Assembly: GCA_947625515.1 (NCBI GenBank)
Contig: CANQOO010000001.1
Coordinates: forward strand, 62,001 to 126,000
Reading direction: 5' to 3'
From: an uncultured Clostridia bacterium
GTDB lineage: Bacteria; Bacillota; Clostridia; Christensenellales; UBA1242
Length of the DNA stretch: 64,000 nucleotides
This document shows positions 1 to 64,000 of this stretch, one piece after another (the first letter of the stretch is position 1; each line of letters opens with the position of its first letter). The notes beneath the pieces were generated by a model. It saw only the letters and a list, made by a program, of their open reading frames with translations, searched no databases and was not told the DNA's origin. Position numbers and translations under genes: made by a program.

Positions 1-2
1 GG

Positions 3-740
3 TTTGATTATAATAATAAATCAAGGGCGGTGTGCTATATTCAGCCGCTTAGCGTTGATGGAAAGGACTTTGTGGAATTTACGGGTGATGAAAGTGGCAC
101 ACTCAGCAAGCAGTTTGACCCAATTGACCTAGATTTCCAAATTGACAGTAAAGTAGTGAATGATATGAAAGGAACACTATTGCACGAGGGTATTGTAACT
201 GAAAATGAATTTCAAATGTCTAAACTCAGTTTTGATGGACCTCGTTTCAATATATTTTTTGCTGTTATAAATCTTGATGGTGATGCGGAACTTCCAGTGC
301 AATGCAATATTCAAAATTATACCAGTAGCGGAGATGCTGAATTCGAGCTTATATATGGGCCAACCGACAACGAAATTTTTGATCATGAATTTTCGGATGA
401 CTTACCGGTTGATGACGTAGTTCCTACTCAATCAGAAACTATGACTTTTTCGCAATATGCTGCTGAACTCAAACAGCAACTTAGTAGCAAGTGGAATGGA
501 AAATTTCCATACTATTATGAGAAATACGTGAATGGTGAATCTGCTTATTTTTTGGATGGGAATGCTTCAAATGAATTCTTGGCTGTTATTGGAACATATA
601 TTGAAAAAAGATTCCCGGGGATGTATGGTCTTCCTTCAAGTATAGATACGTTTCGATTTCTTATGAGTTCTGTGCTTCAGAATGCAATTAAAGAAGTCGC
701 ATTCTCTGGCGATATCAGCCTCACGTTAGGGACATTCTGA
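3..740 (+). CDS. Surface protein, subfamily A (3' part; 5' end outside window)
   Basis: Frame is open to the window start (FDYNNKSRAVCYIQPL...). C-terminal part closely resembles the 16142..17068 product (CYIQPL..FTG(D/N)ESGTLSKQFDPI(D/N)LDFQIDSKVV; ...FSGDISLTLGTF). Confidence 0.7.
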   Translation, partial: FDYNNKSRAVCYIQPLSVDGKDFVEFTGDESGTLSKQFDPIDLDFQIDSKVVNDMKGTLLHEGIVTENEFQMSKLSFDGPRFNIFFAVINLDGDAELPVQCNIQNYTSSGDAEFELIYGPTDNEIFDHEFSDDLPVDDVVPTQSETMTFSQYAAELKQQLSSKWNGKFPYYYEKYVNGESAYFLDGNASNEFLAVIGTYIEKRFPGMYGLPSSIDTFRFLMSSVLQNAIKEVAFSGDISLTLGTF

Positions 741-776
741 GACTAAGGTGCAAGAAAAATTAGCCTATCAGAAAAG

Positions 777-802
777 TGTGGCCATGCGGTCACATTTTTT
801 TT
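777..802 (+). terminator. Rho-independent terminator of subfamily A gene
   Basis: TGTGGCC-ATGC-GGTCACA stem followed by an 8-T run; the same hairpin follows the paralogue at 16087..16112. Confidence 0.8.
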
Positions 803-1056
803 GGCTTGAAGTCTTTTTAGTTTTTAGGTTATCGCTTTTAGTTGAACTTCTTAATTTGTTTAAATTGGACTTTTTAATTTTGGGCTTTTAATTAAAGTTT
901 AATTTGTAATTTATCATTTTAAGATATTTTTTTTGCAGACATTTCTCCGCTTGTCACTTTTTTTGAAATTTTTTGATAAATTCTGTCATTTCGTTTGCGT
1001 CTAGGGTGAAAAGTTTGATATAATATGCTCGTAATAAAAATCAAGGAGAAAGTTTT

Positions 1057-3702
1057 ATGAAAAAATATGTTTATCTTTTCAAAGAAGCTGACGGCAAAGA
1101 CAAGGCCATGTTCGGCGGAAAGGGCGCAAACCTTGCAGAAATGACAAAAATTGGTCTGCCGGTGCCACAGGGCTTCACAATCACAACTGAGGCGTGCACA
1201 AAATATTATGACGACGGCCGTCAGATCAATGACGACATCAAGGCTCAGATTGAGGCTCACCTTGCAAAAATCGAAAAAATGACAGGCAAGACTTTTGGTG
1301 ACCCAACCAATCCGCTGCTTGTTTCCGTTCGCTCGGGGGCACGCGTTTCCATGCCTGGCATGATGGACACCATCCTCAACCTCGGCCTCAACGACCAAGT
1401 TGTTGTTGGACTTGCAAAACTGACAAACAACGAGCGTTTTGCTTATGATTCCTATCGCCGCTTCATCCAAATGTTCAGCGATGTTGTTATGATGCAGCCA
1501 AAAGATAAATATGAAAGAATTTTGGACGATATCAAACAGAAAAAAGGCGTCAAATATGACAAAGACCTCAGTGCTGACGACCTGAAAGAAATTGTAAAAC
1601 TTTTCAAAAAACTTTATAAAGAAAATCAGAAGAAAGATTTCCCACAAGACCCACGCGAACAACTTATCGAGGCTGTTAAGGCCGTGTTCCGCTCTTGGGA
1701 TAACGAGCGTGCAAATGTATATCGCAAAATGCACGACATCCCATACAGCTGGGGCACTGCTGTCAATGTGCAGTCCATGGTGTTCGGAAATATGGGCGAT
1801 GACAGCGGAACGGGCGTTGCGTTCACAAGAAACCCTTCCACTGGCGAAAACAAACTTTATGGCGAATATTTGATGAACGCTCAGGGCGAGGACGTGGTTG
1901 CCGGCATCCGCACACCACAACCTATTGCTCAACTTGAACAGCAAAACCCAGAAGTTTACAAAGAATTTGTTGCCATTGCAAAGAAACTTGAAAACCACTA
2001 TAAAGACATGCAGGATATGGAATTCACCATTGAACGCGGAAAACTTTATATGCTTCAAACAAGAAATGGCAAAAGAACTGCCAAGGCCGCTCTTAAAATT
2101 GCCGTTGACCTTGTTGCTGAAAAGATGATTGATGAAAAACAAGCACTTTTGATGCTGGATCCAAAACAACTGGATGCTCTGCTGCACCCAACATTTGTTG
2201 ATAAAGCCCTTAAAGCCGCAAAAGTTATTGGCGAGGGGCTGCCGGCTTCTCCTGGTGCCGCAAGCGGAAAAATTTGCTTCACCGCTGAAAAAGCAAAAGC
2301 AGAAGGCGGAAAGAAGGGCAAGGTTGTGCTTGTCCGTCTGGAAACAAGCCCAGAAGATATCGAAGGCATGGCTGCCAGCCAGGGCGTTTTGACGGTTCGC
2401 GGAGGAATGACCTCTCACGCCGCCGTTGTCGCTCGCGGAATGGGCACTTGCTGTGTGGCAGGTTGCGGGGCAATCAAGTTTGCTGACGATGGAAAATCGT
2501 TCACACTTGGCGGAAAGAAATATAAAGAGGGTGACGTCATCTCCTTCGACGGCTCAACGGGAAAAATCTATGATGGCGAAGTTGCCACCGAAGAAGCAAA
2601 AATTTCTGGCGAGTTTGCCACAATCATGCAGTGGGCAGACAAATTCCGCGACCTTCAAATCCGCACAAATGCCGACAATCCAAAAGATACGGCTGTTGCG
2701 TTCAACTTTGGCGCAGAGGGCGTTGGACTTTGCAGAACTGAACATATGTTCTTTGAAGCAGACAGAATCCCTGCAGTGCGTGAAATGATTGTTTCCACAA
2801 CAACTGAAGAACGCAAAAAAGCACTCAAAAAACTTCTTCCAATGCAACTTAAAGATTTCAAGGGCATCTTCAAGGCAATGAAGGGTCGTCCAGTGACAAT
2901 CCGTTTCTTGGACCCACCTCTTCACGAATTCCTGCCTCATGAGGACGCTGAAATCAAGGCTCTTGCAAAAGAAATGGGCCTCACTTTTGAAGGATTGAAG
3001 GCAACTGTTCAAAGTTTGCACGAATTTAACCCAATGATGGGTCACCGCGGACTCCGTCTGGCTGTCACATATCCAGAAATTGCTGAAATGCAGACAGAAG
3101 CCGTCATCCGTGCAGCCATTGAGGTGCAAAAAGAGGACAAACTGAATGTTGTGCCTGAAATCATGATTCCGCTCACTTGCGACAGCGTGGAATTTAAATA
3201 TGTGAAAGACATTGTCACCGCAACTGCTGACCGCGTTCTTGCCGAGCATAAAGTGCAGATGAAATATAAAGTCGGCACCATGATTGAAATTCCTCGTGCA
3301 GCCATCACCGCTGACGAAATTGCTAAACATGCAGAATTCTTCTCATTCGGCACAAACGACCTCACTCAAATGACATTCGGCTTCTCTCGTGACGATGCTG
3401 GAAAATTCCTTGACACATATTATGAAAAGAAAATTTTTGAAAGCGACCCATTTGCTCGCCTTGACCAAAACGGCGTAGGCAAACTTGTCAGAATCGCTGC
3501 CGAACTTGGACGCTCAACACGCCCAGACATCAAACTCGGCATCTGCGGCGAACATGGTGGTGACCCATCTTCTGTTGAATTCTGCCATAAAGCAGGCCTC
3601 AACTATGTTTCTTGCTCGCCATATCGCGTGCCAATCGCTCGTCTTGCCGCTGCCCAAGCCGCAATCAAATTCCCACGCAAAAAGGGCTTGTTCTCCAGAT
3701 AA
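1057..3702 (+). CDS. ppdK: Pyruvate, phosphate dikinase
   Basis: 881 aa; MFGGKGANLAEM, GGMTSHAAVVARGMG catalytic-His motif, FGTNDLTQMTFG; RBS aaggag upstream. Confidence 0.97.
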   Translation: MKKYVYLFKEADGKDKAMFGGKGANLAEMTKIGLPVPQGFTITTEACTKYYDDGRQINDDIKAQIEAHLAKIEKMTGKTFGDPTNPLLVSVRSGARVSMPGMMDTILNLGLNDQVVVGLAKLTNNERFAYDSYRRFIQMFSDVVMMQPKDKYERILDDIKQKKGVKYDKDLSADDLKEIVKLFKKLYKENQKKDFPQDPREQLIEAVKAVFRSWDNERANVYRKMHDIPYSWGTAVNVQSMVFGNMGDDSGTGVAFTRNPSTGENKLYGEYLMNAQGEDVVAGIRTPQPIAQLEQQNPEVYKEFVAIAKKLENHYKDMQDMEFTIERGKLYMLQTRNGKRTAKAALKIAVDLVAEKMIDEKQALLMLDPKQLDALLHPTFVDKALKAAKVIGEGLPASPGAASGKICFTAEKAKAEGGKKGKVVLVRLETSPEDIEGMAASQGVLTVRGGMTSHAAVVARGMGTCCVAGCGAIKFADDGKSFTLGGKKYKEGDVISFDGSTGKIYDGEVATEEAKISGEFATIMQWADKFRDLQIRTNADNPKDTAVAFNFGAEGVGLCRTEHMFFEADRIPAVREMIVSTTTEERKKALKKLLPMQLKDFKGIFKAMKGRPVTIRFLDPPLHEFLPHEDAEIKALAKEMGLTFEGLKATVQSLHEFNPMMGHRGLRLAVTYPEIAEMQTEAVIRAAIEVQKEDKLNVVPEIMIPLTCDSVEFKYVKDIVTATADRVLAEHKVQMKYKVGTMIEIPRAAITADEIAKHAEFFSFGTNDLTQMTFGFSRDDAGKFLDTYYEKKIFESDPFARLDQNGVGKLVRIAAELGRSTRPDIKLGICGEHGGDPSSVEFCHKAGLNYVSCSPYRVPIARLAAAQAAIKFPRKKGLFSR

Positions 3703-3773
3703 GTCGTGGCGGTTTGAGAAACTTAAAAATTGCATGTCACGTTTAATTTGATTAAACTTATTTGATAAAAAAT

Positions 3774-3806
3774 AAAAAAAGCACAAATTTTTGTGCTTTT
3801 TTGTTT
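3774..3806. terminator. Bidirectional terminator between convergent genes
   Basis: AAAAAAGCACAAATTTTTGTGCTTTTTT inverted repeat between ppdK and the convergent ankyrin gene. Confidence 0.75.
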
Positions 3807-3815
3807 TTGTGGATT

Positions 3816-4691
3816 TTATAAATCTTTTCCTTTTAAATTTTGAGTTGTTTTTCCAAAAACTTGATCGATATATTTATTCATCTTGTCAAACATCTCGCTT
3901 TTTGCAACATCAATTTTTGTATGATCATTTCCATACTGCTTTGCACATTTTTCACTGTCAAAATAATATCCAAGTGCCAGGCGATAGTTTCTTGCCATAT
4001 TTGTATCTTGCAGTTGTTCTTTTGTCAACTCAAAGAATTTTTGAGGATTGTCATAGATTGCAACAAGTTCTAGCATTTTTGAACAATAACTACCACGACC
4101 GAGATTACTTTCTAGGTCTGCCTGCGTGACTTTTGCACCGTTTTCAACCAATTTGTCAAAAATGTCGTTATAATCGCAATATGCCAAAACACTTCGACCT
4201 TTGTTGTCCAACATGGTGGCAAAATCGTCTTTGACAAATGTTTCAAAAATATAATTCACACAATCAAGTCGATTTTGGTGAATGGTTGCACTTTCCTTAG
4301 GATTGGCTCTTTGAACGGCATACATCAAAATGTTTTTTCCATCAGCATCTTTTGCCGTAATTGTCCCATGGGAAGCAATCACTTTTGCAACGTCAAGTTC
4401 AGCATTCATAAATGCTTTGTGAATTGGCAAAACATGATTGTCTGCCTCGCGATCATCCAGCATGGCACCCTTTCTGATCAGATATTCCACCATTTGTGGA
4501 TTTCTAGGCAATTCATAAAGACTGAAGAAATCAGGACGATATTTGAGAATGAAATCATGCTTTGTCAGTTTATCTAATTTTTTGAAATCCCCATTTTCAA
4601 TGGCTTCAAGAATTTGCTTTTCTTTTTTCTTCCACTTGGCGTCTGCTTTTGACAGTCCCCACTTTCCGTCATATGAATATCTAATTGCCAT
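3816..4691 (-). CDS. Ankyrin-repeat-like protein
   Basis: 291 aa with ankyrin-like units (NPQMVEYLIRKGAMLDD, LPIHKAFMNAELDVAKVIASHG, DADGKNILMYAVQ, DNKGRSVLAYCDYNDIFDKLVENGAKV); RBS ggaggtg. Confidence 0.75.
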   Translation of the reverse strand: MAIRYSYDGKWGLSKADAKWKKKEKQILEAIENGDFKKLDKLTKHDFILKYRPDFFSLYELPRNPQMVEYLIRKGAMLDDREADNHVLPIHKAFMNAELDVAKVIASHGTITAKDADGKNILMYAVQRANPKESATIHQNRLDCVNYIFETFVKDDFATMLDNKGRSVLAYCDYNDIFDKLVENGAKVTQADLESNLGRGSYCSKMLELVAIYDNPQKFFELTKEQLQDTNMARNYRLALGYYFDSEKCAKQYGNDHTKIDVAKSEMFDKMNKYIDQVFGKTTQNLKGKDL

Positions 4692-4981
4692 ATAATTAAC
4701 ACCTCCAATTTTTTTTCAGTATAAAACAAGATTTGGAGCCGTGTCAAGTTTTTTCAACAAAAAACGCACTTTTTTTACAAAAGTTAATTTTTTTTGCTAA
4801 GTTTTCAGGCAATTCCTTCTGCACAAAGAGGTTTATTTATTCATAGAAAAAACACCTTTCGGTGTTCAAATTTTTTTGTCGCTGTGCAAAATTGCGGCGA
4901 TTTTTTGTTTCCTTACATTCGCGGAAGCTCGAGTCTTCTTTTTTCTGCACGGCGATGCGTGCCTGGCACAAGGTTGCCGCG

Positions 4982-5215
4982 TCACTCTTCCTTGGCAAGC
5001 ACAACGTTGCCGCACAGGACATCAAAATAGGAAAAGGTTTGCAGTTTTTCGTCCGAGGTCTTGATTGTGAACACGCTTGGATAGACGTCCTTAATCATCG
5101 CCGTCACGCTTTCAATCTTCTTGCGGCCGCGGTTGATTTTCATTTGCACACTCTGTCCTTTCATCTGTGATATCTTCAACTTGATATCGTCAAGCCCGTA
5201 GTTTATTTTTCTCAT
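4982..5215 (-). CDS. veg: Veg family protein
   Basis: 77 aa; GRKKIESVTAMIKDVYPSVFTIKTSDEKLQTFSYFDVLCGNV matches the Veg pattern. Confidence 0.85.
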   Translation of the reverse strand: MRKINYGLDDIKLKISQMKGQSVQMKINRGRKKIESVTAMIKDVYPSVFTIKTSDEKLQTFSYFDVLCGNVVLAKEE

Positions 5216-5331
5216 AATCTCTCCTTATGCCGATTTTTGACAACTTGACAAAAAATATTCAAAAAAAGTTCTTTTTGCAAAATGGGGCAAATACAATACC
5301 CTGAGATGAAAATCGAATTTGGAGGGTTTTT

Positions 5332-6843
5332 ATGGCTTTTGAAACAAACAAATTTATGGTGGTAAAGAAAAAGCGACTGGAAAAAAGCACGTTCTCGGTG
5401 GAGTGCAACGTGGAGACAAGCGTGGAAATTGACAAAATTTTGTCAGTTTGTCAATCTGCCCAGGCGGACAACGTGGAAATTTTGAACGGCGTGGCAAACT
5501 ATGCGGGGCATATCGACCTGTGCGTCCTGTATATGACCGTTGACGGCGAGATTGGCACGCTGAACTCTTCTTGCCCATTCACAGGCAAGTTTGAGGACGA
5601 CTTCATTTGCGTTGGCGACCGGCTGGGGATCAAGGTGGATGTTGCGGACTACGCCATTGACAGTTTCGGAAACGGGAACATCAAACTTTCGTGCGTCTGC
5701 GAGCAGTCCGGCATCCTGATTTGTGGGCGTGAAGTGGGCTGCATTGCCACCGGCGACGAAGACATTTGCATGAAAGAGGACGAGATTTTGGTCAACACGC
5801 TTGTTGGGCAGGCCCGCGAGACGTTTGCCGTGGAAAGCGAAATCTCCATCAAAGAGCCGGTGAAAAAAGTCATCACCTCGGACAGCCAGGTGTTTGTCAA
5901 AAGCGTGGAAAGCGGCGTGGATTTTGTGTCAGTTGGCGGCGAGGTAGTCACCAAAATCTTGTATTTGACCGAAAGCGACCGTTTTGAAACGGGCTACACA
6001 ACCGAGTCGTTTAAAGAAGAAGTGGAACTTGCCGGCGTCACGCGAGAGGCGGTCAGCGAAGCGGCTGCTTGCGTGCGAAGAAGTGACGTGAAATGCGAAG
6101 TGGAAAATTCCGACAAGGGTGTGGATGTGAAAATCAGCATTCCAGTCGAATTGCAGGTGACATCCTATCTTGAAAAAAATCAAGTGGTGGTCAAGGACCT
6201 ATATTCCACTGCAAACGACCTTCAAGTTTCCACCGAAAGTTTTGAGATGACGCGACAAATGCCATGCGATTTGTTTGAAGAAAAAATTGACGGCACGCTC
6301 ACTCTGGATGAAGATAGTCCGCGTGTTGACAAAATTATGTTTGTCGGCGGCAGCAATCTTGTGGTGACAAACGCATATGTCAAGGGCGGCGAAGTTTTTG
6401 TTGAGGGCGTCACCAAAACAAATGTGGTCTATCTCAACGACGAAACAAGTGCTCTTTACAGCGTTGTTGTGGAAGTGCCGTTTGTGGTCTCCGACAAAAC
6501 TGACTGCGAGGATGATGCGGAAATTTCTGTCGATGTTGTGCTGACTGATGTGGACGTTGCTGTGAAGAAAGGTCGCGAATTCTTGTTTGACGCCAAACTG
6601 AAAATCACCGTCAGCAAATTTTGCCAGGTGACTGGGGCAGTCATAAGCGGGGCACAAGTGGCAGAACCAGCCCCAGAACGCGACTGCGGCATGGAACTTG
6701 TTTTTGCCTCCGCAGGGCAAACTGCATGGGACATTGCCAAAGCCATCCGCGTGAGAGAAGAAACGGTCATCTTCCAAAATCCTGACCTTGTTTTCCCGCT
6801 TGAAAAAGATGAAAATGTGGTTGTTTTCTTCAATATGAGATGA
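5332..6843 (+). CDS. SPOCS (DUF3794)/LysM-like sporulation protein
   Basis: 503 aa, DUF3794-like repeats (VESEISIKEPVKKVITSDSQVFVKSVESGVDFVSVGGEVVTKILYLTE) and a C-terminal LysM-like segment (QTAWDIAKAIRVREETVIFQNPDLVFPLEKDENVVVF); RBS ggaggg. Confidence 0.8.
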   Translation: MAFETNKFMVVKKKRLEKSTFSVECNVETSVEIDKILSVCQSAQADNVEILNGVANYAGHIDLCVLYMTVDGEIGTLNSSCPFTGKFEDDFICVGDRLGIKVDVADYAIDSFGNGNIKLSCVCEQSGILICGREVGCIATGDEDICMKEDEILVNTLVGQARETFAVESEISIKEPVKKVITSDSQVFVKSVESGVDFVSVGGEVVTKILYLTESDRFETGYTTESFKEEVELAGVTREAVSEAAACVRRSDVKCEVENSDKGVDVKISIPVELQVTSYLEKNQVVVKDLYSTANDLQVSTESFEMTRQMPCDLFEEKIDGTLTLDEDSPRVDKIMFVGGSNLVVTNAYVKGGEVFVEGVTKTNVVYLNDETSALYSVVVEVPFVVSDKTDCEDDAEISVDVVLTDVDVAVKKGREFLFDAKLKITVSKFCQVTGAVISGAQVAEPAPERDCGMELVFASAGQTAWDIAKAIRVREETVIFQNPDLVFPLEKDENVVVFFNMR

Positions 6844-7034
6844 GCTGAAATAAAAATGTTTTTCAAAAAAATATAAGAAAATCAAAAAATTTCTTGAAAA
6901 AACTAACAAAAATTAAAAACAATCAAATAAAACAACAAAAAAAATAAAATGAAAATGAAAAAAGTTAATATAAAATAAACAAAAAGTCAGAAAAATATTA
7001 AAAACCCCTTATTCAAATTTTAAAAAATTAACAA

Positions 7035-7060
7035 AAAACGCGGAAAAAACGCGTTTTTTT
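7035..7060 (+). terminator. Rho-independent terminator
   Basis: AAAACGCGGAAAAAACGCGTTTTTTT. Confidence 0.65.
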
Positions 7061-7108
7061 CATATTATTTCAATTTTTTTCGTCAACAATGTTTTGCGGA
7101 GGAAAGTT

Positions 7109-7630
7109 ATGAAATATATTTTGGCATTTTTGGGAATTGGTGCAATTTGTGTAGGAATTTTCGCGTTTGGAAATTCTTCCAACAGCACGCAGGACTATAT
7201 GCGGATTCATGTGGTTGCAAATTCAAATTCCAGTTTTGACCAAAATGTGAAATATCTCGTCAAGGACGCAGTTGTGGAATTTTTGATTCCTTATCTTGCG
7301 GACGCTCAGACCAAAGAGGATGCTTTGGAAATTATTGAAAATAAGAAGGACTTGATTGAGGCTGTTGCCAACAGTGCTCTTGTGCAGGAAGGGGCAAACT
7401 ACTCTGCAAAAGTGACCATTGGCAGCGAAGATTTTCCAACGCGTGCGTATGGAGATTTACTTTTGGAAGAGGGCGTGTATGACGTTTTGCAAATTGTGCT
7501 TGGCTCTGGCAAGGGCGACAACTGGTGGTGCGTTGTTTTTCCAGCAGTTTGTTTTGTAAATTCATCAAATCCGCAAAATTATGAGTATATTTCAAAAATT
7601 TGGGAGATAATATGTCGTGTAACAAAATGA
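7109..7630 (+). CDS. spoIIR: Stage II sporulation protein R
   Basis: YMRIHVVANSNSSFDQNVKYLVKDAV...YGDLLLEEGVYDVLQIVLGSGKGDNWWCVVFPAVCF; RBS ggaggaaag upstream of ATG 7109. Confidence 0.9.
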   Translation: MKYILAFLGIGAICVGIFAFGNSSNSTQDYMRIHVVANSNSSFDQNVKYLVKDAVVEFLIPYLADAQTKEDALEIIENKKDLIEAVANSALVQEGANYSAKVTIGSEDFPTRAYGDLLLEEGVYDVLQIVLGSGKGDNWWCVVFPAVCFVNSSNPQNYEYISKIWEIICRVTK

Positions 7631-7643
7631 TTGGAGGAAAAAT

Positions 7644-8324
7644 ATGAAAAAACAAATTATTGCCGGGATTTCTGCGTTTTTGTTTGCCGCAATTCCGGTG
7701 ACTTCCGCAGTTGTGTTTGACCAAATACATACTTCGGAGCTGGTGGCGGAGGCGGCGTTGACAACAAGTCAAACTCGCACAGTCCAGACTAAGCTGAAAA
7801 GGTGGGGCTATTACACTGGCAAGGTGGACGGCATATATGGCAACCAAACACGCAAGGCTGTCCGATTGTTTCAGCAAAAAAATGGGCTTGCAGTGGACGG
7901 CGTTGTGGGGCCAAAAACCGCGGCGGCACTTGGCATGAGCATTGGCGGGGCAAGTGATGACAGCAGCACTTCAAGCAACGACCTTTATCTTCTTGCAAAG
8001 TGCGTGCATGCCGAAGCACGTGGAGAATCTTACACGGGGCAGGTGGCAGTGGCAGCGGTGATTTTGAACCGCGTGAAAAGTGCGTCTTTCCCAAACACCA
8101 TTGCCGGTGTGGTTTATCAGCCATACGCGTTCACAGCGGTTGCGGATGGGCAGATTAACCTTGAACCAAATCAGACGGCATACAACGCCGCACGCGATGC
8201 CCTCAATGGCTGGGACCCAACATATGGAGCACTTTATTACTATAACCCTGCCACGGCAACAAGCAAATGGATTTGGAGCAGAAAAACAACCGTCACAATT
8301 GGCAAGCACGTGTTTGCAATTTAA
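7644..8324 (+). CDS. sleB: Spore cortex-lytic enzyme SleB-like cell wall hydrolase
   Basis: PG-binding domain (QTKLKRWGYYTGKVDGIYGNQTRKAVRLFQQKNGLAVDGVVGPKTAAALG) plus Hydrolase_2 (LLAKCVHAEARGESYTGQVAVAAVILNRV); precedes ypeB. Confidence 0.9.
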   Translation: MKKQIIAGISAFLFAAIPVTSAVVFDQIHTSELVAEAALTTSQTRTVQTKLKRWGYYTGKVDGIYGNQTRKAVRLFQQKNGLAVDGVVGPKTAAALGMSIGGASDDSSTSSNDLYLLAKCVHAEARGESYTGQVAVAAVILNRVKSASFPNTIAGVVYQPYAFTAVADGQINLEPNQTAYNAARDALNGWDPTYGALYYYNPATATSKWIWSRKTTVTIGKHVFAI

Positions 8325-8335
8325 TGAGGTGGCAT

Positions 8336-9913
8336 ATGAAACAGGCAAAGATTGAGAAGCAAAACACGCAGAATAAGAACGCAAAAAAGGAAGAAAATAC
8401 ATATATGAAAAATGAAAATTTGTCCTCGGCAAAAATGTCTCAAAATTCAAAAAACGGCGAAAAACCCGTCAAAAATGCACAAAATTTTGAAAAAAATCAA
8501 AAAACAAACTCTTCGAAAGAAGAAAATTTTCATGCAAATGGAAGAGAAAAATTGCAAAATCGTCCGAAAAAAATTCGAGCTCTTTCTGGGGCGGTGATTG
8601 GGCTGACAATCGCCACAAGCATTTTGGGTGCTTCAACCATTGGGCTGGGGGTTGCATATGGCGTAACTCAAAGTCAGGCAAATGAATATGGCACACAAAT
8701 TGAAAACATCTATAAGAAAAACTATTTTGAACTTGTGGACAACATCAACAATGCGGATATGAAAATCAGCAAACTGCTTGCGTCCAGCAGCGGCGATTTT
8801 CAGGCAAAAATGTTGACCGAAATTGCCCAGGCATCTTTTGATGCACAAAACAATGTTGCGGCACTGCCTCTTTCAAATGAGAACATTTTGGAGAGCGTGC
8901 GATTCATCAATCAGATGTCCGGCTACACGCAAACTCTGGAAGAAAAACTTGCCAAGGGTGGCAGTTTGCAGGAAAGTGACCTGAAAACCCTCAGGCAAAT
9001 GCACGAAAGTTTGACCGAGATGAAACGCTATCTCAATCGCATGTCCGAGAAGATGTTTGAAGGTTACAGCATTTTGGAGGCTTCTTCTCGCATGGAGGGC
9101 GACTATGACTCATTTTCTATTGACTTTGCCCAAATTAAGGCGGACGACACAGACTATCCTTCCATGATTTATGATGGCCCATTTTCGGACAGCGTGGTCA
9201 ATGCAAAAGTTAAGGGGCTTTCGGGCGGAGAAGTTTCCAAAGACGACGCCTATAAAAAAGTGGACGAAGTTTTCAAGAACATTCAAAGTTTGCAATATGA
9301 CGAGCAAACGGACGGCAAGTTTGCCACATACAATTTCACCTTAACCACCAGCGATGATGAAAGCTTGTATGTTCAAGTGACCAAAGTTGGCGGACATGTT
9401 TTGACCGTCAGCGGCAATTTGGAAAGCGACGCACGAAACATTGACATGGCACGTGCCGAAAAAATTGCTCTCGATTTTGCCAAGGCCAATGGCATCAAGA
9501 ATGGCGAAGTTGTTTGGAAGGAAGAGCTGAAAAGCCAGGCATATTTCAACATCACCCCAAAACAGGACGGCATTGTGCTTTATCCCGACCTTGTCAAGGT
9601 GAAAGTTGATATGGAGCATGGCGATGTGATTGGCTATGACGCCATTTCATATTTCACCAATCACACAAATCGCAGCCTGACCGCTGGCGGAATTGGCATT
9701 GACCTTGCCCGCGAGAAGGTGGATAAATCCTTCACCGTGAAGGGACAGAGATTGGTGCTGGCACCACTTGACTTCAATCGCGAAGTGGTGTGCTACGAAT
9801 TTGAGGCAGAACGCGACGGGGCAACATATTATCTATATTTCAACGCCGCGACAGGCGAGCAGGAAAACGTCTTGAAAGTTGTCAAGACATCTGACAGCTC
9901 AAAACTTATGTAA
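8336..9913 (+). CDS. ypeB: Germination protein YpeB
   Basis: N-terminal TM and C-terminal PepSY-like repeats; adjacent to sleB; RBS gaggtgg before ATG 8336. Confidence 0.85.
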   Translation: MKQAKIEKQNTQNKNAKKEENTYMKNENLSSAKMSQNSKNGEKPVKNAQNFEKNQKTNSSKEENFHANGREKLQNRPKKIRALSGAVIGLTIATSILGASTIGLGVAYGVTQSQANEYGTQIENIYKKNYFELVDNINNADMKISKLLASSSGDFQAKMLTEIAQASFDAQNNVAALPLSNENILESVRFINQMSGYTQTLEEKLAKGGSLQESDLKTLRQMHESLTEMKRYLNRMSEKMFEGYSILEASSRMEGDYDSFSIDFAQIKADDTDYPSMIYDGPFSDSVVNAKVKGLSGGEVSKDDAYKKVDEVFKNIQSLQYDEQTDGKFATYNFTLTTSDDESLYVQVTKVGGHVLTVSGNLESDARNIDMARAEKIALDFAKANGIKNGEVVWKEELKSQAYFNITPKQDGIVLYPDLVKVKVDMEHGDVIGYDAISYFTNHTNRSLTAGGIGIDLAREKVDKSFTVKGQRLVLAPLDFNREVVCYEFEAERDGATYYLYFNAATGEQENVLKVVKTSDSSKLM

Positions 9914-9931
9914 AAAAGCTTATGCAAAAAT

Positions 9932-9963
9932 AAGAAGTGTCCAAAGAGGCACTTCTTTTTTTT
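9932..9963 (+). terminator. Rho-independent terminator after ypeB
   Basis: AAGAAGTG...CACTTCTTTTTTTT. Confidence 0.8.
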
Positions 9964-10173
9964 GAGGCACAATAATTAAAAGTCCTGCAAAGCCTCTCAA
10001 TTTTCCAACATCAAGTCAAGTTTCCTGAATTCTTCACGAGAATTTCGTTTGATATTAAAAAGTTTTCATGAAATTTCCTGCCTTTCACGCTTTTTGCCCG
10101 TTCTTGAAGAGTTTTTCTTTAAAATTATGCTTTTTATGTGCATTTTGTGTGAAAATGTGCTAAAATATCTTTT

Positions 10174-12144
10174 ATGGAAGAAAAGTTTGTTTTGCATTCA
10201 AAATATCATCCGGCAGGCGACCAGCCACAGGCAATTCAAAAACTTGTGGAAGGGCTTGACGACGGCTTGAAAGACCAGGTGCTTTTGGGCGTGACGGGCT
10301 CGGGCAAAACATACACAATGGCAAACATCATCGAGCGGGTGCAGAAGCCAACATTGGTGATTGCACACAACAAAACCTTGGCGGCACAACTTTGCAACGA
10401 GTTCCGCGAATTTTTCCCAGAAAATCGCGTGGAATATTTTGTGTCTTACTATGACTATTATCAACCCGAGGCATACATTGTTTCCACTGACACCTACATC
10501 GAAAAAGATATGAGCGTCAACGAAGATATTGACAAACTTCGTTCGTCTGCAACGTCCTCTCTGCTTGAAAGGCGGGACACCATTGTGGTGGCATCCGTTT
10601 CGTGCATCTATGGTCTGGGCAGCCCAGAGGAATATCACAATCTGCACATCGCTTTGCGTGAGGGGGAAGAGTTTGACCGAGATGAGTTGATTAATCATTT
10701 GATTGCCATTCAATACACCCGCAACGACATCGACTTCAAACGCACCACTTTCCGCGTGAAAGGGGATGTGGTGGACATCTTTCCGGCAAACACCAGCGAA
10801 TATGCCATAAAAGTCCGTTTTTTTGGGGACGAAATTGAAAAAATTTTTGAGTTTGACCCTGTCAGCGGCAATCTCATCAACGAAATGAGTTTTGTGGCGA
10901 TTTATCCTGCCACGCACTATGCTGTTGGCTCAAACACTTTGCAAAATGCAATTGCACAAATTGAGATTGACCGAGAAAAGGCGATTGCGGATTTTGAAAA
11001 GCACGGCAAGCCGCTGGAAGCGGAGCGAATCGGTCAGCGAGTGGCATATGACCTTGAAATGATGAAAGAAGTGGGCTATTGCAGCGGCATTGAAAACTAT
11101 TCCCGTTATTTTGACGGCAGAAAGCCGGGCGAGGCACCTTACACGCTGATTGACTATTTTCCCAACGACTTTTTGTGCATTATTGACGAAAGCCACATGA
11201 CCATTCCACAGATTAGGGCGATGTATAATGGCGACAAAGCAAGGAAAAACTCTTTGGTGGAATATGGCTTCCGCTTGGAGGCGGCACGCGACAACAGGCC
11301 GCTTAAATTTGACGAATTTGAAAAGAAATTGAGGCAGACCATCTATGTTTCCGCCACGCCGGGCAAGTATGAACTTGACCGTGCCGGGCAGGTGGTGGAG
11401 CAGGTCATCCGCCCAACCGGGCTTTTGGACCCGAAGATTGAAATCCGACCGATTGAAAATCAGGTGGAAGTGCTGATGCAAGAATGCCGAAAGACGATAG
11501 ACCGCGGGGCAAGGGTGCTTGTGACGACGCTGACCAAAAAGATGGCGGAAAGTTTGACCACCTATCTTGCCGACAGAAAATTTCGCGTTAAATATCTGCA
11601 CAGCGAAATTGACACAATGGAGCGGGTGGAGATTATCAACGGCCTTAGAATGGGCGAGTTTGACGTGCTTGTTGGCATCAATCTGCTTCGAGAGGGCTTG
11701 GATATGCCGGAGGTGGAACTTGTCTGCATTCTTGACGCCGACAAAGAAGGCTTTTTGCGTAGCGAAGGGGCACTTGTCCAGACCATTGGAAGAGCCGCAA
11801 GAAATGCAAATGGACATGTGATTATGTTTGCAGACGTGGTCACTGACAGCATGCGGCACGCCATCGATGAAACAAATCGCCGCAGGCAGTTGCAAGAAAA
11901 ATTCAACGCCGAGCATGGCATTGTGCCAAAGACAATCATCAAAGAGATTAAAAACACGCTGGACATCTCCAAAAAAGTTTCCGAAAATTCCATTGCTAAG
12001 AAGGATATCCCTGCCGAGATAGAGCGTTTGACCAGCATGATGAAAATTGCCTCATCGCAGTTGGATTTTGAGCGTGCGATTGAACTTAGAAACAAAATCA
12101 ACAATCTCAAAAAGCGACTGAGCAGGAAAGAAAAAATTGAATGA
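10174..12144 (+). CDS. uvrB: Excinuclease ABC subunit B
   Basis: 656 aa; [42 protein letters not shown]-terminal UVR motif. Confidence 0.99.
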
Positions 12145-12178
12145 AGAGCAAAATTTAAAGAAGCATAGGTGAAAAGAT

Positions 12179-14989
12179 ATGAAAAATTCCATCATAATTA
12201 AAGGGGCAAAAGAAAACAACCTGAAAAATGTCAGCCTGGAAATTCCGCGTGACAAATTTGTGGTGTTCACGGGCGTGAGCGGCTCTGGAAAAAGTTCGCT
12301 GGCGTTTGGCACCATTTTTGCCGAGGGACAGAGGAGATACATCGAAAGTCTCTCGTCCTACGCCCGCCAATTTCTGGGTGCGGCACAAAAGCCGGACGTG
12401 GAAGTGATTGAGGGGCTTTCGCCAGCAATTTCAATCGACCAAAAAACCACCAATCGCAATCCGCGTTCCACTGTCGGCACGGTGACGGAGATTTATGACT
12501 ATCTTCGTCTGCTCTTCGCCCGCGTTGGAACGCCATATTGCCCGCACTGCCACCGCGAAATTAAGCAGCAGACGGTGGACCAGATTGTGGACAGCATCAA
12601 GGAAATGGGCGAGGGGACAAAAATCACCATCATGGCACCCGTTGTGCGGGGGCAAAAGGGGCGGCACGAAAAACTGCTGGAAAGCCTCAAACGCAGCGGA
12701 TTTGTGAGGGTGGAGGTGGACGGAAACATCTTCACGCTGGACGAAGAAATTTCGCTGGACAAAAATTTGAAACATGACATCAGCGTTGTTGTGGATCGCA
12801 TCACCATCAAAGAGGGAAAGGACACGCGGCTGACCGGCAGTTTGGAAACGGCGTTGAAACTTGCTGACGGGCTGGTGAACATTGTGACGGACGAGAAAAC
12901 GGAACTTTATTCCACCAATTATGCCTGTCCGGAATGCGGCTGGACGCTGGAAGAAATCAGTCCAAGAATGTTTTCTTTCAATGCCCCATATGGTGCCTGC
13001 CCTCACTGCACTGGGCTGGGCTACACAATGGATATTGACGAAAACTTGGTGCTGAGGCACAAAGACCTTTCCATAAACGCGGGGGCGTTTGACTCCACCG
13101 GCTGGAAGATGGAGCCGGGCAGCATGGCAAAAAGTTATCTGACCGCGGTGGCAAAGGCATATGACATCGACCTTGACACTCCGCTGGAAAAACTGCCCAA
13201 AGAGAAGCTGAACATTCTGCTGTATGGCACTGGCACTGAGAAGGTGGACATGGAAGTGAACAACGTTCGCGGCAGACATATGCTTGCTGTCAATTTTGAG
13301 GGCATTGTGAACAATCTTCGCCGCAGATATCAAGAAAGTTCCAGCGAATGGGTGAAGTTTGAAATTGGCCGCTTCATGAGGGAGCAAACTTGCACCGTCT
13401 GCCACGGCAAGCGACTGAATGAAAGTGCCCTCTCGGTGAAAATTAACAAGAAAGATATTTTTGAATATTGCGACAACTCCATCAAAAATCTCATTCCAAT
13501 TTTTGAAGATTTGGGGCTGGGCAAAACTAAGGCACAAATTGCCGAGCCAATCTTGAAGGAAGTGCTGGCAAGGCTCAACTTTTTGAAGGATGTCGGGCTT
13601 GCATATTTGACGCTAAATCGCACCGCGGAAAGTCTGTCGGGCGGTGAGGCACAAAGAATTCGGCTTGCCACGCAGATTGGGAGCGGGCTTGTGGGCGTGC
13701 TTTACATTTTGGACGAGCCGTCCATTGGGCTGCATCAGCGGGACAATGAAAAACTGCTTAACACCCTGAAAAAACTTAAAGACCTTGGCAACACCCTGAT
13801 TGTTGTGGAGCATGACGAGGACACCATCCGTGCCGCCGACTTTTTGGTGGATGTCGGGCCGCTTGCCGGAGTGCATGGCGGAGAGATTATCGCAGCCGGC
13901 ACGGTGGAGCAGGTTATGAAAAACAAAAAATCCATCACGGCGGCATTCTTGCGTGGCGACGAAAAGATTGAGGTGCCGCAGCAGCGTCGCAAGCCAAAGG
14001 ATTTTGTCACAATTTATGGTGCCAAGCAAAACAACCTCAAAAACATTGATGTCAAGATTCCAACCGGTGTGTTGACCCTTGTGACGGGCGTCTCAGGGGG
14101 CGGAAAATCCAGCCTCATCAACGGCGTGCTTTTCCCATATCTATCCAATTTGCTCAACAACAGCAAACTTGAACTTGGCAAATTCAAAAAGATTGAAAAT
14201 GCGGAGGTTTTGGATAAGGTCATCGCCATAGACCAGGCCCCGATTGGGCGAACGCCGCGTTCGAACCCTGCCACCTACACGGGCGTGTTCACCGCGATTC
14301 GCGACCTTTTTGCCGCCACGCCAGACGCCAAGGCACGTGGATTTGGCACGGGCAGATTTTCGTTTAATGTCAAGGGCGGCAGATGCGAGGCGTGCGAAGG
14401 TGCGGGCGTGAAGGAAATTGAAATGTATTTCTTGCCCGACATCACCGTGCCTTGCGAGGTCTGCAAGGGGAAGAGATATAATCGCGAAACGTTGGAAGTG
14501 AAATATAAGGGCAAATCCATCAGCGACGTGCTGGACATGACGGTGGAAGAGGCACTGAAATTTTTTGAGAACATCCCGTCCATCAAAAGCAAGATTCAGG
14601 CACTTTATGACGTTGGGCTTTCTTACATCAAACTTGGCCAGCCAGCCACCACGCTTTCGGGCGGGGAGGCACAACGCGTGAAACTTGCCACCGAACTTTC
14701 CCGAAAAAGCACTGGCAGGACAATGTATATCTTGGATGAGCCGACCACGGGGCTGCACATGTATGATGTCAAAAAACTCATCTCCATTTTGCAGCGATTG
14801 GTGGAGGGCGGCAACAGCGTTGTGGTGATTGAGCATAATTTGGATGTTATCAAATGTGCTGACTATGTGATTGACCTTGGGCCGGAAGGCGGCGACGAGG
14901 GAGGCATGATTGTTGCCACGGGCACGCCGGAAGAAATTGCGAAAAACGAAAAAAGCTACACAGGGGCGTTCTTGAAGAAAATGCTTTAA
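12179..14989 (+). CDS. uvrA: Excinuclease ABC subunit A
   Basis: 936 aa; [17 protein letters not shown], two ABC signatures ([33 protein letters not shown]), zinc-finger Cys pairs. Confidence 0.99.
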
Positions 14990-15115
14990 AACGCATTTAG
15001 CCCAAAAGATGTTGAGTCAAAAAACTTAGCAGAGAAAAAGACAAAAAGGGCAGCAAAATAATTAAAAAATGGCCGCATAACCGACGCATAAATCATTTAA
15101 AAAAAATCAAAAAAA

Positions 15116-15136
15116 CCGCAAAAATGCGGCTTTTTT
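15116..15136 (+). terminator. Rho-independent terminator after uvrA
   Basis: CCGCA-AAAA-TGCGG-CTTTTTT. Confidence 0.8.
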
Positions 15137-15201
15137 GTTGCTTTTTAATTTGTTGTAGCGTAGAAATTTTGGCTATGTTTTGATTTTTTTAAAAGACATC
15201 A

Positions 15202-15873
15202 TTAAAGCGTCGGGATTGTGGTGTTGATTGTGGACGCTGTCGGATAGATTGGCAGGTCGGACAGCCCAGGGCAGGCACTTTGTTGTGGAGCCTGCTTGCA
15301 AGGCGGCAGAACTGGATAGCCATAAGACGGCACAAGCACATCAACAACGCTGACCACGCGGACGATGATTTGCACGCAACCCGTCACAGTGAAGACATTT
15401 GGAGCCGTGAAGGTGCCAATTCTGCTGCTGAAAATTCCAGTTGCGACAATGTCGATTGGGGCAAGAGCAGGTTGCGGCACAAACAGAATCACCGATTTTG
15501 TCACTGTCAAAGTGGAAAGGGCGGAGCCTAATGCACCGGTTGCGTCACTGTATGTGATTGTCACCGGGATTGTCAGCGTGAAAGAAACATTTGCGTAGTT
15601 TGGGCATGTTTCCAGACGGTCAATCACAAGGTCGCTGATTGTGGCAGTTTGCCCAGCGGTGTTTTCTGCCGAAACATATGTCAGCGGCTGCACTGGGTTG
15701 GCAGGGAAGAAGTCACTTCCTGTCAGGATGATGCCAGTTTCGGTCGTCGAGCAAACACACGCGTCAAACACTTTGGTTGTTTGAATCAAAATTTTCTCAC
15801 AAATGCCGTTTGTCACATTTCCACAAATTGGGCCAGGTCTGTTTGGGTTGGTGTTGTTTATGTAAAATGACAT
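15202..15873 (-). CDS. Hypothetical Cys-containing protein (possible spore-surface protein)
   Basis: MSFYINNTNPNRPGPICGNVTNGICEKILIQTTKVFDACVCSTTETG...; RBS aaggagg before ATG at 15873. Confidence 0.6.
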   Translation of the reverse strand: MSFYINNTNPNRPGPICGNVTNGICEKILIQTTKVFDACVCSTTETGIILTGSDFFPANPVQPLTYVSAENTAGQTATISDLVIDRLETCPNYANVSFTLTIPVTITYSDATGALGSALSTLTVTKSVILFVPQPALAPIDIVATGIFSSRIGTFTAPNVFTVTGCVQIIVRVVSVVDVLVPSYGYPVLPPCKQAPQQSACPGLSDLPIYPTASTINTTIPTL

Positions 15874-16086
15874 TTTAAACCTCCTTAAAATTCCATACAC
15901 CATTATGATATGCACCCGCCACTTCCTTTGCCACAAAAATGAGAAACAAAATCTAATAGTCCCTTATCTTTATATTTTTTATTTAATATCTTCATATCTT
16001 AAATTTTAAAATATCTTCATATCTTAAATTATATATATTTTTAATTTGTATCTTTTTAATTTGTATTTTAAATCATTTATTTTCAT

Positions 16087-16112
16087 AAAAAAATGTGACC
16101 GCATGGCCACAC
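16087..16112 (-). terminator. Rho-independent terminator of subfamily A gene (same hairpin as 777..802)
   Basis: Minus strand TGTGGCCATGCGGTCACA + T7, identical stem-loop to 777..794. Confidence 0.8.
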
Positions 16113-16141
16113 TTTTTATAGGTAAATGTTTTGCTTTAATT

Positions 16142-17068
16142 TCAGAACGTCCCCAGTGTGAGACTTATGTCGCCAGAGAAAGAGGCGTCATTAATGTGAT
16201 TGCCTACACGCGTGAAAAGACCATACCAATACATCTCCTGAGGAAAAGATCTTGTAATAACGGCCCCCATGACAGCCAAGCATTCATTTGAAGCACTCCC
16301 ATCCAAGAAATAAGCATATTTACTGTTGATGCCTTGCGTTTGAAAATACGGAAATTCACCATTCCAATCTTCTGCATCAAGTTGTTGTTCGAGCTTAACA
16401 GCATATTGCGAGAAAGTCATCGTTTCTGACGACTTAGGGATTGTGAGATCAAGTGGTAACCAATCTGGCCAATCTTCTTCAAAAAATTCATCGTCATCTG
16501 GCCAATCTGCAAGCTCTGTATTACTAACATCTCCGTTCTTGTCAAAATTGTGAATATTATATTGCACAGGGAGTTCAGAATCCCCATCGAGATTTATGAC
16601 TGATAGAGATATTGTGAAACAGACCTGCTCATCAATGATAAGATTTGACATTTGAAATTTATCTTCTGTCACAGTTCCATCGTGCAATATCACTTCCTTC
16701 ATATCCTTCACAACCTTGCTGTCAATTTGGAAATCTAAATTAATTGGGTCGAATTGTTTGCTGAGTGTGCCGCTCTCATTTCCAGTAAATTCCATATAAT
16801 CTTGGTCGCCAATGGTAAGAGGCTGGATATAGCACAGGGTGCTGTCACCAGAATAACTCGGATAATTTTCCTTATCAACATAGCGGCATTCCACATAAGT
16901 CTCCACCCACCCTACAATGGCGGCCTTGACGTTTTTGGCGGTGTAGGAAATGTTGAATGTGCTGGAAACTTGTCCTTGCAGTGCGGCGAGGGTTATGCCC
17001 ACGGATGTTGCAGCCACCACAAGCACCATGGCAAAACACCCGACCACCGTCCATATTTTCTTTTTCAT
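16142..17068 (-). CDS. N-terminally anchored surface protein, subfamily A
   Basis: MKKKIWTVVGCFAMVLVVAATSVGITLAALQGQVSSTFNISYTAKNVKAAIVG...; RBS ggagaac before ATG at 17068; paralogue of 3..740; N-terminus resembles the 32434..33951 product. Confidence 0.8.
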   Translation of the reverse strand: MKKKIWTVVGCFAMVLVVAATSVGITLAALQGQVSSTFNISYTAKNVKAAIVGWVETYVECRYVDKENYPSYSGDSTLCYIQPLTIGDQDYMEFTGNESGTLSKQFDPINLDFQIDSKVVKDMKEVILHDGTVTEDKFQMSNLIIDEQVCFTISLSVINLDGDSELPVQYNIHNFDKNGDVSNTELADWPDDDEFFEEDWPDWLPLDLTIPKSSETMTFSQYAVKLEQQLDAEDWNGEFPYFQTQGINSKYAYFLDGSASNECLAVMGAVITRSFPQEMYWYGLFTRVGNHINDASFSGDISLTLGTF

Positions 17069-17120
17069 ATTTTTGTTCTCCTTTTTTGTTTTTTGTGTGC
17101 TTTTTTGCACACCTACCCCC

Positions 17121-17148
17121 ATTTTAGCGGGGGGGGGATTTTTGTCAA
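17121..17148 (-). promoter_or_regulatory. Predicted promoter with a C9 homopolymer in the -35/-10 spacer
   Basis: Minus strand reads TTGACA-AAAATCCCCCCCCCGC(16 nt)-TAAAAT, about 50 nt upstream of the ATG at 17068. Confidence 0.7.
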
Positions 17149-17454
17149 GTGATTTGCAAAAATTTTTTAAAAATTCTTCATTTTTTTTAGATTTTTGTCT
17201 TCTTAGGGCGTATTTTAGGCAAATTTTGGGCAAAAACTGCCCCAAAACGGGAAAACATAGGCAAAAACTTGCCGCAAATGCAAATTTTTTCCAAAAAAAA
17301 CATTTTTACTAATAACAATTTTAGAGGAGGGGCAAAAGTTGATGAGAAAGTCAAAGTTCATGAGAAAGCCCGCAAGTTTAAAAGTCCTAAACATGATTTT
17401 GGAGGTCAAAAAATAAAAATTCAAAAAAAATTTTAAAAATTTTGACAAAAATGT

Positions 17455-17483
17455 TTGACTTTTCTTTTTTAGGTGCATATAAT
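17455..17483 (+). promoter_or_regulatory. hrcA operon promoter
   Basis: TTGACT-N17-TATAAT just upstream of the CIRCE element. Confidence 0.85.
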
Positions 17484-17487
17484 AGTG

Positions 17488-17514
17488 CTAGCACTTGCAA
17501 GTCGAGAGTGCTAG
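17488..17514 (+). promoter_or_regulatory. CIRCE element (HrcA operator)
   Basis: CTAGCACTT-N9-GAGTGCTAG, close to the consensus TTAGCACTC-N9-GAGTGCTAA, immediately 5' of hrcA. Confidence 0.93.
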
Positions 17515-17539
17515 CAAACTTGATGTAAGGGTTGTAAAT

Positions 17540-18523
17540 ATGGAACTTTCCGAAAGAAAAATCAAAATCCTGAACATTGCTGTGGAAGAGTTCATCAAAG
17601 ACAGTGCACCAATCACAAGTGGCTCTGTGAAGGATCATGCGTTGCTGGACTGCTCCACTGCCACGTTACGCAGCGAACTGAACGCCTTGGAGGCGATGGG
17701 GTTTTTGAAACAACTTCACACCTCGGGTGGCAGAGTGCCGACCGCACAGGGCTATCGATTTTATGTCGAAAACATGCTCAAAACGGTCAAGGCGACAAAC
17801 AGCGAGTTGAAAGCGGTGCGGCAGTTGATTGAAAATCGCACGCAAAATTTGAGCGAAATCATCTCCGGCATTGCAAAAATCATCAGCAAGGCGACAAACT
17901 ATCCCACTGTGGTGCTTGTGAACGGCATTGAAAACTTGATTTTGCAGGAGTTTAAGATTGTCCCGCTTTTTGGCGAAAAGTGCATGGTGCTGATCGGCAC
18001 AAACTATGGCTACATCACCCAACAACTGGACATTTCTGCCAGCCAGCAAAGCTGCGAGGACGCATCAAACTATCTCACCAAATATTTTAAGGGCGAAACG
18101 ATGGGCTTCTTGATGGACAACATCGACCAGTTTAAGAGCGGCATGAAGGGCGAGATTGCAGCGTTCCAGGGCGTTGTGGACAATGTTGTTGTGGGGCTTT
18201 CCAAACTTAACAAGCAAAAACTTTTGAATGTTCAGGCGGGCAGCATGGCGGACATGGTGGAACGCTCTGCCGACGACGCAAAAAGCGTGCTTAGGACGCT
18301 GAACGACGAAAGCGAGCTGATTGAAGTGCTGGACAGCAACGAGAAAGACATCTCCGCACGCATAGATGACGACAAATGCTCTGTGTTGAAAGCACCAATT
18401 TTGGTGGGCGGCAGGCAGGTCGCATCCATTGGGGTGTTTGGGCCGCAGAAGATGGACTATCTAAGCATCGCCTGTGCTTTGAAGGTGGTTGTGGACGAAC
18501 TTTCGGAAAATAAAGGAGATTGA
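17540..18523 (+). CDS. hrcA: Heat-inducible transcription repressor HrcA
   Basis: MELSERKIKILNIAVEEFIKDSAPITSGSV...GGRVPTAQGYRFYV; CIRCE upstream; followed by grpE-dnaK-dnaJ. Confidence 0.97.
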   Translation: MELSERKIKILNIAVEEFIKDSAPITSGSVKDHALLDCSTATLRSELNALEAMGFLKQLHTSGGRVPTAQGYRFYVENMLKTVKATNSELKAVRQLIENRTQNLSEIISGIAKIISKATNYPTVVLVNGIENLILQEFKIVPLFGEKCMVLIGTNYGYITQQLDISASQQSCEDASNYLTKYFKGETMGFLMDNIDQFKSGMKGEIAAFQGVVDNVVVGLSKLNKQKLLNVQAGSMADMVERSADDAKSVLRTLNDESELIEVLDSNEKDISARIDDDKCSVLKAPILVGGRQVASIGVFGPQKMDYLSIACALKVVVDELSENKGD

Positions 18524-18524
18524 A

Positions 18525-19232
18525 ATGGGCAAAAAAAACAAGGGAAACAATTTGGAAGATGAAAATCTGAGTGACAATCAGCAGGAGTGCTGCAAGGACG
18601 CAGAACACTGCCATTGCGGCGACGCGTGTGAATGCGATGATGAGTGCAACTGTTCATCTGAGTGCAACTGTCACGACGAGGCATGTCAGCAAGGCTGCGA
18701 TTGTCACGAAGAGGGCTGCGAATGCGACGACCAGTGCGATTGTGAAGAGTGCCAGTGTGACGAGGACACTCAGTGTCAGCATGATAGCTGCCAGTGTGGG
18801 CAAGATGACCAAAATTTGGCAGGAGAATATCTTGCCATGGCACAGCGGCTGCAAGCGGATTTTGACAACTATCGCAAACGCGTGACTGAACAACTTGACC
18901 GCGAGCGTCAAGAGGGTGTCAAAAGTGTGGTTGAGGTGTTCCTGCCCTGCCTGGACGCATTTAAAGAAGCAAAAAAGAGCGTGAAAGAGGAAGGCACTCT
19001 CGCCGGAATCAATATGATTGAAGAGAAAATCCTTAACGCGTTTGCATCTTTGAAAGTGGAAAAAATTGACGCAGTTGGGCAGAAATTTGACCCGCATCTT
19101 CACAATGTCATTGCCGTTTTGTCCGACGCAGAAAAAGAAGATGATGTCATTTTGGAGGAATATCAGTCAGGTTGGACTCTGAACGGCAAGGTTATCAGAT
19201 ATTCCAAAGTTGTTGTGAATAAAAAACCTTAG
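18525..19232 (+). CDS. grpE: Nucleotide exchange factor GrpE with Cys/His/Asp/Glu-rich N-terminal extension
   Basis: C-terminal GrpE core (QADFDNYRKRVTEQLDRE...FDPHLHNVI...GWTLNGKVIRYSKVVVNK); N-terminus has 22 Cys in 70 residues. Confidence 0.95.
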   Translation: MGKKNKGNNLEDENLSDNQQECCKDAEHCHCGDACECDDECNCSSECNCHDEACQQGCDCHEEGCECDDQCDCEECQCDEDTQCQHDSCQCGQDDQNLAGEYLAMAQRLQADFDNYRKRVTEQLDRERQEGVKSVVEVFLPCLDAFKEAKKSVKEEGTLAGINMIEEKILNAFASLKVEKIDAVGQKFDPHLHNVIAVLSDAEKEDDVILEEYQSGWTLNGKVIRYSKVVVNKKP

Positions 19233-19469
19233 GCGTGTTTCAATTTCGTGAGAATTATTTGAAAAACGAACGAAAATTCACTACATAACAAAAGAAAAAT
19301 GAAAATTAAATAAATTTTCAAAAAATCGCAAAAACCGCGGAAAAATGCAAATTTTTTAGAAAATAAGCAAATAAAAACAAGTTTAGAGCAGCAAAAATTA
19401 TTAAAAAATCAACAAAAACACAGGAAATCAAAATTAAAAAAATCAAGAATTAAAAAGGAGAACAAAAAA

Positions 19470-21308
19470 ATGAGTAAAATTATTGGTATTGACCTTGGAA
19501 CAACAAATTCTTGCGTGGCAGTTATGGAAGGCGGCAAGCCTACTGTCATTGCAAACGCAGAAGGGGACAGAACAACCCCATCTGTTGTGGCTTACACCAA
19601 AGAGGGCGAGCGTCTTGTCGGCAAAGTGGCAAAACGCCAAGCCATCATCAATCACGACAACACAGTCATTTCCATCAAACGCGAAATGGGCACAAACTTC
19701 AAAGCAAAATTGGGCGGAAAGGAATATTCTCCACAAGAGATTTCTGCAATGATTTTGTCTAAATTGAAGGCGGATGCAGAAAGCTATTTGGGCGAAAAAG
19801 TGACCCAGGCTGTCATCACTGTGCCTGCATATTTCAACGACAGTCAGCGTCAAGCCACCAAAGACGCCGGCAAGATTGCGGGCTTGGAAGTTTTGAGAAT
19901 CATCAACGAGCCTACCGCAGCCGCACTTGCATATGGCCTTGACAAGGGAGAAAATCAAAATCAGAAAATTTTGGTGTATGACCTTGGCGGCGGCACTTTC
20001 GATGTCTCCATTTTGGAAATTGGCGACAACGTGTTTGAAGTTTTGGCGACAAACGGAAACACTCGTTTGGGCGGCGATGACTTCGATAACCGCATCATCG
20101 ACTTCTTGGTGGAAGAATTTAAATCCCACAATGGTGGCATGGACCTCTCAAATGACAAACTTGCAATGCAAAGACTTAAAGATGAGGCAGAAAAGACAAA
20201 AATTGACCTCTCCGCAAAAACAATGGTGAATGTTTCCATTCCATTCATCACAGCGGATGCAAATGGTCCAAAACACTTGGAATGCGAACTTTCTCGTGCC
20301 AAGTTTGACGCTCTCACTGAAGATTTGGTGAAAGAAACAATTGAGTGCTGCGAGAGAGCACTTAAAGATGCAAACCTTTCTAAATCTCAAATTGATAAGG
20401 TGATTTTGGTGGGAGGCTCAACACGCATCCCAGCAGTTGTTGAGGCTGTGAAGAACTTCACCGAAAAAGAACCATTCAAGGGCATCAACCCTGACGAATG
20501 CGTGGCAGTTGGTGCCGCAATTCAGGCAGGCGTTTTGGCTGGCGAAGTGAAAGACGTTCTTCTTTTGGATGTCACTCCACTTTCTCTTGGAATTGAAACA
20601 TTGGGCGGCGTGTTCACAAAACTTATCGAACGCAACACCACAATTCCAACCAAAAAGTCTCAAATTTTCTCCACCGCTGTGGACAATCAGCCGGGCGTGG
20701 ACATCCACGTTTTGCAGGGCGAGCGAGAATTTGCCGCTCAAAACAAAACTCTGGGACGTTTCCAACTTTCTGACATTCCACCAGCACCACGCGGAGTGCC
20801 TCAAATTGAAGTAACTTTCGACATTGATGCAAACGGAATTGTCAAAGTTTCGGCAAAAGACCTTGGCACAAACAAAGAGCAAAACATCACCATCACTGCT
20901 TCTTCCAACCTTAAAGAAGAGGACATTGAGCGTGCCATCAAAGAGGCAGAGGCTCACGCCGAAGAGGACAAAAAACGCAAAGAATTTGTTGACACAAAGA
21001 ACAACGCCGACAACATGGTTTACTCTCTTGAAAAGATGTTGAAAGAAAACGGCGACAAACTTGCCGCTGACGACAAAAAACGTCTTGAAGATGCCATCGA
21101 AAAGGCAAAGAAAGATTTTGAAAGCGAAGATGTTGAAGTTCTGAAAAAGGCTTTGGAAGAGCTCACACAGGTTTCAAATGAAGTGTTCACAAAGATGTAT
21201 CAAAACGCAAACCCAAACGGAGCAAACGGGGCAAACAATGCCGGCGACAACGCAAACACAGGAAGCGACAACAATGACGGCAATGACCCAGACGTGACAA
21301 TTGAATAA
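19470..21308 (+). CDS. dnaK: Molecular chaperone DnaK
   Basis: [22 protein letters not shown]...; 612 aa. Confidence 0.99.
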
Positions 21309-21412
21309 TGCTGACGTTATCCTAAAAAATATAAAAACGCAAAAAACACGGGTTTTTTGTCAAATTTTTTTGGAAATTTGAATTTTTTAATAAAAAATAA
21401 GGACAAAAATTC

Positions 21413-22549
21413 ATGGCTGGAAAAGATTATTATGAAATTCTGGGGGTGAGCAAGGGTGCGGATGCGGACGAGATTAAGTCCGCATATCGCCGTCTTGCAA
21501 AAAAATATCATCCCGATTTGAATAAGACGCCTGAGGCCGCTGAAAAATTTAAGGAAATAAATGAGGCATATGAGGTGCTTGGCGACGAGAAAAAGCGTGC
21601 CAATTATGACCAATTTGGCTCTGCCGACGGCCCACAATTTCAGGGCGGTGCTAGCGGATTTGGCGACTTTTTTGAAGGAGCCGGCGGATTTGGCGGCTTT
21701 TCGGACATTTTCTCGGATATTTTTTCCGCGTTTGGCGGAGCCGGTGGGGCTCGTGGGTCGCGAGTTCAGCAAAGGGGCGATGACATCAACATCGCCATGC
21801 GTCTTTCATTTGATGAGGCAATTTTTGGCGTGGAGAAGCAAATCTCTTTTAATCGCGTGGAAACTTGTCAAAAATGTGGCGGCACGGGTGCGAAGAACGG
21901 CAAAGAATTTTCCACTTGTCCGGACTGCAAGGGCGTCGGCCGCGTGAGGATTCAGCAAAACACCATGTTTGGCACCACAATTCGTGAAACTGTTTGCCCT
22001 AAATGCGGCGGCTCAGGAAAAATTATCAAAGAGCGTTGCGAAGAATGCGGCGGCAAAGGCTGCAAACGCGTTCCTGCCCAAGTGCGAGTGAAGGTTCCAG
22101 CCGGAATCGATAACGGACAGACCATTCGCATGCGAGGCGAGGGCAATGGTCCGGCAGGGCAAGGAATAGCCGGCGATTTAAACATCAAGGTGACGGTCGC
22201 TCAGCACCCAATTTTCAAGCGAGTTGGCACTGACCTCTTGTTTGACCTGTATGTCCCATTTACAACATGCCTCTTGGGTGGCAAGGTGGACATCCCTCTC
22301 ACCAAAGGCATAAAAACAATCGACCTAGAACCTGGCACACTCAATGGCACCGTCATGAGGGTGAAGGGCAAGGGCGTGAAGGTGCTGAATCGCGACGCTT
22401 ACGGCGACATTTTGGTGACCATAAAAACAGAAATTCCTCGCAACCTCGCAAGGAAAGGAAAAGATTTATTGCGGCAACTTGACGACAAATTTGACGAAGA
22501 TGATTTTCCTAAGACGAAAGAATTCAATTCTCGGATTAAAAATTTGTGA
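21413..22549 (+). CDS. dnaJ: Molecular chaperone DnaJ
   Basis: J domain ([32 protein letters not shown]) and CXXCXGXG zinc-finger repeats. Confidence 0.99.
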
Positions 22550-22612
22550 TGTCATAAAAGATGTCAAAAATGATGACTTTGCATTCAAATATTTAATCAA
22601 AAATCGCAATAA

Positions 22613-22650
22613 CTCACAAAAACCATGCAAAAATGCGTGGTTTTTGTTAT
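22613..22650 (+). terminator. Hairpin/terminator after dnaJ
   Basis: AAAAACCATGCAAAAATGCGTGGTTTTTGTTATTTTT; overlaps the ORF-track start at 22625. Confidence 0.65.
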
Positions 22651-22669
22651 TTTTGTCAATAATTTGTGC

Positions 22670-24388
22670 ATGGAGAAAATTCTTTTGCCCTTGCCAAACG
22701 GCGTTGTGGTCCGAAGCGGAGACAAGAAGGTGTGCTCCACAATTTTGCCAGACGGCAAAAAAAATCTGACCAGTTTCAAAGAACAAAATAAAGTGATTTT
22801 TTGGAATGTTCCGTTTGCACGTGGGTTGCAATATTTCTTTTGCGGCATATTTGCCTTATTGTGTGAATTGCATGATTTTGGGACTGAAATTTTTAGAGCG
22901 AAGAAAATTGCAAGAAACGCAAAAAATGACAAAAACACCGCAAAAAACGCCATTTTTTGTGCATTTTGCGTGCTTTTTGGCGTAATCTTTGCTGCTATTG
23001 TGCTGGGATTTTTGCCGGCAAAACTGGCATATCTTCTGGTTGATTTTCGTGGAAGCGAAATTTTGCGTAATGCACTTGTGGGCGTGTTTAAAATCTTGTT
23101 TTTTGTGTTTTTTATCTCACTTTTTAGGTTTTTTCCTGCTTACTGTGAGTTTTTGAGGTTTAATCGTGCCGCGGACATGGCACTTCTTATGGGTGATAAA
23201 CTGAAAAGGCACAACTGCCCCGCTCGGCCGCTTAATTTTCTCAATTTTCTTGTTTTTGTTTTTGTTTTGGACTTTGGTGTGATATCATTGGTGGGAGCAG
23301 ACTTTGGTTTTTTCTTCAACTTCTTATTTCATCTCGCGGTTTTGTTAGCGTGTGCAAGTGCTTGCTACGAATTGCTGTGGCTTATTGAAAAGGTTTCCGC
23401 CTTGCAAAATTTGGCTTGGATTACGGCGTTTTTGGTGTATGCCACCCCAACAACCACGCATCTTGAAACGGCATATGTTGCCGTGACGGAACTGGGTCTG
23501 CTTGTTTCGCAAAAGGACAGAGAATTTATGGGAAACGAAAATCACGCGTTTGCGGTTGTTTACAGCGAAGTTCGCGAGCGACTTGCCGCTGCGGGAGTGA
23601 ATGACAAAAGTGAGGCAGACTGGCTTATTGCAACAATTTTGGGTAAAAATCGTGCCGAAATTAAACTTGTTGCCTCCGTGACGGATAAGCAATATCAGGA
23701 AATTCAAAAAGCTACCACGCGGCGGGCAAAGGGGGAGAGTCTTGACAATATTTTTGGCTACACTGAGTTCTACGGCCTCCGCTTTGACGTCAACAAAAAG
23801 GTCCTCACACCGCGTATGGAGACGGAAATTTTGGTGGAAAATGTGCTTAAAGCCGCCAAAAACATGGCAGAATCGCGAAAAAAGCTGGATATCTTGGACC
23901 TTGGCACCGGTTCAGGGGCTATTGCTGTCACGCTGGCAAAGAATTGTGACGCCCACATCACTGCGGTGGACATCAGCAAAACCGCCCTTGCGACTGCGGA
24001 GGCGAATGCGAAGAAACATGGCGTGAAGGTGGAATTTGTGCATTCAAATTTGTTTGAGGGCTTGAAAAGACGCCGAAAATTTGATATAATTGTCTCGAAT
24101 CCGCCTTATATCAAAAGCGGCGACATCAAAAATCTCGACAAAAATGTGCGAGAGTGCGACCCGCTTTTGGCTCTTGATGGCGGAGAGGACGGCTTGGACT
24201 TCTACCGCGAAATCATCCCTTCTGCCACGCGGAGGCTGACAGCAGGGGGAATGATTTTCTTCGAAATTGGCAAGGGGCAAGGTGCCGCCGTGCGAAAAAT
24301 TATGCGAGAAAATGGTTACAACGAAATAAAGACAATTAAGGACTATAACAAAATTGAACGCATTGTGTCGGGGAAATTTATTAAGTAA
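22670..24388 (+). CDS. prmC: Fusion: DUF1385 (YqhQ-like) membrane domain + PrmC (HemK) release-factor glutamine methyltransferase
   Basis: N-terminal half is polytopic and DUF1385-like (PFARGLQYFFCGIFALLCEL...ATPTTTHLETAYVAVTEL); C-terminal half is PrmC (TPRMETEILVE, DLGTGSGAIAVTLA, VSNPPYI). Confidence 0.82.
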   Translation: MEKILLPLPNGVVVRSGDKKVCSTILPDGKKNLTSFKEQNKVIFWNVPFARGLQYFFCGIFALLCELHDFGTEIFRAKKIARNAKNDKNTAKNAIFCAFCVLFGVIFAAIVLGFLPAKLAYLLVDFRGSEILRNALVGVFKILFFVFFISLFRFFPAYCEFLRFNRAADMALLMGDKLKRHNCPARPLNFLNFLVFVFVLDFGVISLVGADFGFFFNFLFHLAVLLACASACYELLWLIEKVSALQNLAWITAFLVYATPTTTHLETAYVAVTELGLLVSQKDREFMGNENHAFAVVYSEVRERLAAAGVNDKSEADWLIATILGKNRAEIKLVASVTDKQYQEIQKATTRRAKGESLDNIFGYTEFYGLRFDVNKKVLTPRMETEILVENVLKAAKNMAESRKKLDILDLGTGSGAIAVTLAKNCDAHITAVDISKTALATAEANAKKHGVKVEFVHSNLFEGLKRRRKFDIIVSNPPYIKSGDIKNLDKNVRECDPLLALDGGEDGLDFYREIIPSATRRLTAGGMIFFEIGKGQGAAVRKIMRENGYNEIKTIKDYNKIERIVSGKFIK

Positions 24389-24475
24389 TAAGCTAAAAAT
24401 TAAAATAAAAAATTAAAGAAAATATGCAAAAAAGCGGGGAAAGTTGCGTTTTTGTGTAATTAAATAAGGTGAAAA

Positions 24476-25573
24476 ATGGATATTTTGGGAAAAGAATATT
24501 TGGAAAAAACTGCAAAAGCAAAAGCACGCTTTGACGAGCTTACAGAACTTGTCATGCGGCCGGACATTATTTCGGATAATCGTGAGCTTAAAAAATTGAT
24601 GAAAGAGAGGAATTCTTTGGAGAGCATTGCACAGTGTCACGATGATTTGAACGAGTTGATGAAAAATTTGCAAGGTTGCGAGGATGATTTGACTGCCGAG
24701 ACAGACGGCGAAATGAAAAAACTGTTCGAAGAGGAAATTTCCTCATTAAACGAAAAAATTGCACAAAAAGTGGAGGAAATTAAAATTCTACTTCTTCCAA
24801 AGGATGAAAATGACGACAGCAACGCAATTTTGGAAATTCGCTCTGCCGCGGGCGGTGAGGAAAGTGCACTTTTTGCACTGGAACTTTGCAGAATGTATTC
24901 TCATTATGCCGAGCGAAAAGGCTGGAAGGTGGAATATATTGACATGAGCGAGACCGAAATTGGCGGGGTGAAAGAGGCCACCATCATGCTTCGTGGCAAG
25001 GGGGCATTCTCGCGGATGAAATACGAAAGCGGCGTTCACCGCGTGCAACGTGTGCCAGAAACGGAAAGTCAGGGCAGAATCCATACCTCAACCGCCACGG
25101 TCGCCGTCCTGCCAGAGGTGGAGGACGTGGATTTTGAAATTTTGGACAAAGACCTGCGGATTGATACATATCACTCAGGCGGGGCAGGTGGACAAAATGT
25201 CAACAAGGTGGAGACCGCCATCCGCATCACCTATCTTCCACTTAACATTGTGGTCACTTGTCAGGATGAGCGTTCGCAGTTGAAAAACAAAGAAAAGGCG
25301 TTCAACATTTTGAAATCCAAACTTTTTGATTATTATCAAGAGCAGAAGATGAGTGAATATGATGAGGCACGAAGAATGCTTGTGGGCAGAGGGAATCGCA
25401 ACGAACGAATCCGCACATACAATTTTCCTCAGGGTCGCGTGACGGACCACCGCACAAATCTTTCTTCTTTCGACCTGCAAGGCGTGCTTGGGGGCGACAT
25501 CGACCAGTTTATTGACGCCATGATTGTGAAAGAGCGAGAAGAACTTTTGCAAGCCAGCACAAACCGCTTTTAA
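24476..25573 (+). CDS. prfA: Peptide chain release factor 1
   Basis: 365 aa; GGQ motif (YHSGGAGGQNVNKVETAIR); follows prmC. Confidence 0.98.
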   Translation: MDILGKEYLEKTAKAKARFDELTELVMRPDIISDNRELKKLMKERNSLESIAQCHDDLNELMKNLQGCEDDLTAETDGEMKKLFEEEISSLNEKIAQKVEEIKILLLPKDENDDSNAILEIRSAAGGEESALFALELCRMYSHYAERKGWKVEYIDMSETEIGGVKEATIMLRGKGAFSRMKYESGVHRVQRVPETESQGRIHTSTATVAVLPEVEDVDFEILDKDLRIDTYHSGGAGGQNVNKVETAIRITYLPLNIVVTCQDERSQLKNKEKAFNILKSKLFDYYQEQKMSEYDEARRMLVGRGNRNERIRTYNFPQGRVTDHRTNLSSFDLQGVLGGDIDQFIDAMIVKEREELLQASTNRF

Positions 25574-25859
25574 CGCTAAATTCAAAATTTTGATAAATCA
25601 AAAAATGAAAAATAGGAAAAAATTAAAATAAGAATGCATAAAAGCTAAAAGCACATTGAGAAAAACTCAAATTAAAAAACAAATTTGTATGGAAACAAAA
25701 TTTAAAAATCAAATAATTAAAAAAAATATATATAAAAAAATGAGCAAAAAAGCCCATTTTTTGTCGTTTTTTAATTTTTATTTTATTTTTTTAATTAGAT
25801 TTTATGATTACCTTAAGCATTGTTTGATTTTTTACTTGCACAGAAATTATGTTAAATTT

Positions 25860-26045
25860 TTAGCTTAAAAAGTTGTTGCGAAAACAATTACAGCCGGAAG
25901 TTGTAAAGAAATTGTTGTTGTTATTGTTTGAGTTTGAAAGCCCCAACAAAAGTAGAAGCAAAATGTTTGTGTTTGTGGCAAGATTCGTGTCATTGTTGGA
26001 ACTTAAAACAGAAAGCAAAAACACCCATAAGAAGTCTTGTGACAT
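25860..26045 (-). CDS. Small Leu/Asn-rich protein (61 aa)
   Basis: Strong RBS AAAGGAGGATAAACA-ATG on the minus strand; MSQDFLWVFLLSVLSSNNDTNLATNTNILLLLLLGLSNSNNNNNNFFTTSGCNCFRNNFLS. Confidence 0.65.
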   Translation of the reverse strand: MSQDFLWVFLLSVLSSNNDTNLATNTNILLLLLLGLSNSNNNNNNFFTTSGCNCFRNNFLS

Positions 26046-26202
26046 TGTTTATCCTCCTTTTCAACAAAAAATTTTCTTTTAAGCCAAAAAGCGACAAATC
26101 TCACTTTGACTTTTTCTCATGTGTGCATCTATCATTTTCTTGTGAGGATTCATTTTTTCATATGAATTTTGCACAAGAAATGTCACAAAAAGGAGAAAAG
26201 AT

Positions 26203-26538
26203 ATGAACAAACTTCTCAGAATTTCCGAAAGGAACAAATTTGAGGTGCAAGAGCTTTTGCCAAACGACGTTTTTACACGCAAACTTGCACTTTATTTTCA
26301 AAACTTTTCGGACCAGACCAGGATTAAAATTTTGTCTGCACTTGCAATTAAGGATTTATGCGTCAACGACCTATCAAAAATTTTGGGCATAAATCAGACC
26401 ACAATTTCGCATCAGTTGAAATCGCTTAAAGACCAGGACATGGTGGAATATCGCCGCGAGGGGAAAATTTTGATTTATCACCTCAAATCTCCCATCGTTA
26501 ATGAGATGATGATGTATGCCGTCAAGCAGTTGGGCTGA
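26203..26538 (+). CDS. ArsR-family transcriptional regulator
   Basis: wHTH sequence (SDQTRIKILSALAIKDLCVNDLSKILGINQTTISHQLKSLKDQDMVEYRREGKILIYHL); RBS aaaggag. Confidence 0.9.
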   Translation: MNKLLRISERNKFEVQELLPNDVFTRKLALYFQNFSDQTRIKILSALAIKDLCVNDLSKILGINQTTISHQLKSLKDQDMVEYRREGKILIYHLKSPIVNEMMMYAVKQLG

Positions 26539-26580
26539 AATTTGACGTGCAAAGTTTGGCAGTTGAGAAAAGAAATTTTC

Positions 26581-26625
26581 ATTGCTTCATAAATTTTTCA
26601 TTGCATCATGATTGAAGCAATTTTT
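26581..26625 (+). terminator. Terminator-like inverted repeat after arsR-family gene
   Basis: ATTGCTTCA...TGAAGCAAT followed by TTTT. Confidence 0.6.
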
Positions 26626-26732
26626 CACCGTTAGGGGATGCTCTTTGATTTTTCCTTGCACAAAAAAAGTTTAGGCAAATTTTTCATAATCACTTGACAA
26701 TCAAAATTTTTATATATAAAATAAATGCTGTT

Positions 26733-27287
26733 ATGCAGAAACTTCTTTTACATTCTTGCTGCGGACCTTGTTCCACTGTGGTCATCGAGAGGTTGAAAGA
26801 ACGCTTCGATGTTACAGTTTTATATTTCAACCCTAACATTGAGCCGCGTGAGGAATATGAAAAACGCAAACAAGAGCAGCAAAAAGTTTGTGAATTTCAC
26901 GGGGTGCCGTTTGTGGATGGCGACTATGACAATGCTGGCTGGCGAGCATTTGTGCAGGGGCTGGAAAACGAGCCGGAAGGTGGCAGGCGATGTGAAAAAT
27001 GCTTCGCTTTTCGTTTGAGAAAAACCGCGTCACTTGCCAAGAAGAACCATTTCGATTTGTTTGCCACCACTCTTTCCGTCAGTCCGCACAAGAACACGGA
27101 TGTCATAAATCGCGTCGGAGAGGAAATTTCAAAAGAACTGCAAATTCAGTTTTTGCCAGAAAGTTTCAAGAAGAAGGACGGATATTTAAGAAGCATTCAA
27201 ATTTCTAAGGAGCTTGGGCTATATCGCCAAAATTACTGCGGCTGCGATTTTTCAAACTGGCATATCGGTCAGGGAGACAAAAATTAA
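26733..27287 (+). CDS. queH: Epoxyqueuosine reductase QueH
   Basis: LLLHSCCGPCST, PNIEPREEYEKRK, CEKCFAFRL, ATTLSVSPHKN, YRQNYCGCDFS. Confidence 0.92.
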   Translation: MQKLLLHSCCGPCSTVVIERLKERFDVTVLYFNPNIEPREEYEKRKQEQQKVCEFHGVPFVDGDYDNAGWRAFVQGLENEPEGGRRCEKCFAFRLRKTASLAKKNHFDLFATTLSVSPHKNTDVINRVGEEISKELQIQFLPESFKKKDGYLRSIQISKELGLYRQNYCGCDFSNWHIGQGDKN

Positions 27288-27382
27288 CGAAAAAGAATAA
27301 GCAAGAAGAAAACATCAATAACAATTAAAACAACAAATTGGCATAGAAGAAAAAGTTAAAAATTGTTTAAAAGAGGCGTATT

Positions 27383-28312
27383 TTGAGAAAAAGAAGAAAA
27401 TATATTGAAGATTCTGAAATGACCCTAAAAAATTGGCTAGGACTTTTTTTGCGGCTGGCCATTGCGATGGTTTTAGTGTTTTTCTCGATATTTTTCATTT
27501 GGTATTCAGTTTTTCTGAGTGGACACATCTATTATCGCGTGGACGGGGCGTCCATGGTGCCAACATTGAATGAAGAAATCCCTGCCAGCAAATTTCGCGA
27601 TGCACAGGGCCTTTCTTATGACTGCGTCTATGTTGAAAAAAATTGCCCGGCGAACTTGTTTGACATTGTGGTGATAAATACGCATCAAACAATCACGGAT
27701 AAAGATGGCAACAGAGTCAACAAAACGCTCATCAAGCGGCTTATGGCAACAGCCGGCGACTATGTGACCATTGCCAAAACTGTGGACGAACTTGGCAACG
27801 AGAGGCTAAATTTGTTCAGAATCCCAAACGGCACAATTGCACCCGACCAAGTTCAGACCTACGCCATTGATGATGACATGTGGAAATTGGACGAAAAAGG
27901 CGAGAATGGGTATGAAATTCGCATGCCGGACAGTTTGTGGTCTCATCAGGTGCGTCCAAGTCATGATTTGACGATGTCTATGGAAGTTGAGGTGAATGGA
28001 CAAATGTTCACGCATGAATATGACTTCAATTTCTATGCAACGTTTTTGAGGCCGTATGGCACGCCGGAGCAATCATTTGATTATGTCGTATCCACGCAGG
28101 GGCTGGTGTATGTTCAGGTGCCAGAAGGTCAGTTCTTCTATCTGGGTGACAACCGTGCGTTCAGTTCGGACTCTCGAGAAGACGGCTTCCGCGATGCAGA
28201 AAACATTGTCGGTCCTGTGGGAGTGATAATTTATAACAACAGTTTTTTCAAGCGTATTGGCACATTTATGTCCTATTTCTTTAATGAAGTTGAGGAATTT
28301 TTTGCAAGATAG
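27383..28312 (+). CDS. lepB: Signal peptidase I
   Basis: N-terminal TM; DGASMVPTL (catalytic Ser), KTLIKRLMATAGD (Lys), FYLGDNRAFSSDSR. Confidence 0.9.
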   Translation: MRKRRKYIEDSEMTLKNWLGLFLRLAIAMVLVFFSIFFIWYSVFLSGHIYYRVDGASMVPTLNEEIPASKFRDAQGLSYDCVYVEKNCPANLFDIVVINTHQTITDKDGNRVNKTLIKRLMATAGDYVTIAKTVDELGNERLNLFRIPNGTIAPDQVQTYAIDDDMWKLDEKGENGYEIRMPDSLWSHQVRPSHDLTMSMEVEVNGQMFTHEYDFNFYATFLRPYGTPEQSFDYVVSTQGLVYVQVPEGQFFYLGDNRAFSSDSREDGFRDAENIVGPVGVIIYNNSFFKRIGTFMSYFFNEVEEFFAR

Positions 28313-28395
28313 TAAATTTGTTTGTTTTTTTTGAATGTTTGTGCTATTATGTAATCAGCATGAAGGTGCAAAAATCAAAAAAGGAGAATTTTAAA

Positions 28396-28671
28396 ATGAA
28401 CAAAGGTGAATTCGTGAAGGCTGTTGCTGAGAAGGCAAATTACACCCAAAAAGACGCAGGAGTTCTTTTTGATGCTGTCATCGACACTATTGTCAGTGTT
28501 CTGAAAAGCGGCGAAAAAATTCAAATTCCAGGATTTGGTTCTTTCGAACTTACAAAGAAGCCAGCAACTACAAAAATGAACCCACTTACAAAGAAACCGG
28601 TTAAAGTTGCCGCTTGCAATGTTCCAAAGTTCAAATTTGGAAAGTCTTTCAAAGCAATTTTTAATGATTAA
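28396..28671 (+). CDS. hup: HU family DNA-binding protein
   Basis: MNKGEFVKAVAEKANYTQKDAG...IPGFGSFELTKKPA...; RBS aaggag. Confidence 0.95.
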   Translation: MNKGEFVKAVAEKANYTQKDAGVLFDAVIDTIVSVLKSGEKIQIPGFGSFELTKKPATTKMNPLTKKPVKVAACNVPKFKFGKSFKAIFND

Positions 28672-28683
28672 CGCTTGCACTGT

Positions 28684-28714
28684 AAAAAAAACGCCGAATT
28701 TCGGCGTTTTTTTT
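28684..28714. terminator. Bidirectional terminator
   Basis: AAAAAACGCCGAATTTCGGCGTTTTTTTT between convergent genes. Confidence 0.85.
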
Positions 28715-28716
28715 GT

Positions 28717-29322
28717 TTAATTTTCAAAGTTTTTCATCTCTTTTTCGAAGTCGATGATGATATATCCTTGTGGCATTGTGCAGAGCGGGCATTCTTTCCA
28801 GCCCTCTTTCTTGATTTCCACATGCCCGCAGTTGGAGCATTTCCACTCTGTGGGTGTGCCACGCTTATACATTTTCTTGTTTTTGTATAAATCCGCCAAA
28901 TATTTCAAAATTTGGTGATGCGTACTTTCAATTTGTGCAATCATGTCAAAAGACTGTGCGATGTCGGCAAAGCCTTCATCTCGGGCGATGCGGGCAAAAC
29001 TTGGATAGATGTTCTCCGCCTCGGATAGTTCAATCAAACTCTCTTGCAGCAGACTGCTTGAAAGTTCCGGCTCGTCAAACGGATATCCCGCCTCAATGGA
29101 AATGTTCTTCACGCTGCCTCCGCTGTGTTTTAGAATGTGGTCATACACCACCTTAGCGTGAGCCATTTCGTTTTTTGCCAAAGTTTTCATGGTGTCGGAC
29201 AAGAATTTTTGCTGGTCAGCAAGTGCCATTTTGGACATAAACTGATATCTCGCCCCTGCCTGGCACTCTGCGGCAAACGAGCGTGCCAAATTTGTTTTAG
29301 TTGTGCTTTCATTGAAATCCAT
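28717..29322 (-). CDS. Rubrerythrin
   Basis: ferritin-like diiron domain (AAECQAGARYQFMSKMA) plus rubredoxin-like CXXC pairs (WKCSNCGH...CPLC). Confidence 0.93.
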   Translation of the reverse strand: MDFNESTTKTNLARSFAAECQAGARYQFMSKMALADQQKFLSDTMKTLAKNEMAHAKVVYDHILKHSGGSVKNISIEAGYPFDEPELSSSLLQESLIELSEAENIYPSFARIARDEGFADIAQSFDMIAQIESTHHQILKYLADLYKNKKMYKRGTPTEWKCSNCGHVEIKKEGWKECPLCTMPQGYIIIDFEKEMKNFEN

Positions 29323-29439
29323 AATAATCTCTCCTCGTCACAAATATTGCCAAAAAATTGTTTCTTTAAACATCTGCATAAACATTTGCTTTTTTTGTTT
29401 TTTTTGTTTAAAATAAAGTAGAAATAAGGAGAGGGTTGT

Positions 29440-30228
29440 ATGTTCTTGGGTGACAAGGGGCGAGGCAGCAGAACTCGTCATATAAGGCGAAACTATGACA
29501 TTGTGATTGACAATCAAAAATTGACCCTTCACAAGCTTTTGCAAGAACTTGGGTTTTATAACATTTTGCCGCTTGGTCGAAGTGAAGAAGTGGAAGAGGT
29601 GTATGACACTGAGGGCAAGCTGCTTTCGGGTGCAGGGCTTTTGCTTAGGAAAAAGATAAATCAAGAACGCACATATTTTTCGCTTGTTCGCGTTTCCAGC
29701 ATCAAGGACGTGCAGGAGCGGGAGAAAAAATATTTCCTCGGCGAGTGCGAAATGGACGACGAGCCAAAGGACTTTCCGGTTCAGGTTGCGGCGGGCATCA
29801 ACAAGGTGTTCAACAATCTTTTCACCGTCAATGTTGTTGACATTGTCAAACACTGCACTCCATACATCAAAATCACGATATTGGCGGATAGATATAAAGT
29901 TGTCAGCGGCACGGGATATGACGCAGAAATCACGTTTGAGACCTTGAAAGTTAAAGACATGCGGACGGGCAGGAAAGCGAACGTAAGAAATTTTTCGCTG
30001 AACATGCCGCTTAAAGACGGATACGATAAAGAGCGTGACCACATCGTGGACATCATTGACCGCAAATGTAAAGAACTTGTGTTCACAAATCGCAACCGCT
30101 TTGAGATTGCCGAAGTGGCAGTGCGAATCCCAGTGCCAAAAGAAGGGCAGGACGGCAAAAAGGAGAAGAAAAAGACCCGCAAGCAGTTGAAGGAAGAGTT
30201 GAAAAAGCAAGAAGAGACTCAGGAGTGA
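29440..30228 (+). CDS. Hypothetical protein, possible CYTH-like domain
   Basis: 262 aa; LLRKKINQERTYFSLVRV and beta-rich pattern loosely resemble CYTH; charged Lys/Glu C-terminal tail; RBS aaggagagg. Confidence 0.5.
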   Translation: MFLGDKGRGSRTRHIRRNYDIVIDNQKLTLHKLLQELGFYNILPLGRSEEVEEVYDTEGKLLSGAGLLLRKKINQERTYFSLVRVSSIKDVQEREKKYFLGECEMDDEPKDFPVQVAAGINKVFNNLFTVNVVDIVKHCTPYIKITILADRYKVVSGTGYDAEITFETLKVKDMRTGRKANVRNFSLNMPLKDGYDKERDHIVDIIDRKCKELVFTNRNRFEIAEVAVRIPVPKEGQDGKKEKKKTRKQLKEELKKQEETQE

Positions 30229-30328
30229 GTTTCTTTTTTGTCTATTTTTCCGCGACAATTCCTGTCTTGTTTTTGTTGAATTTTCCAATTTGACAAATTG
30301 AGTGCAAATATGCTATTATATGCATGTT

Positions 30329-31111
30329 ATGCGAGTGATAAATCTTTCGTCCGGCAGTGACGGCAATTTGACATATGTTGAAACGGAGCGTTCACGCATT
30401 TTGGTGGATGACGGTCTTTCTTGCAAAGAAACGGACAAAAGGCTGTCGCTTTTGGGGCTTTCGGGGCGGGATATTGACGCCGTCGTTGTCACACACGAGC
30501 ATGTTGACCATGTGCGTGGGCTGGACGTGTTTGCCAAGAAGTATGACTTGCCCATTTTTGCACATGAGCAAGTTTGGGCTGGGCTGTGGGACAAACTTGG
30601 CCACGTGGCAGATGCGAACAAGAAAATTTTTACCGAAAAGTTTGCCATCAAAGATTTGCTCATCGACCCTGTTGAGGTGCCGCACGACGTGAAATGCTTT
30701 GGATTTTCTCTTTTTGAGGGGGAAAAGAAAATCAGCATATTGACCGACCTTGGTCACACCACCGAGCAAATTTTTGACCACGTGAAGGGCAGCGGGCTGG
30801 TGTATGTGGAGGCCAATCACGACATCAACATGCTGAAAAACTGTCAAAAATATCCGCTTTCGCTGCGTATGCGAATTGCTGGCAAAAACGGGCATCTTTC
30901 AAATGACGCCAGTGCGGACTTCATCGAAAAACTGGTCACAACAGGCACAAGGCAGATTGTTTTGGCACACCTGAGCCGCGAGAACAACTCACCCGAACTT
31001 GCTTTCAACTACATATCTGAAAAACTTTCCCAAAAAGGGCTTGTGGAAGGTGAAACGTTCCGCATCGACGTGGCACTCACGACACCGACCACGCTTTTTA
31101 AACTGAAATAG
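30329..31111 (+). CDS. MBL-fold metallohydrolase (YycJ/WalJ-like)
   Basis: INLSSGSDGNLTYVE, VVVTHEHVDHVRGL, LTDLGHTTE, YVEANHD. Confidence 0.88.
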   Translation: MRVINLSSGSDGNLTYVETERSRILVDDGLSCKETDKRLSLLGLSGRDIDAVVVTHEHVDHVRGLDVFAKKYDLPIFAHEQVWAGLWDKLGHVADANKKIFTEKFAIKDLLIDPVEVPHDVKCFGFSLFEGEKKISILTDLGHTTEQIFDHVKGSGLVYVEANHDINMLKNCQKYPLSLRMRIAGKNGHLSNDASADFIEKLVTTGTRQIVLAHLSRENNSPELAFNYISEKLSQKGLVEGETFRIDVALTTPTTLFKLK

Positions 31112-31165
31112 GTTAAGGCTTCATAAGTCAAAATTTCTTGATTAAGTTAAAATAAAATTGAAAAA

Positions 31166-31220
31166 AATAAAGACTCCACGAGTCTTTTTTCTTGTGTTAA
31201 AGGCTCTTCCGAGTCTTTTT
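31166..31220 (+). terminator. Two tandem terminator hairpins
   Basis: AAGACTC-CAC-GAGTCTTTTTT followed by AAGGCTC-TTCC-GAGTCTTTTTT. Confidence 0.7.
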
Positions 31221-31369
31221 TGCAAAATCTTTTAAATATATTTGATTTAATTTTATTTTTCTTGATAAAATTAATTTTTTTTCCTATTTTTCTGTTGCAT
31301 AACGGAGTTCCTTTCATTTTATGGCAAAATGATGCATAAGCATAGGTTGTCCAGGGAAAGGAGAATGAT

Positions 31370-32077
31370 ATGAAAAAAATACTTATTTTTGGGCTTGTGG
31401 TGGCGATACTTGTTGTGGGCGGATTTGTGGTTTTGGCAAACTTTTTTGGCAAAACGCTGGAAGAACGCGTGATGGCAAACATGAGTGAGTTGACGGAGGA
31501 ATATTTCTACGGCGAGGGCAGCAATTTTTCTGTGACAATCGCGTCCGGGATGAGGGAGCAGGATTATGCCATGAACGGCAAAGCGGGCGAGCAGGTGGAG
31601 TTTGCCCTTGTCACGTTGCGACTGCAAGAGGAGTTGAAGCAGCGAGTGGTGAAAGTGGACATAAAAATTGACGAGGATGTCATCGCAGAGCAGGAATTGG
31701 AGTTGAACCCGCTGGACGGCACATATATGGCAGACATCGAAAGGCGGTTTGGCGGCGACGAGGTGATTGAGGTGACGCTTGGCACCGAAAGCATTGCAGT
31801 GCAAAATTTGTCCAAAGATTTTGCTGTGGACGCCGCAAAAGCCGTTGAAATTGCTGCCAAAGAACTTGAAACTCAGATAAGCCAGCAAAAACGTGGCACC
31901 AGTTTGGATGCGGAGTGCTATTTGCGTGTGCTGGACAAAAAAGCGAATGGCTTTGACGAACTTTTTTGGTGCTTCACAGTGGTCACCCCAGAGGGCGAAA
32001 CCCACTCCGTTGTGCTTTCCACCCAGGACGGCAAAGTCCTTGCCAAATCCGAGCCAGCCACCGCTGAAAAAGAATAA
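31370..32077 (+). CDS. Hypothetical membrane-anchored protein
   Basis: MKKILIFGLVVAILVVGGFVVLANFF N-terminal TM; RBS aaaggag; 235 aa. Confidence 0.65.
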   Translation: MKKILIFGLVVAILVVGGFVVLANFFGKTLEERVMANMSELTEEYFYGEGSNFSVTIASGMREQDYAMNGKAGEQVEFALVTLRLQEELKQRVVKVDIKIDEDVIAEQELELNPLDGTYMADIERRFGGDEVIEVTLGTESIAVQNLSKDFAVDAAKAVEIAAKELETQISQQKRGTSLDAECYLRVLDKKANGFDELFWCFTVVTPEGETHSVVLSTQDGKVLAKSEPATAEKE

Positions 32078-32104
32078 AATTAAAAAAACTCAACTTCATA
32101 AATA

Positions 32105-32255
32105 AATTTTGAAATAAAAACTTGCAATAAGAAATTGGAATAAAAATTGAAGAAATTGCAACAATAATTTGCAATAAAAAGTGGAACAAAAATTTGCAAT
32201 AAAAACTTGAAATAAAAATTTGCAATAAGAAATAAAATTTTGCAATCAAATAATT
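32105..32255 (+). repeat. Degenerate A-rich short repeat
   Basis: Repeated variants of TTGCAATAAAAA / TTGAAATAAAAA. Confidence 0.55.
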
Positions 32256-32274
32256 AAAAAGAAAATAAAAACAC

Positions 32275-32306
32275 AAAAAAACCACGAAAATTCGTGATTT
32301 TTTTAA
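32275..32306. terminator. Bidirectional terminator
   Basis: AAAAAAACCACGAAAATTCGTGATTTTTTT. Confidence 0.7.
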
Positions 32307-32433
32307 TTTTTTAGGAATATTTTTTTCATTTTCTTCGCGAAAATTTTTATTTTTAATTTTTATTTATTACGTGAAGTTGTTTGTTTTAATTTTTATTTGT
32401 TACGAGAAATTTTTGTTTCTATTTTTGGCGTTT

Positions 32434-33951
32434 TTATGCTGCCAAGTCCGCGGCAAGTTTTGTGAGGTTCAAGTGGAACGCCGGGCGAACGGCATTTGCA
32501 TGATTAACACCGCTTGGATATGCAGCCATAGGGTTGAGTCCTAATATATAAACAGCACCAGTGGTTCCTGTATATGAAGTGCGTGTCCAACAATAATCTG
32601 GGCTCTTATATTGTTCTCCAGAAACTTTCCACATGCCCGGGTAGCCTTTATCCACGGTACTATTGCCAACTTCTTGATAAGATGGAATCCATATGGTGTC
32701 TTTCTTCCAGCCATCAGAGGCGTCATTTTGTTGCCATGATACATTTTCTGGAGTAACAATATATTTTGTCAAACCTAAACTTTCCATTGTTAATAAGGCA
32801 AATGCGGAGGACGATTGTTTTTCAAAAGTAGCCACATAATTATCGTAGTTGCCAGTTGCATATGACCCACCATTGTTTAACACAGCACATCTTAAATATG
32901 ATATACCATAATCGTCTGCACGGTGTGACGAAATCTCTGTCTGCCAATTCGCAAAGTTTGCTCGTCCATGATAGTCAAACGTTTGATCTAAATCATATTT
33001 TAATCCTTCAAGTTCAGAAGAATCTGCCAGCCAAAGGGTGAGGATGGCGTTGCCCTCGGTGTCGCGGGAGAGGTAGGTTGGGGTCCATTTAAAGCCGCCA
33101 ATTTCAATAATAATTTCGGAATTCAAGCCCTTTGCACTTACGCCTGGATTTATGGAATTTATGGATGCAGCGTTCGCTTTTGCAATCAACTGTTCGGATG
33201 TTGTGTTCGCGTCTGCCAAGGTGTCAATTGCCGACATATTGGTGACCGATGTTGTGGAGTCGCCGCTGATTGTCTGCAAAACTGTGTTTACGGGGTCTTC
33301 TTCAAATTCTCCGGAGATGATGTTGAACATGTCAGTTGGCTCTGCCAGCCCGTCCAAAAAGAATGAGCATTCTCCTTGGGCATTTTTGACGTCTTTGGTT
33401 GGGTCAAGCAAACTGAGTTTGATGCCAATGTCAAGCACGCCTTGGCCGGTGGATTGAGGTTTGACATACATCGTTGACAGAGAAGCACGGTTGCAGTCAT
33501 ATTTTGCATCGGTGGCGGTGGATGTGCGATAAGCGGCAGCGTAAGAGATTTCCAAATTGGAGTTTTCCAGCCCCGTGAGGTTGATTGTCACAGCAAAGCC
33601 GTTGCTCTCACTGGTGTTTTGAATGGTGTAGTGAAATTCAGCATAGTCCTTGTAGTCCTTAAAGACGATGCTTGGCTCGTTGGTGAACTTCTGCTCACTC
33701 CCCGTAGCCTCGTTGCCAGAGAAGGTCAAATCATCCCCCAAGCTTTCGCTTACACCTGAGCCGGTGATGTATGACCCAGAAATTATGGCATGCACGTTGC
33801 GGGCGGTGTATCTGACATTGAAAGATGTCTTCACATTGGCGTTGATGGCTGCCCATGTGACACCCACAGAGGCGGCAATGGTGAGCACCATCAAGGCAAA
33901 CAAACTTAATGTTTTCCAAATTTTCTTTTTTCCGAATTCTTTAGTTGCCAT
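32434..33951 (-). CDS. N-terminally anchored surface protein, subfamily B (DUF6273-like C-terminal domain)
   Basis: KKKIWKTLSLFALMVLTIAASVGVTWAAINANVKTSFNVRYTARNVHAIISG N-terminus like 16142..17068; C-terminal half like 61896..63262 (GGFKWTPTYLS...ILTLWLADSSEL...VRPAFHLNLTKLA). Confidence 0.78.
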   Translation of the reverse strand: MATKEFGKKKIWKTLSLFALMVLTIAASVGVTWAAINANVKTSFNVRYTARNVHAIISGSYITGSGVSESLGDDLTFSGNEATGSEQKFTNEPSIVFKDYKDYAEFHYTIQNTSESNGFAVTINLTGLENSNLEISYAAAYRTSTATDAKYDCNRASLSTMYVKPQSTGQGVLDIGIKLSLLDPTKDVKNAQGECSFFLDGLAEPTDMFNIISGEFEEDPVNTVLQTISGDSTTSVTNMSAIDTLADANTTSEQLIAKANAASINSINPGVSAKGLNSEIIIEIGGFKWTPTYLSRDTEGNAILTLWLADSSELEGLKYDLDQTFDYHGRANFANWQTEISSHRADDYGISYLRCAVLNNGGSYATGNYDNYVATFEKQSSSAFALLTMESLGLTKYIVTPENVSWQQNDASDGWKKDTIWIPSYQEVGNSTVDKGYPGMWKVSGEQYKSPDYCWTRTSYTGTTGAVYILGLNPMAAYPSGVNHANAVRPAFHLNLTKLAADLAA

Positions 33952-34242
33952 TTTCTTCTCCTTATAAAACATCTTCATTATATCACATACTCTTATAAAA
34001 TTCCGAATGTTTTTTCAAAAGTTTTTTAAAAAAAAATTGTTTCGCTTCTCATTTTTCAAGAATTATTGCCACTTTTTTAACAAATTTTGTTGTGTTTTTG
34101 CACAAATTCGCCTCATTTTTGCACGAATTTTGCGTTGAGTGTGGCTGGAATTGCCTAGCGGAATGAAAAATTAGCCAGCAGCAGCCGCCCTGACTGCTCA
34201 AAAAGTTTGCCTGCCGCAAAAAAAATGTGCTAAAATTGGGCT

Positions 34243-35325
34243 ATGAGTAAAATGCATGAAGTGGCAGAGGTGGAAACGGAGCGTGTCGTCATTTTCTGCC
34301 CATTGGAAAAGGATGCGGACAAGGACTATCAATTCGCCGAAATTTCTCGGCTGTGTTTTTCTGCGGGCATGGAAGTGGTCAAAATCTTCTCGCAGGGGCT
34401 GGACGCTTTCAACAGACGAACCATCATGGGCAAAGGGAAATTGGACGAAATCCGCATATTTCTGCGGGACAATCCGTGCGACACACTGGTGGTGGACTTC
34501 CAACTGACAGGCTCGCAACTGAGAAATATTTCGCAGGAACTTGGCGTGAAAGTGCTGGACAGAATTTTGCTTATCATTGACATTTTCGCCCTCAACGCAA
34601 AATCCAGCGAGGGGAAAATTGAGGTGAAATTGGCTCAGAATCGCTATCTTCTGACCCGCCTCTCTTCCTTGCAAGGCAGTTTTGGGAGATTTGGTGGCAA
34701 AGGTGCCGGAATGCGTGGCCCTGGCGAAACTAAACTGGAACTTGACCGCCGAAAACTGGAAAAAGAAATTGTCACGCTGCAAGCGGAAATTGAAAAAATC
34801 AAGTCCAGCCGCCGACAAAACAGGCTTCTTAGAGAGAAAAATGGCATCAAAAGCGTTGTGTTGGGCGGATACACCAACGCGGGAAAAAGTTCGATTTTCA
34901 ATCTCCTGACAAGAGAAAATATATACGCTGACGACAAACTTTTCGCCACGCTGGACACAACCAGCAGGCGGCTTTTCTTGGGCGACAACAACTTTTGTCT
35001 GCTCACCGACACCGTGGGCTTTATAAGCAAGTTGCCGCACGAGCTTGTTGAAAGCTTTTCCGCCACTTTGGAAGAGGTGGCATCAGCTGACCTTATCTTG
35101 CACGTGGTGGATGTGGCCGACGGCTTCTATCAAAAAAACATCCAAATAACAAACAAAATTTTGGATGATTTGCATGCGACGAAAAATCGGATTGTCATCC
35201 TAAACAAGTGCGATTTGCTGGAAAAACCGATTGACATTGAGGGGAATCAAATTCTTTTCTCTGCCAAAAAGAAAACCAATCTTGAAAAGCTGAAAGAATT
35301 GATAAAAAATTGCTTGGAAGATTGA
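34243..35325 (+). CDS. hflX: GTPase HflX
   Basis: GKGKLDEI, RGPGETKLELDRR, GYTNAGKSSIFNLL, LTDTVGFISKLPHELVESFSATLEE. Confidence 0.96.
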   Translation: MSKMHEVAEVETERVVIFCPLEKDADKDYQFAEISRLCFSAGMEVVKIFSQGLDAFNRRTIMGKGKLDEIRIFLRDNPCDTLVVDFQLTGSQLRNISQELGVKVLDRILLIIDIFALNAKSSEGKIEVKLAQNRYLLTRLSSLQGSFGRFGGKGAGMRGPGETKLELDRRKLEKEIVTLQAEIEKIKSSRRQNRLLREKNGIKSVVLGGYTNAGKSSIFNLLTRENIYADDKLFATLDTTSRRLFLGDNNFCLLTDTVGFISKLPHELVESFSATLEEVASADLILHVVDVADGFYQKNIQITNKILDDLHATKNRIVILNKCDLLEKPIDIEGNQILFSAKKKTNLEKLKELIKNCLED

Positions 35326-35356
35326 AAGCAAGATTTGGAAATTTTGAAATTTAATG

Positions 35357-35394
35357 AAAAAACGGCCAATTTTAGCCGTTTTTTACTTTACAAT
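35357..35394 (+). terminator. Terminator after hflX
   Basis: AAAAACGGCCAATTTTAGCCGTTTTTT. Confidence 0.75.
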
Positions 35395-35420
35395 TAAAAG
35401 ATTGCAAGATGTGCATTCTT

Positions 35421-35636
35421 TCAATCCTTATATTCTTTCAATTTTTTGACAAGAAAATCAACATCCACGCCATGCACGGCGGCTGCCTCTTCAACAGTCT
35501 CCATTTGGCTGACTGGACAAGAAACGCAGTGCATCCCAAAGCCCAAAAACACCTCTTCCAAATTTGGATTTTGTTTCAACACTTCGCCGATTGTCATATC
35601 TTTTGTGATTTCCTTTGGCACAAATTTTTTCTTCAT
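35421..35636 (-). CDS. DUF1858 domain-containing protein
   Basis: ITKDMTIGEVLKQNPNLEEVFLGFGMHCVSCPVSQMETVEEAAAVHGVDVDFLVKKL; RBS aaaaggag. Confidence 0.9.
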   Translation of the reverse strand: MKKKFVPKEITKDMTIGEVLKQNPNLEEVFLGFGMHCVSCPVSQMETVEEAAAVHGVDVDFLVKKLKEYKD

Positions 35637-35939
35637 TTTCTTCTCCTTTTGAGATTTTCGCTTTATATTTTAGCACACTTTGCTGCAAGTATCAAGATTT
35701 TTCTTGCATTTTTGCAAATTTTTTATTGGAAAATCTACACATTCACTTTTTGTGCAACAATTTCTTACTTTTTGTGCAAATTTAATGTGAACAATGATGA
35801 ACTTGTAAAAAAACGAGCAGAGCTGTGAACCAAGATTAAAATTAACAAAAACGACGAAAAATGGCGAAAAATGGCGTTTTTTGCGAAAGTAAAATATTTT
35901 TCTTTCCTCTCTCATACAACATATCAAGGATGGAAGGCG

Positions 35940-36596
35940 ATGGAAAATATTGGCAAAATGGTCGTCACGCAAAAAGAGGGCAAAAAAATTGGATATGTGT
36001 TGGATGTGGCACTGAGCGAGGATTTGCACAAATTGGGCTACTTTGTGGTGGACGAAGAGAGCGAAGGGGAATTTTTGCTGAGAAGCGAAAACATTATTTC
36101 TGTCTCCGCGGATGTGGTTTTGATTTTTGAAGTGGCGAATTTGGAGTTTGACGGGCAGCGGCAGACGCTTCTGGGCAAACATGTGCTTGGGGACGCGTGC
36201 CAAGATTTGGGAATAATCAAAAACTTGCAATTTTCTGGCAAAAAATGCACAAAACTTGTCACAGACAAATGTGAGATTTTGGCAAAAAACGTCAAACATG
36301 TGGGCGAGGATTTCGTTTTTGTTTCATTCAAAAGAAGCCGCTCGGCAAGCAAGACACATTTTCCGCGTGCTGAGAGTGATGTGGTGGTTCAGATTCAAGA
36401 CTTTCAAAAAACGCCAAGCCCGGAGACGGTTCGTCTTTCGCCGGACTTTTATGTGGGCAGAATTTGCACTCAAGACATCTTTGGATATAATAATGAAAAA
36501 ATTGTGTTAAGTGGGCAAGTGATCACTCGTGCAGTTGTTGAAAAGGCAAAACGCCATAATAAACTTAACCAACTTTTCTTCGCTATTAAACGTTGA
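35940..36596 (+). CDS. PRC-barrel-like protein
   Basis: MENIGKMVVTQKEGKKIGYVLDVALSEDLHKLGYFVVDEES... Confidence 0.6.
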   Translation: MENIGKMVVTQKEGKKIGYVLDVALSEDLHKLGYFVVDEESEGEFLLRSENIISVSADVVLIFEVANLEFDGQRQTLLGKHVLGDACQDLGIIKNLQFSGKKCTKLVTDKCEILAKNVKHVGEDFVFVSFKRSRSASKTHFPRAESDVVVQIQDFQKTPSPETVRLSPDFYVGRICTQDIFGYNNEKIVLSGQVITRAVVEKAKRHNKLNQLFFAIKR

Positions 36597-37261
36597 TAAG
36601 GAAAAGGGAATTATTTGGAAAATTGCAAAAAGGGCAAAATCGATGCGGAAAAGTTATAAGGAAAAAGAAGAAACAGAAGTTGAAAAATGATGGTGAAAAG
36701 AATTAAAAAATAGAAACTAAAAGCAACAATAAGTTTAAAAAATAATTAATAAAAATTTGTGAAAAATGCCTAAAAATGGCGTTTTTTATTTTTTAAATTT
36801 CAATTAAATTTTCTTGACGTTTTTTTTATTTTTTATTGAAAATTTTTTCGAAAATTTTGGAAAAATATATTTTTATTAAAATTTTGCAATTTTTGCGGGG
36901 TTTTGTTAAAAAATAATTTATTTTTCATTTTATTTTCTTTTTTTTGTTCTTCAAATTTACATAATGGCACGTCTAGCCTGTGTGCAGCGAAAGAATAGCA
37001 ATAAAATTGCGACTGCCAAATGCTGGAAAAGCTTGTGATTTGTTTTAAATTATTTTTTTGCCGCATTTTTGAGATTTTTGTGGATTTTTTATGATTTTCT
37101 GCCAATTTCTGCCAATGCCATTTTTTATTTTTTAATATTTTATATTAACATGATTTTTTTTGCCAATTCGTTTGTATTTTTGACGGCATTTGTTGTATCA
37201 TAATATTTGAAAAAGAGGCTTCTGCCATTGTGGCAAAAAATGCTTTGATTGGGAGTGAGTT

Positions 37262-39967
37262 ATGGTTCGAGTAATTCCAAGAAAAACAAAAGTAAGATCA
37301 GAGTTCATTCGCGGGGTGACCGGGATTGATGTTGTTTTGGGCGTCATTTTCATTGCGGTTGCCATAATTCTTTTTCTCTCCAATTTTGATGTCGGCGGCA
37401 CCAACATCGGACCGTGGATTGGTGTGGCATGGTCCATCATTGCCGTGTCGATGTTTTTTAAGCCTGCCGATGATGTGAGGTTCTATAACACCATTGTCTT
37501 TTTGCTTCGCTATTCTGTGCAGAAGAAAAAATTTGTGCGGGGCAGCGACAAGAAAAACAGCATCAAAGAGATTATCGCATATGAAGGCACTTATCAAGAC
37601 CGCTTTATTGATTTTGGACAATATTATGCCCAGGTGATTGAGGTGCAGCCAATGTTCTTCACCCTCTTGACGGAATATTATCAAGACAACGTCATTGAAA
37701 GTTTTGCCAACGCACTGCGTCGGCTTACCTCCACCCAGACATGCAGCATTGTGAAAATCTCTAAGCCTATGATTATGGACAGATACATTCACAACGAAAA
37801 CAGCAAATATGAGACCCTTTATGACATGCAATATGACGGGCAAATTTCTCAGGAAGAAATTGACTCCCGCTCGCCAATTTTTGAAGAGCGTGTGTCGATG
37901 TATGAATTCATGAACCGCCAGGAAAAAGTTTTTAAGGACCACTTCTATGTTGTCGTTTATGACAAAGACCGTGAAATTTTGGAGAACACAACTTCCGGCA
38001 TGATTTCGGCAATGCACTCGTCGTTGAACCCAATCAATGCCCAGCTTGTCACCGGCAATGATTTGGTTGTTTTTATTAAATCCAATCTTGGCAAAGATTT
38101 TGACGAACGCGACCTTGAAGTGCTGCCAATGTCCGAGCATATCAACTGGGCGACACCAAGCAAGATTCGCTTTAATTTGGCAAGATATTTTGTGGACAAG
38201 GATTGCTATCGCTGCTTCAACCTCACCGACTATCCTCTTCAAGTGGGAAACGCGTGGGGGGCACAATTTTTCCTTCTGGACAGGACCAGAACGGTGATGA
38301 AATTTAATCCAATTCCAAAACTTGACAGCGAAAAGCAAATTGATAAGGCCATCATGGAAATGGAGACAAAATTGAGCAAGGCGGGCAGAAGCTCGGCTCA
38401 GATTGAGCTGCAAACCCATGTGGAAACTTTGCGGGGGCTGCTTCGTGACCTTAAAACCAACAATCAGCAGCTTTTCAATGTCAACACCTACATAATTTCT
38501 GAGGACGCTGCAAAAAAAGACGTGCGAGCCATGCTTAAACAGCAGGGCTTCCGTTACAGCGAACTGTTCTCCCGCCAAATCGACGGCTTTATTTCTTCCA
38601 ATCTTTCCAAGAGAGATTCTGTCAAAAGCAGCCTGCGTGGCATTCCAACATCCACGCTTGCAGCAACCTTCCCGTTCCTTTCAAATGCCTTGCAAGACCC
38701 GAATGGGGTGTATTTGGGCGACAATGAATATCCTGTTTTTGTTGACTTTTTCAAGCGTGACCGCGAAAGAGTCAACTCCAACATGATGGTCATCGGAAAA
38801 TCCGGCTCCGGAAAATCCTACGCCACAAAAACGCTCTTGACAAACTTCTCTGCCGACAACTGCAAAATCTTCATTCTTGACCCGGAAAATGAATATCAAG
38901 ACCTGACAAGAAATCTGGGCGGCAAGTTTATCGATGTTGGCTCTTCCGCTCATGGCATCATCAACCCATTCCACGTCATTTCTTCATTGGAGGCCAGCGA
39001 GGACGAGGAAGCGGATGAAGAAGAAAAATTTGACGACTTTGGCAGACCGATTGAAAAGAAAAAGGTGGTGGAAAAGCAAGCGGACGACTCCTTCCCGCAG
39101 CATTTGCAATTCTTGGAGCAGTTCTTCCGCGTTATTTTGGAAGGAATTAATTCGGACGCGTTTGAGGTGCTCAACTCTCTTATCATTGATATGTATAAAG
39201 AGTTCAATATTGATGGCAAAACAAATCTTGCCAAACTGAAACCGCAAGACTATCCAACTTTTGACAACCTCTATGACCTCATTTTGCGAAGAATTAAGGC
39301 GGCAAAAGATGAGTTTATGCTCAGGAATTTGATGACGGTTGAAACTTACATCAAAAAATTTGCCACAGGCGGGCGAAACAGTGCATTGTGGAACGGCCCG
39401 ACATCCATTGAAACCAATGAAAACTTTGTCACTTTCAACTTCCAGTCCTTGGTCGCCGGCAATAACCCGCAAATCACCAATGCACAAATGCTTTTGGTGT
39501 TTAGATACTTGAACAACGAAATCATCAACAACAAAGACTTCAACAAAAAATATCGCAAAAATCGAAAAATTATTGTTGCCGTCGATGAAGCACACATTTT
39601 CATCAATCCAAAATATCCAATCGCATTGGACTTTATGGCACAGATGGCAAAACGTATCAGAAAATATGGCGGAATGCAAATCATCATCACCCAGAACATC
39701 TCCGACTTTGTCGGCACGGAAGAAATTCGCAGACAGTCCACGGCGGTCATCAATGCCTGCCAATATTCGCTCATCTTCTCACTTGCTCCGGCGGACATAA
39801 ACGATTTGGTTGAACTTTATTCCAAATCGGGCGGCATCAATGAAGAGGAACAAAACTCCATTGTCACTGCGGGCGTGGGACAGGCGTTTCTCATCACCAG
39901 CCCAACCGCCAGAACGACCGTTCAGGTGACGGCACTTGACTATGTGAAACAGCTTTTTGGCGGCTGA
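37262..39967 (+). CDS. VirB4/TrsE-like ATPase with N-terminal PrgI/VirB3-like membrane domain
   Basis: Two N-terminal TM segments; Walker A (VIGKSGSGKSYATKTLL), Walker B (KIIVAVDEAHIFI), IIITQNISDF sensor-like segment. Confidence 0.85.
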   Translation: MVRVIPRKTKVRSEFIRGVTGIDVVLGVIFIAVAIILFLSNFDVGGTNIGPWIGVAWSIIAVSMFFKPADDVRFYNTIVFLLRYSVQKKKFVRGSDKKNSIKEIIAYEGTYQDRFIDFGQYYAQVIEVQPMFFTLLTEYYQDNVIESFANALRRLTSTQTCSIVKISKPMIMDRYIHNENSKYETLYDMQYDGQISQEEIDSRSPIFEERVSMYEFMNRQEKVFKDHFYVVVYDKDREILENTTSGMISAMHSSLNPINAQLVTGNDLVVFIKSNLGKDFDERDLEVLPMSEHINWATPSKIRFNLARYFVDKDCYRCFNLTDYPLQVGNAWGAQFFLLDRTRTVMKFNPIPKLDSEKQIDKAIMEMETKLSKAGRSSAQIELQTHVETLRGLLRDLKTNNQQLFNVNTYIISEDAAKKDVRAMLKQQGFRYSELFSRQIDGFISSNLSKRDSVKSSLRGIPTSTLAATFPFLSNALQDPNGVYLGDNEYPVFVDFFKRDRERVNSNMMVIGKSGSGKSYATKTLLTNFSADNCKIFILDPENEYQDLTRNLGGKFIDVGSSAHGIINPFHVISSLEASEDEEADEEEKFDDFGRPIEKKKVVEKQADDSFPQHLQFLEQFFRVILEGINSDAFEVLNSLIIDMYKEFNIDGKTNLAKLKPQDYPTFDNLYDLILRRIKAAKDEFMLRNLMTVETYIKKFATGGRNSALWNGPTSIETNENFVTFNFQSLVAGNNPQITNAQMLLVFRYLNNEIINNKDFNKKYRKNRKIIVAVDEAHIFINPKYPIALDFMAQMAKRIRKYGGMQIIITQNISDFVGTEEIRRQSTAVINACQYSLIFSLAPADINDLVELYSKSGGINEEEQNSIVTAGVGQAFLITSPTARTTVQVTALDYVKQLFGG

Positions 39968-40171
39968 TGCACTTTTCAAATTATGTAGTAACTTTGATTA
40001 AATTTAACCACAACTTTTGATAAAACGAATTATTTTGTGATGAAACCTATGCAAACTTATGATGAAATTTATGTAAATATTTGACGCAAAAATCTTTTGA
40101 ATGAATTATGCAAGTGTTTGACGGGACAAAACAAAAGAAAATGCACTATAGTGCTTGAAAGAAGGTGTTTT

Positions 40172-43100
40172 ATGACAAAAAGACTGAAAAACATTATGAT
40201 TGGTCTATTTGCAACGTTGGCTTTTGTGCTGACGGGCACCTTTTTTGCTGGATGCGGAATTGATTATTCAAAAATTTCGCTTGTGCCAGACCAAACAACT
40301 GTCAATTTGGCAGTTGGGGAGCAAAAAGACGTCTTGGTGAAAATAGACGGCTTCCAAAGTGGCTTCTCAAACAGGGTGACAATCACAAAAGAAAATCCTG
40401 CCATCTTCAAAACCTCAGTTGAAAATGTGGCGGAGGACGAAATTAAAATCACCATCACCGCACTTCAAGGCGGCAGCAGCAGCATGACTGTCAGCACGTG
40501 GGAGGGTGGCAAAACCTGTTCTTTGCAAGTGAATGTGCAACAGGCGTCCTCTTTTATCACGCCAAATCAAGACCTTTTGTATGTCTCTGGCAGCACGCCG
40601 TTTGTGCCAAACGCCAGCATGTTCAATTTTTCCGAAAACACCACCATCCGTCAACTTTCTTTCTTCTATATCAAGCATGTCAATCCGCTTGGCGGGGCGG
40701 AAGATGACGATTTTGACGGTGATTTGAATGAATACACCTTCCAAGGCTTCCAAAATGGCAGGGCAGTGTTTGAACAAGGCGAATCTCGCGAAGAATTTTC
40801 AGCAGTGCAATTTGACAAAATCTCTTTGCAGGAGGACGCTTTGGGAGAGGTTCATCTTCAAGCATCCTTCACCAACCCAGAAACTGGCGAAACGCAGCAA
40901 ACAACGCTGGATGCGGGCAGCAAGTTTTTGCTTTTGACCACATATCAGCCGTCTGATGAAGCATCGGACATCTTCAATGTTCGGGACGTGTTTGTGCTGC
41001 GTGACCTTGATGTGTCAATCACGGGCGGATATTTGCAGCAAACTCTTGGCTCTTATGTTGTGCGACAAGTTGGCGGAGAGGACGGCTTTGCCCCAATTTT
41101 TGAGAATGTTGAGGGTGTTGCCACTGCAAGACCTATCACAATCATCCCAAACAGAAGAGATTTTGTTCAATATGTTTTGAGAATCGAAACGCCGGCGTTT
41201 GCTCCGCAGACACCAATCAGCCTTCAAATGAACAAGACAAACGACAACGTCGTCATCGACTTCCTGGATTGCGAGGTTGCCGACGAAATTGACCCGCTCA
41301 AAGACCCAGCAAAGCATGTCTATTACATCCAAATTGCTCAAAACACTCTTCGCGAGGCGTCCACAAAACTTTCGCTTCGGGTCTTTTATGACATTGCCAA
41401 AAATGTCGGCGACCAAAGCGTGAATTTCGAATATGAATTTGATATAGACACCCAAATTGCTCCGGCAGGCATCCTCATTAATGGGCGGGAGATGCCAGAG
41501 GAATTTGTGCTTTACACAAACAATTTCAACGATTTTGGCTGGAAAGAATTTTATGTTGACGTCATTTCGGATTTTCAGAGCGAACCAACATTTGACGGAG
41601 TGACATTTGAATATCCGTTTGCAAGTTTGGATGTTGAAGTGTTCAATTCCAGAACATCCACCTGGTCGCCAGTGCGTCAGGGGCAGGTCTATTCTGACCT
41701 TGAAATGCCATTCCGTGTGAAGGGCAGAGATGGAGCGTTGCAGACAGATGACGCACAAATTGGCATCAAAGTGGTCAACAGCGGCATTTTGCAACAGCTT
41801 GGCGAAGACACCCTTTCCACCACCATAGATTGTGTGGTCAGGATGGGCTCCGACCACATTTCTGTGAGGGACGAATATCCCGTCGATGCATATTTTTATG
41901 TTGACTACGAAATTGCAAGTCAACAATTTTCTGCACAACTTTTTGCCGACCGACCTTTTGAATTTTTCACCTGCAATTTTGTCAGCGGCGTTGATGCCGT
42001 GGATATTGCCTTAAACAGTCAGCCGTGCCTTGCAAAACTGGAAAACGGCAAGACGTTATATTATCTCAACCTTACACTTTTGCCAAAAGCTATCGGCAGC
42101 GGGAAATATGACTTTTTCTTGGATAATGGTGCAACAATCAGCGTCACTTTTGATTGCAGAAAATTTTTAAAACAGTCCACAACCAGCATTTCTTTGACGC
42201 CAAACGATAATTCCGCGGTCACTTTCTCGCAAAAATATTCCTCGGACGACTCTTCCTTTTTGGACACGCTGTATATTGAAATTTTAAATCCTTCCGACAG
42301 GAATTCCATCATTTTTGGCAACTCCGCCACTTTTGAAATTGTGGCAAATGTGGATAGCTCCAACATCGCTGTGGATGCGGCATCCGATTTTCTCACCATT
42401 TCGCATCTTGCAAACAGATATACTCTCACCACCAGGGAGAGGAACGGCGAAACCACCATCAAGTTCACCTTGACTGGGCAACGCCTGATTGAAAATGATT
42501 TTCGTTTGGATGACCAAGAGTTGACAATCATTGACTTGTTTGTGAATGTCAGCACATATTCACTTGTGGACGAATTCTATCTTGCAAACAACGGCAGCTA
42601 TGCATATTCTCGCAATGTATATTTCGGCACATCCACCATTGCCAATGAAGAAAAAGAGGTGGATTATGATGCCGTGGCAAATCATCCAGAATCACGAAAT
42701 TTCTTCCAGCGTGTGCTTGACCCGTCCAGGCTTCCAGAAATTTTTGATGACGAAAATCTTGAAGGCATTGACCCAATTCGCGAAAATGGTGCGTTGACAG
42801 GTGAATATAGCCTGTATGGATTCACAATAAATGAAGCGGCATTTGACAGCATCTTTCCGCAACAGCTTGTGCATGACAGTTTCAGTGCAAGTGGAAATAA
42901 ATTTGTGACATTCTCTTTGCTGGACGGCGACGGCGATGTGCTTGCAAGCACAATCATTAACGGCGTTTTGACAAGATATGTCAACGGCGTTGAGGAAAAG
43001 AGCAAAAACATCCGCTTCACCATCCGTGGCGGGCATATGATTTGGCTGGACGAGATGTATGAATACACCACCGATGCCACAGGCGTGAGACTGAGATATG

Positions 43101-46100
43101 TGCTCACTTTCCCAAATTTGACATACACTGTGGCGGGATATGGCGAGTTTGACTTTGCCAGCATGACATATTCCAACAATTTCACAAATGCGGAAAGACC
43201 AATCACTTTCTCCGCACAAATCAGCCAGCGAGGCAAATCGCTCCGCTTCGATTCTGATGTCAACATCACCAGATACTTGCCAGTGGAGACCATTTCGCTG
43301 CCAACAAGACTGACTCAAATTGATTTTTCCAGTCAAAAACTGACCGAAACAATCGCTGTTTACACCTATCCAATCAGTTCCACCAACAACAACATCCAAA
43401 TTCAGTTTGTTCCAACGGGCAGCAAGGCATATCCAAGCATGGTGGAATGGACTGTGGACAGGACAAATGCTGCAAATGGCGTTTTTGTCATCACAATCTC
43501 TTGTGAAAACTTCTATAACAACAACGCCTTGCATGACGGCATCCCAATTGAGGAAATTGAGACCGCTTTGACGGGGGAATTATACATCTTCCCTGCTGAC
43601 TGGGGCTCTTCCTACACCTCGCTGATTGATGGGCACACACCAATCAGCCTTTCACTGCAATATCGCAACGGCTCGCGTGCAAACCCATACATCTTGGAGG
43701 ACGCCGACGATGTTGCCAACATCAATTTAAACGAAACCACCCTTCGCAGCCACTACGAACTTCGCACCAGCATCAGCCTTGCTTCATCCAATTTGCTGCC
43801 AATCGGCATTTTGGACGGAAAAATTGTCGGCTTTTCTGGCTCCATCATCGGCACAACATCACAAGCGGGATTCACGGATGTCATAATTTCTCAAAACAGT
43901 TTCTTGCAGTGTGTGGGTGAGGGCGAGGACGCCAAAAATTATGGCGGACTGTTTGCACAAATAAGCAGTTTGGGCGTATTGGAAAACTTCTCAATCTCCG
44001 GCAAGGTCGAACTTGACCTGGACGCTCAGGATTCTTACATCGGGCTGCTTGCCGCACAGAATTTTGGCAGCATCAAAAACGTCGGGGCGACGGTTGATGC
44101 GTCCACCATCCACACAACTGCCAAAAATTTATATTTGGGCGGACTTGTTGGGCTTAACTATGGCACAATCACGCAAGATTTGCGGGCATATGACGGCACG
44201 GGCTATCACTATCATAAATACAGCACAACGGTTGTTGGAAGCACGCCGGAGGAATTTGTGGACGGTGTGGGTTATGTCACCACCTTCGGTGCCACAGCAA
44301 TTATGGAAGACTCCGAAATTGGCAGATGTGCTGTTGCAGGCGGAGTGCAGATTCGCGTTGACGAGCAAAATTTTGCCATTGATGAAAATGGGATAAGAAT
44401 CAAGTTTGACGAAGAGGGCAACATCCTGCAGAAATCGCGAGATATGTCCGGACAAACTCCAAAAAATATGGCGTTCTTTAATGCAGACATGCTTGTTGAG
44501 GCTGCCCAGTCAGATGCGGAAATAAGAATTTATGCCGGCGGCGTTTGCGGGGCAAACAGCGGCAGAATTGAAAGATTTTCTCCGACAAATCCAGACTTTA
44601 ACACATATGGCTATGCGGCTTACAGTGCATACGCTCGCATTCAGGTTGCGGGGCAAGCCTCCCACGTTGCACTTGGCGGCATTGCAGGGCTTGCAAGTTA
44701 TTATGCAACCGAAAGAGACTTCTCTATGCCGGCTCCGAAAAAAGCGGACGTCCAGGACGAAGGGAATGTGCTTGACAATCTTCTTGTTGGCGGCAAACTT
44801 TCCACAATCTCCATGCCAGATTTTGCTGACGGCAAGTTTGACTATGTTGGCGGGCTGGTGGGATATGCCACCACAATGGGTGTATCCACACTCACGCTTT
44901 CTTCAAACACGGTCAGAACATTTGTGCATGGCCTTAAATATGTTGGCGGACTGGTCGGCTTTGAACAGGTGTTTGGTGGCGACGACGAAAAAGTTCGCCA
45001 TGTGACTTATGGAAGCAAAGAACAAAAGAATTTGTTCCAAGCGGTGGACGACGCCGAAGGTAGTTTGGCTGCTGCATCCATTTTGCGTGTTATTGCTTTT
45101 GAGGAAAATGATTTAAGAAAATTTAATGCCGCTTTTGGCGATGCGTCTTTTGCAGGCTCCAACTTGGTGCTTAGCATGGTCGGAAATTCTTATGACAACG
45201 GCAGAATCTACAACGAAATTGAAGCGGAAGTGCCAGACACATTCCTTGCCATTGAAGATTTGTTTGAGGCGGAAACATATGTGACACGCTCCGTCATCGA
45301 CCTCTTGCCAGAAGACGGCAACGAAAATGCCACACTTGGCTATGGCTCGCAGGAAACATATTATGGCGACTTTGTTGTGGTGGGCAGAAACACATATCAC
45401 AACGCAGAAACTTCCAGTGATGAGTTGACTGGCACATATGATGTGAAACTGTCCAAGAAATTCACACAAAAAATCATCAATCTCGAACTTGAAAGAAGCA
45501 AATTCTCCATGACGCCGCAAAGCGAAGCGGAAAACTTGCCAGATGTGCTGTTTATGTATTATTTCCATGTTGAATCGGATGTGGCACAGACCCTTGGAAG
45601 TTTTGCACAAAATGAGATTGAACGCCTCAATTTTGTCACACCTTACATGAGCGAATTTTATCCACTTAATTTTGTGCTTTCCAATCCGGAAGTCAGCATA
45701 ACTGCAACATCCGGCATGATTGACATCGACATGAACGGCAACATCACCCTGAAAGGCACCGGCATTGGCACACTCACCATTTCCAGCCTTCTCAACGCTC
45801 GCGAAAGCAGGGTGGTGTATGTGTATGTTGTCAACTATTTCAATCCAAGCATCTCTTCTTCCATTTTCTTTGCTCCGTCCAGTCAGTTTGAAGACCAGCG
45901 AATTGAAAACAGCGAAGTGACCATTTATGGAGATTCTTACGTCCAGCTTTTCATGCAACCAAACTATGCTCTTTCTCAGCAGCAGACCGCCGATGGCGAG
46001 ACTTTTGCTGTCACAGATGACGGCGTGCTGATGTTCCGCAATGTGGCATATCTGCTTTCAAGCAGCTCGCAGCTTTCTGCAAGTGCAGAGACGGATGCCG

Positions 46101-49100
46101 AGGAAAGATTTTCCTCCGCAGACGTTATTGGTCAAAGAGTGGTGTTCAAGAGGATGAACTCTTCAAGCGTGCAGGATGTATATGACCTTGTGCCAATTCT
46201 TCGCACAACAATCAAAATTGACGGGGAAGAATATGTTTTCTATAAAAAACTGGACAAGGCTGGCACAAAAATTTATTTGAACTATTCCGAGTCTGCCACA
46301 GCAATCCTTTTGCTTGGGGGCGACAAGCTTTCCATGGCGACAAATCAAGAACTTGACGAAACAATCTTGATTGAAACCACAAACCCTCCGGGGCAGGAAA
46401 TGCTTTTCTACGAAATTCGACGCCTGGACGGTGGCTATGTGCAGGCAAAACATCCGCAGACCATCACTGACGAAACTTTCAAAGATTATGGCGACGAAGA
46501 CGACTCGGCTGATGCAAAATATCTCAACTATTTGAATGATTATTCGGATTCTCATCTTGCTGGCGGGGCAAAGAATGACCTGTTTGCCATCACCTTCAAA
46601 CGCTTGCAGCAACTGGGCAGTGACGGGGCGATGCACATCACAAACAACTTTGCATTCAATCTTCAAGTGAACAAAAACAGCAGCCACTATGCAAACCGCT
46701 TTGACACACCAATCACTGGGCAATATCTTTTCACTTTCTTCGCCACAAACGGAAACATTTCGGACAGCTTTGTGCTTACACTTGATGAGGCACAACTAAG
46801 TTATGTCAGTGTCAACAACTTCTCCGACCTTCAAAACGTCAACGCTCCAAACGAAGTCGTGGAGCCAGGCACAAAAGGGCTTTTGGAAATTTCGCTCAAC
46901 CCGCTGGATGCCATTTTTGACCGCTTTACAATTTCCAATGATGCCATAAATGACGGCGAAGGGGCGGGCAAGGCACAATTCACATTTGCTTATCGCACAT
47001 CAACTGGTTTTGGAGAACTTCAAGGATTTGGCAATTTCGAAAATGGCAATGTGCTCACTTTCACATATCAAGAAATGAAGGCCAGACTGGAAGAAATTGC
47101 GTTGCGAGACGCCACAATAAGGCCATATGTCGGGAAAATTTATGTGACATATTTTATGGCTTCATATAACGTTCAAGACAATGTTCCGGTTGCGTTTAAT
47201 GTTTCGGTGACGCCGTTCGAAGGCAGCGGGGTGACACAATTTGCCACAATTTCTCTCAAAACAAAAATTGGCAGTTTTGCAAGATTTGCTGTTGACGGCA
47301 AAACTTTGCAAAATGGCGGATATTATGTGGCACGCGGGCTTTCTTATGACCTTTCTTTGCAAACCTCTGGATTTGAAGAAAGCCAAGTTTCTGTCCGCAT
47401 GAAAAATCAGGGCGATTTTGTGCCGCTGACAGAAATTGCCGCAGGGCGAACTTTTGAATATTTCACATTGTCAAAGGTGGATGGACAATATGTGCTTCAA
47501 ATTGCGTCCACACACATCCCATACAACGATGCAGAGAATTTTGAAATTGACATTGAGGTGCTGGCTTCCAAAGTAATCAACAGCGTTGTGGTGGAAAGCC
47601 TCAGCACACTGAAAATTTTTGTGATGGAATATGTCTTTAACTATCACTACCAGTCGGGCGAAAATCAAGACATTGTTGGGCAGATGCGAAACGGCGTTGT
47701 CAATATTGCTGTCGGAAATCCATTCACGCCAGAGCTTGCCATTTGGAACTTGCTGGAATATGACCATTCCAACGCGGATGTGCTTTTGGAAGTGGAAAAT
47801 TTTGTTGCAGAAATGTCAGCTCATGTGACGTGGTCGGTGGTGCTTGATGGTCAGGAGACCATCCTCACTGCTGGCAGTCAGACAATCAGAACGCCTTACT
47901 ATCTCATCAACGGCTTGACCATCACGCCAATCAGACTTTACAGTTCGGCAGAGGATATCTATCATTTTGCTGTCAACGGCTTCTACAACATTTCAAGCGG
48001 GCGATATCACTTCTCAAATTCTCCGGAAGGGGCGAATGTGCTTCACAGCGAATTTGCATTTGATGTGCATGACCAAAGTGCAAAAGAAAGCCCGATTCCA
48101 ATCAGAACATATCAAGAACTTTTAGATATGCAGCCAGACAGCTGGTATATCCTCTTGCATGACATCGACATTCCGAATGCGGCAGATTGTCTTGAAGGCG
48201 GGCTGGAAAACTTTGCACCAATCACAACACAAATTGCTGGGCTTGACGGCAACGGCTTTGCATTCAACTTTTCTGGGATATATGATTTTGCAACTGAAAC
48301 CGCCGCAGGGCTTTTTGGCACTGTGGCAGAAGGGGCTCTGCTTCAAAACATCATCATCAGGCTGCAAAGCGACGTCACCTTCCACATGAATCAATCAAGT
48401 TTTGATGTCGCACTTTTGGCGGCTGTCAACGAGGGCATCATCACAAACGCACAAACGGAAGCAACGTTTGGGGCGTCTTTCAGCGTGAACTCCGCTGTTT
48501 TGGCATCCGACGCATCCGTGGCAGGACTGGTTGCAGAAAATGAAGGCATAATCACCAATTCTCGCACCACAGTTGATATCTCTGCTCCATATGACCTTGC
48601 AGGATTTGCCGCTGCAAACCGCGGACAAATTTCAAGCTCGTTCTTCCGCGGGGCAAGCCTGAGAAATACATCATCACGCACCCAAGAAAGGGCGGCAGGC
48701 TTTGTGCTTGACAACAGCGGAGAAATTTACACCTCATATGTCAGTGGCGACATGGAGAACGATTTTGAAGATGGCGTCAGAATGAATAACCAATCTTCCA
48801 TGTATTATCATGGCGGCTCGTCTGTGCCGGCAAACACCATCACCTCCGGAAACAACGTTTCAGGATTTGTTTATCACAACACTGGCACGATTGAAGATTC
48901 ATATTCAAACATCTATCTATATCAAAACGGCAGAGGTGCTGGCTTTGTGTATGAAAACTCCTCACGCATTGCCAGATGCTTCTCAACAAGTGTGCTGGCA
49001 AGCCGCAACGTGGAAAGTTTTGGCTTTGCAGAACAGAACACCATTGTGGACGCCAATCAGCAACGACAAGGCGGAACGATTGAAGACTGCTATTTCTTGC

Positions 49101-51205
49101 AGCATCAGGCCGAGGGCTTGGATGACCAAGATGTCAATTTCAGCGTGAAAACGCTTGAAAATGACGAAAACACCGACATCACTCCGCTTGATATCAAAAA
49201 CTTTAAGTTTATCTTCGACCGCAACACGCAGCAGCTTGAAAATCCTGAGGCGGTGAATGGGAAAATTCCGTTTGAGGGCTTTGCTGTAAGTTATGGCAGA
49301 AACACCAATTCCGTTTGGTTCTATGACGACACATTTGAAGGCATGAAGACTGGCTTCAATGGCACAAACTTCAACCTTTATAGGCCGGAACTTGTTGCTC
49401 CAAACGTTAAGGCAAATTCTCAAAGAAATTTGGAAAATGTTGAGACGATCGTTGACCCGCAGACGGGGGCAGAATATTCAAAATACACATATGTATATGA
49501 TGTTGGCACGCCAACGCTGGGGTCGGAATATAATCCAATCCTTCTGACGGATGCACAAGATTTTGAAACTTACATTTTGCGAGAATGCGACAGCATGTCC
49601 AACAACTATGCAAACTATCGCCTTGTTTCGGACATTGACTTCCGAGAATATGACGACAACAGTGCTCTTTATCGTGTCAATTTCTTGGGCAGTCTTGAAG
49701 GCAATTTCATGTCGCTTAGCGGCATCAACTTGCAAGCCGCTGATGAGGGGCAATTTGCTGGGCTCTTCGCCTCAATTGCAGCAGAAGATGACAATGTTGG
49801 CACAGTCATGAACTTGACATACTCTCCAAACACAGTTTCATTCGCAAATGCTGAGGTGGTTGGCGGACTGGTCGGCAAATTGGACGGCGGAAAGCTTATC
49901 AATATTCAGATGCCGCAAAGCAACGGCAGCGTGATTATTGGCAAAAACATCGTGGGCGGCATGGTCGGAATGGCGGTTGGCGACTTTGAAATTAAATGTG
50001 TCAGCAGCGATTATGGTGCCACGGCGACCAGCCAATCAATCAGTTCCAACAACTTTGACGTCGAAGCGACAAACTTCCAAAACTGCTCTTTTGCAGGCTC
50101 TGTTGCCGGCGTTTTAAGCGGCACAGGTGTGGTGCAAAATGTCAAATCGGACAACACACTTGCAGTGATGGGGGCAAAAATCGGTTTGTTGTTTGGACTC
50201 ATTGATTCTCGCGTCCGGGCAAGTGACATCCGTCTCAATATGCATGCCTCGGACATGCTCAACGGCTATCAATATGCCGGGCTGGTTGCGGGAGAATCCA
50301 AAGGCACAATATCAAACGTTCAAATTCTTGGCAGCGACGCGTTTGGCGGGTTCAGGACAAATCCATATGTTCCGGTTGCCGTGGGCGGTTTTGCAGGCCT
50401 TGTCAGCGGCGGGCGATTGGACGGAATTTCCATGACTCAGGACCTCTCTCTCAGCACAATAAGCTCCGACAAGGGCATTGAATTTATGGGTGGCATTGCG
50501 GGAGAGATTTCTGCTGGTGTCACAGTCAGCAACATCGACGTGGAATGCGACATCTTGGGCTTCAACTATGTTGGTGGCGTGGCAGGAAAAATATCTGCCG
50601 ACAATCAAGTTGTCAAATTTGAAAACATCAATGTTGATGCCAATCTGTCTGTGGTCGGCAGAATGGTGGAAGATGTTGGCATTGCTGGCCTTGCAGCATA
50701 TGTCCTTTCAGGCTCCATTATTTCACTGGACGCCACCGAAGTTGATGGCGAACAGCAATATAATCACTTCAACATCGGTGCACACGTCAACATATACATA
50801 TACTCCGAACAATTTGAGGTCAACACATTGTCCATAGATGTTGGGGCAATCCTTGGCAGATGCGGCTCTCGTGCACACACCATTGCCCACACAATTTCTT
50901 CCCTGCACAAAGCGGACGACGTCAGCGGAGATGACATTGTCGTCGATGACCTGTCCATGGTCGGCCAGCCAGAACTTTCCTCGCACGTTGAGGTGGTTGC
51001 GGACGAAGAAGGCTTGCCAATTCTTTCAAACACCTCTCAGCATCAGGAAATGGGATTGCCATGGTCATCCTTCAATGTGTCACATTACGCCGTTGCAGGT
51101 TGCAAGTCTTATTGCAACTTGACTGCTGTTCAAAGTGCCACGATATATTTGGAAAACATCTCAATTTTTGGCGATATAGTGTTGGAAGATGCTCTTGAAA
51201 TGTAA
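40172..51205 (+). CDS. Giant (about 3.7 kaa) lipoprotein-like surface protein with GLUG-like repeats
   Basis: Signal peptide with lipobox-like FFAGC (MTKRLKNIMIGLFATLAFVLTGTFFAGCG); many GGLVG/GGIAG/GLVAGES units; RBS gaaggtg before ATG 40172. Confidence 0.88.
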   Translation: MTKRLKNIMIGLFATLAFVLTGTFFAGCGIDYSKISLVPDQTTVNLAVGEQKDVLVKIDGFQSGFSNRVTITKENPAIFKTSVENVAEDEIKITITALQGGSSSMTVSTWEGGKTCSLQVNVQQASSFITPNQDLLYVSGSTPFVPNASMFNFSENTTIRQLSFFYIKHVNPLGGAEDDDFDGDLNEYTFQGFQNGRAVFEQGESREEFSAVQFDKISLQEDALGEVHLQASFTNPETGETQQTTLDAGSKFLLLTTYQPSDEASDIFNVRDVFVLRDLDVSITGGYLQQTLGSYVVRQVGGEDGFAPIFENVEGVATARPITIIPNRRDFVQYVLRIETPAFAPQTPISLQMNKTNDNVVIDFLDCEVADEIDPLKDPAKHVYYIQIAQNTLREASTKLSLRVFYDIAKNVGDQSVNFEYEFDIDTQIAPAGILINGREMPEEFVLYTNNFNDFGWKEFYVDVISDFQSEPTFDGVTFEYPFASLDVEVFNSRTSTWSPVRQGQVYSDLEMPFRVKGRDGALQTDDAQIGIKVVNSGILQQLGEDTLSTTIDCVVRMGSDHISVRDEYPVDAYFYVDYEIASQQFSAQLFADRPFEFFTCNFVSGVDAVDIALNSQPCLAKLENGKTLYYLNLTLLPKAIGSGKYDFFLDNGATISVTFDCRKFLKQSTTSISLTPNDNSAVTFSQKYSSDDSSFLDTLYIEILNPSDRNSIIFGNSATFEIVANVDSSNIAVDAASDFLTISHLANRYTLTTRERNGETTIKFTLTGQRLIENDFRLDDQELTIIDLFVNVSTYSLVDEFYLANNGSYAYSRNVYFGTSTIANEEKEVDYDAVANHPESRNFFQRVLDPSRLPEIFDDENLEGIDPIRENGALTGEYSLYGFTINEAAFDSIFPQQLVHDSFSASGNKFVTFSLLDGDGDVLASTIINGVLTRYVNGVEEKSKNIRFTIRGGHMIWLDEMYEYTTDATGVRLRYVLTFPNLTYTVAGYGEFDFASMTYSNNFTNAERPITFSAQISQRGKSLRFDSDVNITRYLPVETISLPTRLTQIDFSSQKLTETIAVYTYPISSTNNNIQIQFVPTGSKAYPSMVEWTVDRTNAANGVFVITISCENFYNNNALHDGIPIEEIETALTGELYIFPADWGSSYTSLIDGHTPISLSLQYRNGSRANPYILEDADDVANINLNETTLRSHYELRTSISLASSNLLPIGILDGKIVGFSGSIIGTTSQAGFTDVIISQNSFLQCVGEGEDAKNYGGLFAQISSLGVLENFSISGKVELDLDAQDSYIGLLAAQNFGSIKNVGATVDASTIHTTAKNLYLGGLVGLNYGTITQDLRAYDGTGYHYHKYSTTVVGSTPEEFVDGVGYVTTFGATAIMEDSEIGRCAVAGGVQIRVDEQNFAIDENGIRIKFDEEGNILQKSRDMSGQTPKNMAFFNADMLVEAAQSDAEIRIYAGGVCGANSGRIERFSPTNPDFNTYGYAAYSAYARIQVAGQASHVALGGIAGLASYYATERDFSMPAPKKADVQDEGNVLDNLLVGGKLSTISMPDFADGKFDYVGGLVGYATTMGVSTLTLSSNTVRTFVHGLKYVGGLVGFEQVFGGDDEKVRHVTYGSKEQKNLFQAVDDAEGSLAAASILRVIAFEENDLRKFNAAFGDASFAGSNLVLSMVGNSYDNGRIYNEIEAEVPDTFLAIEDLFEAETYVTRSVIDLLPEDGNENATLGYGSQETYYGDFVVVGRNTYHNAETSSDELTGTYDVKLSKKFTQKIINLELERSKFSMTPQSEAENLPDVLFMYYFHVESDVAQTLGSFAQNEIERLNFVTPYMSEFYPLNFVLSNPEVSITATSGMIDIDMNGNITLKGTGIGTLTISSLLNARESRVVYVYVVNYFNPSISSSIFFAPSSQFEDQRIENSEVTIYGDSYVQLFMQPNYALSQQQTADGETFAVTDDGVLMFRNVAYLLSSSSQLSASAETDAEERFSSADVIGQRVVFKRMNSSSVQDVYDLVPILRTTIKIDGEEYVFYKKLDKAGTKIYLNYSESATAILLLGGDKLSMATNQELDETILIETTNPPGQEMLFYEIRRLDGGYVQAKHPQTITDETFKDYGDEDDSADAKYLNYLNDYSDSHLAGGAKNDLFAITFKRLQQLGSDGAMHITNNFAFNLQVNKNSSHYANRFDTPITGQYLFTFFATNGNISDSFVLTLDEAQLSYVSVNNFSDLQNVNAPNEVVEPGTKGLLEISLNPLDAIFDRFTISNDAINDGEGAGKAQFTFAYRTSTGFGELQGFGNFENGNVLTFTYQEMKARLEEIALRDATIRPYVGKIYVTYFMASYNVQDNVPVAFNVSVTPFEGSGVTQFATISLKTKIGSFARFAVDGKTLQNGGYYVARGLSYDLSLQTSGFEESQVSVRMKNQGDFVPLTEIAAGRTFEYFTLSKVDGQYVLQIASTHIPYNDAENFEIDIEVLASKVINSVVVESLSTLKIFVMEYVFNYHYQSGENQDIVGQMRNGVVNIAVGNPFTPELAIWNLLEYDHSNADVLLEVENFVAEMSAHVTWSVVLDGQETILTAGSQTIRTPYYLINGLTITPIRLYSSAEDIYHFAVNGFYNISSGRYHFSNSPEGANVLHSEFAFDVHDQSAKESPIPIRTYQELLDMQPDSWYILLHDIDIPNAADCLEGGLENFAPITTQIAGLDGNGFAFNFSGIYDFATETAAGLFGTVAEGALLQNIIIRLQSDVTFHMNQSSFDVALLAAVNEGIITNAQTEATFGASFSVNSAVLASDASVAGLVAENEGIITNSRTTVDISAPYDLAGFAAANRGQISSSFFRGASLRNTSSRTQERAAGFVLDNSGEIYTSYVSGDMENDFEDGVRMNNQSSMYYHGGSSVPANTITSGNNVSGFVYHNTGTIEDSYSNIYLYQNGRGAGFVYENSSRIARCFSTSVLASRNVESFGFAEQNTIVDANQQRQGGTIEDCYFLQHQAEGLDDQDVNFSVKTLENDENTDITPLDIKNFKFIFDRNTQQLENPEAVNGKIPFEGFAVSYGRNTNSVWFYDDTFEGMKTGFNGTNFNLYRPELVAPNVKANSQRNLENVETIVDPQTGAEYSKYTYVYDVGTPTLGSEYNPILLTDAQDFETYILRECDSMSNNYANYRLVSDIDFREYDDNSALYRVNFLGSLEGNFMSLSGINLQAADEGQFAGLFASIAAEDDNVGTVMNLTYSPNTVSFANAEVVGGLVGKLDGGKLINIQMPQSNGSVIIGKNIVGGMVGMAVGDFEIKCVSSDYGATATSQSISSNNFDVEATNFQNCSFAGSVAGVLSGTGVVQNVKSDNTLAVMGAKIGLLFGLIDSRVRASDIRLNMHASDMLNGYQYAGLVAGESKGTISNVQILGSDAFGGFRTNPYVPVAVGGFAGLVSGGRLDGISMTQDLSLSTISSDKGIEFMGGIAGEISAGVTVSNIDVECDILGFNYVGGVAGKISADNQVVKFENINVDANLSVVGRMVEDVGIAGLAAYVLSGSIISLDATEVDGEQQYNHFNIGAHVNIYIYSEQFEVNTLSIDVGAILGRCGSRAHTIAHTISSLHKADDVSGDDIVVDDLSMVGQPELSSHVEVVADEEGLPILSNTSQHQEMGLPWSSFNVSHYAVAGCKSYCNLTAVQSATIYLENISIFGDIVLEDALEM

Positions 51206-51344
51206 TTTTTCTGCAGAATTTGACGCATTTCTCACAAAATTTGAAAAAATATTGAAAATTATTTGATTTTCTTGGCAATGATATGTTATAACTATTTCAA
51301 ATAGAGCGGAAATTTAAACTTTTTAAAAATTTTCCAAAAAAGTG

Positions 51345-51373
51345 TTGACTTTTTGCAAAAGACCTGGTATAAT
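51345..51373 (+). promoter_or_regulatory. rpoB promoter
   Basis: TTGACT-N17-TATAAT. Confidence 0.8.
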
Positions 51374-51423
51374 TTTTCAGATTATTATTGCCATGTTGAA
51401 GTTTTTAAGCATTTTTTGAATTT

Positions 51424-51470
51424 AAAAGAGGAAATTTGGGACTTTTTTGTCGCCCATTTTCCTCTTTTTT
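51424..51470 (+). terminator. Terminator-like hairpin in rpoB leader (possible attenuator)
   Basis: AAAAGAGGAAA...TGGG-loop-CCCA...TTTCCTCTTTTTT located between the promoter and rpoB. Confidence 0.7.
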
Positions 51471-51571
51471 GCTCTTGTGGGGTTTTGCAACAAAAATGCC
51501 TCGCAAAGCCTTCGTGGCGATGAAATTCACACAATATGGCATTTCAATATCATAGTTAGAGGAGCGGCTTT

Positions 51572-54500
51572 ATGGCAAAGGAGATTATGAAAAAACAAAA
51601 ATTTGGGAAGGCGGAAAGATATACTTTCGCTCAGCTGAAAGACTATATCGACATCCCACCATTGCTTGAAATTCAACGCAATTCTTTTGACGACTTCATT
51701 CACCACGGCATTAAAGAAGTTCTGGATGAATTTTCTCCAGTTGTGGACTATTCTGGCAAGGCGAAACTTTACTTTTTGGAGCCAGTGCTGGATGTTGCCC
51801 CAAAATATTCTCAAAAGGAGTGCAAAAAAAGAAGCACCACCTATGCTTTGCCGCTGAACGTCAAAACTCGCTTTGTTGTGGAAGAAACAGGGCAGGCGGT
51901 TGAGGACACAGTCTATTTTGGCGACATCCCATATATGACGGATGAATGCTCTTTCATCTTCAATGGCGTTGAAAGAGTTGTCGTCAACCAAATCATCAAA
52001 TCTCCAAACTTCTATCTCTTGCAGGACAAGCCGCACGATTCCAGCACGCTGCACGGACAAATCATTCCAAAACGCGGAATGTATATTGAATTTGAGCAGG
52101 GTGCAAACGAAGTGCTTAAAGTTGTGCTTGACCGTCGCCACAAAGTGACGCTTGGGCTTTTCCTTAAATGCTTCGGCTACACCGCTGAAGAAATTTCCAA
52201 ACTCTTTGGCGACCACAGACTTGTCAAGAATGTGCTTGAAAAAGAAACAATCAACACTCAGGAAGAGGCTCTTTTGGAATTTGCCAGAAAAACTCGTCCT
52301 GCCGATGTGCCAAGTGCGGAGACAACACGCTCATATCTCAACTTGTGGTTCTTCAGCGACCAGTGGTATAATCTTTCAAGAGTTGGAAGATATAATCTCA
52401 ACAAAAAATTCAGCATTGCTCGCAGAATTGTTGGCCAAATTGCTGCTGAGGATGTTGTTTCTCCTGACGGAGAATTGCTTGCAAAGGCTGGCACTTCAAT
52501 CGACCCAGAACTTGCTGCAAAAATCAAGGCAAGCGGCGTAAACGAAGTTTGGGTGCAACTTGAAGGACACAAACACCTCATCCGCGGCAACAACCGTGTT
52601 AGGCTTTCCGACTTCTTCCCATGCGACGAGAAATCTCTTGGCGTGGAAGAGGAAGTTTACTATCCTGTTCTTGCACAACTTCTTAAAGAAAACAAGACCA
52701 AAGAAAAACGCATGAACGCCATTAAAGAGCATGCCAAAGATTTGGTCATCACAACGCTTACAATGGACGACATCTTGGCGGGCGTAAGCATGTATTTGGA
52801 CGTTTTGGAAGGCATTTGCAAAACCGACAAGATTGAACACCTTTCCAACAAAAGAATTGCCACCGTCGGAGAACTTTTCTATGACCACTTCCGCAGCGGC
52901 GTGACAAAACTTGTTGCAAATGTGCGTGAAACATTGCAAGGCAAAGAACTTTCTGAGGTCACTCCAAAACAAATTATCAATCCAAAAGCAATAAACCGTG
53001 CACTGCGTGACTTTGTGGCATCCTCTCAGCTTTCTCAACTTATGGACCAGGTCAACCCACTTTCGGGCATCACACAAAAACGTCGTGTCTCCGCCGTCGG
53101 CCCTGGCGGTATCCGAAAAGAGCGTGCAGACGCCGAGGTGCGTGATATTCACTACACCAACTACGGCCGAATCTGCCCAATCGAAACCCCAGAAGGTCAA
53201 GCAATCGGCCTTGTGAACACGCTGACAAGTTACGCTCGCGTCAACGAATATGGCTTCTTGGAAACTCCATACAGAAGAGTGGACAAGGCGACCGGCAAGG
53301 TGAGCGACAAGTGCGAATATTTCATGGCGGACATTGAGGACACCGCATACATCGCTCAGGCAACTGAGCCGCTTGACGAGGACGGACATTTCATCAACAA
53401 GCGTGTTATGTGCCGTCATAAGGACTACGCTCTTGAAGTGCCAGCAAATCAAGTGGATTTTGTGGACGCTTCTCCAAGACAATTCATCTCGGTTGCAACT
53501 TCGCTTATTCCGTTTGTCAACTCCAACGAAGCGAACCGTGCGTTGATGGGTGCAAACATGCAGCGTCAGGCAGTGCCACTTCTTCGTCCAGAAGCCCCGA
53601 TTGTGGGCACCGGCATGGAAGCCAAAGTGGCTCATGACTGCGGATACACAACCCTGGCAAAAGAGGATGGCGTGGTGGAATATGTCAGTGCCGACGAAGT
53701 TAGGGTGAAAAATGTAAATGGCAATGTGGACATCTATACACTTACCAAATTTGATAAAACAAACGACGAAACCTGCTTCAACCAAAAACCTTGCGTTGTC
53801 AAGGGCGAAAAGGTGAAGAAAGGAGAAGTCATCATTGACGGCTACTCCACCGAAAATGGAGAACTTGCCCTTGGCAAAAACATGCTTGTGGGCTATATGA
53901 ACTGGGAAGGCTATAACTACGAGGACGCGATTTTGATTAACGAGCGTCTTGTGAAGGAAGATGTGTTCACTTCCATCTGCCTGAAAGTGGAAGAACTTAA
54001 ATGCCGCACCACCAAACTTGGCGACGAGGTTATCACTCGCGACATTCCAAACCTTGGTGAGGATGCACTGAAAAACCTTGACGAAAACGGCATCATCCGC
54101 GTGGGGGCAGAAGTGCGTGCGGGCGACATTTTGGTCGGAAAAGTCACTCCAAAGGGCGAAACAGAACTCTCGCCAGAAGAAAGACTTCTGCGTGCCATAT
54201 TTGGAGAAAAGGCAAGAGAAGTGCGTGACACATCGTTGCGTGTTCAGCACGGCAAAGGCGGCGTTGTTGTGGATGTTCAAGTGTTCAGCCGAGAAAATAA
54301 GGACGAACTTGAACCGGGCGTAAATCAACTTGTAAAAGTGTTCATTGCTCAAAAACGCAAACTCTCCGTCGGCGACAAAATGGCGGGACGCTACGGCAAT
54401 AAGGGATGTATTTCCATCGTGCTTCCAGAAGCAGACATGCCATTTATGGCAAACGGCCGCAGCCTCGACATTGTGCTTAACCCACTGGGCGTGCCTTCGC

Positions 54501-55285
54501 GTATGAATTTGGGACAAGTCCTTGAAGTGCATTTGGGGCTTGTTGCCGGAAGTCTGGGCTGGAAGGTTGCAACTCCAAACTTTGATGGAGCCAATGCAGA
54601 AAAAATCCAGCAACTTTTGAGGGAAAACAACTTCCCAGAGGACGGCAAAGTGCAACTTTATGATGGTCGCACGGGCGAGCCGTTTGAAAACAAGACCACA
54701 ATCGGAATTGAATATATGCTTAAACTTAACCACATGGTTGACAGCAAAATTCACGCACGTTCCATTGGTCCATACTCACTTATCACTCAGCAGCCACTTG
54801 GCGGAAAAGCCTTGTTCGGCGGCCAGCGTTTCGGAGAAATGGAAGTGTGGGCATTGGAAGCATATGGTGCCAGCCACGTTCTGCAAGAAATGCTTACTGT
54901 CAAGTCCGACGACGTTGTGGGCAGAGTCAAAACTTTCGAAAGCATCGTGAAAGGCTTGCCAATCGCAGAGCCGGGCATTCCAGAATCCTTCAAGGTTTTG
55001 GTGAAAGAATTGCAGGCTCTTGCACTTGATGTGAAGATTCTCACCGAAAACGACGAAGAAATTGAACTGCCAGAACTTTCACAAGACGAGCAGGACAAAA
55101 TCAGCCTTGACAGCGATGTTGAGAAGGATTTGGAAAAAGTCACTCTTGACATCGACGACATGCTTACTGACGAAAGTGATGACGAAAAGACAGAAATTCA
55201 AAAGGAAATTGAAGAAGAAACCGCCGCTCCGGCAGGTGCAGAGGATATGGACCTGTTTGATGATTTTGGGGATTTTGACGAGTGA
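51572..55285 (+). CDS. rpoB: RNA polymerase subunit beta
   Basis: 1237 aa; IPKRGMYIEFE, GRICPIETPEGQAIGL, GDKMAGRYGNKG. Confidence 0.99.
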   Translation: MAKEIMKKQKFGKAERYTFAQLKDYIDIPPLLEIQRNSFDDFIHHGIKEVLDEFSPVVDYSGKAKLYFLEPVLDVAPKYSQKECKKRSTTYALPLNVKTRFVVEETGQAVEDTVYFGDIPYMTDECSFIFNGVERVVVNQIIKSPNFYLLQDKPHDSSTLHGQIIPKRGMYIEFEQGANEVLKVVLDRRHKVTLGLFLKCFGYTAEEISKLFGDHRLVKNVLEKETINTQEEALLEFARKTRPADVPSAETTRSYLNLWFFSDQWYNLSRVGRYNLNKKFSIARRIVGQIAAEDVVSPDGELLAKAGTSIDPELAAKIKASGVNEVWVQLEGHKHLIRGNNRVRLSDFFPCDEKSLGVEEEVYYPVLAQLLKENKTKEKRMNAIKEHAKDLVITTLTMDDILAGVSMYLDVLEGICKTDKIEHLSNKRIATVGELFYDHFRSGVTKLVANVRETLQGKELSEVTPKQIINPKAINRALRDFVASSQLSQLMDQVNPLSGITQKRRVSAVGPGGIRKERADAEVRDIHYTNYGRICPIETPEGQAIGLVNTLTSYARVNEYGFLETPYRRVDKATGKVSDKCEYFMADIEDTAYIAQATEPLDEDGHFINKRVMCRHKDYALEVPANQVDFVDASPRQFISVATSLIPFVNSNEANRALMGANMQRQAVPLLRPEAPIVGTGMEAKVAHDCGYTTLAKEDGVVEYVSADEVRVKNVNGNVDIYTLTKFDKTNDETCFNQKPCVVKGEKVKKGEVIIDGYSTENGELALGKNMLVGYMNWEGYNYEDAILINERLVKEDVFTSICLKVEELKCRTTKLGDEVITRDIPNLGEDALKNLDENGIIRVGAEVRAGDILVGKVTPKGETELSPEERLLRAIFGEKAREVRDTSLRVQHGKGGVVVDVQVFSRENKDELEPGVNQLVKVFIAQKRKLSVGDKMAGRYGNKGCISIVLPEADMPFMANGRSLDIVLNPLGVPSRMNLGQVLEVHLGLVAGSLGWKVATPNFDGANAEKIQQLLRENNFPEDGKVQLYDGRTGEPFENKTTIGIEYMLKLNHMVDSKIHARSIGPYSLITQQPLGGKALFGGQRFGEMEVWALEAYGASHVLQEMLTVKSDDVVGRVKTFESIVKGLPIAEPGIPESFKVLVKELQALALDVKILTENDEEIELPELSQDEQDKISLDSDVEKDLEKVTLDIDDMLTDESDDEKTEIQKEIEEETAAPAGAEDMDLFDDFGDFDE

Positions 55286-55293
55286 CGATGCGT

Positions 55294-55522
55294 GGGGACA
55301 ACTAGAATTTCTTAACGGCGACACGGCTTTTGAAAAAAGCCTAACGCCTAAAATTCGTTTTCCCCGCGAGCCCCTTTTAGCCTCTTGCAAAATTCCGCTG
55401 GACATTTTGCTGCGAGAGGAGTGCCACCAAAATTTTGCCAAATGTGGAACATTTCTCTCCCAACGGGCAACCATGACGGGGAGCGAGCGGGCACAGCCCT
55501 TTCACTACAAAATTTTGGATGG
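55294..55522 (+). ncRNA. Candidate structured RNA / structured insertion in rpoB-rpoC spacer
   Basis: Series of nested inverted repeats (55294-55365, 55381-55419, 55424-55522 enclosing 55440-55454 and 55489-55499). Confidence 0.45.
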
Positions 55523-55808
55523 AATTTAAAAAAGCACCAACTTTTACAATAAACATATCAGAAAGGGGCAAGATGGAGGAAAACATTTCTGAATAATTGC
55601 ACTAGCGTTGGCGAATTGACTCTCTTGCGAAGAGGGAGTTAAAAGAAAAGTAGTTTTAATTTGAATATTGGTTTAAAAAATAAAGAAAAGTAGCTTAACT
55701 GATATTGGAAACAAGAGAATCACAAAGTTTTAATTGATAAATGGTTAAATAAACAAGCAATGCAAATTTGAGTAAATATAAGAAAAATAAAGAAAACGGG
55801 GAAAAGGT

Positions 55809-58800
55809 ATGTTTGAACTTAACAACTTTGAAAAAATTAAAATTGGAATTGCAAGTCCTGAAAAAATCAGGGAATGGTCGCATGGTGAGGTGACGAAGCC
55901 AGAGACCATAAACTATCGCACGCAAAAGCCAGAAAAAGACGGGCTTTTCTGCGAGAAGATTTTTGGGCCTAAAAAGGACTGGGAATGCCATTGCGGAAAA
56001 TATAAACGCATCCGCTATCGTGGCGTTGTCTGCGACAAGTGCGGCGTCGAGGTGACACGAAGCAAGGTGCGTCGTGAGCGTATGGGGCATATCGAACTTG
56101 CCACGCCTGTCACACATCTTTGGTATTTCCGCTCTGTTCCGTCCCGCATTGGAACACTTTTGGACCTTACTCCAAAAACTTTGGAGCAGGTTGTTTATTA
56201 CATCAACTATATTGTGACCGACCCAAAACATACCGATTTGGAATATAAACAAATTCTCAATGATAAAGAATATCGTGAGGCCATTGAAAAATATGGTGTT
56301 GGCAGTTTTGATGCCGGCATGGGTGCTGAAGCAATTAAAACCCTTCTCTCTCATGTGGATTTGGCAAAAGAGAGCGACGCTCTTAAAGAAGAAATTAAAA
56401 CTTCAAAAGGGCAACGCAAAATCAAGGCGGCAAAGAAGTTGGACGTTGTGGAAAGTTTCCGCAAGAGTGGAAACAACCCAACTTGGATGGTGCTTGACGT
56501 CATTCCTGTCCTTCCGCCAGACCTTCGACCAATGGTTCCACTGGACGGCGGACGCTATGCAACCAGCGACCTGAACGACCTCTATCGTCGCGTCATCAAC
56601 CGCAACAACCGTTTGAAAAAACTTATGGAACTTGGGGCACCAGATGTCATCATCCGCAACGAAAAGCGTATGCTTCAAGAGGCTGTTGACAACCTCATCG
56701 ACAACGGCAAACGCGGCAAGCCTGTCCAGGGCAGCAAACAACGCGATTTGAAATCCCTCACCGCAATGCTGGGCGGCAAGCAGGGGCGTTTCCGTCAAAA
56801 CCTGCTTGGAAAACGTGTGGATTATTCCGGACGTTCGGTTATTGTCGTTGGGCCAGAACTTAAAATGTATCAATGCGGACTTCCAAAAGAAATGGCTCTT
56901 GAACTTTTCAAGCCATTCATCATCAACCGCTTGATTGACATGAATCTTTCCAACAACATCAAAACGGCAAAGCGTATGATTGAACGCGAAAAACCTGTTG
57001 TTTGGGACATTTTGGCGGACGTCATCAAAGACCACCCAGTGCTTTTGAACCGTGCACCAACCTTGCACAGATTGTCCGTTCAGGCGTTTGAACCCGTGCT
57101 GATTGAGGGCAGAGCAATCAAATTGCACCCATCAGTGTGTGCGGCGTTCAACGCGGACTTCGACGGTGACCAAATGCCAGTGCATGTGCCTCTTTCCATC
57201 GATGCCTGCACCGAAGCAAGAACGCTCATGCTTGCTTCCAACAACATCCTCAAACTTTCTGACGGCGAACCAATCGTCACTCCTGCACAGGACGTGGTTA
57301 TTGGGTGCTATTATCTGACCCTGATTCGTCCAGGTGCCAAGGGCGAGGGCGGCATCTTTGCTTCCAAGAATGAGGCAATTTATGCTTATCAAACCAAGAA
57401 TCTTGACCTGCAAGCCGAAATCGCTGTCAGACTGTCTGCGGAAGTGGACGGCAAGACCTACACCAAGCGTGTCACAACATCTGTCGGCAGAATTTTGTTC
57501 AACAATGTCATCCCTCAAAACTTGGGCTATGTTGACCGCTCCAATCCAGAAAATTATTGCGATTTGGAAATCAACTATCCAGTCAAGAAAGCCGACTTGA
57601 AGAAAATTGTTGCACAATGCTATGATAAGTTTGGCACAACAGAATGCTCCAAACTTGTTGATAACCTTAAAGAAACAGGATATAAATTCTCCACACTCGC
57701 TGCGGTTTCTGTGAACATGTATGACATTCAAGAGCCGCCTGAAAAGGCTGAAATTCTTAAAGAGGCAGAAGCAAAGGTTCTGGAAAATGAAAAAATGCTT
57801 CGCCGCGGACTTATCACTCAGGAAGAGAAAATCAACGAAAACATCATTGTTTGGAATGATGCCGTCACAAAAGTTTCCAACCGAATTTTGGAAGATATGG
57901 ACACATTCAATCCATTCAGCTTGATGGTTTCTTCTGGTGCTCGTGGTGATAAGACTCAGCTTAACTCGGACTGCGGCTTGATTGGAATTAAGGCCACTGC
58001 GTCCGGTCAAAAGAACGACACATCCATCAAGTCTTCCTTCAAACAAGGATTGACACCAATTGAATACTTCATCAACTCCCGCGGGTCGCGTAAAGGTTTG
58101 TCCGACACCGCTCTTAAAACGGCGGACTCTGGTTATTTGACCCGTCGTCTTGTGGACATCGCCCAAGACGTTGTCATCACCACTGAGGACTGCTTTGCAG
58201 ATGCAGGAGAAAAGGTGAAGGGCGTCACAGTCAGCGAACTTGTTCAGGACGGCTTTGTGATGGAAAGTTTGGCAGACAGAATCTATGGCCGCGTGGCTGT
58301 GGACGACATCATAAATCCAAAAACCAAAGAAGTGATTGTGCCTGCAAACACAATGATTTCCAAAGAACAGGCAAAAGCAGTGCAAGAAGCAGGCATCAAA
58401 GAAGTTCAAATTCGCTCTTTGATGACATGCCGCTGCAAGCATGGCGTTTGTGCAAAATGCTATGGCAGAAACTTGGCTGGCAAAGATATGGTCACACTTG
58501 GCGAGGCTGTCGGCATTGTTGCGGCTCAATCAATCGGCGAGCCGGGCACACAGCTTACGCTTAGAACCTTCCACTCGGGCGGTGCGGCGGTCGCTGCGGA
58601 CATCACCCAAGGTCTGCCGCGTGTTGAAGAAATTTTTGAAGCACGCAGACCAAAAGGTGAATGCATCCTCAGTGAGGTTGCCGGCAAAGTTAGGGTGAAA
58701 GAGGACGCCAAGAACTTCTATCTCACCATTGTCACCGGCGAAGGCGATATCGATTATGAAGTTCGCAAGCCTGCCATCTTGAAAGTTCAAGACGGTCAGA

Positions 58801-59342
58801 CTGTTGAGCCTGGCACACAACTCACCGCCGGCTCAATCAACCCAAGTGACCTGTTGGTGACCAAGGGCTTGAAGGGGCTTCAACAATATCTTCTCAGCGA
58901 AGTCATTGGCGTATATCGCAGCCAGAACGTTAGCGTAAACGATAAACACATCGAAATCATCATTCGTCAGATGCTCAAAAAAGTCAAGATTGAGGACAGC
59001 GGCGACACAAATCTGTTGACCGGCGACGTTGTTGACATCTCCAAATGTGAAGAGGAAAATGAACGTGTTCTGCGTGCCGGCGGACGTCCAGCCATTGCAA
59101 GAAGAATCCTGCTTGGCATCACCAAGGCATCTCTTTCCACAGAGTCCTTCCTGTCCGCTTCTTCCTTCCAAGAGACATCTCGCGTGCTGACAGATGCTGC
59201 CCTCAAAGGTAAGGTGGACAACCTGCTTGGCATCAAAGAAAATGTCATCATTGGCAAACTTATTCCTGCAGGCTCTGGGCTTAGAAAATATCGCACAGTT
59301 GTGCCTGTTAAAGTGAACACCGACGAAGTTGCCGCAGAATAA
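55809..59342 (+). CDS. rpoC: RNA polymerase subunit beta'
   Basis: 1177 aa; [62 protein letters not shown]. Confidence 0.99.
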
Positions 59343-59352
59343 AACACATCAA

Positions 59353-59388
59353 AAGAAAGTGACAAATGCGTCATTTTCTTTTTTTTGT
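59353..59388 (+). terminator. Terminator after rpoC
   Basis: AGAAAGTGAC-AAATGC-GTCATTTTCTTTTTTTT. Confidence 0.75.
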
Positions 59389-59618
59389 TGAAGGTTTTGA
59401 AGGAAGATGTTCGTTAAAACATATAAATTGTGACAGTTTTAAAGGGCATGAAAATAAGTTGCACTCATGCAATGAAAACAAGTTGCCTTGATTTAAAAAA
59501 TTCATTCTATTTTAAAAACGTTAAATGGTCGCGTGGATTTTCTTTGAATGGATGCTGGAAAACATTTGGAGAATTGCATGGCGTTGTTGTAAAATAGATG
59601 CTGAAATAGGAGAAAAAA

Positions 59619-60323
59619 ATGAGAAGATTTTTTGGACGCCAAGAAAATGGCAGCATAATTTTGGAGGGAGATGAATTCAATCATCTCAAAAATGTCCTGC
59701 GTTTGGGCGTGGGGGCGGAGATTCTTGTGTCTCTGGGCGATGAGAATGAATATGCCTGCGAAGTTGAGACAATGGAAAAACATGTCGCAATCTGCAAAAT
59801 TATTGGCAAAAAAGTTTGTGCGGCAAATCCAAAGAAGAACATTGTGCTTTTTCAGGCAATCACCAAGCGGGAAAAGTTCGAGTTCATTGTGCAAAAAGCC
59901 ACTGAAATTGGCGTGTCAAAAATTGTTCCGTTTGTCAGCCAGCATGTTATTGCCAAAGTCACAGAAAACAAGCTTGAAAGGCTGAACTCCATCGCCATCA
60001 ACGCGTGCAAGCAGTGCGAGCGAACCATTCCGCCCGAAATTTGCCCGCCGATGAGTTTTGACGATGTTCTCAAAACATTCAAAGATTTTGATGTTGTGCT
60101 TTACGCCAACGAGCGTGCCGAAAAAAGCGAGAAGACAAAAGACCTATCTAAGGCAAAAAACATTGCCATCATTGTGGGCAGCGAAGGTGGCTTCGACGCA
60201 AAAGAAAAGGACAAATTTATTGCCGCTGGGGCAACGACAATCAGCCTGGGCAAACGCATTTTAAGGTGCGAAACGGCGAGCGTTGCGATGATGAGTTTGG
60301 TCTCCATTCTCAGCGAAAATTAA
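59619..60323 (+). CDS. rsmE: 16S rRNA m3U1498 methyltransferase RsmE
   Basis: MRRFFGRQENGSIILEGDEFNHLKNVLRLGVGAEI; VGSEGGFDAKEKD; LGKRILRCETAS. Confidence 0.95.
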   Translation: MRRFFGRQENGSIILEGDEFNHLKNVLRLGVGAEILVSLGDENEYACEVETMEKHVAICKIIGKKVCAANPKKNIVLFQAITKREKFEFIVQKATEIGVSKIVPFVSQHVIAKVTENKLERLNSIAINACKQCERTIPPEICPPMSFDDVLKTFKDFDVVLYANERAEKSEKTKDLSKAKNIAIIVGSEGGFDAKEKDKFIAAGATTISLGKRILRCETASVAMMSLVSILSEN

Positions 60324-60335
60324 CTTGGAAAGAAT

Positions 60336-61628
60336 ATGAAAATTGCAATTTTAACCTTGGGCTGCAAGGTGAATAAATATGAAAGTGACGCCCTTATTTT
60401 CGAACTGAATCAGCGGGGCTTTGAGACGTCCGAAAAGTTGGAGAAGGCGGACGTTTATGTCATCAACACCTGTGCCGTCACCAATGAAGCGGAAAAAAAG
60501 AGCCGCCAAATGATTGAGCGGGCAAGAAGGTTTAACCAAAATGCCGCTGTTTTTGTGCTGGGCTGTGCAAGCCAAAATCGACCGCTTCAATTTGAAGGTC
60601 GCGGGGTGAATTACATCAGCGGCACATCTGGGAAGAAAAAAGTTTTGCAAGAGATTGAAAATCTTGCTCGCACTGCGGGGAGCGGGAAGGAAAACGCTGC
60701 CCTTATTTCGGCTGAGGCGACAAAAGGTGTTTTCGACCCGCCGAAAGAATATGAGGACGACCTGTTTTCGGCACAAACTCTTTCGCGTGCATTTGTGAAA
60801 ATTCAGGACGGTTGCAACCGCTTCTGCACGTATTGCATCATCCCATATCTTCGTGGGAGGAGCCGTTCTCGCAGCGTGCAGAGCATTGTGGACGAGGTCG
60901 CCAAACTGCCCGAAACGGTGAAAGAAGTTGTGCTTGTTGGCATTGACGTTTCGGATTTTCAGATTGACGGCAAGAAAGGGCTGGGGCAACTTTTGGTGCA
61001 GTTGGACAAATTTGGCAAGCGGCTGCGTCTGTCGTCCTTGGAGGACAGCCTGATTGACGAAAATTTCTTGCAAACGCTTGCCGGATTGAAGAATTTTTGT
61101 CCGCACTTTCACCTGTCGCTGCAAAGCGGATGTGACAGCGTGCTTAAAAAGATGAACCGGCACTACACCGCCGCACAGTTTGCTGAAAGCGTAAAACTTA
61201 TCCGAAAATATTTCCCTCTTGCCGGCATCACGACTGATGTCATTGTCGGCTTTCCGACTGAAACGGAGGAGGACTTCGAAAAAACCGTCGATTTTGTTAA
61301 GGAAGTCAAATTTTCACAACTGCACATTTTCCCATATTCCAAGCGTGACGGCACCGCCGCGGCGAAATTATATGCCGACCTACCCGGCAAAATCAAAAGC
61401 GACCGCCTTGCAAGGTTGGAAAATGTGGGCAAGACGCTGAAAGAGGATTTTGTGCGAAAGAATCAAACTGGCAATGTGCTTTTGGAAGAGAAAAAAGGCA
61501 AGTTTTGGGTGGGCTACTCTGAAAACTACATCAAATGTTTCTTGGAGGGCGACTTTCATGTCGGCGACATCGTGCCGGTGAAAAACTTCCAGCCATTTCA
61601 GTCCGGGGCAGTCGTTCAGCCGAAATGA
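60336..61628 (+). CDS. mtaB: tRNA t6A37 methylthiotransferase MtaB
   Basis: TLGCKVNKYES; radical SAM CXXXCXXC (CNRFCTYCIIPYLRGRSRSR); NTCAVTNEAEKKSRQ. Confidence 0.95.
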   Translation: MKIAILTLGCKVNKYESDALIFELNQRGFETSEKLEKADVYVINTCAVTNEAEKKSRQMIERARRFNQNAAVFVLGCASQNRPLQFEGRGVNYISGTSGKKKVLQEIENLARTAGSGKENAALISAEATKGVFDPPKEYEDDLFSAQTLSRAFVKIQDGCNRFCTYCIIPYLRGRSRSRSVQSIVDEVAKLPETVKEVVLVGIDVSDFQIDGKKGLGQLLVQLDKFGKRLRLSSLEDSLIDENFLQTLAGLKNFCPHFHLSLQSGCDSVLKKMNRHYTAAQFAESVKLIRKYFPLAGITTDVIVGFPTETEEDFEKTVDFVKEVKFSQLHIFPYSKRDGTAAAKLYADLPGKIKSDRLARLENVGKTLKEDFVRKNQTGNVLLEEKKGKFWVGYSENYIKCFLEGDFHVGDIVPVKNFQPFQSGAVVQPK

Positions 61629-61669
61629 GTTTTTTGAGTGAAATTTTCTCACAAAAAAGAGCTTTTTTC

Positions 61670-61698
61670 TTGACAAACATAATTTTTTTTGAGATAAT
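61670..61698 (+). promoter_or_regulatory. Promoter of surface-protein copy 1
   Basis: TTGACA-N17-GATAAT, with T8 in the spacer; conserved upstream of copy 2. Confidence 0.7.
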
Positions 61699-61895
61699 AA
61701 GAATGAATTTTAATACATTGATTTTATGAACAAACAAATTTTTAAATAAGTTGTTTCAATTTGCAATAAGTTGAACTGTCAAAAACAATAAATAATTTAA
61801 GGACAAATTGCTCTATTTAAAAATATCAATAAAAAAACGTTATCAAATTACAAATTTGAGCGAAAATAATATTAAGAAAAAAAGGAGAGACAGAT

Positions 61896-63262
61896 ATGAG
61901 ACGTAAATTCGCGGGGGGGGGATTTTTGATAAGCTGAAATACACCGGCTTTGTTTGTCTTTTTCTTTTTGTTATCACTTGCACTATGGCTAACATTGTTT
62001 TGGCTGCTCTTTCGACCGGAATCGAGGGCGGCTTTTCTGTTATCTATGACGTGCCGCAGGACCTGTGGGACAATATATCCCAAATTTTTGACAGATACAA
62101 TGTCAACAAACTTTTGTGGAACATTTCAGGCGACAGCACAGCGACGGTGGACAATATGGCACCGATTGAGGCCCTCGCAGCAACAAGGATGACATCTGCG
62201 GACATGATTGCAAATTACAACAAGGTGAACCCCGCATCTGCGAACGCCGATTTGTCTGCATATGCAAACTCCGCTTCTGCTGATGCCGCTTATTATTCAT
62301 CCGCAAATGCTGCTTCTGTTTCTGCAAATCCCGCCACATCAAGCGAATATTTAATTCCTGCAAACTTTGCTTCTGCGGACGACGATTATTCCGTCTCTGC
62401 CATGAGCAATAATGCAGAAATTATTGTCACATTTGCCGGGCTTAAATGGACGCCAGTATATCTTTCCACCACCAACGAGGGAAAAGACAACGAACCACAC
62501 GATGTCATTCTCACTCTTTGGCTTACTGACGCCTCGCAACTGAGTGGAGAAACTTATGCCGACGGGAAAACATTTGATGAAAACGGAAATTCCACTTGGA
62601 GCAGTGGCTTTTCTTCAAGCGATAACACACGCGTGCCATATCCATCAGCAATGTATGGAACAAGTTATATGAGTGCTGTTGTCTTGAATAATGGCGGCGG
62701 ATATATCACAAGTGAGGGTGCAACAGAATTGACACAAGCACAGCAAAATGCAAGCAGCGTTTTTGCCAAATTCACAATGAAGGATTTTGGCTTGGCACAA
62801 TATTTGGTGACACCTGAGCATGTGCTGTGGCAGAAGGAGGGTCAAAGTACACAAACTTTTATTGGTGGCGAAGATGCCATATCGTATAACTGCCCGAACG
62901 AAAACTGGTCAAATGATGTGCCAGACGATGGGTTCTATGTGGATGAAAATGGCGATGCAACAAAATATAACTACGCCCATAAAACGGGCAATGATGCATG
63001 GAAAGATGATTATCTTTGGTTGCCATCCCTATCAGAGACGGGCTATACTAATAAGTATAACGGGATTTGGTGCACATCTGAGAACCAACGTAAAAACATG
63101 GCATATTCGTGGTCACGCACAGGCTATTATAGTTATTCTAACTATGCATACTATTTTACGCCAGGTGGCTATTACTGGCGATACCATGTTGAGAGTACTT
63201 ATGGCGTCCGTCCAGCACTGCACTTGAACCTCACTGAGGTGGCGAAAAGCCTGAAAAAATAA
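61896..63262 (+). CDS. Surface protein, subfamily B copy 1; G9 tract puts the start out of frame (phase OFF)
   Basis: RBS aaaggagag-ATG AGA CGT AAA TTC GC-G9-ATTTTTGATAAGCTGA reaches an early stop. Adding one G joins it to the 425-aa ORF at 61985 (MANIVLAALSTGIEGG...VRPALHLNLTEVAKSLKK). Confidence 0.8.
61913..61921 (+). repeat. G9 homopolymer contingency tract (OFF length)
   Basis: Counted directly: gc + 9 g + attttt. Confidence 0.9.
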
Positions 63263-63407
63263 CGAACGATAAAAGCCATAACTATGGGGTGGCAATGTCT
63301 GCAATAAACAAAACCTTCCAAAATATCGCGAATTGCAATAATCGGAAAACAAAAAATAGTTTGGAAATATAAATTAAGGACAGTTTTTTGCATTTTGAGA
63401 TAAAAAA

Positions 63408-63429
63408 CTCTGCATGGCAGAGATTTTTT
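63408..63429 (+). terminator. Terminator after surface-protein copy 1
   Basis: CTCTGC-ATG-GCAGAG-ATTTTTT. Confidence 0.85.
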
Positions 63430-63450
63430 CGTTATCGCAGGAATTTTTGC

Positions 63451-63479
63451 TTGACAAAAACAATTTTTTTTGAGATAAT
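63451..63479 (+). promoter_or_regulatory. Promoter of surface-protein copy 2
   Basis: TTGACA-N17-GATAAT, T8 in spacer, same architecture as copy 1. Confidence 0.7.
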
Positions 63480-63645
63480 AAGAATGAACTTTAATACATT
63501 AATGTTTTGAACAAACAAATTTTTAAATAGTGGCTTGAAATTTCCACTTTCAAAACAATAAATTTAAAAATAAAAATATCAATAAAAAACGTTATCAAAT
63601 TACAAATTTGAGCGAAAATAATATGAAGAAAAAGGAGAGACAAAA

Positions 63646-64000
63646 ATGAGACGTAAATTCGCGGGGGGGGGGATTTTTGATAAACTAAAATTAACCGGCT
63701 TTGTTTGCTTGTTTCTCTTTGTCATCACTTGCACTATGGCTAACATTGTTTTGGCTGCTCTTTCGACTGGAATCGAGGGCGGCTTTTCTGTTATCTATGA
63801 AATTCCGCAGGACCTATGGGACCGAGTGTCACAAATCTTTGACAAAAGCAATGTCAACAAACTGTTGTGGAACATCTCAGGCGACAACACAGCGACGGTG
63901 GACAATATGGCACCGATTGAAGCCCTTGCAGCAAGCAGGATGACCTCAGAAGACATGATTGCAAACTACAACAAGGTGAACCCCGCATCTGTTGACAAGG
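63646..64000 (+). CDS. Surface protein, subfamily B copy 2; G10 tract in frame (phase ON); 3' end outside window
   Basis: ATG AGA CGT AAA TTC GCG GGG GGG GGG ATT TTT GAT AAA CTA ... ATG GCT AAC ATT GTT is open to the window end; near-identical to copy 1. Missed in the ORF track, likely because its stop lies outside the window. Confidence 0.85.
   Translation, partial: MRRKFAGGGIFDKLKLTGFVCLFLFVITCTMANIVLAALSTGIEGGFSVIYEIPQDLWDRVSQIFDKSNVNKLLWNISGDNTATVDNMAPIEALAASRMTSEDMIANYNKVNPASVDK
63663..63672 (+). repeat. G10 homopolymer contingency tract (ON length)
   Basis: Counted directly: gc + 10 g + attttt. Confidence 0.9.

Follow-up and report, generated by a model that had tools for sequence, protein, structure and literature searches.

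Two neighbouring genes at the end of the 64-kb stretch of DNA analysed here (the window), which comes from an uncultured Clostridia bacterium, carry runs of guanine in their leaders that differ in length by one base. Is this a pair of genes caught in opposite states of a translational switch and, if so, how far does the switching reach? The sequence-only reading of the locus proposed that a poly-G tract sets the reading frame of both genes and that the two form a contingency locus alternating surface antigens. In our judgement, slipped-strand phase variation of a secreted-protein family with DUF6273-like C-terminal domains is very probably the best explanation. The mechanism first proposed is supported, but its scope was too narrow: what we find is a 16-member repertoire together with promoter switches, rather than a two-gene locus.

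Tandem genes with G tracts of unlike length

The leaders of copies 1 and 2, both read directly, have the form ATGAGACGTAAATTCGC-Gn-ATTTTTGATAA, and a predicted promoter (TTGACA, 17-nt spacer, GATAAT) and a GGAG-type ribosome-binding site precede each gene; the earlier description of this layout was exact to the base. Copy 1 runs on the forward strand from its leader ATG at 61896 to the stop of its body (61896–63262), preceded by a predicted promoter at 61670–61698 (TTGACA at 61670–61675, a 17-nt spacer containing T8, and GATAAT at 61693–61698) and the ribosome-binding site GGAGAG at 61884–61889. Its tract of nine G (61913–61921) leads into MRRKFAGGGFLIS and a stop codon, giving a 13-aa product, and the frame would be open if the tract length mod 3 equalled 1. 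Copy 2, also on the forward strand, has a predicted promoter of the same layout at 63451–63479 (TTGACA, 17-nt spacer with T8, GATAAT), an ATG at 63646 and ten G at 63663–63672. Its frame stays open up to the window end (63646–64000) and encodes 462 aa when traced beyond the window edge in the genome. The assignment of copy 1 as OFF and copy 2 as ON thus stands.

The body frame of copy 1 is open from 61922 to 63259 (446 aa), with its stop at 63260–63262. One further G would join the leader to this frame, as had been predicted; the 425-aa reading frame named as its target, however, begins at an internal ATG of the 446-aa frame, at 61985, and the segment from 61922 to 61985 holds the bulk of the signal-peptide-like hydrophobic stretch. 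A search of the 64-kb window for Rfam elements found none.

Runs of this length are far in excess of chance. The window holds seven G8 words against 0.77 expected, a count reached in none of 100 shuffles, and its G runs become about six-fold rarer with each extra base up to length 5–6, are absent at lengths 7 and 8, and reappear as three runs of 9–10. Extrapolation of this decay to the 1.114-Mb genome predicts about 0.25 runs of G or C of at least nine bases, whereas a whole-genome pattern search, after which the surrounding stretches were examined, catalogued 35 distinct ones. The genome is a draft of 11 contigs, 80.7% complete, and its consensus hides heterogeneity.

A family of 16 putatively frame-switched paralogues

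The genome-wide scan for leader tracts of at least G8 in paralogues, which the sequence-only reading had called for, recovered 16 genes whose leader contains a G run (searches with the leader and the first 106 body residues). One carries G8, thirteen carry G9 and two carry G10; six are ON and ten OFF, so that the ON fraction is near the one third predicted for free-running frames. The ON set comprises both G10 copies and four G9 copies in which other bases after the tract shift the length needed, and some differences of state are therefore not differences of tract length. OFF copies encode products of 11–13 aa, and gain or loss of a single G can decide whether such a peptide or the body of an intact gene is read. 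Even the two most similar copies, C8:733 and C9:819, which share 96.2% identity across 713 bp, are unlike in tract length: one is G9 OFF and the other G10 ON. The predominance of G9 here (13/16) and in a second species (8/10) indicates that the variation across the G8–G10 range is modest.

The bodies of the OFF copies are all open and stop-free over 385–460 aa, one of them being truncated where its contig ends. Between OFF copies, median dN/dS is 0.14 in the first 100 residues and 0.23 in the rest, closely resembling the 0.11 and 0.28 found between ON copies, and we therefore conclude that the OFF copies are not decaying. Median dS among the 16 is about 0.45 in the first 100 residues and above 1 in the remainder; conversion may have evened out the N-terminal part, or the C-terminal part may have been exchanged. 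This greater likeness of the N-terminal parts, suggestive as it is of exchange or conversion, would suit a view of the OFF copies as decaying pseudogenes or as silent cassettes that serve recombination only, with no slippage switch at all. We consider that view the least credible of those weighed here: in every OFF copy the leader and ribosome-binding site are retained and purifying selection acts on an open body, the tandem copies 1 and 2 have a promoter apiece, and tracts also occur in genes without such paralogy.

The tract itself is still pure G despite a dS of about 0.45 in neighbouring codons. A need for a Gly-Gly-Gly linker at the protein level was rejected as its sole cause, because GGG is a minority codon (27 of 216 glycine codons in four ordinary genes) and because similar tracts serve as non-coding promoter spacers. 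In the congener G019, ten leaders of the form ATGAAAAGAAAAATTGC are followed by G9 (eight copies, OFF) or G10 (two copies, ON) and then by a related signal-peptide-like stretch; compared with our genome, the tract has been retained within flanking DNA that is no longer the same.

This second species also bears on whether the OFF states might be artefacts, all true tracts being in frame and the OFF readings arising from homopolymer errors in assembly. The genome is a metagenome-type draft assembly, and poly-G is known to be difficult for sequencing and PCR (PMC9187656). Yet G019, assembled separately, shows the same mixture of G9 OFF and G10 ON, G9 reads ON in copies with different next bases, and errors of assembly would not yield 35 long runs sited in leaders and promoter spacers; we regard this account as very unlikely. 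A poly-G frame switch remains the best reading of the family, given a tract kept in 16 paralogues and in ten copies of a second species, lengths that are unlike between close paralogues with about one third ON, and OFF bodies that are intact and under purifying selection.

Other carriers of the C-terminal domain were also seen. A paralogue of 514 aa sharing the C-terminal domain family lies on the reverse strand at 32434–33978, with a TATAAT box and no homopolymer tract, and is apparently unswitched. The domain also recurs around C6 22992–23864, as part of a giant protein whose open frame spans about 9400 aa. Copies of the leader were looked for in viral contigs and none was found.

Tracts as probable promoter spacers

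Of the 35 long runs, 15 lie between TTGACA and a TATAAT-like box (in one, the −35 box is cut by a contig end). These tracts are mostly found just 5′ of a start codon, mainly of genes with signal-peptide or lipoprotein-like leaders. When at most one mismatch per box was tolerated, −35 and −10 boxes were found around the tract in 13 of 34 cases in our genome and in 15 of about 30 in a sample from the genus, against 0.4 expected in each. Taken together with the leader tracts, this points to poly-G/C switches that are apparently both translational and transcriptional.

The window contains one example, which the sequence-only reading had left unlinked: a G9 run at 17129–17137 sits inside a predicted promoter on the reverse strand (17121–17148), where it reads TTGACA-AAAAT-C9-GC-TAAAAT with a 16-nt spacer. 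Behind it, also on the reverse strand, lies a gene for a 308-aa protein of secreted type with a MKKKIWTVVGCFAMVLVVAATSVGITLAAL leader and no Pfam match (16145–17068). This promoter is one of four copies in the genome, with tracts of C9, C9, C10 and C11 and corresponding spacers of 16, 16, 17 and 18 nt.

The arrangement extends to relatives. Poly-C promoter tracts matching TTGACA-N0-6-C8 are present in 31 of 61 genomes of the genus, and TTGACA-N0-8-G8-N0-8-TATAAT in 22 of 200 genomes of the order; the reversed control patterns gave zero matches in the same 61 and 200 genomes, respectively. At the 49 sites of the latter kind, the flanks on either side of the tract compensate for one another (r = −0.72; none of 20000 shuffles was as tight) and the spacer length peaks at 16, a combination that is hard to explain unless the tract is a working promoter spacer. 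In our own genome, 7 of the 13 tract-bearing promoters (among which L041, L042, L047 and L052 were noted) have a 20-nt spacer, against a mode of 16 in the relatives; four of these seven have a TGn-extended −10, which may reduce their dependence on spacing. Relatives from other genomes, labelled Bacilli or Clostridia (L107, L104 and L113), likewise have G9–G12 separating TTGAC from a TATAAT-like box ahead of related genes.

The promoter tracts weigh on a further explanation, in which the tract would set a level rather than ON or OFF: through frameshifting by the ribosome, or slippage of RNA polymerase on the G run, G9 copies would yield some full-length protein. Polymerases do slip on sequences of this kind, and OFF bodies are constrained no less than ON bodies, as would be expected if they were always partly expressed; back-and-forth switching, however, would preserve OFF bodies too. 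Because frameshifting leaves both the poly-C/G promoter spacers and the length differences between near-identical copies unexplained, we hold it to be improbable, although less so than the artefact and pseudogene accounts above, and continue with DNA slippage as the preferred reading.

Three further long runs lie within open genes, all ON. In a lipoprotein-like gene (L062:13027–15333), the run at C10:13099 is in frame, and the glycines it encodes immediately follow the cysteine of the lipobox (LLGCGGGG). Of the other two genes, one (C6:10436) is related to the beta-lactamase/serine-hydrolase fold and the other (C6:4294) is sulfatase-like. Runs of G9 and G11 at C6:54437 and C6:55452, which have similar upstream flanks (ggcgggtattgc), belong to neither the leader nor the promoter class.

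Probable identity of the proteins

The leader is composed of a basic start, the glycine run and a hydrophobic helix, and this signal-peptide-like composition is what would place the proteins at the surface. Between its framework positions the C-terminal half varies strongly, and its last residues are VRPALHLNL. Against DUF6273 (PF19789), copy 1 scores 22.1 bits, below the Pfam gathering cut-off of 23.5, while a related gene (C3:235–2016) exceeds it with 27.8 bits. Comparison of the predicted structure (pLDDT 76.6) with others gave viral DUF6273 proteins at E-values of about 1e-3 to 1e-2, several with a probability near 1, and the sole PDB match below 1e-3 is the IgA peptidase of Thomasclavelia ramosa, which itself carries an N-terminal DUF6273 domain. 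DUF6273 domains of phage proteins have been related to the C-type lectin fold by published models (PMC10743442); our model brings up lectin chains in the PDB only at E-values of 1.9 or worse. The likeliest role would be that of a binding protein at the cell surface. A diversity-generating retroelement was considered as the source of the C-terminal diversity and set aside, there being no match to reverse transcriptase (PF00078) in the 80.7% complete genome.

Discussion

We propose the following mechanism. Each of the 16 secreted-protein genes would have a separate contingency switch, a poly-G tract lying at the 5′ end of the region encoding the signal peptide, and slippage of the DNA polymerase would alter the tract by one G. 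In most copies, only a length with n mod 3 = 1 (such as 10) would allow read-through into the body, any other giving a peptide of 11–13 aa. The copies would switch one by one; they look independent of one another, rather than alternating as had been suggested, and independent switching would produce cells that differ in which members they bear of a lectin-like (DUF6273-type) repertoire with diverse C termini. Poly-C tracts would meanwhile form the −35/−10 spacer of about 15 other promoters, the spacing tuning transcription. We infer that slippage is the cause, that switching is reversible in a population and that the proteins are displayed at the surface, where the benefit would presumably concern host immunity, phage or glycan binding. 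MutS is present in all 61 genomes of the genus and has a full-length frame in our own; loss of mismatch repair was accordingly rejected, and the switching would have no help from general hypermutability.

Individual features of this arrangement are found in several known systems. The opa genes of Neisseria have coding repeats, in the form of pentamers, in the leader region of many paralogues. They share with the present family dispersed surface-protein paralogues in which a slippage-prone repeat near the start sets the frame, but here the repeat is a G homopolymer, the protein families are unrelated and the host is a reduced-genome Clostridia relative. The porA gene of Neisseria has a poly-G promoter. 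Slipped-strand switching is documented in this genus, where the poly-C promoter tract of opc changes from 11C to 12C or 14C (PMC6389960). In opc and porA, as would be the case here, a homopolymer in the promoter tunes transcription through spacing, but these are single genes, compared with about 15 promoters in our genome and a habit spread over genus and order.

Among gut commensals, Bifidobacterium breve provides a close parallel, a G tract within the gene lying between a Sec-signal reading frame and the remainder of a surface protein in its sortase-pilus clusters, with slippage measured by deep sequencing (PMC9187656). It is a member of the Actinobacteria with one or two pilus clusters per genome, as against 16 paralogues here. 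Homopolymer slippage also has a precedent in the Firmicutes, in the poly-C tract of group A Streptococcus mga (PMC10330708, in the account given by PMC11868660), which affects one regulator gene rather than a repertoire. The phasome of Campylobacter jejuni involves chiefly surface-modification genes, whereas it is the secreted-protein family itself that would be switched here. Its many poly-G/C loci, coding and intergenic in a small genome, are otherwise similar (PMC6321876).

The mechanism is thus of a known kind, slippage phase variation, while the lineage, the gene family and the size of the repertoire look new; among open-licence papers we found no account of a phasome on this scale in uncultured Clostridia. 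On balance, we favour the view that this reduced-genome Clostridia lineage has a genome-wide poly-G/C phasome, with 16 frame-switched lectin-like paralogues and about 15 spacer-switched promoters, tracts of the promoter-spacer type recurring in the genus and order. This suggests large-scale random surface switching beyond the well-studied pathogens, in an uncultured gut-type Clostridia bacterium whose lineage is not known as a pathogen. The 1.1-Mb genome offers over 30 candidate switches and the promoter type is repeated in genus and order, so the proposal is testable with existing gut metagenome reads. If it is true, slippage phase variation at many loci would be usual in a large commensal lineage and no mark of pathogens, and what gene calling in such genomes records as ‘frameshifted’ or ‘fragmented’ may be an intact gene that is switched off.
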